This document shows positions 1-36,071 of a stretch of DNA of 36,071 nt, piece after piece. Position 1 is the stretch's first letter, and the number at the start of each line of letters is the position of its first letter. The notes under the pieces were generated by a model. That model was not told where the DNA came from. It made no database searches and worked only from the letters and a program-made list of their open reading frames with translations. The position numbers were made by a program, and so were the translations under genes. Source of the stretch: a virus; the IMG/VR virus record IMGVR_UViG_3300021363_000003, positions 1-36,071 of that record; one strand, written 5' to 3'.

Positions 1-127
1 GTGAATAGCATGATCGCTTCGCCTGAGATTAGAGAGCTGCGTCAGGTTCCTTTAGCGGGTCGTCACGAAATGTCCTTTTATGCGAAATACGGCACTCCAG
101 CGCAGCAACAATTGGTAGGCAGGCTCT
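1..127. repeat. Terminal direct repeat (circular overlap), left copy
   Basis: These 127 bases are identical to 35945-36071. An exact overlap of this length at the contig ends is the usual mark of a circular assembly. The reading frame continues across the join, which supports true circularity of a 35,944 bp genome or a circularly permuted headful-packaged molecule. Confidence 0.95.
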
Positions 128-519
128 ATGCGCAGATGGGTAATATCGTGAAGGACTCATCTCGTGACTTTGCTGGACAATTCCGAAAGGGTGAGCAGCA
201 ATTACTGCAAGGCATGAAGCCAAACGATTCTGATACGATTGATTCTATGACAGGTAAAGCTGAATCATTGTCGGTTATGAATAAAATGTTGATGGAGAGA
301 TCGCGCCTCACTTCTCAGTATATGAGTCAATATCATATTAATAAACTGCAAGCATCAGAATTTGCTGATAAGAAAATTAATGGTCAGGCTATACGAGATC
401 AAGTACACAATACTTTAAATCCTAAGCCAACGGATGAAGATATTAATTTTATGGCTCAGAAATATAAAAAGACTCCTGATGAAATAAGAACAATGTTAAA
501 AGCAAAAGGGGTGCTCTAA
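1..519 (+). CDS. C-terminal part of ejection/DNA-transfer protein (P22 gp20-like position)
   Basis: This is the 3' part of the gene that starts at 35150. The frame is continuous across the circular join: 265 codons at the right end plus 172 here give a 437-residue protein. The GTG at position 1 is an internal valine codon (context D-V-N-S-M), not a start. The segment is helical and rich in Gln, Lys and Met, with no recognised domain. It lies after a gp7-like gene and overlaps the next ejection-type gene (TAATG at 517-521). In P22 the proteins at this position (gp7, gp20, gp16) leave the capsid with the DNA and form a channel across the envelope. The assignment rests on gene order rather than on a sequence match. 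Confidence 0.75.
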   Translation: MNSMIASPEIRELRQVPLAGRHEMSFYAKYGTPAQQQLVGRLYAQMGNIVKDSSRDFAGQFRKGEQQLLQGMKPNDSDTIDSMTGKAESLSVMNKMLMERSRLTSQYMSQYHINKLQASEFADKKINGQAIRDQVHNTLNPKPTDEDINFMAQKYKKTPDEIRTMLKAKGVL

Positions 520-1739
520 TGCCTAGAGACTTCCTTTCTGAAGATAATGAACAGCCGACAAATGAAAGTTTGCCTGGTCGTGATTTCCTATCGGAAGGTC
601 AACCTCGACAAGAAAGTTTAGGTGAAGCCGCTGCTTGGGCAATTCCTCGCGTAGGTGAAGACCTCATAAAGGGCGCGGCAGGATTTGTAAAAAACATTCC
701 TGGATATTATCAAGCAGCTAAAACAGAAGTCCCTGGCGCATTTAATACCCTTAGAGATCATCCAGGTCATGCAGGAAAACAGGCTTTAGCAGGTATGGCA
801 GAGCTTGGTCAAAATGTTTTTAATGCGCCGCATGATATTGCTAATTATTTGTCGAATAGACTTAACTTATTACCAAAAGATATTAATCAAAAAATTCAAA
901 TGGGTCGCATGCCTGACTCTACCGAAGAGATTAATGCTACTTTTGGTAAACCTGAATATGCCGGTGAGAATCTTATTCGTGGCGTCCCTCGAAATGCTCT
1001 TAATATTTTAGGTGGTGGAAAAGCTATTTCCTCATTAAATCCTATGAATTTAACGGCAAAGAGTATTGCTAAAGATGTAGTTAAGACTGAGAGAAAACAG
1101 GTCAATTTGCATAGTAAAGAATACAATAAAATATGGGATGAAGCTGCAAAGACTGGTTTTAATAATGTTCCTGTCGACTTGACTCGCTTAGGTACTAACT
1201 TAGATGTCATTAAGAAATATAAAGTCCCTAGAGAATATCAGTCTTTAGATAACATGATTAAAAATCCTACTTTGGAAAATGCGCAAAAAGCGCAAAGTGA
1301 CATGAAAGCTATTAGCCGAGGACTCGCCGAGAAATCGCGTAGCAGTTCACTTACTTCTGAAGAACTCGCTGTTCATCAAGCAGCTGAAGATGCGATTAGT
1401 CATATCAATGAGAATATGTTTAAAGATGCGGCTGGCAATATTAACCCTGGATTACAAAAAAAATATCAAAAGGTAACGCATAGCTATCTTCATAATGTTG
1501 TTCCTTATAAGTACAACCCTGATATTCAGGCGTTTAAACAAAAAGAAATGTTGGCACATGAATTGGTAAATAAGCTTTCTCGTGGTGAATTTGCAGCGAA
1601 AAAAGGCCGCGCTCATCCGGCTATGACAATTAGGAATCACCTGAGACCTATTTTGACAGGTGCTGGATTATTGGGTGGCGCTCACGCACTTTACAATAAT
1701 TCGATGGGTCCTACTCCTGGTGGCAATGAAAATCAATAG
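519..1739 (+). CDS. Putative ejection protein (P22 gp16-like position)
   Basis: A 406-residue protein. It starts at an ATG overlapping the upstream stop (TAATG) with AGGGG in front. The N-terminus has a short tandem repeat, two RDFLSE...ESL units within residues 3-36. A Gly/Ala-rich amphipathic stretch follows, then a long helical region with many Lys and Glu. A small hydrophobic segment near the C-terminus (ILTGAGLLGGAHALY) could touch membrane. Position as the third gene after the gp10-like protein, just before the tail fibre genes, fits the P22 gp16 DNA-transfer protein. That is an inference from order and composition; no catalytic motif is visible. Confidence 0.6.
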   Translation: MPRDFLSEDNEQPTNESLPGRDFLSEGQPRQESLGEAAAWAIPRVGEDLIKGAAGFVKNIPGYYQAAKTEVPGAFNTLRDHPGHAGKQALAGMAELGQNVFNAPHDIANYLSNRLNLLPKDINQKIQMGRMPDSTEEINATFGKPEYAGENLIRGVPRNALNILGGGKAISSLNPMNLTAKSIAKDVVKTERKQVNLHSKEYNKIWDEAAKTGFNNVPVDLTRLGTNLDVIKKYKVPREYQSLDNMIKNPTLENAQKAQSDMKAISRGLAEKSRSSSLTSEELAVHQAAEDAISHINENMFKDAAGNINPGLQKKYQKVTHSYLHNVVPYKYNPDIQAFKQKEMLAHELVNKLSRGEFAAKKGRAHPAMTIRNHLRPILTGAGLLGGAHALYNNSMGPTPGGNENQ

Positions 1740-1799
1740 CAATGATTTTCTAGGTTTGTAGTAGTAGAATATCAATACTTTCACAAGGAATGTGATGAG

Positions 1800-3392
1800 A
1801 TGGCGATAACTTATAGCTTAGGCCCGATGCCGAAGTGGATTTTGATAAACAACGAAGGAACCGTTGCGGGCGGCGGCACGCTTGAGACTTTCAGTTCACT
1901 CAATCACACTCAGCATAAACCCGTCTATCTTGATGCGGGCGGCACTATTCCTTATACCAACCCTATTATTTTCGATCTAAATGGCGTTCAAGGCCCGTTT
2001 TATTGGAAATTTGATAGCGCTGCACCTGATGACCTTTACTTTTTAGTTGCCAAAGACAGTGATGGCAATGAATTGTGGACGATGGATGATTACCAGCCTG
2101 AAGGAACTGGTGGTGGGGGTACTGTCAATATCTTCCAGTCATTGACCAATTACATTGGAAACAGTGTATTTATTGACCATATTGATGACACGGCAAGCCC
2201 TACCAATACGACAAACCTCGTTTTGGCTCCAAGCAATCATCATGGCTTCACCCCTGATTTCACCCCGACTGTGGGTCTTTTTGGCGCTTTAGGACCCGAT
2301 ATTCGTTTCGTTAAGTCTAATACTACGGCAACCGATCAAATCACCTTTGAGACGTTCCCAATGGCTACAGCGCCCATGACAGGCGATGTGACGCCCATTC
2401 AGTTTTTGAGGTATCAATGTACGGTAAGTCCCGCCGCTGAAACCTTTAAATCCTTCCAGTTTCCTATCTGCCAGAAGGTTAAAAACCTGTCTAACCAGGT
2501 CATGACCTTCCAGTGTTGGGCGAAGACTGCTGTCAATCCTGCGACTTTGACGGTCTATACGCGACAATATTTTGGCTCAGGTACAGCTGCCAGCGCTGAA
2601 GTCAGAACAGCCGCCGGAACAATGGCGCTCACAACTGCTTGGCAAGAATTTAATATTGTGTTCACAGTTCCTTCTGTTGCTGCCAAGTCTTTAGGTACGC
2701 CTGGGCTTCAGACGGGCGATGATGCCATGTACATGCAAATTGAAATGCCGCTTGGAGCAGGAGCGCTGTGCGACATCAGCTTGACAAAGGCGACATTGCA
2801 TCTTGGCGAAATTGAGCCCGACAAAGATTTTGATACTTATGATCAAATCGATTCAATCACGCAAACACCTCGAACAGGTGACACGATTACCAGTTTACGT
2901 TCGACAGCGCCCCAGGGTTGGTTGGCGATGAACGATACTTCTATTGGTAATGTAGGTTCAGGCGCAACGACCGCGAAAGAAATAACTTTCCAGCTCTATA
3001 AAACGCTATGGGATTGTGTTTTAGATGCGTGGGCTCCTGTATCAACAGGACGCGGCGCTACGGCAACGGCTGACTTTTTGGCTGGCAAAACTCTCACAAT
3101 GCCACGATCTTTAGGTCGCTTGTTGGGAGGCGCAGGTTCAGGTGCAGGATTAACCGCACGAGCGCTTGGTCAGTATCTCGGTACTGAGACGATCGCGATT
3201 GCTGACATGCCAGCGCATACCCATCCTCCAGCCGCAGGCAGTGGTAACTTTATTGTAGACGGAGCGCCAAATGCTGCGGGTGGCTCTGGTACTTCTTGGC
3301 ACGGTGCGCCTTTAACGGGCTCTACAGGTGGAAGCGCAGCAGATGGCAAGATGCCACCTGCAAGTTTTATGAACGTGTTTATCAAGCTGTAA
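1800..3392 (+). CDS. Tail fibre / collar-like receptor-binding protein
   Basis: A 530-residue protein starting at an ATG after AAGGAATGTG. The N-terminal ~100 residues are compact and rich in aromatics and glycines, probably the attachment domain. The middle is beta-rich and resembles a carbohydrate-binding sandwich. The C-terminal ~100 residues carry a tail-collar-like segment with an MPAHTHPP motif and a Gly/Ser-rich stretch ending in PASFMNVFIKL, as in many short tail fibre tips. First of six tail-type genes. Function is inferred from the collar-like end and location; the receptor is unknown. Confidence 0.7.
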   Translation: MAITYSLGPMPKWILINNEGTVAGGGTLETFSSLNHTQHKPVYLDAGGTIPYTNPIIFDLNGVQGPFYWKFDSAAPDDLYFLVAKDSDGNELWTMDDYQPEGTGGGGTVNIFQSLTNYIGNSVFIDHIDDTASPTNTTNLVLAPSNHHGFTPDFTPTVGLFGALGPDIRFVKSNTTATDQITFETFPMATAPMTGDVTPIQFLRYQCTVSPAAETFKSFQFPICQKVKNLSNQVMTFQCWAKTAVNPATLTVYTRQYFGSGTAASAEVRTAAGTMALTTAWQEFNIVFTVPSVAAKSLGTPGLQTGDDAMYMQIEMPLGAGALCDISLTKATLHLGEIEPDKDFDTYDQIDSITQTPRTGDTITSLRSTAPQGWLAMNDTSIGNVGSGATTAKEITFQLYKTLWDCVLDAWAPVSTGRGATATADFLAGKTLTMPRSLGRLLGGAGSGAGLTARALGQYLGTETIAIADMPAHTHPPAAGSGNFIVDGAPNAAGGSGTSWHGAPLTGSTGGSAADGKMPPASFMNVFIKL

Positions 3393-3400
3393 AAATGGAC

Positions 3401-3427
3401 ACATTGGCATGATGCCGATGTTTATTT
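3401..3427 (+). terminator. Possible terminator after first tail fibre gene
   Basis: A 9-bp stem (ACATTGGCA / TGCCGATGT, one G-U pair) with loop TGA, followed by TTTATTT. The U-tract is imperfect, so it may act as a weak terminator or an RNA-stabilising hairpin. Confidence 0.5.
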
Positions 3428-3442
3428 ACAAGGAGCGTAAAA

Positions 3443-3745
3443 ATGGCAGTTCAATTGGTTACAGTTCCAGCTTTAGACCCAAATGCGTACACGGGACCGA
3501 CTCGTGTGATGTCAGGGGTAGCCCGCACAGGTGATGTCTCTCTCGATACCATGTATGGGGCAAATGGCTCAGTAGAATTTGCACGCTGGTTATATCTCGG
3601 CGTGACAGGTGACGTTTCCTATCGTAAATGGGACGGTACTGATCAGACTCTCGTTGGATTGGCAGCAGGCGTTTGGCATCCTGTTTACTCGATCAGGGTA
3701 AACACGACCGGAACAACGGCTACCAGTTTGGTGTGGGGAAGTTAG
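3443..3745 (+). CDS. Small virion/spike-base-like protein
   Basis: A 100-residue beta-rich protein with ATG preceded by AAGGAGCG. The C-terminal half (a YLG-TGDVSYRKWDG segment, then AAGVWHPVYSIRVNTTGTTAT) resembles the short phage and gene-transfer-agent proteins annotated as spike base proteins, which share a GDV...LPVRV...TGTTAT pattern. Placement between two tail fibre genes fits a small structural adaptor. The family link is from memory of the motif and is moderate. Confidence 0.6.
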   Translation: MAVQLVTVPALDPNAYTGPTRVMSGVARTGDVSLDTMYGANGSVEFARWLYLGVTGDVSYRKWDGTDQTLVGLAAGVWHPVYSIRVNTTGTTATSLVWGS

Positions 3746-3753
3746 CTAACTTC
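3738..3753. repeat. 16-bp perfect palindrome over the stop codon
   Basis: GAAGTTAGCTAACTTC spans the TAG stop of the 100-residue protein. Two further palindromes follow at once: GTAATATTAC (3760-3769) and TTAATTAA (3770-3777). No U-tract makes this a clear terminator. It could be a protein-binding site. Confidence 0.5.
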
Positions 3754-3796
3754 AAAAAGGTAATATTACTTAATTAATTGAAAAAGGACTTTCAAA

Positions 3797-5071
3797 ATGA
3801 CTACATCTTTATCGCAAACCGTTTTATCCCCTTGGTTGACACCGGTACGTCTGGCGTCAACTTCAAATATTTCGGGGACGTATTACAATGGCCCAAATAA
3901 CAATGGTCTCGGTGCAACTCTAACGGTTGCAGCATCTTCATTGACTGTGGATAGCGTTCTCGCTGCTGTTGGTGATCGCATTTTGCTGCAAACCCAAACT
4001 AATACTTACGAACAAGGTATTTACATTGTTAAGAGTATTGGTTCAACAGTGGTTTTGGAACGTGCTGATGACCAACAAAGCATTGAACAGCTCAAGGCTG
4101 GTCAGTATGTTTCAGTCGGTGCGGGTTCTGTTCTTGCTGGTAACTTCTACAGCTTGGTTGAGCCGCTTCCCAATGTCATTGGTGTTGATGCTATCGTATT
4201 TAATGCTGACCCTTCTGCTGGTGGCGTGACTTTCTCCGGTGGCGCATCAACAGCAAATGCTTTGCCTGTGTTCTCTGATACGGCTGGCAACATTAAAGCT
4301 GCAACGACTACGGTTACCTTGGGACAAAACTTCAATTTAACAGGTACGTTCACAGCTTCTGGTCCTATCACCTCTACAGCAGGCAACATCACCTCCGGCT
4401 CTTCTGGTGATGCTGGAACATTTATTTCGTTCCCCGCAACCGCTGCTAACGGTACGTTGATACTTGCCGCTGCTAATGCTGGCGGTGCGTTCAATACGAC
4501 TATTAGCAATGCGGCTTCTGTTGGTCAATCACAGGTTATCTCCATCCCTGACGTTGGCGCAGCAACTGGTAAGTTTATCGTTAATACTGCTGCATTAGTG
4601 AGCGGTAACTACCCAGTATTTTCAGGTACGGGCGGCGTGATCATTGACTCAGGTGTTCCAGCTCAGAAATTTGCACAGGTTTCCTTAACTGCCGCGCAAT
4701 TCAATGGTATGTATGCAGCTCCTGTTCTGTTAGTTGCCGCCCCTGGTGCAAACACCATGATCATCGTTGACAGCATCCAATTACAGATGACATTTGTCTC
4801 TGCTGCTTATGCTGCCGGCGGTGTGGTTTCTGCGCAATATGACTTAACTGCAAATGGCGCTGGTGTCCATGCTTCTAGTGATGAAGCTGCTGCTGACTTC
4901 TTTGCTGCTGCAAGTACAGTCTTTAAATTGAATGGCGGCTTAGTATTGGCTCCGTTCACGACTTGCGCAAACAAAGGGTTGTATCTTTCCAACTTAACCC
5001 AAGCTTTCACCACTGGTGATAGCACATGGAGAGTGAAAGTTTACTACCACTTGATCAGCACAACTGCGTAA
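3797..5071 (+). CDS. Tail fibre/adhesin protein
   Basis: A 424-residue protein starting at ATG after AAAAAGGAC. Residues ~15-140 match a widespread phage tail domain: a GATLT...G motif, then VGDRILLQTQTNTYEQGIY, typical of fibre N-terminal or shaft modules. The central part is Gly/Ser/Thr/Ala-rich with short beta repeats (STANALPVFSDTAGNIKA). The C-terminal ~130 residues form a distinct domain with AQYDLTANGAG and TWRVKVYYHL. It ends just before a strong terminator. It is probably a virion adhesin or fibre component. Confidence 0.7.
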   Translation: MTTSLSQTVLSPWLTPVRLASTSNISGTYYNGPNNNGLGATLTVAASSLTVDSVLAAVGDRILLQTQTNTYEQGIYIVKSIGSTVVLERADDQQSIEQLKAGQYVSVGAGSVLAGNFYSLVEPLPNVIGVDAIVFNADPSAGGVTFSGGASTANALPVFSDTAGNIKAATTTVTLGQNFNLTGTFTASGPITSTAGNITSGSSGDAGTFISFPATAANGTLILAAANAGGAFNTTISNAASVGQSQVISIPDVGAATGKFIVNTAALVSGNYPVFSGTGGVIIDSGVPAQKFAQVSLTAAQFNGMYAAPVLLVAAPGANTMIIVDSIQLQMTFVSAAYAAGGVVSAQYDLTANGAGVHASSDEAAADFFAAASTVFKLNGGLVLAPFTTCANKGLYLSNLTQAFTTGDSTWRVKVYYHLISTTA

Positions 5072-5077
5072 TGAATC

Positions 5078-5105
5078 TGGGGGATGTAAAAGTCCCCCAT
5101 TTTTT
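5078..5105 (+). terminator. Rho-independent terminator
   Basis: Stem TGGGGGA / TCCCCCA (7 bp), 8-nt loop, then six Ts. It sits 6 bases after the tail gene stop and just before the next ribosome site. Confidence 0.85.
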
Positions 5106-5116
5106 AAGGAATAAAT

Positions 5117-5257
5117 ATGAGTATATGGGGTGGTGGTTTTATACCGATTGGAAATTATTCTTCGACTGCTTTTAACGAAGATCATTTGATCACGCAAAAT
5201 AATATAGATATTTTGACCCAAAATTCATTAAACATCTTGGTTCAAGAGCCAGTATAG
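5117..5257 (+). CDS. Small 46-residue protein in tail cluster
   Basis: ATG at 5117 follows a good ribosome site (TTTTTAAGGAATAAAT) and the frame runs 47 codons to TAG at 5255. The protein starts MSIWGGGFIPIGNYSS and ends in an Asn/Gln/Ile-rich stretch (NNIDILTQNSLNIL) with a heptad-like pattern, which could form a short coiled coil. Compact spacing to the next gene (10 bp) supports it as a real gene. Function unknown; a small fibre adaptor is possible from position. Confidence 0.65.
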   Translation: MSIWGGGFIPIGNYSSTAFNEDHLITQNNIDILTQNSLNILVQEPV

Positions 5258-5267
5258 GGAGATAGGA

Positions 5268-7640
5268 ATGGCAGGAATAAAGATAGATCATTTACCACCA
5301 GTGGTTACACCTGCTTTGACTGACGTTTTTCCTATTGATCAAGGTGCGGTAACTTATCAGGAATCAGTTTCTCAAGTTCTTTCATTGTTTCAAGCTAATG
5401 GTCAGCCTTTAACAAGAACAAATGACACTAATGTCACCATGACTTTAGGTGGCTCACCCAATACAGCATTATTAAATGCAACTTCCATGACGTTAGGATG
5501 GTCAGGTCAACTCTCGGCAACAAGAGGCGGCACTGGAATTGGTACATACGCGCTTGGTGACACGCTTTATAGTTCAGCGGCTAACACTTTATCTAAACTG
5601 TCCGGCAATATCACATCGGGCATTCAATATCTTTCTCAAACCGGAACGGGCGCTGTATCAGCTGCTCCTGCTTGGTCAACCATTTCTGGTGGAGATATTA
5701 CGGGCGCTGCGCTTTCAAAGACTGATGACACTAATGTCACCATGACTTTAGGTGGAACTCCTACCACAGCTCTTTTAAGAGCGGCGTCCATGACGCTTGG
5801 ATGGACTGGACAACTGTCAGTTGCGCGTGGTGGTACGGGACTCGCGGCGTTGACTGCGCATTATATTCCGATTGGAAATGGTACAAGTGCCTTAACGCTG
5901 CTTGCTCCTTCAGCAACTTCAGGTATCCCTTTAATTTCTCAAGGGGCAGCCGCTGACCCTGCTTATGGCACGGCTGTTGTGGCTGGTGGTGGTACGGGTA
6001 TCGCAACGACTACGCCTTACAGTGTGATTTGTGCGGGCACTACGGCAACAGGCCCATTTCAAAGTTTGGCTAGTTTGGGAAATGCTGGTGAACAGCTTAC
6101 ATCGAATGGCGCAGGTGCATTGCCTACCTGGCAATCAGGCACTACTTCACCATTAACCACAAAAGGTGATCTTTACACCTTCAGTACGGTTAATGCGAGA
6201 CTTGCTGTTGGGACGATCAATGGTCAAATCCTCCAGGTTAATTCTGGGGCGGCTACAGGTCTGGCGTGGTCAACTGCCACCTATCCTTCAACAGCGCTCA
6301 ATGCTGCGCGTATATTGCGGTCTGATGGCACAAATTATGTCGACACCACATCCACCTTTGCAGATACTTATGCAGCCAGTGGTTTTCTCTATGCCAATGG
6401 CGCAAACAATGTGGCTGGACTCGCAACAGCTAACAATGGCGTTCCTGTAACAAGTAATACGGGCGTACCTTCCATTTTAGCCGGTCCAGCAGCCACAGGA
6501 AGAGTTCTCACATCTAATGCAGCCGCTGCACCTAGTTGGTCAACTTCCACATTCCCCTCAGTTGGAGGGGCTGCCGGTAATGTTTTAATCTCAGACGGCA
6601 CGAACTATATTGCATCTACCTCTCTATGGCCCAATACGGTTGGAACCGCTGGAAAGATATTAAGGTCAGACGGAACGACAAATGCCTATACGACTTCCAC
6701 TTTCGCTGATACTTATGCAGCCAATTCAATTTTGTACGCAAGCAGCGCAAACACCGTTGCGGCCCTCGCCACTTCGGCTGCGGCGGTATTAACTACTGTT
6801 GCTAGTGTGCCTACCTGGGCAGCTCAGCTTTCTTTGGCTTTAGGTGGATTGAATGCTTCATTAACAGCAAGTAATGGCGGTATCTTTTATTCGACAGCAT
6901 CAGCCGGTGCTATACTATCGGGAACCGCAACCGCAGGTTTGGCTCTTTTATCAGGCGCGAGCACGACACCTACATGGTCAACAAGCAAGCCTATAACTCA
7001 AGTTGTGGTGCAAGTATTTGCTGCTACGGGTACATACACGCCCACAACTGGAATGGTCTACTGTGAGGTGGAAGGTGTTGGTGGAGGTGGTGGTTCAGGT
7101 GGGACATCAGGGGTTGCTGGCTCTCAGTATAGTAGTGGTGCTGGTGGTGGTGGAGCTTATTCTAAGGGAACCTTTACAGCGGCAGCTATTGGGGCATCTA
7201 AAGCAGTGGCTATTGGTGCAGCGGGTTCGGCTGGCGCAGGAGCTAATGGTGCAGGTGGCAACGGTGGGACCACTACATTTGGCTCAACTTTATTAACCGC
7301 GCCAGGAGGTTCAGGTGGTGGCGGTGGCGCAACGGCTGTCGGAGGTGCGGGCGGCACGGCTGGAACTGGAACTACTTTGGCATTACCTGGTACTCATGGT
7401 GGAAATTCAATTGTGAATGGTTTAGCTGCTTCAAACGTCTTTCCATGCTCTCTTGGTGGAAGCTCAATGTGGGGACAGGGCGGTGTAAATACGACAACAA
7501 ATGGCACTTCAACGGGTAATCCAGGTACTGGCTACGGAGCAGGTGCAAGCGGATGTAATACATACAATACAGGTGCTGATTTTGCCGGTGGGGCTGGAAC
7601 AATAGGGTATTTAATCGTAAAAGAATACTTATCAGTTTAA
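5268..7640 (+). CDS. Large tail fibre with glycine-rich tip
   Basis: A 790-residue protein; the start follows GGGAGATAGGA. Residues 1-40 share an attachment motif with the gene at 7651 (a K-I-x-x-L-P-x-V-V/T-T-P-A core, then FP and TY.E). The shaft has repeated modules (TNVTMTLGG...SMTLGW.GQLS..RGGTG), two of them 101 residues apart and nearly identical. Later repeats use the pattern LRSDGTNYVDTTSTFADTYA. Residues ~590-760 are extremely Gly-rich with GGGG and GAGG runs, like the polyglycine-helix tips of T-even gp38-type adhesins. This tip is the likely receptor-binding part. Confidence 0.75.
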   Translation: MAGIKIDHLPPVVTPALTDVFPIDQGAVTYQESVSQVLSLFQANGQPLTRTNDTNVTMTLGGSPNTALLNATSMTLGWSGQLSATRGGTGIGTYALGDTLYSSAANTLSKLSGNITSGIQYLSQTGTGAVSAAPAWSTISGGDITGAALSKTDDTNVTMTLGGTPTTALLRAASMTLGWTGQLSVARGGTGLAALTAHYIPIGNGTSALTLLAPSATSGIPLISQGAAADPAYGTAVVAGGGTGIATTTPYSVICAGTTATGPFQSLASLGNAGEQLTSNGAGALPTWQSGTTSPLTTKGDLYTFSTVNARLAVGTINGQILQVNSGAATGLAWSTATYPSTALNAARILRSDGTNYVDTTSTFADTYAASGFLYANGANNVAGLATANNGVPVTSNTGVPSILAGPAATGRVLTSNAAAAPSWSTSTFPSVGGAAGNVLISDGTNYIASTSLWPNTVGTAGKILRSDGTTNAYTTSTFADTYAANSILYASSANTVAALATSAAAVLTTVASVPTWAAQLSLALGGLNASLTASNGGIFYSTASAGAILSGTATAGLALLSGASTTPTWSTSKPITQVVVQVFAATGTYTPTTGMVYCEVEGVGGGGGSGGTSGVAGSQYSSGAGGGGAYSKGTFTAAAIGASKAVAIGAAGSAGAGANGAGGNGGTTTFGSTLLTAPGGSGGGGGATAVGGAGGTAGTGTTLALPGTHGGNSIVNGLAASNVFPCSLGGSSMWGQGGVNTTTNGTSTGNPGTGYGAGASGCNTYNTGADFAGGAGTIGYLIVKEYLSV
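5422..5452 (+). repeat. 31-bp direct repeat, copy 1 (copy 2 at 5725-5755)
   Basis: The 31 bases starting ATGACACTAATGTCACC are identical at 5725-5755, exactly 303 bp (101 codons) downstream. They encode the same shaft module of the tail fibre, so the repeat comes from duplication of a structural unit. Confidence 0.9.
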
Positions 7641-7650
7641 GGAGATAAAT

Positions 7651-8319
7651 ATGTCAGGCGTAAAAATAAGTCAGTTACCAGCTATTGTTACTCCAGCGGC
7701 AGGCGATATATTTCCTGTTGTGCAAAGTGGCACAACATATAAAGAAACAGTTACTCAATTGGCATCTTTGGTTTCATCTAATATTTCAGCTAGTTCTATA
7801 ACCAATACCATGCTCGCTCAAATGGGTTCTTATACGATTAAAGGTAATAACACTAACGCCACCGCAAATCCTCAAGATATTAGTGCGGGTCAATATCCCG
7901 CAACCCATACAAATGACAACGCGGCAGCGGGCAATGTGGGTCAATATCAAGAGAGTCTTGTTGCGCCTGGGGCCGCTGTTGCCGCTGCCACAGCTACCGC
8001 CGTTAATGTGACCAGTATCGCTGTTGCGGCTGGAGATTATGACTGTTGGGGAAATATAGATTTGGCTGGAACGGGAACAGGACATAGTGTTTTTGTGGGT
8101 TGGATAAGCACGACAAGTGCAACAGCTCCCGCTTCAAATTTCTACGCTGGTCCTTATTTGGCTGTCGCTGTAGATTTTGCTCCCGGATACGGTATTGTCG
8201 TACCCTATAAAAGGGTGAGTCTCGCCGCACCAGGAACAATCTATTTATCTACTGCGATAACTTATACTGGTGGCGCATCAACAGCTTGCGGAAATCTTTT
8301 TGTAAGACGTGCCAGATAG
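7651..8319 (+). CDS. Second adhesin with shared attachment domain
   Basis: A 222-residue protein, ATG after AAGGAGATAAAT. Residues 1-40 (SGVKISQLPAIVTPAAGDIF...) are clearly related to the N-terminus of the 790-residue fibre, so both probably attach to the same tail site. The rest is Ala/Thr/Gly-rich beta structure ending in NLFVRRAR. It is the last rightward tail gene. Its stop codon (8317-8319) is directly followed by the stop of the convergent gene at 8320, with no terminator hairpin between. Confidence 0.7.
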   Translation: MSGVKISQLPAIVTPAAGDIFPVVQSGTTYKETVTQLASLVSSNISASSITNTMLAQMGSYTIKGNNTNATANPQDISAGQYPATHTNDNAAAGNVGQYQESLVAPGAAVAAATATAVNVTSIAVAAGDYDCWGNIDLAGTGTGHSVFVGWISTTSATAPASNFYAGPYLAVAVDFAPGYGIVVPYKRVSLAAPGTIYLSTAITYTGGASTACGNLFVRRAR

Positions 8320-8514
8320 TTACTCATGAAGGGTTGCTGAAATTATTCGGTAGCCCTCTGCTTGAAGTTCTTTTATCTTTTTAGGCCATAGAATTACTCT
8401 AACATCTGTGCGTTCAAATAATTCTGGCACTTGAAGGTTTTGATAAACGAGAGTCCATTTTCCGCGCGTTAATTTAAAGTGTGGGTCTACTGCTTTAAAA
8501 ATATCTGGGGTCAT
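8320..8514 (-). CDS. Hypothetical protein, 64 residues
   Basis: Last gene of the leftward operon; its ATG overlaps the upstream gene's stop by 4 bp, a sign of translational coupling. The protein is basic and mixed alpha/beta (MTPDIFKAVDPHFKL..., then a TDVRVILWPKKIKELQAEGY segment). No domain recognised. Confidence 0.65.
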   Translation of the reverse strand: MTPDIFKAVDPHFKLTRGKWTLVYQNLQVPELFERTDVRVILWPKKIKELQAEGYRIISATLHE

Positions 8515-8843
8515 GCTGTTTCCTTTAGTTTTCGGCGTTCATGCCATTCTTGTTCTGTTATCTCTATATTGTCGCCAAACTCACGGACGAATATTCCGCT
8601 TCCACATGATTCTCGTGGGACATCAGCATTGTGAAACCATTCTTTGATAGACTTCATCCAAGATGATCGGCAGGATTTACAGACTCGAAGAGTATAAAAG
8701 TTTATGTTTCCCGTAACGCCAGGATAACTTAAAACTTCCTTTTCAAATGGCAATTTCATTTCGTCCATATCATAAAAACATGCCATCCATAATGTTCTTC
8801 GATCTTCATCTTGTTCTTTGCAGCGTACACATGTTTCAGTCAT
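8511..8843 (-). CDS. Hypothetical zinc-binding-type protein
   Basis: A 110-residue protein with CVRC near residue 5 and CKSC near residue 56, two CxxC pairs that could bind one zinc. It overlaps both neighbours by a few bases (8 bp upstream, 4 bp downstream) in a tightly packed operon. A similar architecture is common among phage hypothetical proteins. Function unknown. Confidence 0.65.
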   Translation of the reverse strand: MTETCVRCKEQDEDRRTLWMACFYDMDEMKLPFEKEVLSYPGVTGNINFYTLRVCKSCRSSWMKSIKEWFHNADVPRESCGSGIFVREFGDNIEITEQEWHERRKLKETA

Positions 8844-9300
8844 TTTCTACTACTCCATTTTCAAGTATATAAATAAGCATTGTAGCGAGAGCATTTGCTA
8901 AGTTAGGGTCAAAGATATTAGAGGTTAATTTTCTTCTTAACCATGCGTTCTCGCCTGTCGCTTCTGTTGAGTCGCATTCGTAGTTCACAATGAAGTTATT
9001 AGCTATCTTCATGTTTTCGTCAACTGAATTGAATCTTGTTATAAATATTCTATAATTATCAAATGGCTCGCAATTTTTAAGTTTAACATTGTTAGGAATA
9101 AACGTAAGTAATTCAGAAGCCATAAAGGCATCACAAATCTTATAGTTTGGATTGCATTCAGCATCGAATATTATTTTTGGGATTACTTCGTATTTCTCAT
9201 GACCATTATGAACCCAATAGAAGAAGCTATTTTGTTCAACCCCAAGGGTTAATAGTTTTTTTGAAAGCTCAAGAGAACATACCTTATCTTCTATTTTCAT
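8836..9300 (-). CDS. Hypothetical phage protein, 154 residues
   Basis: The ATG overlaps the stop of the cold-shock gene (ATGA). It begins [20 protein letters not shown] and contains SFFYWV, then an [12 protein letters not shown] segment, ENAWLRR, and a C-terminal helix [15 protein letters not shown]. This arrangement ([16 protein letters not shown] ... ASEL ... A.A..LIYLLENG) is a common phage hypothetical family with no assigned role. Confidence 0.7.
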
Positions 9301-9500
9301 AATAAATTTACTTCCTCCGCTTGATTACCTTTTTGACCTTTAACAACATCAAACTCAACTCTGTCACCTTCGTTTAATGTTTTATAACCTTCAATTTTGA
9401 TTGCTTTGAAGTGAACAAATACATCACCGCCTTCGTCTCGCTGAATAAAACCATAACCTTTTCCTGCATTAAACCATTTAACTGTTCCTTGTTCTTTCAT
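9297..9500 (-). CDS. Cold-shock domain protein (CspA family)
   Basis: A 67-residue single cold-shock domain, full family length. RNP1 (KGYGFI, residues 14-19) and RNP2 (VFVHF, 27-31) are intact, after the usual [15 protein letters not shown] opening. Family members bind single-stranded nucleic acid, melt RNA secondary structure and can act as antiterminators. The ribosome site is AAGGAG before ATG. It is embedded in the early leftward operon, so it may remodel phage or host mRNA during infection; that role is inferred. Confidence 0.92.
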
Positions 9501-9511
9501 TGTGGTGCTCC

Positions 9512-10156
9512 TTAATTTTTATTCCATATAAAAATACGATTGTTTTCTTGGTTCTTGCCGCGGCTTACTATCCACTGCTCATAAATTTCTTCATGAGCAA
9601 TCTTCATAATTGGTTTATCACCGTGAACATCTACATTGCCGATCAAGATGAATGTTTCAACCTGATCGAGAATAAGTTTTTCTTTTATGCCAAAAGGATT
9701 GCTGCTATAAGGCATTTCGTGAGGTGCGTATGTTGTTATCCAACTACCTATGACAACTTGTGGCTTATACTTTTCGACAGCTTTTAGAGCATCAATCTTT
9801 TCAACATCTCTGGGATAATTTATTGTTGGCTGGCGCATTGCTTCATAGGCTGCTTTAATGTCTGGTCTGTCCTGTTGTTTTGAATCTGTCATCTGAATTT
9901 TAAGATGAAAACCTAAGTCACCAGCACCCGCGCCAATCTCTATAACAGAGCGATCACCAATAACCTTTTGAAGAAACAAATGTTGTTCCACGGTAGGTAT
10001 TCCGTAACGAGCATGTATGTGACAAAAAGTTCTGAAATCGTCCCATTTATAGGCTTGCAGAGTTTTGGATGGCAGCAACTTAAGTCTTCCATTAGGTAAA
10101 AGCAGTTCTGATGAAATATCTCTTGTGCTATTCGCTGATATTATTCTTGAGATCAT
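9512..10156 (-). CDS. SAM-dependent methyltransferase-like protein
   Basis: A 214-residue protein. Residues 71-82 ([12 protein letters not shown]) match motif I of class I SAM-dependent methyltransferases, and [12 protein letters not shown] (~134-145) sits where motif IV is expected. The N-terminal ~60 residues are a helical extension ([12 protein letters not shown]). No DPPY/NPPY motif for N6-adenine or PCQ for C5-cytosine methylation is visible, so a DNA target is not supported. It overlaps the DUF3310 gene by 29 bp. Substrate unknown. Confidence 0.65.
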
Positions 10157-10442
10157 TATCTTGTTCCATTTGTTTTATTTTATCTTCTAAATACCATCGG
10201 GCTTTTTTCAGGTCTTCAAGACCACCTTTATCGAGAAAGCGCCAAAGATATTTCACTGCATTCCCTACATCAAAATCCATGTGTCTCGTAACGTCTATAC
10301 ATTCAATTCTGCGTCCACATTCGCATGTTGCGGGACTATTGTTATAATGCTTAGGATGATTAACATTGTCATGCTCACGTTCACATTTTTCTAGTTTAGC
10401 TTCCATGTTTATAATTTCTTTTGTTCTGTCAATGATCGCCAT
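10128..10442 (-). CDS. DUF3310 protein
   Basis: A 104-residue protein. The central segment (NVNHPKHYNNSPATCECG, IECIDVTRHM, then GNAVKYLWRFLDKGG and LKKARWYLEDKI) is the DUF3310 signature: H-P-x-H-Y, IE.ID, GNA.KYL.R, KA.WYL. This family is frequent in phages and is sometimes labelled a nucleotide-kinase-like protein; its reaction is not established. An N-terminal helix precedes the domain, and the copy has an extra CxCG. ATG overlaps the upstream small gene by 14 bp. Confidence 0.85.
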   Translation of the reverse strand: MAIIDRTKEIINMEAKLEKCEREHDNVNHPKHYNNSPATCECGRRIECIDVTRHMDFDVGNAVKYLWRFLDKGGLEDLKKARWYLEDKIKQMEQDNDLKNNISE

Positions 10443-10599
10443 GTTTGCTCTCTAGTTTAGTTAAAATGCTTTCAATGATTGGTACTGATAGCTTTTGAAA
10501 ACTTAATCTTATTAAGTTAATTTCTTTTTGAATATCAAGAAGTGCGTGTTCATAGCCTCTTTGATAAGACTCATCCAAACCAACCATTTTATCGCCCAT
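10429..10599 (-). CDS. Small helical protein, 56 residues
   Basis: ATG at 10599 follows TAAGGCAATAGT, and the frame closes with TGA at 10429-10431 inside the start of the DUF3310 gene. The protein (MGDKMVGLDESYQRGYEHAL, then an LDIQKEINLIRLSFQKL helix) looks like a single amphipathic coiled-coil segment. Its YxRGYEHAL pattern recalls small phage accessory proteins, but no function can be given. It lies in the tight leftward operon. Confidence 0.65.
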   Translation of the reverse strand: MGDKMVGLDESYQRGYEHALLDIQKEINLIRLSFQKLSVPIIESILTKLESKHGDH

Positions 10600-10608
10600 A
10601 CTATTGCC

Positions 10609-10905
10609 TTAATGTAGTTTTTGGACTAACTGCCCGTTGAGTTCTTTAATGAAGAACGCCTTTAACTTTTCTATATCAACATTCCTTTCGGTTGTGCTCA
10701 TGCCTAAGTTTCTTATGAATCGTAAAAGATTGGCGTCACATGAAGCCATCGATGCTAAAAACACCGTTATTAATATATTTAGAGATTTCCCTTCATGCTC
10801 TTTTATTTGTTTAACAAAGCGTTTAATAGCATAGTTAAACACAGGTTGAGAGATTGATCGCACTGTTTCTATCATCTCTTGTTCAGTAAATTCTTTTTCA
10901 CTCAT
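10609..10905 (-). CDS. Hypothetical alpha-helical protein, 98 residues
   Basis: The chosen ATG (10905) overlaps the upstream gene's TGA (ATGA), which favours it over an in-frame codon 15 bases earlier. The sequence is largely helical (TEQEMIETVRSIS, FVKQIKEHEGKSLNILITVF). No motif recognised. Translational coupling ties it to the Tad2-like gene in front. Confidence 0.6.
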   Translation of the reverse strand: MSEKEFTEQEMIETVRSISQPVFNYAIKRFVKQIKEHEGKSLNILITVFLASMASCDANLLRFIRNLGMSTTERNVDIEKLKAFFIKELNGQLVQKLH

Positions 10906-11279
10906 GCGAGCACCACCCAATCTTGTGCTATGAACGCATCGAAAGCAGGAATGAAGGTATAGGGTTCCATTGAGTTTAAAACTATTGATTTAGAATCGTT
11001 ATCATAATGTATATACATCTCATTCCAATCTTTTAGCCAAGCCTTTTTGTTTTTTTGTAGGAAAGGAATAATGTCATAAAACTTAAACTCACCTTCTTCG
11101 CCATCAACTATCCATCCATCAGAAATCATGATGTCTTCGTTATAAGCATAGATGGCTGCTCGTGGTTGATAAGTCTTTACATCATTACCATCCATTTTAA
11201 AATAAATAGCACCCACCCATGATTGACGAGTTACTTTATTACCTTTCTGTAAAGCGTCCATTGCTTCATTGAATTTCAT
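10902..11279 (-). CDS. Tad2-like (DUF2829) protein, candidate Thoeris anti-defence
   Basis: A 125-residue protein, ATG after AAGGGACTAAC. The opening MKFNEAMDALQKGNKVTRQS and the ending FDAFIAQDWVVL match the DUF2829/Tad2 frame: F.EAL.ALK.GKKV.R..W at the start, then ...A.DW.V at the end. Characterised Tad2 proteins are homo-oligomeric sponges that capture cyclic ADP-ribose signals of the Thoeris defence system. This copy is longer than the usual ~80-100 residues because of an acidic, aromatic middle section (~residues 45-105). Early-operon position suits an anti-defence role. Ligand binding is inferred only; a second family member sits at 25091. Confidence 0.6.
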   Translation of the reverse strand: MKFNEAMDALQKGNKVTRQSWVGAIYFKMDGNDVKTYQPRAAIYAYNEDIMISDGWIVDGEEGEFKFYDIIPFLQKNKKAWLKDWNEMYIHYDNDSKSIVLNSMEPYTFIPAFDAFIAQDWVVLA

Positions 11280-11297
11280 GTTAGTCCCTTAATGTTA

Positions 11298-11576
11298 TTA
11301 CTCGGCAAACATTTCATTGATGATAGTTTCAAACTGCTCCTTACGGCGCTTTACTAAATCAAGATCATCTAGGGCTTCAATTAATTCATCAAAAGGTATT
11401 GGGTACTTGGAGGCGTATTCTTGAATCTTTTGTTCTTTTTCAGCAATCATGCTTTCAATCTTACAAATCTCAAGCTCAGCTTTCTTTTTCATCTCTTTAG
11501 CGCGTAAGGGAGCCATCGCTTCGTTAATCTTTTCCTTGGCTAATACGAGTAACTCTTTATATTTGATTAACGCCAT
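11298..11576 (-). CDS. Coiled-coil hypothetical protein
   Basis: A 92-residue Lys/Glu-rich protein, ATG after AAGGAAATAAAC. Almost the whole length is predicted helix (KYKELLVLAKEKINEAM, KIESMIAEKEQKIQEY) with heptad-like spacing. It could dimerise, but no partner or function is visible. Confidence 0.65.
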   Translation of the reverse strand: MALIKYKELLVLAKEKINEAMAPLRAKEMKKKAELEICKIESMIAEKEQKIQEYASKYPIPFDELIEALDDLDLVKRRKEQFETIINEMFAE

Positions 11577-11581
11577 GTTGT

Positions 11582-11860
11582 TTATTTCCTTATGAGTAAA
11601 AGTTTTTTGTTCTTTTTTGGTTTCTCAGATGTTATAGCTGTGCCTGTAATAGCAATCGGCAAACATGCAGTAGTGACACTTCCTACTGAAGAGATGGAAA
11701 TAGATTGCTGTTGAGCCGCACCCATTTGGCGAAGCATCTGATGGTATTGGTCATTATTCATGTTCTGTTGAACTCCCATAACATGCTGACAATGATTAGA
11801 AGAACACATGTGGCAGTAGCCATGTCCTGCAATTCCAAAGCCTAATCCCATTAGTGACAT
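11582..11860 (-). CDS. Small Cys/His-rich protein, start uncertain
   Basis: From ATG at 11860 (GGAG six bases upstream) it encodes 92 residues. A GLGFGIAGHGYCHMC segment leads into a C/H cluster (C-H-x-C-x4-H-C-x2-H) able to bind a metal. A Gln/Asn/Met-rich middle and a basic KKNKKLLLIRK end follow. Upstream in-frame starts exist (ATG 11875, GTG 11902, TTG 11908). GTG 11902 has AGAGG at good distance, so the protein may be 14 residues longer. Function unknown. Confidence 0.55.
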   Translation of the reverse strand: MSLMGLGFGIAGHGYCHMCSSNHCQHVMGVQQNMNNDQYHQMLRQMGAAQQQSISISSVGSVTTACLPIAITGTAITSEKPKKNKKLLLIRK

Positions 11861-11888
11861 CACACTCTCCATAAAATCATTTTGGACG

Positions 11889-11905
11889 TGGGAGCCTTTC
11901 ACTCC
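11889..11905 (-). other. Small hairpin at the head of the Cys/His gene
   Basis: On the minus strand GGGAG-TGAAAGG-CTCCC forms a 5-bp stem, within or just before the uncertain start of the 11582 gene. The 11909-12024 region beyond it carries short inverted repeats (for example GTTAG-C-CTAAC near 11919-11929) but no confident gene. Confidence 0.4.
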
Positions 11906-12024
11906 CAACCTCTCTGGTTAGCCTAACGTAACCGCTTGGGTTGCAAGACGGGAATTAGACCTCGCCTAACGGCACAATCAGAGGCTCTTCGATCATGCGC
12001 CTGAATCGGTTGCCCTTGCGGGTA

Positions 12025-12189
12025 CTAGAACGGCCTACATGTCTTTTTGAGCTTCCGCCCAAACTTGGTGGGGCGATGCTTGGATTTCAAATTAGCGCGT
12101 GGCACTCCTTGCAAGACGAGTGTTATCCGGTCGCACCAAGCTTCACTAATGGTTGCCCCATTAATCTTTAATGTTGATACCAACTCCAT
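12025..12189 (-). CDS. Small basic protein, 54 residues
   Basis: Starts at the ATG that overlaps the end of the two-TM gene (AGGGATGGT in front) and ends TAG at 12025. The protein begins MELVSTLKINGATISEAWCD and becomes strongly basic (LKSKHRPTKFGRKLKKTCRPF), suggesting nucleic-acid contact. A +1 shift near the AAAAAGA run would extend it by ~30 residues through RSSTRKGNRFRR to a stop near 11950. That makes a frameshift or a decayed longer gene possible. No family recognised. Confidence 0.5.
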   Translation of the reverse strand: MELVSTLKINGATISEAWCDRITLVLQGVPRANLKSKHRPTKFGRKLKKTCRPF

Positions 12190-12374
12190 ACCATCCCTGC
12201 AATTGAAGAACTCAATAAACAGATTGATAAAACATTCCCACATAAACTATTGGGAGACATATATCTATCAAAACGATCAACTTGTATTTTAAAATTTTCC
12301 GTGTGATACCACGCCATATAAAAGCACCACCCAAGGAAACCAAAATACAATACGGACAGGGGATAGATAATCAT
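12168..12374 (-). CDS. Two-transmembrane small protein
   Basis: A 68-residue protein, ATG 4 bases after the stop of the secreted mini-protein. Residues 2-22 (IIYPLSVLYFGFLGWCFYMA) and ~42-66 (a GNVLSICLLSSSIAGMVW core) are two hydrophobic segments joined by a charged loop (ENFKIQVDRFDRYMS). A hairpin topology like this fits holins, superinfection-exclusion proteins or other inner-membrane effectors. It is the largest member of a membrane-targeted cassette. The role cannot be fixed from sequence. Confidence 0.65.
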   Translation of the reverse strand: MIIYPLSVLYFGFLGWCFYMAWYHTENFKIQVDRFDRYMSPNSLCGNVLSICLLSSSIAGMVWSWYQH

Positions 12375-12378
12375 CTAA

Positions 12379-12498
12379 TTACTCACAATTATGTGGCGTG
12401 GAAGCATCGCAACCAATAACAGGCGCGTCTTGTGAAGCAAAAGCAGAACCACTTAACACTAAAACACTAGCGACAACTAGACTTAATAATACTTTCAT
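12379..12498 (-). CDS. Secreted two-cysteine mini-protein, 39 residues
   Basis: ATG at 12498 follows a strong ribosome site (AAGGAGTTTCACC), and TAA is at 12379-12381. Residues 1-21 are a textbook Sec signal peptide: MK, a Leu/Val-rich core (VLLSLVVASVLVLSGS), and AFA at the cleavage site. The predicted mature peptide is 18 residues (SQDAPVIGCDASTPHNCE) with two cysteines eight apart that could form a disulphide in the periplasm. There is no lipobox, so it should be soluble. It shares a likely transcript with TM mini-proteins on both sides. Confidence 0.75.
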   Translation of the reverse strand: MKVLLSLVVASVLVLSGSAFASQDAPVIGCDASTPHNCE

Positions 12499-12518
12499 GG
12501 TGAAACTCCTTAGTTAAA

Positions 12519-12584
12519 TTACATTGCTCTGATGTAACAGTAGAGCAACCACAATAAAAAAAATGTTACAAATGTTTCCATCAT
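12519..12584 (-). CDS. Membrane mini-protein B (METF-VT type)
   Basis: A 21-residue peptide (MMETFVTFFLLWLLYCYIRA plus Met) made of one hydrophobic helix. Its ATG overlaps the stop of mini-protein A (ATGA), so translation is probably coupled. It aligns with mini-protein A: identical METF-x-T start, Trp at the same distance, then L and YI. This resemblance between adjacent tiny frames is the main evidence that both are real genes. Start could also be the second ATG at 12581. Confidence 0.6.
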   Translation of the reverse strand: MMETFVTFFLLWLLYCYIRAM

Positions 12585-12667
12585 TCATGCTCACATTTGC
12601 AATCAAAAGATTCTATATATTTTACAATAAGCCACCAAATGACAGCTATTGTTATAAAAGTTTCCAT
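12581..12667 (-). CDS. Membrane mini-protein A (METF-IT type)
   Basis: A 28-residue peptide with ATG at 12667 after CGAGGTGTGTAAA. Residues 3-18 (TFITIAVIWWLIVKYI) form a single transmembrane helix, and the tail ESFDCKCEHE is acidic with a C-x-C pair. It is the first gene after the promoter and leader hairpin at 12691-12782 and is followed directly by a diverged duplicate (mini-protein B). Function unknown; single-helix phage peptides of this size are known to act as membrane-protein regulators or lysis accessories. Confidence 0.65.
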   Translation of the reverse strand: METFITIAVIWWLIVKYIESFDCKCEHE

Positions 12668-12690
12668 TTTACACACCTCGTTACAGTTGC

Positions 12691-12744
12691 GGTGGCCCGT
12701 CATAATTCCCCTTGGGACGCCAAGCCGATGACTACACTGCCACC
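12691..12744 (-). ncRNA. Long structured hairpin at the 5' end of the mini-protein transcript
   Basis: Three nested stems line up on one axis: GGTGGC/GCCACC (12691-12696 with 12739-12744), GTCAT/ATGAC (12699-12703 with 12728-12732) and CTTGG/CCAAG (12711-12715 with 12720-12724) closing a GACG loop. The predicted start of the minus transcript (about 12747) falls at the base of the hairpin, so the RNA would begin with it. No U-tract follows, so it is not a simple terminator. It could stabilise the mRNA or regulate the downstream peptide genes. Confidence 0.55.
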
Positions 12745-12753
12745 ACTTCTGTT

Positions 12754-12782
12754 TATATATACATTTTTATTTAATTTGTAAA
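12754..12782 (-). promoter_or_regulatory. Sigma70-type promoter for the mini-protein cassette
   Basis: On the minus strand TTTACA (12782-12777), 17 bases, then TATATA (12759-12754). It lies just after the SSB-like gene stop in an AT-rich stretch and points at the mini-protein genes. Confidence 0.55.
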
Positions 12783-12785
12783 GTC

Positions 12786-13238
12786 CTAAAATGGAACATC
12801 TATGTCATCCTGAAAACTGTCCTTGGGGGCATCGGCAGGTTTCGCCACAGCACCTTCAGATTTGATGTAATCCTTGACAGTATTCTTTGGAGCATACATA
12901 CCACCGTTAGGGTTGGGCTTCCCTTCTTCCATGCCGAGTTCAAGCTTTCCTGCTCTGCCCGGACAGTCTGAGGCTCTGAGTTCACCGGCTTCATACTTGT
13001 CAAGTAATCCCGTAGCATCAGCGAAATGTCGAAGTTTAAAGGCCATAGCTTCCAAGACATAATCAAAGATTAGACGCTCACGACCCATGTTATCCCAAAT
13101 CTTCATCTTGAGCTTTATCATCTCGTTACCCGATTTGGCGACCTGATCGGTAGCCTCGATGACCTGGAAGGAATACTCTCCAGGTTCAACCAGGGCCATC
13201 TCTTGCAGTTCTTGTTCTGTTTTAGGGGTGAATCTCAT
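12786..13238 (-). CDS. SSB-like single-strand-binding protein (DUF669-type)
   Basis: A 150-residue protein, ATG after AAGGAGATAAATA and overlapping the Sak4 stop (TAATG). It has the phage DUF669-type layout, with PGEYSFQVIEATDQVAKSGN and MIKLKMKIWDNMGRERLIFD forming an OB-like half. A flexible Ala/Pro region follows, and an acidic tip FQDDIDVPF closely resembles the DDDIPF tail of bacterial SSB that recruits partners. Adjacent to a Sak4-like ATPase, with which such proteins commonly pair. Likely coats ssDNA during annealing and replication. Confidence 0.75.
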   Translation of the reverse strand: MRFTPKTEQELQEMALVEPGEYSFQVIEATDQVAKSGNEMIKLKMKIWDNMGRERLIFDYVLEAMAFKLRHFADATGLLDKYEAGELRASDCPGRAGKLELGMEEGKPNPNGGMYAPKNTVKDYIKSEGAVAKPADAPKDSFQDDIDVPF

Positions 13239-14095
13239 TATTTATCTCCTTGAGGTTTGATTTTGTTTTCCATATAAGCGATACACTTCACGATCAGAGC
13301 TTCTGGCATCTCATCAAAGGACACAGCTTCAGCCTTGTCTAACCATTTCTGGGTGACTTCTTCTGGTTCTTTGAATATCTCGATGAGGTGCTTTAGGTGA
13401 TCGATCTGTTCTTTGGTTGCCAAAACTTCAGCAACAGCATGGCGCTCCAGGACTTCACGACCATAACGCTTCGCTATTTCCTCATAAGAGAAAGGGAATT
13501 GCTCACCATCAGGGAAGGCTTCTATGCGGGACTTCTTGATAATGCCGACTCTTTCCTTTGGTCCACGCTTTTGAACTTCAAAAACGAGGTCGAATAGGTA
13601 GTCGAGCTTTTTATAGCAATCAAACGTCTGTCCTAAGACCGCCATGTTCTGTCCATACTCATTCTTGGCATGACTGGTGATAATAACATTCATGTCTAAC
13701 CTGAGCAAAAGACTGAGTAAATGCTTTATTTTCTTGTTGGCTTCACTGTAATGTCGACCAAAGTCTGTACCGTTCTTGGCGGCCGACTTGTTCAGAAGGT
13801 CTTCATAAACAATGGTCAAAGGGTCAATAATGAGGGTTCTGTACTCATGTTTCTCAGTGAGCAGGGTTTTTACTTCAGTTACCAGCTCATCAAAGTCTGT
13901 GGTGTTATAGATCACGCCACCTTTTTGTTGTAGTAATTTGACATACTGATCGTTATGGGAACCCTTTTCTGTGTCGATCAGATAAGGGGACGGGAAACTA
14001 ATCGCGGCTGTGGTCTTACCTGTGCCAGACGCTCCATAAAATAATGCCTTCAGCCTTTTTTGTACCGCTTCTGGTTTTACTGCTCTTAAAGCCAT
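13238..14095 (-). CDS. Sak4-like ATPase (AAA_24), recombination
   Basis: A 285-residue protein from the ATG at 14095 (GAGGTGTAAC in front), preferred over an upstream in-frame start at 14131 without a ribosome site. Walker A is GASGTGKTT (residues 21-29) and Walker B is YRTLIID (85-91). The RecA-like core (LIDTEKGS..., VIITSHAKNEYG) fits phage Sak4/AAA_24 proteins, which promote single-strand annealing together with an SSB-like partner. The C-terminal third is helical (ATKEQIDHLKHLIEIF). Likely the phage recombinase. Confidence 0.82.
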   Translation of the reverse strand: MALRAVKPEAVQKRLKALFYGASGTGKTTAAISFPSPYLIDTEKGSHNDQYVKLLQQKGGVIYNTTDFDELVTEVKTLLTEKHEYRTLIIDPLTIVYEDLLNKSAAKNGTDFGRHYSEANKKIKHLLSLLLRLDMNVIITSHAKNEYGQNMAVLGQTFDCYKKLDYLFDLVFEVQKRGPKERVGIIKKSRIEAFPDGEQFPFSYEEIAKRYGREVLERHAVAEVLATKEQIDHLKHLIEIFKEPEEVTQKWLDKAEAVSFDEMPEALIVKCIAYMENKIKPQGDK

Positions 14096-14186
14096 GTTAC
14101 ACCTCTTTTCTTTAGTTAATGTTGTGACCATTTAAGGTCTTCGGAAAAATCCCCTGTAGGCACTACGATGCCCACTAGGGATGTCT

Positions 14187-14543
14187 CTATTCTGGGTAGC
14201 AGGTCTCAGCACACTTGGAGCAACAAAAGTCTTCAGGAGCTGACCAATCGTGGTGGTGCATATAATTGGTCGAGCTCTCACACTTGCAGTGCTCACAGTG
14301 GCAGGCCATTTCCAGGTCGGCGATGTACTCGTATCGCATTTCATGGATGATGTCGTTTTGATGGTTACTCATAGGTTCCCCGCTATAATCTGATCGGTTA
14401 ATACAATTAGGTTTGCGTAAAACATGGCAGTTAAAACAGCCATCCAAAATAGGTTCTTGATTATGACCACGGTCCACCTCGTACAAATCCTGGGTCTTCG
14501 TTATAAAGTAGGTCTTGGTCGGCGTTGTACTCATAGACAGCAT
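14187..14543 (-). CDS. Cys-rich hypothetical protein, start uncertain
   Basis: Up to 118 residues from ATG 14543, overlapping the upstream gene by 83 bp. Cysteine pairs occur throughout (DGCFNCHVLRKPNC, then CHCEHCKC and FCCSKCAETC), suggesting one or two zinc sites. The alternative ATG at 14372 has GGGGAACCT in front and would give 61 residues with only the second cluster. In the latter case a 24-residue hydrophobic frame (14369-14443, MAVLTAMFYANLIVLTDQII...) could precede it with an ATGA overlap. Function unknown. Confidence 0.5.
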   Translation of the reverse strand: MLSMSTTPTKTYFITKTQDLYEVDRGHNQEPILDGCFNCHVLRKPNCINRSDYSGEPMSNHQNDIIHEMRYEYIADLEMACHCEHCKCESSTNYMHHHDWSAPEDFCCSKCAETCYPE

Positions 14544-14943
14544 CTTCCAAGAGTTCAGTCATGCGGCGGTTCATGTAGCTTGAGACACCGTCACGCCATT
14601 CTTTTACAAACTCAATCTCTTCATCTCGATCAGTGGAGTTTTTTAGGAAACGCAGTAAAGCGGGGAGCATCTTTGTTTCGTAAGCAGGATTGTCAGCGCC
14701 GGTTGCTTCATTGGCATAGCCATCTTCGGCTATCATGAGGGTGGCAGCTAATTTGTGCTGATCAAAGTCAGCCAAGTCATCTAGGTCGATGGTGTATTGT
14801 TTTAGGCAGTTGTCCATCTTGGCGTAATGAGAGACGAGGTCTCTAGCCATTTCCTTTGGCGTGATGCTTTTCATGTTTGCCATTCCTTTGACAATTGGGT
14901 GTTGCTTTAACACAAATATCTGAGCTAAACTCTTCGCGTTCAT
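14461..14943 (-). CDS. Hypothetical protein, 160 residues
   Basis: ATG after AAGGAGTCATCTA. Mainly helical and acidic (LAQIFVLKQHPIVKG, EIEFVKEWRDGVSSYMNRR). No motif recognised. It sits between a small regulator-type gene and the Sak4 region in the early operon. Confidence 0.65.
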   Translation of the reverse strand: MNAKSLAQIFVLKQHPIVKGMANMKSITPKEMARDLVSHYAKMDNCLKQYTIDLDDLADFDQHKLAATLMIAEDGYANEATGADNPAYETKMLPALLRFLKNSTDRDEEIEFVKEWRDGVSSYMNRRMTELLEDAVYEYNADQDLLYNEDPGFVRGGPWS

Positions 14944-14983
14944 TAGATGACTCCTTAGTCGGGGTTTTAATGTTCAGTGATCA

Positions 14984-15001
14984 GGGGGCCTGCAAGCCCC
15001 C
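14984..15001. other. GC-rich hairpin between early genes
   Basis: GGGGGC-CTGCAA-GCCCCC, 6-bp stem, between the 47-residue gene and the 160-residue gene. There is no T-run on either side, so it is more likely a processing or attenuation element than a terminator. Confidence 0.5.
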
Positions 15002-15013
15002 GTCACACCTGTG

Positions 15014-15157
15014 TTACTCTACCTTCATCAAACAGTCGTTTGCCTTGTCTTCTTCGTAAACAACCATCCAATCTTTACCGTATGTTTCCTTGTATTTTCT
15101 TATTAAGTCTGCTCTCCTTAGAATTTTTACCATTGTTTCTTGTTCTGTAGGGCTCAT
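15014..15157 (-). CDS. Small hypothetical protein, 47 residues
   Basis: ATG at 15157 lies just beyond the stop of the RHH-type gene with TTGGAGAGTAGTC in front; TAA at 15014-15016. The protein is highly charged (MVKILRRADLIRKYKETYGK, then DWMVVYEEDK). Its reading frame and ribosome site support it. No family recognised. Confidence 0.65.
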   Translation of the reverse strand: MSPTEQETMVKILRRADLIRKYKETYGKDWMVVYEEDKANDCLMKVE

Positions 15158-15159
15158 GA

Positions 15160-15324
15160 CTACTCTCCAATACTTTCAAACTTCTTACTACTCATAGATC
15201 TTTCTAGTATGTCCTTTACTAGTTGACCTAAACTTATATCTTTCTGTATTGCCACTATTTTTAATTTCTTCCAGCATTCCTTGGAAACTTCTGCTGGTAT
15301 GGACTTTACTTCTTCTTTGGACAT
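15160..15324 (-). CDS. Ribbon-helix-helix-type regulator 2
   Basis: A 54-residue protein from ATG 15324, chosen for AAGGAAAATAAAA in front. The start SKEEVKSIPAEVSKECW would supply the beta strand, and KKLKIVAIQKDISLGQLVKD the helices of an RHH (Arc/CopG-type) fold, ending in a basic tail. RHH dimers bind operators as repressors or antitoxins. It is the first gene after a perfect consensus promoter at 15386-15413. No toxin partner is evident. Confidence 0.65.
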   Translation of the reverse strand: MSKEEVKSIPAEVSKECWKKLKIVAIQKDISLGQLVKDILERSMSSKKFESIGE

Positions 15325-15385
15325 TTTTATTTTCCTTAGTAAAAATTGGTAATCTACAATTGCATCACTAACAGTCAATGGTGCT

Positions 15386-15413
15386 ATTATACCGTGGCAT
15401 CATTGTTTGTCAA
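15386..15413 (-). promoter_or_regulatory. Perfect consensus sigma70 promoter
   Basis: On the minus strand TTGACA (15413-15408), 16 bases, TATAAT (15391-15386). It lies within the 3' end of RHH gene 1 and drives RHH gene 2 and the genes leftward. The -10 box is followed by AGCACCA, shared with the promoter upstream of RHH gene 1. Confidence 0.85.
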
Positions 15414-15569
15414 TTCTTTTTTGTCATGCTTTTCTTTGGATTTCATGAGCACTGACAATATATAACTGTTCATTGAAGTATCATTTTCGGCTGCTACCTT
15501 CTTCAGGAAAAGCCACAATTCCCGTGTCATTCGCATATTGAACGACTTTATTTTCACGACATTACTCAT
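15387..15569 (-). CDS. Ribbon-helix-helix regulator 1 (Arc-like)
   Basis: A 60-residue protein, ATG after AAAGGATTGTTAAA. VVKIKSFNMRMTRELWLFLK gives the strand plus helix A, and VAAENDTSMNSYILSVLMKS gives helix B of an Arc/MetJ-type fold, with a basic tail. Such dimers bind palindromic or tandem operators and repress. Matching boxes at its own promoter and at the next promoter (TGGTGCTAT-A/T-ATA, 12 of 13 bases) are candidate operators for autoregulation. Confidence 0.75.
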   Translation of the reverse strand: MSNVVKIKSFNMRMTRELWLFLKKVAAENDTSMNSYILSVLMKSKEKHDKKELTNNDATV

Positions 15570-15604
15570 TTTAACAATCCTTTACTTGTGGGTTATTGGT
15601 AGTT

Positions 15605-15640
15605 TGGTGCTATAATATCAAACATCCATCTAAATGCAAA
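15605..15640 (-). promoter_or_regulatory. Probable promoter/operator of RHH gene 1
   Basis: On the minus strand the -10 is TATTAT (15617-15612), with TTTGCA 17 bases upstream (or TTGCAT at 16). The box TATTATAGCACCA (15617-15605) differs at one base from the box at 15391-15379. This repeat at two promoters flanking an RHH gene is a likely shared operator. Confidence 0.55.
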
Positions 15641-16045
15641 CTATTTATAGCGCCACCAGGCTTTGCGTTCAGGACACCACCTAAAGCCGTGACGCTTCAG
15701 CCTTTCCTTATAGCCAAAGGTCTTGCCGGTTACCCATATCTTCATATCGGCTGGATTATTGGAGACGTGGAGGCCGTAGCTTTTGATCTCACTGATGTCA
15801 TCAGGGTCTTTGGATTTGCGCCCTGGGCGCGGCGCTGTGTGGTCATCGAAGAGAACATAGTCCGGGACCTTGGCTAAACAGTCATAGGCGCTATTTACAT
15901 CCTGCATTTTTCTAAGACCCGCTGCGTTCCGGTCAGGATGGTAGCGTGATGCCAACCTCCGATAGGAGTCCTTAATAGCCTTCCTTGTTACTACTTGACC
16001 CATCAATTCCATGACGGTCAATGCTTCCGCTACACTCATAGCCAT
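15641..16045 (-). CDS. J-domain (DnaJ-like) protein
   Basis: A 134-residue protein, first gene of the leftward operon, ATG after AAAGGATTTAATGAC. Residues ~5-60 form a J domain with the intact HPD motif (RRLASRYHPDRN, HPD at 36-38), which stimulates DnaK ATPase. No G/F or zinc-finger region follows. Instead a C-terminal segment ending LKRHGFRWCPERKAWWRYK resembles the short GxRWxPExKxW motif found in several phage and plasmid proteins. In lambda, host DnaJ/DnaK remodels the initiator-helicase complex; this phage may bring its own J protein for a similar step. The latter is inference. Confidence 0.85.
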   Translation of the reverse strand: MAMSVAEALTVMELMGQVVTRKAIKDSYRRLASRYHPDRNAAGLRKMQDVNSAYDCLAKVPDYVLFDDHTAPRPGRKSKDPDDISEIKSYGLHVSNNPADMKIWVTGKTFGYKERLKRHGFRWCPERKAWWRYK

Positions 16046-16063
16046 GTCATTAAATCCTTTTAA

Positions 16064-16117
16064 TTGACATACAACTCATTGTATTTTAATTTATATTCAA
16101 TGTAGAGGAGTTGTCAA
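16064..16117. promoter_or_regulatory. Divergent early promoters and operator
   Basis: Leftward: TTGACA (16117-16112), 16 bases, TATAAA (16095-16090), a very good sigma70 promoter. Rightward: TTGACA (16064-16069), 17 bases, TAATTT (weaker -10). The two overlap face to face. Nested inverted repeats lie between them: ACAACTC (16071-16077) with GAGTTGT (16108-16114), and CATTG (16077-16081) with CAATG (16098-16102). A dimeric regulator could control both arms here. Confidence 0.75.
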
Positions 16118-16118
16118 C

Positions 16119-16310
16119 ATGACAAAGAAGTGTTCAGTGAGAGGATGTAAATCGGAAATCGTAGTCAAAATACATAAACTGTGTCGGCCACATTACATGA
16201 GGTATCATAGTAAAGGTCATCCAGGCGGCCCTTTTATTCCCCGTAAAACCCGCCTAAAGGTCTATGAACCAGAGATAGAAGAAACCAAAATGGAAGCTAA
16301 AGGAGATTAA
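16119..16310 (+). CDS. Small zinc-finger-type protein
   Basis: A 63-residue basic protein, ATG after GAGGAGTTGTCAAC. The pattern CSVRGCKSE...HKLCRPHYMRYHSKGHPGG matches the short phage C-x4-C...LC..HY.R...G.P zinc motif seen alone or at the start of HNH-type proteins. No nuclease residues follow. First gene of the rightward early arm; a DNA-binding regulator is plausible. Confidence 0.7.
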   Translation: MTKKCSVRGCKSEIVVKIHKLCRPHYMRYHSKGHPGGPFIPRKTRLKVYEPEIEETKMEAKGD

Positions 16311-16332
16311 ACCCCCTAGAGTTTAAAAATTT

Positions 16333-16412
16333 AAGATTGGGTGGGATGCAAAGGATTGCGCAACTGCTTAGGAACAATGGGCATAGTTTGCCGCTACGCC
16401 CACTTCAATCTT
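16333..16412 (+). ncRNA. Structured intergenic element, possible three-way junction
   Basis: AAGATTG (16333-16339) pairs with CAATCTT (16406-16412), and GTGGG (16341-16345) with CCCAC (16399-16403). Inside, TGCAA-AGGA-TTGCG (16347-16360) and GGCA-TAGTT-TGCC (16380-16392) form two hairpins. The closed structure lies in the 165-bp gap before the replication initiator gene. No known riboswitch or ribozyme core was recognised. It could be a cis-regulatory RNA or a DNA structure used in replication. Confidence 0.5.
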
Positions 16413-16443
16413 CCGTTATCACAAGTTCACTTAAGGATGAATC

Positions 16444-16479
16444 ATGACTCACAATAATTCACATAAGGAAATATCATGA
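16444..16479 (+). CDS. 11-residue leader peptide coupled to the initiator gene
   Basis: ATG at 16444 follows AAGGATGAATC. The frame MTHNNSHKEIS ends at a TGA that overlaps the ATG of the next gene (ATGA), while AAGGAAATATC for the next gene lies inside it. This arrangement suggests translational coupling or leader control of initiator synthesis. Too short for sequence proof. Confidence 0.4.
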   Translation: MTHNNSHKEIS

Positions 16480-17054
16480 AGCACGATTTTAACACGCTCC
16501 ACCTGTTCTGGGCAATCCGAAATATTCCTTCCAGTATTTTAAATATCCAAGAAAGAATGATTTTATTAATGCTCCTAAATTGTGCCGGTGCTGAGAATCG
16601 CTCTTGGCATGGGCAAGCCTCTCTCGCTGAAATGTGTTCCCTCTCTGAGACCTCTATTAAGAAATATTCCAAAGCGCTTGTACAAAAAGGGTTCGTTATT
16701 ATTCACAACCCCGTGACCTACGGCAGGTCAATTTGTAACCAATATGAGTTGGTCATTGACCACATTATGGCGTTCGCCAGAGACCAAAAGGGGTCGCGGG
16801 ACGATACCTTTACAGATCAAAAGGGGTCGCGCGGCGAGAGAAAGGGGTCGCCGCGCGACTCCGAAAGGGGTCGTGGCGCGACTACTAAGAATAAAATAGA
16901 AGAAAGAAAGAAGAAGGGGTCTTCGAGCGGCGTTGGAGCGCCGCCTTCGCCCCCTCCCGCACCTGAGCGTATTGGAGTGCCTTGCCCGCCAGAGATCAGC
17001 GCAAGGTTTGATGAAATTTTTAATCGGCGTGGTCGCAAGCAAACAGCTCACTAG
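16476..17054 (+). CDS. Replication initiator with winged-helix domain (lambda O-like role)
   Basis: A 192-residue protein. Residues 1-90 form a winged-helix-type domain: IRNIPSSILNIQERMILLML, a QASLAEMCSLSETSIKKYSK recognition helix, ALVQKGFVII wing. Residues ~105-145 are a low-complexity charged linker (repeated QKGSR / RKGSP) encoded by the iteron repeats. A Pro-rich segment and a short conserved-looking end (PCPPEISARFDEIFNRRG) follow; the end could contact the helicase. It precedes dnaB by 8 bp. Iterons inside the gene mirror lambda O and its origin. Probably binds the origin and helps load DnaB. Confidence 0.75.
   Translation: MKHDFNTLHLFWAIRNIPSSILNIQERMILLMLLNCAGAENRSWHGQASLAEMCSLSETSIKKYSKALVQKGFVIIHNPVTYGRSICNQYELVIDHIMAFARDQKGSRDDTFTDQKGSRGERKGSPRDSERGRGATTKNKIEERKKKGSSSGVGAPPSPPPAPERIGVPCPPEISARFDEIFNRRGRKQTAH
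16786..16925 (+). other. Candidate replication origin: iterons plus purine-rich AT tract
   Basis: The core AAAGGGGTCG occurs at 16787, 16820, 16841 and 16864, with a diverged fifth copy (AAGGGGTC) at 16914. The GC-rich iterons are followed by a T-poor, A-rich stretch (16881-16915, ACTACTAAGAATAAAATAGA...) suited to unwinding. The array lies inside the initiator gene, as in lambda. Spacings are 33, 21, 23 and about 49 bp. Confidence 0.7.
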
Positions 17055-17062
17055 GAAAATTG

Positions 17063-18346
17063 ATGAAAAACCAGAAAGCGCTCATGGCAGAGACAGCCGT
17101 CATTGGCTGTATGTTGACCCACAATGAATATTTGGATGACGTTTTAGCCGAGCTCAAGGAAGAGGACTTTGACACCTACTTTCTGAAGCGCACCTTTGTG
17201 GCTATTACGGAGATGCGCAAACGCGACCCGCGCCAGGCCATCGACATTATCACCGTCACCGCGTTCATGAAGACCCTGCACAACGAGACAGAGAGCTATA
17301 TTTTCACTGAGCTTGCCGATGTCGCGCTTTATTCCTATACAGCCGCCAATCTCAAGGGTTACATGGAGATGGTTAAAAAAGAGTCTAACAAACGAAAAAC
17401 TGCACAACTATTAACCATGTCAGCGCAAAAGATAGCGAATGATGATGCGGATTACCTGGATTACATTCGCAATGGATTAACCCACATCGAGAACAACTGC
17501 CCCTTTGTGGTGACGCCCTTTGGGGATTTACTGGACCAGGTGATAACCAAGCTTGAAGAGGACAGCTCGAAGGGAGGTGGCCTGACTGGCCTGGCGACAG
17601 GCTTTTTGGACCTGGACGACTACACAAACGGCCTTCAGCCTGGCGACCTCATCATCCTCGCAGCGAGGCCCTCCGTGGGGAAGAGTGTCCTGATGCTGAA
17701 CATCGCCGAGAACATTGGCCTGATTAAAACCCGGGAACCCACGGTCATATTCAGCCTTGAGATGCCCGCCGCTCAGCTCATCAAGCGCTCTCTGAGCCGC
17801 ATGAGCCGCGTGAGTGGAACTGATTTATTTAAGGCCAAGGTGACGGGTCAGGACTGGATAGACATGGCTCCAGCCATTGAGCGCATGAGGGAGTCGAAGC
17901 TCTTTATCAACGATTCATCGCGACTCTCAACCTACCAGATGCGCTCCTACTGCCGGAAGATTCGCAACGACCACGGCCTGAAAGTGGTGTTTATTGATTA
18001 CATCGGCCTGATGGATGGCGAAGGGGAGAACGAGACACTGCGCCTTGGAAACATCTCGCGCGACCTGAAAGCATTGGCGAAGGATTTTGATATACCCGTG
18101 TTTGTTTTGTGTCAGTTGAACCGCAAGATTGAAGACCGCCAGGACCGCACGCCCCGTTTGTCAGACATTCGTCAGTCGGGGAATATTGAGCAAGATGCAG
18201 ATATTGTGATGTTCTTAGACCGTGAAAAGAATGATTCTCCTCAAGCCAGACTCACGATTGCCAAGCACCGGAATGGCCGACTTGGAGAAATTACTTTAGC
18301 GTTGGATTTACAACACTTTGAGTTTAAAGATCACATTAAGTTCTAG
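17063..18346 (+). CDS. dnaB: Replicative DNA helicase, DnaB family
   Basis: A 427-residue protein from the ATG at 17063 (AGGAAAATTG in front). The N-terminal helical domain (residues ~1-105, AETAVIGCMLTHNEYLDDVL) matches DnaB N-domains. The RecA-like ATPase has Walker A ARPSVGKS (201-208) and Walker B VVFIDY (308-313), then the SRDLKALAKDFDIPVFVLCQ and RLSDIRQSGNIEQDADIVMF motifs. The hexameric helicase unwinds DNA at the fork. No phage polymerase was found, so it should recruit host polymerase. The gene is visibly GC-richer than its neighbours, which may mark recent transfer. Confidence 0.95.
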   Translation: MKNQKALMAETAVIGCMLTHNEYLDDVLAELKEEDFDTYFLKRTFVAITEMRKRDPRQAIDIITVTAFMKTLHNETESYIFTELADVALYSYTAANLKGYMEMVKKESNKRKTAQLLTMSAQKIANDDADYLDYIRNGLTHIENNCPFVVTPFGDLLDQVITKLEEDSSKGGGLTGLATGFLDLDDYTNGLQPGDLIILAARPSVGKSVLMLNIAENIGLIKTREPTVIFSLEMPAAQLIKRSLSRMSRVSGTDLFKAKVTGQDWIDMAPAIERMRESKLFINDSSRLSTYQMRSYCRKIRNDHGLKVVFIDYIGLMDGEGENETLRLGNISRDLKALAKDFDIPVFVLCQLNRKIEDRQDRTPRLSDIRQSGNIEQDADIVMFLDREKNDSPQARLTIAKHRNGRLGEITLALDLQHFEFKDHIKF

Positions 18347-18358
18347 GATGTAAATAAA

Positions 18359-18691
18359 ATGAGCATAGCGCTATGGATAGCGAAGAAACAACAGCTCTTT
18401 TACCTGGTGAAACAGGTTTCCGATGCTTATGGGGGGGGTGGCGGCGATGAAGCAGAGTGGTTGAGAGAATATGGCAAGGATGTGGCTGAGGCGAACAAGG
18501 AAGACCTACAGAAGGCGATCGACCTTTTTGAGCACCTACTTAAGGTCGCGCCGCCTGCGTTGCTTAAAAGGCCTGAGAAGGCCGTTAAACTGTATCACTG
18601 CCTTGAGTGTGGGTATCGCCCACCCTTCTGTCGCTTTGATTTGTACAACAAGTGTTCTAATATTAATGAAAATGTTCCTCATGGAACATAA
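18359..18691 (+). CDS. Hypothetical protein, 110 residues
   Basis: ATG 13 bases after the dnaB stop, with AGGATG in front. An N-terminal helix (IALWIAKKQQLFYLVKQVSD) is followed by five Gly residues encoded by a G8 tract (18431-18438), then a charged helical middle. A C-terminal cysteine cluster (YHCLECGYRPPFCRFDLYNK, then CS) could bind zinc. The G8 homopolymer is a possible slippage site. Function unknown; position suggests replication. Confidence 0.6.
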   Translation: MSIALWIAKKQQLFYLVKQVSDAYGGGGGDEAEWLREYGKDVAEANKEDLQKAIDLFEHLLKVAPPALLKRPEKAVKLYHCLECGYRPPFCRFDLYNKCSNINENVPHGT

Positions 18692-18700
18692 GGGAGCGTG

Positions 18701-18910
18701 ATGAGCAAGCAAAAGCAGAGAACCGTAAATCTGGCAGACCGTCAGGCGAGCATGGAATTGCTCAAACAACTTTATCAGGGAGCCGTCAAGGATGACAGCC
18801 AAGTTCAAGCTAAAGAGGCAAAGCCCAAAGGAGGATGTGCTCCAACAAGCACTCGTCCAGTGGATGAGGTACATGAAGATACCCCATATCCACATTCCCA
18901 ACGAGGGTAA
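18701..18910 (+). CDS. Small protein overlapping the nuclease gene
   Basis: ATG at 18701 has AAGGGAGCGTG in front. The first 30 residues (SKQKQRTVNLADRQASMELL...) look like a genuine charged helix. The last ~40 residues are read in another frame across the start of the VRR-NUC gene and are low in recognisable structure. It may be a real small gene with a long overlap, or the remains of one whose end has drifted. Confidence 0.45.
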   Translation: MSKQKQRTVNLADRQASMELLKQLYQGAVKDDSQVQAKEAKPKGGCAPTSTRPVDEVHEDTPYPHSQRG

Positions 18911-19157
18911 GCGCAGCTTCGCCTTGTACAACTGGCTCCTGAGTATGGGTTTTAGACCTGGGGCTTCTGACCTGTTTGTGCCACGCATGAAAAAAGGGTT
19001 TGGTGGATATTGGATTGAAATGAAGCAGTACGGTAAAAAGCCGACAGAAAATCAACTGGCTTTTCTTGAGGAAATGCGAGCGGAAGGCTACAAGGCTGAA
19101 TGGTTTGATGACTGGGACGCTGCACGAAAAAGTGTCGAAGAGTATGTGAGTTTGTGA
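18792..19157 (+). CDS. VRR-NUC domain nuclease
   Basis: A 121-residue protein, about the size of a stand-alone VRR-NUC domain. After the opening EDVLQQALVQWMRYMKIPHI, GASDLFVP and GYWIEMKQYGKKPTENQL supply the catalytic pattern G-x-x-D...E-x-K of the PD-(D/E)XK superfamily, followed by Q, then AEWFDDWDAA. Stand-alone VRR-NUC proteins of phages cut branched DNA such as Holliday junctions. Its place after dnaB suits resolution of replication or packaging intermediates. Confidence 0.85.
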   Translation: MTAKFKLKRQSPKEDVLQQALVQWMRYMKIPHIHIPNEGKRSFALYNWLLSMGFRPGASDLFVPRMKKGFGGYWIEMKQYGKKPTENQLAFLEEMRAEGYKAEWFDDWDAARKSVEEYVSL

Positions 19158-19238
19158 TAAGTTGAACAGGTTGGTTACTTCCATTTCCAACACTCCTCGT
19201 TTTATGTGTGAATTCGGATATGTATTTTCTTAGTATTG

Positions 19239-19263
19239 GCCCCGTTCGCGGGGCTTTTTTTTT
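19239..19263 (+). terminator. Strong Rho-independent terminator
   Basis: GCCCCG-TTCG-CGGGGC (6-bp GC stem with a UUCG-type tetraloop) followed by nine Ts. It closes the rightward early unit after the nuclease gene; endolysin and packaging genes lie beyond and need readthrough or their own promoter. Confidence 0.92.
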
Positions 19264-19290
19264 GGCTTTTTTTGGATGGAGAGAATAAGG

Positions 19291-19461
19291 ATGTTAAAGA
19301 GCAAATGTTGTCAGTTTACTGTTTGGGTGTACAGTGGCGGGGAAGGAACTTCGTTTTATGTTTGTGACGGTTGTGACATGGCTTGTGATACCATTACACC
19401 ATTGGATATTAACTTTAAGGACAGTAAAGATGCCGAAGTTCAGCCAGGAGTCATTCTCTAA
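19291..19461 (+). CDS. Small zinc-ribbon-type protein
   Basis: A 56-residue protein from ATG 19291 (GGAGAGAATAAGG in front), preferred over an upstream ATG at 19276 without a ribosome site. CC near residue 6 and CDGCDMAC near residue 26 make a potential zinc ribbon. The last 10 codons overlap the endolysin start. This kind of small CC...CxxC protein is common in phages, with unknown function. Confidence 0.6.
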   Translation: MLKSKCCQFTVWVYSGGEGTSFYVCDGCDMACDTITPLDINFKDSKDAEVQPGVIL

Positions 19462-19837
19462 ACTTTCAACTTGTCACATGGAATTACAGACCCTTTTTTA
19501 TGAGGTTATTAGACATTTTGATTGCCAAGTGCTCGAGGGATTTCGCAATGAGGCAGATCAAAATAAGTATTTTGAGCAGGGGAATACTCAACTTAAATGG
19601 CCTCATGGCAGACATAATTCTACGCCAAGCATGGCGGTTGATGTAGCGCCCTACCCCCTGGATTGGAAAAATGCCAAACGGTTTTATTGGTTTGCGGGCT
19701 ATGTAATGGGCATTGCTCAGCGCCTAAAAGATGAAGGCAAGATGACATATTCGGTAAGATTTGGCGGCGACTGGAATAGCGATAAGGATATTACTGATCA
19801 AAATTTTAATGATTTGGTACACTTTGAATTAGTGTAA
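19430..19837 (+). CDS. Endolysin, M15-type L-alanyl-D-glutamate peptidase
   Basis: A 135-residue protein from ATG 19430 (TTTAAGGACAGTAAAG in front). Zinc ligands fit the M15 plan: His62 (GRHNSTPS), Asp71 (MAVDVAPYP) and His131 (DLVHFEL). The EGFRNEADQNKYFEQG segment also matches T5-like endopeptidase endolysins, which cut the peptide stem of murein. There is no signal peptide or transmembrane start, so a holin should release it. No holin is adjacent; the small membrane proteins near 12168-12667 are the only visible candidates. Confidence 0.88.
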   Translation: MPKFSQESFSKLSTCHMELQTLFYEVIRHFDCQVLEGFRNEADQNKYFEQGNTQLKWPHGRHNSTPSMAVDVAPYPLDWKNAKRFYWFAGYVMGIAQRLKDEGKMTYSVRFGGDWNSDKDITDQNFNDLVHFELV

Positions 19838-19922
19838 TTAGGAGTTGTATGTTTGTATTAAATGGTGCATTTAGTATGAATAGACATTAAAATATAAATT
19901 AATTTTTGCTAAGGATTGGCAA

Positions 19923-20381
19923 ATGGGTACAAAAAGACCTAGACCTCAACCGAACCCCGCTTTGGTTGGAAGCGGCAGAGATGCCTATCTCTTTACATCT
20001 GAACGCAGAGACGCAATTGTCGATGCTATCCGTCACAGAATCCCCTACGAACTTGCTGCAGAAGCCAATGGCATTGATGAACAAACAATCTATGCTTGGC
20101 TGAAGAAAGCTCGCCGAGATAAAGCCGAGGGAATTGAGAGCGACTATGTTCTTTTCGCAGAGGCTATAAAGAGAGCAGAGATGACAAAAGTGCGCGAACA
20201 TTTAGACATGATCGCTGCAAAACCTGAGCGCTGGCAAGCCGATGCGTGGATATTAGAGCGCAGATGGCATCAGCATTTTGGGCCCAATGCGCAACTGAAT
20301 GAGCTTAACAAACGGATGGCTAAGCTTGAGATGGAAACAGGTCACAGCTTGCCAATGGATGAAACGGAAGATCATGAATAA
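19923..20381 (+). CDS. Terminase small subunit
   Basis: A 152-residue protein, ATG after AAGGATTGGCAA. An N-terminal helix-turn-helix (RIPYELAAEANGIDEQTIYA, then WLKKAR) is typical of phage TerS DNA-binding domains. The central helices (FAEAIKRAEMTKVREHL, WQADAWILERRWHQ) form the oligomerisation part, and an acidic tail follows. TerS recognises the packaging site and loads the large subunit. The large terminase follows 1.1 kb downstream after six small genes. Confidence 0.85.
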   Translation: MGTKRPRPQPNPALVGSGRDAYLFTSERRDAIVDAIRHRIPYELAAEANGIDEQTIYAWLKKARRDKAEGIESDYVLFAEAIKRAEMTKVREHLDMIAAKPERWQADAWILERRWHQHFGPNAQLNELNKRMAKLEMETGHSLPMDETEDHE

Positions 20382-20392
20382 GGATATTCAAC

Positions 20393-20569
20393 ATGGAATA
20401 TTGTCCTCGCGATGGTGGCCCCAAGCCTCCTTTAGGTAAAGAGAATCAATCAATTAATCGTCAACGTGAGATTGAAGCTCAAGCCTTAACTCGTGCCAAG
20501 CAAGAAGCAGCCAAAGTCCCTGAACCCATGAACCATGCCAACTCTGGCTATGGTGCTATCAAATATTAA
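20393..20569 (+). CDS. Small hypothetical protein, 58 residues
   Basis: ATG at 20393 after AAGGATATTCAAC, TAA at 20567-20569. A Pro/Gly-rich start (MEYCPRDGGPKPPLGKENQS) leads to a single helix rich in Ala, Gln and Glu. Compact spacing and a clear ribosome site support the gene. Small proteins of this type are common between phage terminase genes; function unknown. Confidence 0.65.
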   Translation: MEYCPRDGGPKPPLGKENQSINRQREIEAQALTRAKQEAAKVPEPMNHANSGYGAIKY

Positions 20570-20580
20570 GGAAGATTCCC

Positions 20581-20649
20581 ATGAAACCAAAGAAAGCACC
20601 CATGAAGAAAGACAGCAAGAAGAAGGAAAAGAAACCATGCCGTTATTAA
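20581..20649 (+). CDS. Lysine-rich 22-residue peptide
   Basis: ATG after AAGGAAGATTCCC; the frame (MKPKKAPMKKDSKKKEKK plus PCRY) ends at TAA in the start of the next gene. Strongly basic, so it may bind nucleic acid. The ribosome site is good, but the size leaves it uncertain. Confidence 0.5.
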   Translation: MKPKKAPMKKDSKKKEKKPCRY

Positions 20650-20792
20650 AGGGAGCAAAAGCCAAGTCCCCCAAAGGCTTTGGAAAGAATGTGAAGACTG
20701 AGATGAAGGCTGGCAAGCCTCAGAAGCAAGCGGTTGCTATCGCATACTCGGAAGCACGTGAAGGTAAAAAGAAAAAGCCAAAAAAAAAGTAA
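20637..20792 (+). CDS. Small basic phage protein with possible -1 frameshift extension
   Basis: A 51-residue basic protein from ATG 20637 (AAGGAAAAGAAACC in front). The sequence KGFGKNVKTEMKAGKPQKQA, then VAIAYSEARE, matches a very common phage small protein with the pattern KNI..EM.AGKPQKQAVAIAL..AR and a Lys-rich end. The stop UAA follows A-AAA-AAG, the dnaX-type slippery heptamer. A -1 slip would add 25 residues (VTQLQVRQTGYCRACGTTFV plus DCGSY), ending at 20866. Family role unknown. Confidence 0.7.
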   Translation: MPLLKGAKAKSPKGFGKNVKTEMKAGKPQKQAVAIAYSEAREGKKKKPKKK

Positions 20793-20866
20793 CTCAACTA
20801 CAAGTTAGGCAGACTGGATATTGTCGAGCTTGTGGCACTACTTTTGTGGATTGTGGCTCATACTAA
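20783..20866 (+). promoter_or_regulatory. Candidate programmed -1 frameshift site and extension
   Basis: Slippery A-AAA-AAG at 20783-20789 is in the right frame (codons AAA, AAG, then UAA). Eight bases later CTACAAG (20798-20804) can pair with CTTGTGG (20829-20835), a 7-bp stem at standard spacing. GAAGG at 20760-20764 could act as the upstream stimulator. The -1 frame stays open to TAA at 20864-20866 and encodes a C-R-A-C...C zinc-ribbon-like tail. That frame has no usable start codon of its own. Confidence 0.55.
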
Positions 20867-20879
20867 AAAGGATTTGGTC

Positions 20880-21065
20880 ATGGCAGATAAATGGATTAAA
20901 GGCGCTATCAAAAAGCCCGGTGCTCTACGCGCTACACTCAAAGTGAAAGCGGGTGAGAAGATACCTGCCATCAAACTCAAGAAAGCCGAACACTCCAAAA
21001 ACCCTTTGACTGCCAAGCGTGCCAATCTCGCTGAAACCATGCGTGGCTTTAAGAAGGGAAAATAG
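20880..21065 (+). CDS. Small basic conserved phage protein
   Basis: A 61-residue protein from ATG 20880 (AAAAAGGATTTGGTC in front). WIKGAIKKPGALRATLKVKA followed by GEKIPAIKLKKA and ANLAETMRGFKKGK is a pattern met repeatedly in phage genomes (WIKGAIKKPGAL...LGV..GE.IPA.KL.KA). Basic throughout, likely nucleic-acid-binding or virion-associated, but its function is not established. Confidence 0.75.
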   Translation: MADKWIKGAIKKPGALRATLKVKAGEKIPAIKLKKAEHSKNPLTAKRANLAETMRGFKKGK

Positions 21066-21066
21066 A

Positions 21067-21279
21067 ATGGCTATCGTGGCGAACAAATGGCTTGAGAAAG
21101 AGCAAAAGAAGATTGAGAAGCAGACAGCTCCAGCCTATAGGCAGGAGAAGACACGCTCAGCGCTTGAGGTGCGAGACTTTCCTGACTTCATTCCTGTTAA
21201 TGCCAACAAGCCCGCTAAACGTCATAGCAAATGTCTTAAGACCAACCTGGTGCGAACTTTGAGAGGCGTGAGGAAATAG
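21067..21279 (+). CDS. Hypothetical basic protein, 70 residues
   Basis: ATG at 21067 directly after the previous stop, AAGGGAAAATAGA in front. A charged helix (NKWLEKEQKKIEKQTAPAYR) is followed by a Pro-rich stretch and a basic end (CLKTNLVRTLRGVRK). Part of the small-gene string between terminase subunits. No family recognised. Confidence 0.65.
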   Translation: MAIVANKWLEKEQKKIEKQTAPAYRQEKTRSALEVRDFPDFIPVNANKPAKRHSKCLKTNLVRTLRGVRK

Positions 21280-21474
21280 ATGCTATGCAAATCATGCAAC
21301 TATCCTGAGAGTCGTGTGGTTGAGACGCGACAGGATGAAAATCATAATCAGATATACAGACGCCGTGAGTGTATCAAATGCGGCGTCCGCTACACTACGC
21401 AGGAACATTTGCGGGATAACCCCAAGAAGACAGAGTACAAGACGGCACCACCAAAGAGGGTGCTTGAAAAATGA
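21280..21474 (+). CDS. NrdR-type zinc-ribbon protein (domain only)
   Basis: A 64-residue protein. Residues 1-42 (MLCKSCNYPESRVVETRQDE ... RRRECIKCGVRYTTQE) reproduce the NrdR zinc ribbon, with cysteines at 3, 6, 31 and 34 and the RRRREC..C..R.TT core. NrdR proper continues into an ATP-cone; here a short basic tail replaces it. NrdR ribbons bind NrdR boxes before ribonucleotide reductase genes; a stand-alone ribbon could be a phage DNA-binding regulator. The stop overlaps the TerL ATG (ATGA). Confidence 0.8.
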   Translation: MLCKSCNYPESRVVETRQDENHNQIYRRRECIKCGVRYTTQEHLRDNPKKTEYKTAPPKRVLEK

Positions 21475-23033
21475 CGCTGAGCGCATCAGGGATTGCCAAA
21501 CGAATATCAATGATGGAAGCCTCTCGTCACAAGGGAACGGTTAAACATATTACACTGGAAGATGAACGGACAATTATCCATGCGACAGACGAAGACAAGA
21601 TTTATGTTCCTACGGGGACTGGTCAAATTTTTCATGATAACGATTCCTTTGTGCGTGTCATTATGGGCCCTTATGGGAGTGGAAAATCTACACTCTCAAT
21701 ATGTGAAATTGTTAGACGCGCTTGCGCAATGCCAGTTTGGCACTCTGGTAGACGAAGAAGCCGATGGGGAATCGTTAGAAATACGTCAGGAGAGTTACAA
21801 TCCACAACTCTCGCAACGTGGCTCGCCTGGTTCGGTGAGCTTGGCGATATACACAAGCGACAAAAACCCATCCTCACCTATGAACATACCTTCAATGACG
21901 GCGATGGTGTAGTCGAATTGGAACTCTTATTTATAGCCCTTGATAGACCGGAAGATGTGCGAAAGATTAAATCTCTCGAACTCACCGGCTGCTATATCAA
22001 TGAATTGTCTGAAGTGCCTAAAGCGGCAATCGCTCACATGAAAGGTCGTGTAAATCGCTATCCATCCAAGGCATTTTGCCATGAGCCTTACTGGTCCGGT
22101 ATTATCGCAGATACCAACCCACCTGAAGATGACCACTGGATATTCAAGGACTTTGAAGAGCAATCCTTCCCCAATCACAAACTATTCAAGCAACCTCCAG
22201 GACTTATAAAGAATGAAGACGATAAGTGGGTACGCAATCCTAGTGCTGATAACGCTGATCACCTGCCCGATAATTACTATGAAATGCTGGCAGAAGGACA
22301 GTCTCAGGAATTTGTTAAGGTCTTTTGCCTGGGTGAATATGGTGCTGTTGGATTTGGTAAACGGGTTTTTCCTGAGTTTAATCCTGATCTACATGCTGTC
22401 GATAGCCTTACTGCAATACAGGGTGATTCGTTACTCATTGGTTGGGACTTTGGTCTTACTCCTGCTTGTGTGGTCATGCAGCTCACCGCTCGCGGTCAAC
22501 TCATGGTCCTGAAGGAATATGTTGGCGATGGGATGGGTATCAGGAGCTTTGCTGAATCAGTGGTAATACCAGCACTCGGCAGGGATTTCCCTTACTGTAA
22601 GGTGGGTGTTTCCGTAGCTGACCCTGCCGGTAACACACGCTCTGAAGTCATGGAGGAGATGTCCTGTATTGGTGAACTTGGCTCACTCAACATCCCAACG
22701 ATCGCAGCTCGCACCAATGATATTGACCCACGACTCGGCTCAATTCGTTACTTCCTGAACAAGATGGTGGATGGAAAACCTGGCTTCGTTTTGGATAAAA
22801 AGCTCTGTCCCACCCTGTTTAAAGGCTTTGTGAAGAACTACATCTTTGCTCGTGTCGCAGTTGCTGGTGAAGAGCGATACAAGGACAAGCCTCATAAGAA
22901 CATGGCATCTCATCCAATGGATGCTTTGGGCTATGGGTGTTTGGAGATCGCCTCTGACCGTATTGCCAAAGACAAGACCGCTGAGAAACCACCCGAGAAT
23001 ATGTTTAACCCTGTAATGAGGATATTTAATTGA
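21471..23033 (+). CDS. Terminase large subunit
   Basis: A 520-residue packaging motor. The ATPase domain has Walker A GPYGSGKST (66-74) and Walker B with catalytic acid in TGCYINELSE (171-180). The nuclease domain shows LLIGWDFGLTPA (320-331) and VADPAGN (381-387), and a late acidic/His segment HPMDALGYG. The length is normal. It pumps DNA into the procapsid through the portal and cuts the concatemer; P22-type relatives package by headful, which would fit the circularly permuted assembly. Confidence 0.93.
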   Translation: MTLSASGIAKRISMMEASRHKGTVKHITLEDERTIIHATDEDKIYVPTGTGQIFHDNDSFVRVIMGPYGSGKSTLSICEIVRRACAMPVWHSGRRRSRWGIVRNTSGELQSTTLATWLAWFGELGDIHKRQKPILTYEHTFNDGDGVVELELLFIALDRPEDVRKIKSLELTGCYINELSEVPKAAIAHMKGRVNRYPSKAFCHEPYWSGIIADTNPPEDDHWIFKDFEEQSFPNHKLFKQPPGLIKNEDDKWVRNPSADNADHLPDNYYEMLAEGQSQEFVKVFCLGEYGAVGFGKRVFPEFNPDLHAVDSLTAIQGDSLLIGWDFGLTPACVVMQLTARGQLMVLKEYVGDGMGIRSFAESVVIPALGRDFPYCKVGVSVADPAGNTRSEVMEEMSCIGELGSLNIPTIAARTNDIDPRLGSIRYFLNKMVDGKPGFVLDKKLCPTLFKGFVKNYIFARVAVAGEERYKDKPHKNMASHPMDALGYGCLEIASDRIAKDKTAEKPPENMFNPVMRIFN

Positions 23034-23305
23034 TTAAATTATTATGGGAAGAGATTTACAACAATTCAGAAATTAAAAGTTGTTCTTACTTTGAAGCAAC
23101 TTATAGAGCACAAGTTAACGGTGGATGGTTAATTAGGCACGAGACTTGTTGTGATTACCAATATGCGTGTGTTGATGATTGCGAGGATAATCCAACGCAT
23201 AGACATATTGATGAGGAAGGTTGGCAAAATATCAGGAATGTCATTACTTTTATTCCTGACCCTGGTTATTTATGGGATAAAAATATTATGGATGGAGTTA
23301 TTTAA
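23030..23305 (+). CDS. Hypothetical protein, 91 residues
   Basis: Likely TTG start at 23030 with GAGGATATTTAA in front, overlapping the TerL stop; no suitable ATG exists inside. An acidic, Trp/Cys/His-rich protein (CCDYQYACVDDCEDNPTHRH) that may bind metal. Function unknown. Confidence 0.55.
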   Translation: MIKLLWEEIYNNSEIKSCSYFEATYRAQVNGGWLIRHETCCDYQYACVDDCEDNPTHRHIDEEGWQNIRNVITFIPDPGYLWDKNIMDGVI

Positions 23306-23308
23306 TTT

Positions 23309-23467
23309 ATGGAATCTAATGTAATTAAAGCTAAGGATAAATTACTCATAAAGCCAAAGCCTTACATCGATCAACTTGAGCACATTGTCCATGCGCTCGA
23401 CAGGATTGCTGAAGAGTTAGCTGCAATCAATGAACGCCACAGAGCGCAAGACGAAGAACCTTATTAA
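23309..23467 (+). CDS. Small helical protein, 52 residues
   Basis: ATG at 23309, TAA at 23465; GGAG lies 12 bases upstream, a long spacing. The protein (KLLIKPKPYIDQLEHIVHAL, then DRIAEELAAINERH) is a probable coiled coil. Placed between two packaging-region genes; function unknown. Confidence 0.55.
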   Translation: MESNVIKAKDKLLIKPKPYIDQLEHIVHALDRIAEELAAINERHRAQDEEPY

Positions 23468-23476
23468 GGCTGGCGC

Positions 23477-24121
23477 ATGTGGCTTAAATCGCATCATTGG
23501 GTGGATGTTCCCCATACGGTTTATGAAAGGCGTAGAGAGATGCGCGTCCGTGAATCAAGGCATACGGTCATGTTATTTGATCGGCGCTATTACGATATTG
23601 ATACAGGCAAGTTTAAGACTGACAAGCTGCCGACATTGTATAGCGAGAGTTGGGCTGATTTGATGGAATCAGGTGATTCGTCTCAAGACCATACGGATTA
23701 TCTTTATAGGAAGAAGGGCTATTGCGATACTTGGTTCACACCAAAGGATAATGACTTTGAGGAAGAGTGTCGAAAAGAGGATGAGGCAAAGCGAGAGCGG
23801 GAACAGCGAGAACAACGGGAACAGCAAGCGCTTAAAGCTAGAAAGTATATTGAAGACCTTGAAGAGCGTAATAGAAAGCTTGCTGAAAAGCGTGAATTTG
23901 ATGCAGAAGTTCAACGTAGAGTAGCCATAGCCAAGGAAAGAGAACGATTAGATCGAGAACTGGAAGAGTCGAAAGAAAGGCGTTTAGCTTATGACAGACA
24001 GCTTGCCGAAGTAGAGGCGCGAATTAAAGCTCAGCAACAGGTGAGAGCGCGAATCGCTCATGAGCAGCAACATGGAACAAGTTTTTGTAATGTAAGGCCG
24101 AATAAGTGGTTTCCGAAATGA
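23477..24121 (+). CDS. Coiled-coil hypothetical protein, 214 residues
   Basis: ATG after TTAAGGCTGGCGC. The N-terminal ~90 residues form a mixed domain (HTVMLFDRRYYDIDTGKF). From ~95 on the protein is a long charged coiled coil rich in Glu, Arg and Gln (REREQREQREQQALKARKYI). No family recognised. It precedes a CHC2-like zinc finger with an ATGA overlap, and lies between terminase and portal genes. Confidence 0.65.
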   Translation: MWLKSHHWVDVPHTVYERRREMRVRESRHTVMLFDRRYYDIDTGKFKTDKLPTLYSESWADLMESGDSSQDHTDYLYRKKGYCDTWFTPKDNDFEEECRKEDEAKREREQREQREQQALKARKYIEDLEERNRKLAEKREFDAEVQRRVAIAKERERLDRELEESKERRLAYDRQLAEVEARIKAQQQVRARIAHEQQHGTSFCNVRPNKWFPK

Positions 24122-24309
24122 TCTTTCGTATTGTGCGTATGAATACGCGAGTGAATATAGGCGGTAAGAAATACTTGATTGTGTGCCCGTTCCATTTGGA
24201 GCGCACGCGGTCTTGTGAGGTGGATGAGGAAACAATGACCTATTATTGTTACTCATGCGGTAAAAAAGGGGATGTTGAATGGAAGGTGAGGAGACAAGTG
24301 TATGAGTAA
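24118..24309 (+). CDS. Minimal CHC2-type zinc-finger protein (primase-like)
   Basis: A 63-residue protein from the ATG overlapping the upstream stop (ATGA). CPFHLERTRSCEVDEE (from Cys23) and YYCYSCGKKGDVE (Cys44, Cys47) reproduce the CHC2 zinc finger of DnaG primases: C-P-F-H-x-E-x-T-x-S ... C-x-x-C-G-x-x-G-D. No catalytic TOPRIM domain follows, so it cannot prime alone. It might help a host primase or bind ssDNA. Its place in the packaging region is unusual. Confidence 0.8.
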   Translation: MIFRIVRMNTRVNIGGKKYLIVCPFHLERTRSCEVDEETMTYYCYSCGKKGDVEWKVRRQVYE

Positions 24310-24505
24310 GATTGAGATTAAATCATTAAAAGAGATTTTACTGGACTCGGTTAATGAGCTGCAAACGGAAGAGGAAAGATTAAAAAAGGTAATTGATCTT
24401 TATTGTCATCAAACTAAATTGATTGACCTTATAGTCAATAATCTTCCAGCGGAAATACAAGAGAAAATTTATAAGGCAGCAGGATTTAAGGAAATGACAT
24501 TCTAA
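24302..24505 (+). CDS. Small helical protein, 67 residues
   Basis: ATG overlaps the CHC2 gene end by 8 bp; GAGGAGACAAGTGT in front. All helical (IEIKSLKEILLDSVNELQTE), probable coiled coil. No function assigned. Confidence 0.6.
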   Translation: MSKIEIKSLKEILLDSVNELQTEEERLKKVIDLYCHQTKLIDLIVNNLPAEIQEKIYKAAGFKEMTF

Positions 24506-24518
24506 AAGGAGATATGTA

Positions 24519-24773
24519 ATGGAGTACGATTTCAGTGGTTTATGTGCAGACCAGATTGAGAAGCTCAGGAAGCGTCTTGAAGGTCTGAACAAGGCGTGCG
24601 TCAAAGAGTACAAGATTGCTCTAAATGTGATCAATAATCCCTCGCAAATGGAACATAGAGGTGAGATCATGGTTGGAGTTGAAGATGCGCTTCGTGATGT
24701 GGTGGGAAAGTGTGAAATATTCTACACTGAAGCCATGAACAACGTACAGCGCGAGCTGGTCAAGTTTCTCTAA
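24519..24773 (+). CDS. Hypothetical protein, 84 residues
   Basis: ATG after a strong AAAAGGAGATATGTA site. Helical, with GLCADQIEKLRKRLEGLNKA then EDALRDVVGKCEIFYTEAM. No family recognised; lies in the genes leading to the portal. Confidence 0.65.
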   Translation: MEYDFSGLCADQIEKLRKRLEGLNKACVKEYKIALNVINNPSQMEHRGEIMVGVEDALRDVVGKCEIFYTEAMNNVQRELVKFL

Positions 24774-24800
24774 CGGAAGTTAATTTACAGGAGTTCCACC

Positions 24801-25061
24801 ATGTCAGGACAAGCAGCAGTTACCCTCAAGCTACATTTTGCAAGCGATAATAACAACGTCATCCCAAGAATCGGCAGACTCTACGCGCCTAATAACACTC
24901 TGGCTCAAGTCGCTGCGGCTGGTTTCCTCGATGGTTATTTATCCGCTAACGGTAATGATTTGTTAGCGACCGATTTTATTGCCGCAGTCGCTTCCGATGG
25001 ACATCAATGGTACAAGCCCGTTTTCACAGCAGGCTCATGCCAATTGACTGTAAACCCGTAA
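24801..25061 (+). CDS. Small virion-type protein, 86 residues
   Basis: ATG after ACAGGAGTTCCACC. A beta-type composition (QAAVTLKLHFASDNNNVIPR, NTLAQVAAAGFLDGYL, then DGHQWYKPVF) with few charges, like small structural phage proteins. Function unknown. Confidence 0.65.
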   Translation: MSGQAAVTLKLHFASDNNNVIPRIGRLYAPNNTLAQVAAAGFLDGYLSANGNDLLATDFIAAVASDGHQWYKPVFTAGSCQLTVNP

Positions 25062-25090
25062 ACTTAATTTAATTTAAAGGAGATGTGTAA

Positions 25091-25345
25091 ATGTTATTAA
25101 AAGAAGCTTTAGACGCATTACAAGCTGGAGCCCGTTTGTTCCGTGAGGGTTGGGATATTAAAGATGGCTATCTTGCCATGATGCCAGGCATGAAGCATGT
25201 GTGGAAAATCGTCCTCCAACCTCAGCCAAATGCCGGAAACTATATCTTCTCATTGGAAGATTTACTGGCTAGTGATTGGGCTCATTTTGTATCTGAAGCA
25301 GAGGCAGACGAGTCTTCTGACTCGGAAGCTGATGTAGAGCTTTAA
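25091..25345 (+). CDS. Second Tad2-like (DUF2829) protein
   Basis: An 84-residue protein, ATG after AAAGGAGATGTGTA. The opening LLKEALDALQAGARLFREGW and the end of the domain SLEDLLASDWAHF match the DUF2829/Tad2 frame at normal family length. An acidic Ser/Asp/Glu tail (ESSDSEADVEL) is added. It differs strongly from the early copy at 10902, so the two are not a recent duplication. Tad2 proteins sequester cyclic ADP-ribose signals; this copy lies beside the portal gene and could instead have a virion or late role. Confidence 0.6.
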   Translation: MLLKEALDALQAGARLFREGWDIKDGYLAMMPGMKHVWKIVLQPQPNAGNYIFSLEDLLASDWAHFVSEAEADESSDSEADVEL

Positions 25346-25352
25346 GATTGAA

Positions 25353-25392
25353 AAAGGGCTGCTTTGACATAGGAATGTTGAACTAGCCCTTT
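25353..25392 (+). ncRNA. Long hairpin in the portal gene leader
   Basis: AAAGGGCT (25353-25360) pairs with AGCCCTTT (25385-25392). After a 2x2 internal loop, TTTGACAT (25363-25370) pairs with ATGTTGAA (25375-25382, with G-U pairs) around an AGGA tetraloop. Only TTT follows, so termination is doubtful. It stands 150 bases before the portal ATG, in a 200-bp gene-free stretch (25346-25545) with further short inverted repeats. Confidence 0.6.
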
Positions 25393-25545
25393 AGAAGAGT
25401 TTGCAGAGCTGGCGAAGGTTCAGAGGGTGGCCTTAAATATCCTCGTTAATGTAGGTTGCGTTACTGCCTAGGAAAGGGACGCAGATGCCTTAACAAAAAT
25501 CCCGTCAGCGATGCAACATATTTAACCCAAGGAAGGGGAACAGGC

Positions 25546-27738
25546 ATGGAAACAATCGCCGATCAAATGTCTATGGAAGACATAGATGAACAGAATGACA
25601 AACTCCAAGCCGAACTCTTGGAAGCTGGCATTGATGAGTCTGAAGTTCTGCAAAAAGCCCGCGAAGACCTCGTCCTTTGGGATGGCTACTTCAACGAAAA
25701 TATAGTGCGCGGCAAAGACGATATGAACTTTGTCTTGCGTGACCAATGGTCTGCTGTCGAGCGCTCTGAGTTTAATCGCTTATTTAAGCCCGCAATGCAG
25801 TTCAACAAGCTATATGATGTAACGAAAAAAGTAGTTGGTGAGCAACGGAAGAACAAGCCAGACTTAATAGTAAGATCACTAACAGGCAAGTCAACGCAAG
25901 AGCAAATAAACCTCCGAGCCGACTTAGTCCGAACAATATCTTACCAATCTCAAAACGACCTAGTTTACCAAACGGCATTTAAACAAGCCCTCATGATGGG
26001 TTTCGGGGCTTTCGAGATTACACTGGATTATGAAAATCCGCGATCTTTTAATCAGGTCGTGCGCTATGAGCTCATCCCTGATGTGACCCGTACCTCCTTT
26101 GACCCGACCGCCATGAAGCCACACAAGGGCGATGGTAATTTCTGCTCAAGGCAGTACGTCTACACCAAGGAAGAGTTTTATGCGACCTATCCTTGGGTCA
26201 TGAACCCTGTTAGCTATTCCGACCCACGCTCTTTGTTAGACTTCCAGTGGGAGACTAGAGATACCATTGTTGTGTGTAAATACACCCGTAAAGAGTGGTT
26301 CCCTGTCAAAATAGTCATGCTGAGTGACGGTCAGGTCATGACTGAGGCTGAGTGGGATGATTACCAGGAAAACTTTGAGATGCACAAATCTCTAGCAAGA
26401 GATGCTCAGATTGTAAATAAAATGATCTTAAATCAGATTCCAACCATCAAAGCTGAGCGAATGACGAAGGATTATTTCATCCGTCAGTACATGATGACGC
26501 AGAACCAGATTATTAAGTACACCGATTGGCCCTCCAAATATTTACCGCTCATCTTTGTAGACGGTGACTCGAACTTTATCCAAGGTCAGCAATACACCCG
26601 TTCATTCATCCATGAAGCCAAAGACGCGCAGAAGTTTGTGAACTATGTGGGCTCAGAAGTTGCCGCTGAAATCAAGAACCGCCGCCGAGAGCAATGGATT
26701 GGAACACCCGATAACATCATCGGAAATGAGCAGATGTGGCGTAACCCTGAGCTTCAGAACGGTATTTTGATTGCCAAACCTGACCCAAAAACAGGTCAAA
26801 TGCCCACGAAAATGCCACCTTGGGAGCTTTCACAGTCCTTGCTTTTACAGTATCAACGTGGTTGTCAAGACATGCGTGAAATCCTTGGGTTCAGTGAGAC
26901 TGAAGCTCTTCAGGGTCGCGATATGTCAGGCAAGGCACGCCGTGAACGCAAGATGGAAGGCTCGATGTCAGCTTTTGTGTTCTTCGATAATCTCAATCAG
27001 GCCATCGAACAAGGTGGTAGAGTGGTATTAGACCTTCTGCCTGTTATTGCGGGTGAAGATGAGCGACACATGGTTATTTCGAAGGCAGACGGTCGAACCG
27101 ATTCAGTTGTGCTGAACAAGCAGACTGAAGATGGAAAGATTAATACTTTAGAAGGTGGAGACTATGACGTTGAAATCGACACAGGGCCGAGCTTCGCAGT
27201 CCAAAAAGACATCGCGCTTGAGTTCTTCCAGCAAACCATCCAAGCCAATCCCCAAACCTTCCCCCTCATTGCCGACCTCTGGGCTAAGAACTTGGATGTC
27301 CAGTTCATGCCGCAAATTGCTGAACGCTTTAAGAGCCTTGTGCCACCTGCCATCCTGGCTAAAGAAGAAGGTAAGCAATTACCTCCTCAACCGCCGTCTC
27401 CGCAAGAAATGATGATGAAGCAGGAGATGATGGCGAAACAGCAAGAGATGCAGATGAATCAGCAAAAGATGCAGCTTGAAGAGGCCCAATTGGCTGAACG
27501 TGCTGAAGAACTTCGCATCAGGAAAGAAAAGCACATGCTTGATCAAGCTGAGATGATCTTGAAAGCTCAAGAAATGAAGGAAAAAGGCAATCTTGAGAAA
27601 CAAAAGATCAGGATAGAACATGGTAAACTAGGACTTCAACTTGATAAGGCTGACAAGGATTTTTCTAGCAAGCTGACTCAAGTGTTAGCCGACATTCATA
27701 AGCACGGTTTAGATCGAGAGGATAAACCTAGGGAATAA
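25546..27738 (+). CDS. Portal protein, P22 gp1-like
   Basis: A 730-residue protein from ATG 25546 (AAGGAAGGGGAACAGGC in front), close to the length of P22 portal. A long mixed core (WDGYFNENIVRGKDDMNFVL, FKPAMQFNKLYDVTKKVVGE) leads to a helical barrel-type end, very rich in Gln, Met, Lys and Glu (QEMMMKQEMMAKQQEMQMNQ). Large portals with a C-terminal helical barrel are the P22 class. The dodecamer forms the DNA channel, docks the terminase and senses headful packaging. Another in-frame TTG upstream has no ribosome site. Confidence 0.9.
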   Translation: METIADQMSMEDIDEQNDKLQAELLEAGIDESEVLQKAREDLVLWDGYFNENIVRGKDDMNFVLRDQWSAVERSEFNRLFKPAMQFNKLYDVTKKVVGEQRKNKPDLIVRSLTGKSTQEQINLRADLVRTISYQSQNDLVYQTAFKQALMMGFGAFEITLDYENPRSFNQVVRYELIPDVTRTSFDPTAMKPHKGDGNFCSRQYVYTKEEFYATYPWVMNPVSYSDPRSLLDFQWETRDTIVVCKYTRKEWFPVKIVMLSDGQVMTEAEWDDYQENFEMHKSLARDAQIVNKMILNQIPTIKAERMTKDYFIRQYMMTQNQIIKYTDWPSKYLPLIFVDGDSNFIQGQQYTRSFIHEAKDAQKFVNYVGSEVAAEIKNRRREQWIGTPDNIIGNEQMWRNPELQNGILIAKPDPKTGQMPTKMPPWELSQSLLLQYQRGCQDMREILGFSETEALQGRDMSGKARRERKMEGSMSAFVFFDNLNQAIEQGGRVVLDLLPVIAGEDERHMVISKADGRTDSVVLNKQTEDGKINTLEGGDYDVEIDTGPSFAVQKDIALEFFQQTIQANPQTFPLIADLWAKNLDVQFMPQIAERFKSLVPPAILAKEEGKQLPPQPPSPQEMMMKQEMMAKQQEMQMNQQKMQLEEAQLAERAEELRIRKEKHMLDQAEMILKAQEMKEKGNLEKQKIRIEHGKLGLQLDKADKDFSSKLTQVLADIHKHGLDREDKPRE

Positions 27739-27812
27739 AAGATTTAAGATAGGCAATGACAAGCATCAAAACCCGCAACCATCCGATAAAGAGTAGTTTC
27801 CCTCCCGCCATG

Positions 27813-27855
27813 ACCAGACCCTAAGTGCCCAGCTTGGGTAATCTGGTTTTGTGTT
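27813..27855 (+). terminator. Hairpin terminator after the portal gene (twin A)
   Basis: ACCAGA (27813-27818) pairs with TCTGGT (27842-27847), CCC with GGG, and an inner AAG/CTT; the T-rich tract GGTTTTGTGTT follows. The outer CCAGACCC...GGGTnnTCTGG frame is repeated at 28590-28622 on the far side of the next gene. Confidence 0.65.
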
Positions 27856-27859
27856 ATTA

Positions 27860-27877
27860 GTTAGGGTTTACCCTAAC
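27860..27877. repeat. Perfect inverted repeat GTTAGGG-TTTA-CCCTAAC
   Basis: A 7-bp inverted repeat with a 4-base centre just downstream of the terminator, followed by GTTA-GTAT-TAAC (27881-27892). It lies in the ~80 bp before the C1q-like gene, so it is a candidate operator for an independent promoter. Confidence 0.5.
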
Positions 27878-27957
27878 GCGGTTAGTATTAACATAGGTTA
27901 AATCTACTTGATTTTTATTCATACAATAAATCTTCTTTAATTAACGGAGTAATTAAA

Positions 27958-28560
27958 ATGTCTAGTAGTCGCGATGAAGTGGGAAATGAAGATCATCATG
28001 AAGAGCATAAGGATGGTTGTAGTATCAATATTTACTGCGGAAGTGGTAAACATCCTCATCCAAAACCTTGTGAATGTCCTGAGCCAGAATTTGCGGAAGT
28101 TTATTCTATTCTTACGCAAGATCTGTCGGCTTCTCCTGGTCCAAATATGCCTGGACAGGTTGTTGCCTTGGAAAACACGATATATGCGACAGCTAATATT
28201 GATGTGTCCTTAGCAGCTTCAAGCGGTAAGGTTATGGTGAATCGTGCTGGTTGGTATGACGTTTATACCGGTCTTTGCGGTGCCTTAAATCCTATCGCTA
28301 GTCCTCTTCCTGTTTGGACTCTTTCTTTGTTCAGAAATGGCGTCATCGTTCCTGGTTCTACCTTTGCGAACATGACTCTCTCTCCTGAACAGAAGTCCAA
28401 CGAAATCACAGCGGATGTGTTCGTTCATTTAGACAAAGGCGATTACCTTGAATTGGCCAATACCAGCAATGCCGCAATTCAATTAACCGCTCCCTTGCTT
28501 GGCACAAATGCTCAAACAAATAGCGCTTATATGAAATTAATCCTTCTTAAAGCTGACTAA
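27958..28560 (+). CDS. C1q/TNF-like jelly-roll protein, candidate capsid decoration
   Basis: A 200-residue protein, ATG after AACGGAGTAATTAAA. The first ~45 residues are His/Cys-rich (EDHHEEHKDGCSINIYCGSG, KHPHPKPCECPEPE). The rest is a C1q/TNF-type jelly roll: NRAGWYDVYTGLCGAL, WTLSLFRNGVIVPGS, EITADVFVHLDKGDYLEL, then a small-residue end. Such trimers occur in phage fibres, capsid decorations and spore surface proteins. Flanked on both sides by hairpin terminators, so it looks like an independently transcribed moron-type unit between portal and scaffold. Confidence 0.7.
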   Translation: MSSSRDEVGNEDHHEEHKDGCSINIYCGSGKHPHPKPCECPEPEFAEVYSILTQDLSASPGPNMPGQVVALENTIYATANIDVSLAASSGKVMVNRAGWYDVYTGLCGALNPIASPLPVWTLSLFRNGVIVPGSTFANMTLSPEQKSNEITADVFVHLDKGDYLELANTSNAAIQLTAPLLGTNAQTNSAYMKLILLKAD

Positions 28561-28589
28561 CATTGATTTGAGATAGCTCTCCGACCCAC

Positions 28590-28625
28590 CCAGACCCCAG
28601 GCAGCTAGCCTGGGTGTTCTGGTTT
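28590..28625 (+). terminator. Hairpin terminator after the C1q-like gene (twin B)
   Basis: CCCAGGC-AGCTA-GCCTGGG (7-bp stem, 28596-28614) within an outer CCAGA/TCTGG pair (28590-28594 with 28618-28622), followed by TTT. Related in sequence plan to the hairpin at 27813. Confidence 0.65.
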
Positions 28626-28675
28626 CTATATGCAATCTTATATAAAAACCAAGTTTCTATATAAAAACGCATATT

Positions 28676-28704
28676 AACGCAGTCTGCGTCTATCTGCGTT
28701 TTTT
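28676..28704 (+). terminator. Second terminator in the scaffold leader region
   Basis: AACGCAG (28676-28682) pairs with CTGCGTT (28694-28700), 11-base loop, run of Ts (28699-28704). A tandem terminator after the C1q-like gene; the gap 28561-28957 holds no gene. Confidence 0.7.
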
Positions 28705-28741
28705 GCTCTAACCGGCTAAAGCAAATCCCACTATCACAATC

Positions 28742-28782
28742 ATTCACGAATATCTTCACGACATTCACGAGATGATTCACGA
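28742..28782 (+). repeat. Four ATTCACGA-type direct repeats
   Basis: ATTCACGA at 28742, 28763 and 28775 and CTTCACGA at 28754; spacings 12, 9 and 12. They sit between the tandem terminators and the scaffold leader, suggesting a regulator-binding array for late transcription. Confidence 0.6.
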
Positions 28783-28879
28783 GTATAGAGGGCAAACTAC
28801 TCCTATTTATCCCAAATTAGCCCTTAACCACTACCTGTGGGGTACTCTTTATATACAAAAAGCCTAGAATAGTATTTGC

Positions 28880-28940
28880 GAGAGAAGGATTCTCTCAGGG
28901 TTTCAGAGCCGCCGTAGGCTCTTGGGCAAATGACTTTGCC
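28880..28940 (+). other. Three tandem hairpins in the scaffold leader
   Basis: GAGAGA-AGGAT-TCTCTC (28880-28896), AGAGCC-GCCGTA-GGCTCT (28905-28922) and GGCAAA-TGAC-TTTGCC (28925-28940), each with a 6-bp perfect stem and no U-tract, ending 17 bases before the scaffold ATG. The GGAG ribosome site (28946-28949) stays free. A plausible mRNA-protecting or regulatory leader. Confidence 0.65.
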
Positions 28941-28957
28941 GAAATGGAGTAGAGATC

Positions 28958-29767
28958 ATGGACGAAGAACAGAACAGTTTGAACCAAGCTGAAGTTAGTG
29001 ATGGCGACAATGTAGAAAATGGTGGAGTAGGGCCAGGCGATGCTGAGGAACAAGGAGTTCCTGTATCAGCAGAGGACGCGCCAGCAGACAAGGATGACCC
29101 TTACGGCGTTAAAAAACGCTTAGGGATGCAGGCCAAAAAACACCAGAGAGAAATGCGTCAAATGCAGGAGCACATGATGCAAATGCAAGCTCAATTGCAG
29201 CAAGCCTCTCAATCTCCATCTAACCACGCTAATGCCTATCCGTCACCTGGACAGCCTAATCCGCCATCCATGTCGGAAGAGGAGAAGATACAACACGCAG
29301 TACGCTATGCTCTCGGAGCGAAGGACCACGAAGAGAAGCAAGCCGAAGAGCACCGCCGTCAAGCACATGTGCAAAAGCAATATGAGCGTTTGCACGATGA
29401 GTTAGACAAGGGCTCGGACAAGTATGAGGATTTTGATGAGGTTGTGAGAGGGGACGCCCCCTTTAGCAAACATGTGCGGGACGCACTGTTACTCGTTAAT
29501 AACCCTGCGGAAGTAGCTTACAAGCTCGGTAAAAACCGTGATGAACTCGAACGAATCTCAAGACTCCATCCATTAGATCAGGCTCGCGAAGTGACTAATC
29601 TGTCTTTTGCTCTGATGGGCGGGAATAACGGGAAACCAGCTTCCAGCTCCAATAAGTCTCACCCTATGGGGAAGATCACAGCAAATCCAGCCAGTGCTTC
29701 AGCGATCACGGATAAGACTCCTCCCTCTGTTATCAGGGCGCGGATGAAGGCTGGCACATGGAAGTGA
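28958..29767 (+). CDS. Scaffolding protein, P22 gp8-like
   Basis: A 269-residue protein, ATG after GGAGTAGAGATC. An acidic N-terminus, a long coiled coil (KKHQREMRQMQEHMMQMQAQ), a Pro-rich linker and a charged helical middle give the usual shape of internal scaffolds. The basic C-terminus (SVIRARMKAGTWK) fits a helix-turn-helix coat-binding tip. It directs coat assembly and leaves before DNA packaging. Its position before a P22-type coat gene is the strongest support. Confidence 0.82.
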   Translation: MDEEQNSLNQAEVSDGDNVENGGVGPGDAEEQGVPVSAEDAPADKDDPYGVKKRLGMQAKKHQREMRQMQEHMMQMQAQLQQASQSPSNHANAYPSPGQPNPPSMSEEEKIQHAVRYALGAKDHEEKQAEEHRRQAHVQKQYERLHDELDKGSDKYEDFDEVVRGDAPFSKHVRDALLLVNNPAEVAYKLGKNRDELERISRLHPLDQAREVTNLSFALMGGNNGKPASSSNKSHPMGKITANPASASAITDKTPPSVIRARMKAGTWK

Positions 29768-29776
29768 CGATCTAAG

Positions 29777-29838
29777 GTTGACAATGTCGACCCCAAAAGT
29801 TGACAAAGACGACCCTTAAAGTTGTCAATGACATGTCG
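29777..29838 (+). repeat. Three 22-bp repeats before the coat gene
   Basis: Units start at 29777, 29799 and 29821, exactly 22 bases apart: GTTGACAATGTCGACCC, GTTGACAAAGACGACCC, then the diverged GTTGTCAATGACATGTCG. Unit 2 and unit 3 also form an inverted pair TTGACAA/TTGTCAA. Two helical turns of spacing suggest a protein bound on one face, possibly an operator for coat expression. Confidence 0.7.
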
Positions 29839-29858
29839 CCAATTAAAGGACTAATTGG
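29839..29858 (+). other. Hairpin at the coat gene ribosome site
   Basis: CCAATTA-AAGGAC-TAATTGG, 7-bp perfect stem with AAGGA in the loop; GGAG, which serves the coat ATG, overlaps the 3' edge of the stem. Its folding could tune coat translation. Confidence 0.55.
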
Positions 29859-29870
29859 AGACCTACGGCA

Positions 29871-31082
29871 ATGGCTAATCAATTTATTACTACGGACTTA
29901 GTGTCCAACACAGCGTTAGCGATGTTCGCTAACAATGCTCCATTCGTAATGACCGCTTCTCGAATTTACCAAGATGACTTCGTGTCTTCTGGTTATAAGA
30001 TTGGCGACACGCTACAGGTTCGTAGACAGAACCATTTCATCGTTGGTGACGGCTCTGTTGCAACCCCTCAAAGCATCATTGAAACGGTCGAAAGCATCGT
30101 TATAGCTCACCAATACCACGCCTTAATCGCTTACACCATTCAGGATTTAAGTTTACGTATTGAAGACTTCAGCCGCTTGTTTATTGCACCGGCTATCCAA
30201 GAAGTCATCACCCAAATGGAAAAAGACATCGCCTCCAGTGCTGAGCAAGAACTCAACTTCTTCACCGGCACAGCAGGCGTTGCGATTAACTCGTTCACCA
30301 CCGTTGACACGGCAGGTGCCAAGTTACTCGAACAAGGCGTAAATATTGCCTCCGATGCGTACATGGCTATGACGGTTAGAGACGGCTCCTCACTAAAAGG
30401 CGCTTTGCTCAATAACTTCACCCCTGTGTTCAACGAAGACATCGTGCGATCAAGCGCAATTGGTCACTTGTCATACTTTGACATTTTCCAATCCCAAAAC
30501 ATCAAACGTCACACTGCTGGCGCAGGCCCAAGACTTCACTCTGCTGATACCTTACTGGTAAACGGCGCAGTGGCTTCTGGTACTGCAATTGTCATGGACG
30601 GCGCATCGTTCACCATTACTGACTACTTTGTGGTTGGCGATGTGATCTCGATTGCTGGCGTTCAGTCAGTTAATCCAGTTGGTCGTGCTGCAACCGGTCA
30701 AGACATGCAGTTTGTTGTCACAGCCAATGCGAGCTCGGATGGTGCTGGTAACATCACTGTTCAAGTCAGCCCAAGCATTATCTCTGATACACTTAATCCC
30801 AACCGTAACGTGAGCAATGCAATTCCTAACAATGCTCCTGTCACGATGGTTGGAAGCCATAACGTAAACGTGGCTTACCCATCTCGCGGTTTGGACATCG
30901 TCTGTCCTCCCCTCTACAAATTGCAGGTTCCTTATGCTTCTGTAGCGGTTGACCCTGAAACCGGATTGTCCCTTGCTGTGACCCAGACTGGCGACATTCT
31001 TGGCTATCAGAACTACATGCGTATTGACTTACTGTGTGGCTTTAAATGGCATCAACAGTACGCCGTTCGCGTTTTATCATAA
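29871..31082 (+). CDS. Major capsid (coat) protein, P22 gp5-like
   Basis: A 403-residue protein, slightly shorter than P22 gp5. The N-terminus (NQFITTDLVSNTALAMFANN), DTLQVRRQNHFIVGDG, then IAPAIQEVITQMEKDIASSA match the P22 coat family (HK97 fold with an inserted I-domain, here ~230-350). The C-terminal DILGYQNYMRIDLLCGFKWH is also typical. It follows the scaffold, as in P22. 420 or so copies build the T=7 shell in relatives. It should be the most abundant product; control elements lie in its leader. Confidence 0.92.
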   Translation: MANQFITTDLVSNTALAMFANNAPFVMTASRIYQDDFVSSGYKIGDTLQVRRQNHFIVGDGSVATPQSIIETVESIVIAHQYHALIAYTIQDLSLRIEDFSRLFIAPAIQEVITQMEKDIASSAEQELNFFTGTAGVAINSFTTVDTAGAKLLEQGVNIASDAYMAMTVRDGSSLKGALLNNFTPVFNEDIVRSSAIGHLSYFDIFQSQNIKRHTAGAGPRLHSADTLLVNGAVASGTAIVMDGASFTITDYFVVGDVISIAGVQSVNPVGRAATGQDMQFVVTANASSDGAGNITVQVSPSIISDTLNPNRNVSNAIPNNAPVTMVGSHNVNVAYPSRGLDIVCPPLYKLQVPYASVAVDPETGLSLAVTQTGDILGYQNYMRIDLLCGFKWHQQYAVRVLS

Positions 31083-31092
31083 GGAATGAACG

Positions 31093-31308
31093 ATGCTGAC
31101 ATTTTTATTTCACCCAATCGATGAACCTAGGGTTGTCGAGGAAGACGAAGCAGAAAAAATGTTGGCATCGGGCGTCTGGTTTGATAGCCCGCTGACAGCA
31201 AAGCAGTACCGTGAAAAGGTTGAGCAGGAAATTAAGAACGAGTCGAAGTCCGAAAAGACCAAGACCAAACTAGAGGACAAACACCATGAAAAATCCAGTA
31301 ATGTCTAA
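31093..31308 (+). CDS. Small protein after coat, 71 residues
   Basis: ATG after AAGGAATGAACG, 10 bp past the coat stop. An N-terminal beta-type start (LTFLFHPIDEPRVVEEDEAE), then a highly charged tail (KNESKSEKTKTKLEDKHHEK). It overlaps the next gene by 23 bp. Unknown function; a capsid-associated role is possible from position. Confidence 0.6.
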   Translation: MLTFLFHPIDEPRVVEEDEAEKMLASGVWFDSPLTAKQYREKVEQEIKNESKSEKTKTKLEDKHHEKSSNV

Positions 31309-31501
31309 CAATGCGTTTGTGAAGGGCGTTGAAAACAAGATGAAGGCCAAGATGGGTGACAAGCCACGCATGGAACCCGCAATGAAGAAGTTTAATGCTT
31401 ATATGAGCAACAGTGGGGAAGAAGCAAAGCTTTCCGCTAATAAGCTCACTTCTGGCTTAGATGATGCTTTCCCTGTGAACAAAAACCTCACTGTGGATTA
31501 A
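31286..31501 (+). CDS. Small basic protein, 71 residues
   Basis: ATG after GAGGACAAACACC. Lys/Met/Asn-rich (AFVKGVENKMKAKMGDKPRM), with a Ser/Leu-rich end. Directly followed by a strong terminator, so it closes the coat transcription unit. No family recognised. Confidence 0.6.
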   Translation: MKNPVMSNNAFVKGVENKMKAKMGDKPRMEPAMKKFNAYMSNSGEEAKLSANKLTSGLDDAFPVNKNLTVD

Positions 31502-31509
31502 GTCGATGG

Positions 31510-31543
31510 AATCGACATGTTCGGACAACGTGTCGATTTTTTT
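31510..31543 (+). terminator. Rho-independent terminator after the coat unit
   Basis: AATCGACA/TGTCGATT continues through one G-U pair into GTT/AAC around a CGGAC loop, a 12-bp stem, followed by seven Ts. Confidence 0.88.
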
Positions 31544-31572
31544 CAATTTTTTCGACATAAAGGAAGGCATAT

Positions 31573-32307
31573 ATGACTCAAGTCACGAGAACGACTAACG
31601 AACTCATAATCAATTCGCTTTATCTCCTTGGCGAACTTGGTGTAGGGGAAACCCCTGATTCGTTCATGCTCTCCTCGGGGCTTGAGCTTATTAATGAGCT
31701 ATTGGCGAAGTTTTCATCCGATAGTATTTATATTCCTTACCTGACCACGGTGAGTTTCACTATGGTTCCAGGGCAGGCTGCATATACAGTCTCAAACCTT
31801 GTCACGGCTGACATTATCGGTAATCGCATCGTAGATTTATCCTTTGCGAACTATACTGTTCCAAGCGCTGGTCAAGGGATTACCTATCCATTACAAATTA
31901 TCAATAAAGCCGAATATTATGGCGTGACGCGCTTATCGCCACTTAATACGCGCCCTGGTTTTATCTTCCTGGATAAGCAGGACAACGAAAGTATTTTAAC
32001 GCTCTATCCAGCGCCCGATCAGCCATATCCCTGTCAGGTGCGTGTGAAGAGTTTCATTGATTCTTTAACCGCCAATCAATCACTCGTTGAATTGCCGACA
32101 TTTTATTACGGCTTCATGAAGTACGCATTGGGTCGTAAGTTTAAATCCTATTATCCGTCTGGTAACTGGACTCAGGAAGCCGAAGACGAATATCAGGATT
32201 ATTACAATATGGCTAAAAACGTCAATGAAACTGATCTTACGATTAGGCCTACAGCAATTCTCAGCAGACCTGAGCCCTTTTACTGGCAAAACATATTGGC
32301 GTATTAA
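31573..32307 (+). CDS. Head-completion protein, P22 gp4-like tail accessory factor
   Basis: A 244-residue protein, ATG after AAGGAAGGCATAT. The N-terminal helical region (RTTNELIINSLYLLGELGVG, LINELLAKFSSDSIYIPY) with VSFTMVPGQAAYTV is the P22_Tail-4 pattern. Gp4 binds under the portal ring and starts tail assembly; P22 gp4 also has muramidase activity. The C-terminal extension (~70 residues, FKSYYPSGNWTQEAEDEYQD) is usual for the larger family members. Confidence 0.82.
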   Translation: MTQVTRTTNELIINSLYLLGELGVGETPDSFMLSSGLELINELLAKFSSDSIYIPYLTTVSFTMVPGQAAYTVSNLVTADIIGNRIVDLSFANYTVPSAGQGITYPLQIINKAEYYGVTRLSPLNTRPGFIFLDKQDNESILTLYPAPDQPYPCQVRVKSFIDSLTANQSLVELPTFYYGFMKYALGRKFKSYYPSGNWTQEAEDEYQDYYNMAKNVNETDLTIRPTAILSRPEPFYWQNILAY

Positions 32308-32310
32308 ACG

Positions 32311-34191
32311 ATGCGAAAGGACTATGACCTTGTTGGCAGTTATGACAACCAGCGAGTCAGCACGATTAGTGCGGCTCGCACGGTCAATATGTTCGAATAT
32401 CTCGACCCCGAAGGTAAGCGTCCCAAGGTCATGTTACCCACCTCCGGTTTGGTCGATGCTGATTTAGACTTTCAAACAGAAATAGGTGGGGCACGAGCAA
32501 GCTTTGTCTTCAAAGATGCCAACCAGACCGCCATATACGATGTTTTTGGGCAGTCTGTCTTTAAGACTGTTGGTTCTACGGGTGCGCTTACAACTACGCT
32601 TATAGGCACGATTAGCAACACTGAAGGGTTTGTTGGAATCGATGCCAACCAGACGCAGGTTATTTTTGTAAACGGGATAAATGGGTACATCTACGATACA
32701 ACGGTAAACACATTTCAGCCTATTACTGATACCAGTTTCCCTGGGAAACCCATCGATGTTTGCTTTTTGGATGGCTTTTTTATCGTAGCGAATGGCGATA
32801 CAAATACTTTTCAGATGTCCATGATCAATAACGGAATGGTATGGGGACCGACAGGGGATATTACTTTTACCTCTTCGGCGGCAACCGATCTTTTAACTTT
32901 GACGGGGACGAACAATGCAAACTTCGCAACTGGTATTCCAGTGCAATTTTCTGTGTCTGGCGGTGGTGTTCTACCTGTGGCTGTTCCGGCTTTAAATACC
33001 TCTGATGTTTACTATACGATCAGAGTCAGTCCTGCTTCCACTATCCCTGGAACGATCAAGATTGCTCGCACGCAGGCAGATGCTTTGGCAGGAATTGCGA
33101 TCGACCTCACAGTGGATGGCGTTCCTACAACCAAGGTGACGGGAACAGGGCAACTTCAACTTGGTAGCATCACCTCTCACCCAGGTACTATCGTTGGTTG
33201 CCGAACCCTTCACCGAAGAGTGTTTTTCTTCTCCCAGAACTTCACCGAAGTATGGGAAAATGCCGGTATTGGCACGAATTTACCCATTAGACGCAACAAT
33301 TCCCTTTTAATGGAAGTCGGAACTCCTGCTATCGGCAGTATTGTTACAGGTTTTGACAGAATGTTTTTCTTGTCTCAAGATAAAGATGGATTGGGCGGTG
33401 TCATGGAGGTCAAGGGAACCGAGTCTGTTCTCGTAAGCAATAGGGCCTTGGACTACCAGCTCGCCCAATACGCTTCTAATCCTGATACCGGTGTCGCTGA
33501 CGCTCGCGGCATTTTGATTAAAGAAAACGGCATCATCTTCTACCGTCTCAACTTTACCCTGGCAAATCATACATTTGTTCTAAATGTGACCATGAGTACA
33601 GCCCAGGACCCGCTTTGGCACGAAGAAGAAGTCCTTAATGGTGATCGTCATCCGGCGCAGACTCATGCGTATTTTGATGGCGTAAACTATTACGGTGCTT
33701 ATAACGAAGCAAAAATGTACATCGTGGATAACACCATATCAAACAATGATGGCGAAGCCATTCGCCGCATGAGGATTGGCAAACAGATGACCCCAGAAGG
33801 TTACGACAGGCTGAGGATTGATCGATTTGTCGTAGATTTACTGCAAGGCGCTGAAGACTTTATCGTTGTGGATGAGACCAATTTAGACGCCGAGAACGGT
33901 GATGACATTACCACTGAGAGTTCGATTAACATTCTACTTGACCAACAAGTTCTTGTTCCTGGTGGACAGCCTGTGGTGTTTTTGTCTATCTCTAAAGATG
34001 GTGGGCAGACTTTTGGGAACGAATTGATAGCGCCTATGGGGAAACTCGGCCAGAGAACTTATCGAACAGTTTGGCGCAAGCTAGGGACAACTCCCAGAGG
34101 CCAAGGGTTTACTCCAAAGATTGAATTTTATAATGACGTGCCTTTCATTGTGTTGGGCGCGGCATGGGATTTTGAACAATTACCTGAATAG
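32311..34191 (+). CDS. DNA-stabilisation/tail-hub protein, P22 gp10-like, with an inserted domain
   Basis: A 626-residue protein beginning 3 bp after the gp4-like gene. DYDLVGSYDNQRVSTISAAR, ARASFVFKDANQTAIYDVFG and GCRTLHRRVFFFSQNFTEVW follow the gp10 hub plan. P22 gp10 has ~470 residues; the excess maps to a separate module at ~185-290 (TSSAATDLLTLTGTNNANFA, GIPVQFSVSGGGVLPVAVPA, DVYYTIRVSP), a widespread tail-type domain. Gp10 closes the portal channel and holds the packaged DNA. Confidence 0.85.
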   Translation: MRKDYDLVGSYDNQRVSTISAARTVNMFEYLDPEGKRPKVMLPTSGLVDADLDFQTEIGGARASFVFKDANQTAIYDVFGQSVFKTVGSTGALTTTLIGTISNTEGFVGIDANQTQVIFVNGINGYIYDTTVNTFQPITDTSFPGKPIDVCFLDGFFIVANGDTNTFQMSMINNGMVWGPTGDITFTSSAATDLLTLTGTNNANFATGIPVQFSVSGGGVLPVAVPALNTSDVYYTIRVSPASTIPGTIKIARTQADALAGIAIDLTVDGVPTTKVTGTGQLQLGSITSHPGTIVGCRTLHRRVFFFSQNFTEVWENAGIGTNLPIRRNNSLLMEVGTPAIGSIVTGFDRMFFLSQDKDGLGGVMEVKGTESVLVSNRALDYQLAQYASNPDTGVADARGILIKENGIIFYRLNFTLANHTFVLNVTMSTAQDPLWHEEEVLNGDRHPAQTHAYFDGVNYYGAYNEAKMYIVDNTISNNDGEAIRRMRIGKQMTPEGYDRLRIDRFVVDLLQGAEDFIVVDETNLDAENGDDITTESSINILLDQQVLVPGGQPVVFLSISKDGGQTFGNELIAPMGKLGQRTYRTVWRKLGTTPRGQGFTPKIEFYNDVPFIVLGAAWDFEQLPE

Positions 34192-34199
34192 GATGAAAA

Positions 34200-34466
34200 A
34201 TGGCTGCTGACTTTGATAATTTTCCGACATACGACCCGCTTATTAAAGAGGGGTCAACTTACATGTCGAATGTTTGGTCAGACTTTTTAGCCACTTTTAT
34301 GCAGACTTTACAGGGATATTTGTCTCAGAATGGGATATTCGTTCCACGACTCACAACTGTTCAGCGTGACGCTTTACGGAATGTAATGAATGGACAATTA
34401 ATTTATAATACTACTTTAGAGAAGTTCCAGGGACGTGAAGCTGGAGCTTGGGTGAATTTAGTATAA
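34200..34466 (+). CDS. Small tail-needle-position protein
   Basis: An 88-residue protein, ATG after AGGATGAAAA. It contains VPRLTTVQRDALRNVMNGQL, IYNTTLEKFQGREAGAWVNL, a pattern seen at the ends of many phage fibre proteins (TT.QRDAL...NG..IYNTT...FQG..GGAWV.L). Its place after the gp10-like gene matches that of P22 gp26/gp14. Too short for a full needle; a trimerising or fibre-tip role is likely. Confidence 0.65.
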   Translation: MAADFDNFPTYDPLIKEGSTYMSNVWSDFLATFMQTLQGYLSQNGIFVPRLTTVQRDALRNVMNGQLIYNTTLEKFQGREAGAWVNLV

Positions 34467-34482
34467 TCAAAAGGATTTGATT

Positions 34483-35139
34483 ATGGCCGACATGAGTGCA
34501 TTATTTCAAAGCGGAAACGGCGCAATGGGCTTTAGCCCTTGGCAGCAAGGGATGGCTGCAGGCGGTATGGGTGGCTTTCTTGGTGGTCTATTCGGAGATT
34601 CTGGTGCGCCCTATGATAAGGCGATGGATCAATACCAGAAATACGGCCAAATGGGAGCTGATGCTCAACAACCTTATGCCCAGGCAGGCCAAGGCGCTAT
34701 TGGCGACTATCAAAACTGGCTGAAGAAACAGCAAGACCCTTCAGGGTTCATCAATAATATGATGGGTCAATACCAGGAATCGCCCTATGCCAAATTTATG
34801 CAACAGCAATCCATTCGTGGCGGTCAAAACGCAGCAAGCGCAAGCGGCCTCATGGGTTCGACTCCTTTTGCTCAACAATTACAACAAAACGCTGGAAATA
34901 TAGCTTCTGGCGATATGAATCAATGGTTGCAGAATGTTTTGGGCGTTAATACCCAATACGGTCAGGGGCAACAAAACCTGATGCAGGGTGGGCAAAATGC
35001 CGCAAACTCTCTCACCAATTTATACAGCAATATGGGTAACCAAATGGGTGAAGCAGCTTATGGCAAGCAAGCTGGCAAAGACCAGGATTTTTGGAACATG
35101 GTCGGCGGTGGCGCACAAATGGCTGCAATGTTTTTATAA
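34483..35139 (+). CDS. Ejection protein, P22 gp7-like position
   Basis: A 218-residue protein from ATG 34483 (AAAAGGATTTGATT in front), close to P22 gp7 in length. A Gly-rich hydrophobic start (MAAGGMGGFLGGLFGDSG) resembles the membrane-active start of ejection proteins, followed by a Gln/Asn/Met-rich helical body. Placed before two further ejection-type genes, as gp7-gp20-gp16 in P22. Function from order and composition, not motif. Confidence 0.7.
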   Translation: MADMSALFQSGNGAMGFSPWQQGMAAGGMGGFLGGLFGDSGAPYDKAMDQYQKYGQMGADAQQPYAQAGQGAIGDYQNWLKKQQDPSGFINNMMGQYQESPYAKFMQQQSIRGGQNAASASGLMGSTPFAQQLQQNAGNIASGDMNQWLQNVLGVNTQYGQGQQNLMQGGQNAANSLTNLYSNMGNQMGEAAYGKQAGKDQDFWNMVGGGAQMAAMFL

Positions 35140-35149
35140 GGATTGAATC

Positions 35150-36071
35150 ATGGCATTACCATTACCAAAAGTAGTAGCTGATACCCTCCCTGGAGGCCCT
35201 CTCGTCACGTCTATGCGCGGCATGAACGCGTTAGCTGATGACATGCTGTCTAATAAAATAAAGGGCGTACAGGCTGATTATGCGCCTTTAACCACGCAAG
35301 CAGACGCGGCATCGAAACTCGCCTATGCAAATCTGATGGGGCCGCAATTTTTGGCAAAGTTAATGGGTAATTCTGATGTGGTGGCAAATAGCCCTCAACT
35401 CCAAGACCCTCGCACTGTTCAGAAGCTTTATCAAGCTGGCATGGGACAAGGTACGGGGAACGCTTTAATGAATATGCCAGGTCATCCCGCGCAAAATCAA
35501 AATTCGCTGTCTAATTGGCTGACGGATAAGATCAAAGGGATTATTGGTGGCGAACAAGGTCAAGGTGGTGCTCCGCAACAAGCGCCGCAGCCACTTCAAC
35601 CGCAGCAACAAATGCCTCAATATCAGCCACAGCCTCAGCAGCAACCTAATGCTTTGGCACAAGGGCCTGCGCCCATTAATCAGGCTAATATGTCTCCACA
35701 AGACAGAAATGCAATGAACACCATGCAGCCTGGCGACTCTTATGTTATTCAAGGTAATCAGCCCAATCCAAATGCGCTTTCTGGCCCTCCTCCTCAAGCA
35801 CCAAAAACTTATGCTGAAAATGCAGGCACTTTCAAAGGTACTGTGGCAGAAGGTGAAGAAGCTGGAAAACTTCGCGCTAAAGACATTCAAGATCTGAATG
35901 ACGTAGTTTTCAATGCTGAGACCAAGCAAGCCACACTGGATGATGTGAATAGCATGATCGCTTCGCCTGAGATTAGAGAGCTGCGTCAGGTTCCTTTAGC
36001 GGGTCGTCACGAAATGTCCTTTTATGCGAAATACGGCACTCCAGCGCAGCAACAATTGGTAGGCAGGCTCT
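35150..36071 (+). CDS. N-terminal part of ejection protein (P22 gp20-like position)
   Basis: ATG at 35150 after AAGGATTGAATC; the frame stays open to the contig end and continues at base 1 of the window (ends 519), giving 437 residues. The N-terminus (ALPLPKVVADTLPGGPLVTS) is followed by a helical region, a Gln/Pro-rich linker (residues ~140-175, PQQAPQPLQPQQQMPQYQPQ) and a helical C-terminus. Bases 35945-36071 duplicate 1-127, so only 35150-35944 is unique here. Ejection role is from gene order. Confidence 0.75.
   Translation, partial: MALPLPKVVADTLPGGPLVTSMRGMNALADDMLSNKIKGVQADYAPLTTQADAASKLAYANLMGPQFLAKLMGNSDVVANSPQLQDPRTVQKLYQAGMGQGTGNALMNMPGHPAQNQNSLSNWLTDKIKGIIGGEQGQGGAPQQAPQPLQPQQQMPQYQPQPQQQPNALAQGPAPINQANMSPQDRNAMNTMQPGDSYVIQGNQPNPNALSGPPPQAPKTYAENAGTFKGTVAEGEEAGKLRAKDIQDLNDVVFNAETKQATLDDVNSMIASPEIRELRQVPLAGRHEMSFYAKYGTPAQQQLVGRL
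35945..36071. repeat. Terminal direct repeat (circular overlap), right copy
   Basis: Identical to bases 1-127 and in frame with them. Remove one copy to obtain the 35,944 bp circle. Confidence 0.95.

Follow-up and report, generated by a model that had tools for sequence, protein, structure and literature searches.

The replication origin of bacteriophage lambda lies within the gene of its initiator, the O protein. O dimers bind the lambda iterons, each an imperfect inverted repeat (PMC7466680, PMC5043065), and binding of O opens an adjoining A+T-rich tract of ∼40 bp (PMC7466680, PMC5043065, PMC3349717). The annotated lambda and P22 origins serve here as controls and were processed with the same scripts as the locus under study. 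In lambda, the four annotated iterons are recovered at gaps of 20/24/23 bp from codon 118 onward, and in P22 a four-copy array with identical gaps starts at codon 120 of gene 18 within the annotated origin; a tract that is A-rich on the coding strand follows the array in each. The DNA-binding parts of the two initiators are ∼48% identical, while the iteron words are unrelated.

The window, meaning the whole 36,071-base stretch of DNA analysed, covers positions 1-36,071 of IMG/VR virus record IMGVR_UViG_3300021363_000003 and derives from an uncultured phage. The contig closes on itself through a perfect 127-bp direct repeat at its two termini (Table 1), so that it probably represents the whole genome of the phage, assembled as a circle. 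One gene reading at the left end probably spans the circular join. The phage encodes a P22-like portal, terminase, and major head protein. Its early genes (8.3-16.0 kb) form a leftward block facing a rightward block that runs from 16.1 kb, and the initiator gene is the second gene of the latter. The leftward early block opens with a gene for a DnaJ-domain protein, and a similar gene occurs in the nearest relative; since host DnaJ is used in lambda replication, a link of this protein to primosome remodelling is conceivable. The genome also carries a gene for a Sak4-like single-strand annealing/recombination ATPase, which is very widespread in the phage group (282 relatives matched) and adjoins a gene for a DUF669 protein.

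The segment 16787-16918 is very probably a lambda/P22-type replication origin of this phage, set within the codons of the initiator linker. The preliminary description placed four iterons and a degenerate fifth copy where a winged-helix gene codes for the linker, and the four iterons are borne out: AAAGGGGTCG occurs in four exact copies on the + strand at gaps of 33/21/23 bp and nowhere else in the 36-kb genome on either strand. The array occupies the part of the gene that codes for residues ∼104-135, which is mostly unstructured according to AlphaFold2. The repeat unit is longer than first noted and extends over 18 bp as AAAGGGGTCG-N5-CGA. All four copies have GTCG-N5-CGA in common, and copies 3 and 4 have the dyad GTCG-N5-CGAC in perfect form, copies 1 and 2 in imperfect form. 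The fifth copy is 49 bp away from copy 4, on the far side of the A-rich tract; it lacks the dyad, and no counterpart was noticed in the nearest relative. A search for two AAGGGGTCG within 35 bp was set aside, as it matched 45 viral contigs, which is about chance by a rough estimate; none of its matches was traced to an initiator, and the match with the most copies (L036) does not lie in one.

Table 1. Coordinates of features in the window.
Feature	Position	Strand	Remarks
Terminal direct repeat, left	1..127		perfect, 127 bp
Gene reading at left end	1..519		probably spans circular join
DUF669 protein gene	12786..13238		adjoins Sak4-like gene
Sak4-like ATPase gene	13238..14131		annealing/recombination
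DnaJ-domain protein gene	15641..16045		start of leftward early block
Intergenic element	16333..16412		just 5' of initiator gene
Winged-helix replication initiator gene	16476..17054	+	192 aa; Pfam HTH_36 E=1.2e-6; PHROG; AlphaFold2
Iteron 1, AAAGGGGTCGCGGGACGA	16787..16804	+	
Iteron 2, AAAGGGGTCGCGCGGCGA	16820..16837	+	
Iteron 3, AAAGGGGTCGCCGCGCGA	16841..16858	+	perfect dyad GTCG-N5-CGAC including next base
Iteron 4, AAAGGGGTCGTGGCGCGA	16864..16881	+	perfect dyad including next base; other codon frame (ERGRG)
A-rich (coding strand), purine-rich tract	16882..16918	+	presumed DNA unwinding element; codes TTKNKIEERKKKG
Degenerate fifth copy, GAAGGGGTCT	16913..16922	+	two mismatches; doubtful as binding site
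G+C-rich inverted repeat	16924..16949	+	directly 3' of A-rich tract; fold
Phage DnaB-type replicative helicase gene	17063..18346	+	427 aa; DnaB_C E=2e-83, DnaB N domain E=1e-14
Terminal direct repeat, right	35945..36071		perfect, 127 bp

The A-rich tract reported to follow the iterons is likewise present, with 22 A in 36 bases, a content equalled by only 28 of the 36,036 genome windows. By 40-bp duplex stability, the tract ranks within the weakest 3.5% genome-wide and the weakest 2.9% of the surrounding kb. Its A+T content of 67% is modest rather than extreme, and the A bias of the one strand is strong. GC skew, which had been put forward as a check, lends no support to an origin, as the minimum near 16-17 kb follows the change in gene strand and vanishes at third codon positions.

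The locus shares its architecture with lambda, as the preliminary description held. Direct iterons with the character of (imperfect) inverted repeats lie inside the initiator gene, between the parts for the DNA-binding and C-terminal regions, and a ∼40 bp A+T-rich tract, A-rich on the coding strand, adjoins them on the 3' side. As in lambda, four dyad iterons come directly after the DNA-binding domain, the last three copies stand at gaps of 20-25 bp, and the copies fall in several reading frames. The array starts at codon 104 rather than codon 118, the first gap is 33 bp as opposed to 20 bp in lambda, and the iteron words are unrelated. The initiator is also shorter than lambda O (192 versus 299 aa). 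Lambda uses lambda P together with host DnaB, whereas the window phage encodes its own helicase next door. In this respect it resembles P22, in which gene 18 (O-like), with its internal origin, is followed by the phage DnaB-like gene 12. The helicase gene of the window begins 8 bp past the initiator stop codon and encodes N-terminal and RecA-like C-terminal domains, with 31% identity to P22 gp12 and 61% to the protein of the nearest relative.

The initiator consists of a confidently predicted winged helix-turn-helix (wHTH) domain (residues ∼4-100), a disordered linker (108-175), and a short C-terminal helix (173-187), as judged by AlphaFold2 confidence. Its DNA-binding domain and linker match PHROG families of replication initiation and O-like proteins with E-values down to 5e-9 (phrog_270, 5.4e-9; O-like phrog_391, 3.3e-6). 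The preliminary view that the sequences are unrelated to those of lambda is upheld at the protein level. The initiator matches HTH_36 and not Pfam PF04492 (Phage_rep_O), to which the controls lambda O and P22 gp18 match at 5.7e-36 and 6.9e-38, respectively, and profile-profile comparison by hhalign with lambda O and P22 gp18 gives a probability of 0.5%. Direct homology to lambda O is undetectable by Phage_rep_O and hhalign, the initiator sequence cannot be aligned with that of P22 gp18, and the origin is best said to work like a lambda O system rather than to be one. P22 gp18 likewise matches phrog_270 (3.5e-9), and remote common descent of the two proteins is possible on the basis of this common family. 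Among solved structures, no sequence relative was found for either the window initiator or lambda O. A lambda/P22-type origin inside the initiator gene is well supported; systems of this kind are known, and the initiator lineage is new.

A tblastn search of INPHARED with the initiator gave no match, and searches among phages that used only DnaB or only the initiator gave a single close relative. Of the eight loci returned by a scan of genome contigs with the DnaB alignment, all at 34-35% identity, six are from Marinobacter; the four that were checked contain no array. The only close relative found for both initiator and helicase is IMG/VR phage 3300028146_000024, a single contig that appears in the comparison set as L005 and L138. 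The DNA-binding part of its initiator is 44% identical to that of the window, and the DnaB gene again stands next to it. Four direct repeats occupy the same place at near-equal gaps of 32/21/24 bp. In contrast, the iteron word is an unrelated one, AAGGTATGCT, or at greater length AAGGTATGCTGACAGC, with the full form AAGGTATGCT-N3-AGC; its letters agree with the window word no better than those of unrelated arrays do. The relation between lambda and P22 is the same.

The comparison was widened to two sets of 80 loci from the phage group, collected through terminase and Sak4-like alignments. Equivalent arrays are found in eleven other phages of the group, namely the nearest relative and ten distinct phages in which a syntenic winged-helix gene carries the array. 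In nine of these ten, gaps are 21-25 bp, most with a first gap of 29-39 bp. Four copies are present in L105 (36/24/25), L118 (33/24/25), L113 (30/24/25), and L106 (39/23/22), and three copies in L147 and L100 (30/21 in both), L210 (29/22), L097 (24/25), and L075 (23/22). The exception is L072, with five copies at gaps of 17/22/22/22. Arrays start at about codon 98-148, right behind the wHTH domain, and an A-rich tract follows in nine of the eleven phages measured, as it does in both controls. G+C-rich inverted repeats comparable to that of the window are seen by eye in L005 (∼4784-4830) and L072 (∼4117-4140), but not in other relatives such as L105.

The words themselves vary across the group, and each has dyad symmetry like the lambda iterons; among them are GTCCC-N6-GGGAC, ACCAAC-N4-GTTGGT, CGAAC-N4-GTTCG, GTCCA-N5-TGGAC, and GTATT-N5-AATAC. 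Similarity between words tracks similarity between DNA-binding domains (r=0.79, reached in none of 5,000 Mantel permutations). Pairs of closely related phages supply most of this signal, and the rank correlation across all pairs is weak (0.14). Many related initiators have no array by the detector used, and several of them display shorter, degenerate repeats by eye. Four such initiators (L099, L122, L127, and L137) contain short CCGT-N3-ACGG dyads ∼18 bp apart in the linker, which may represent another iteron layout with tighter spacing. The gene that follows the initiator also varies. It is DnaB in the window and its nearest relative, a lambda P-like gene in L113 (4327-4671; PF06992, E=5.8e-9), and a gene weakly matching G39P, the loader of SPP1, in L097 (5196-6098) and L105 (3607-4491), so that the helicase partner behind the origin seems exchangeable.

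A mechanism modelled on lambda would begin with binding of the initiator wHTH domain, probably as a dimer, to each iteron. The four complexes could then wrap the DNA and, when it is supercoiled, help to melt the A-rich tract, after which the initiator may recruit the DnaB helicase encoded immediately 3'. No separate lambda-P-like loader gene adjoins the initiator. Winged-helix proteins are often regulators, and autoregulation via iterons is common in plasmids. The iterons could accordingly be operators through which the protein represses or regulates its own transcription, with replication starting elsewhere; the structural fold matches of the initiator, which are generic winged helices and transcription factors, would suit such a role. 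The sites, however, lie more than 300 bp into the gene, past the part for the DNA-binding domain, with the A-rich tract and the DnaB gene behind them. The family matches are to replication initiators, and the layout equals that of the annotated lambda and P22 origins, all of which makes the operator explanation quite unlikely.

The fold matches also include TubR, a wHTH protein of plasmid partition, which raises the prospect that the array is an incompatibility/copy-control or centromere-like site bound by the protein. Replication would then start at another place, for instance at the intergenic element just 5' of the initiator gene, which is conserved in the nearest relative (L005 4240-4318) as GGGCATAGTT..CTACGCCC. 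This explanation is highly improbable: no gene for a partition ATPase or GTPase adjoins the array, the neighbour being DnaB; the A-rich tract adjoins the array and not the intergenic element; and the element was found among the relatives in L005 only. A shared long outer stem can form in both versions of the element, with some paired changes, and the fold z-score is -3.9 in L005 and -0.7 in the window. It has no match in Rfam. Its position is analogous to that of lambda oop, an analogy of place only.

The preliminary description proposed that the linker, with QKGSR/RKGSP repeats, is shaped by the DNA signal. The peptide repeats hold for copies 1-3, which share one frame and encode QKGSR, QKGSR, and RKGSP; they do not extend to copy 4, which encodes ERGRG in another frame, so that peptide and DNA do not repeat in step. 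In 20,000 shuffles of codon order, at most two copies of any 10-mer occur within 100 bp, and four copies are reached in none of 20,000 synonymous, protein-preserving shuffles of the gene and in none of 20,000 back-translations using the codon usage of the genome. The frame of copy 4 and the protein-preserving shuffles indicate that the repeat is selected as DNA, in agreement with the proposal. The absence of confident AlphaFold2 structure at 108-175 places the array where the protein can tolerate a DNA signal. Slippage that lengthened a low-complexity KGSR linker, leaving the DNA repeats as a side effect, would account for the three in-frame copies, but this explanation is rejected as largely refuted by the reading frames and the shuffles, and by the comparison of phages. 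Among the 12 phages with arrays (that of the window, its nearest relative, and the further ten), 10 have one or more copies out of frame, including the nearest relative (copy 1) and L072 with its 22-bp gaps, and relatives keep the gaps and not the linker peptide.

The conservation of layout across the group, with words switched, is the part of the finding most worth following. Since linker codons hold the site, it moves together with the protein that reads it, and the peptide of the linker can for the most part change as the DNA dictates. A tentative reading, possible rather than probable, is that these P22-like phages from the environment share an origin built as a fixed scaffold, in which four sites are spaced by one long gap and then two of 21-25 bp and lead into an A-rich tract, with a linker that tolerates different reading frames. 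The word would be swapped wholesale together with the wHTH domain, and the geometry would be what melting requires, outweighing sequence and even the detectable homology of the initiator. The partners behind such an origin, whether the phage's own DnaB, a lambda-P-like protein, or a G39P-like protein, would be exchangeable. For uncultured phages, the layout offers a rule for locating origins from sequence alone: dyad repeats at gaps of ∼21-25 bp just behind the winged helix of the initiator. The phages of the group provide a natural series in which the geometry of the sites is kept while their sequence and the recognition domain change, and this series can be used to study what iteron origins need for melting, how initiators switch specificity, and how coding sequence tolerates a DNA signal.
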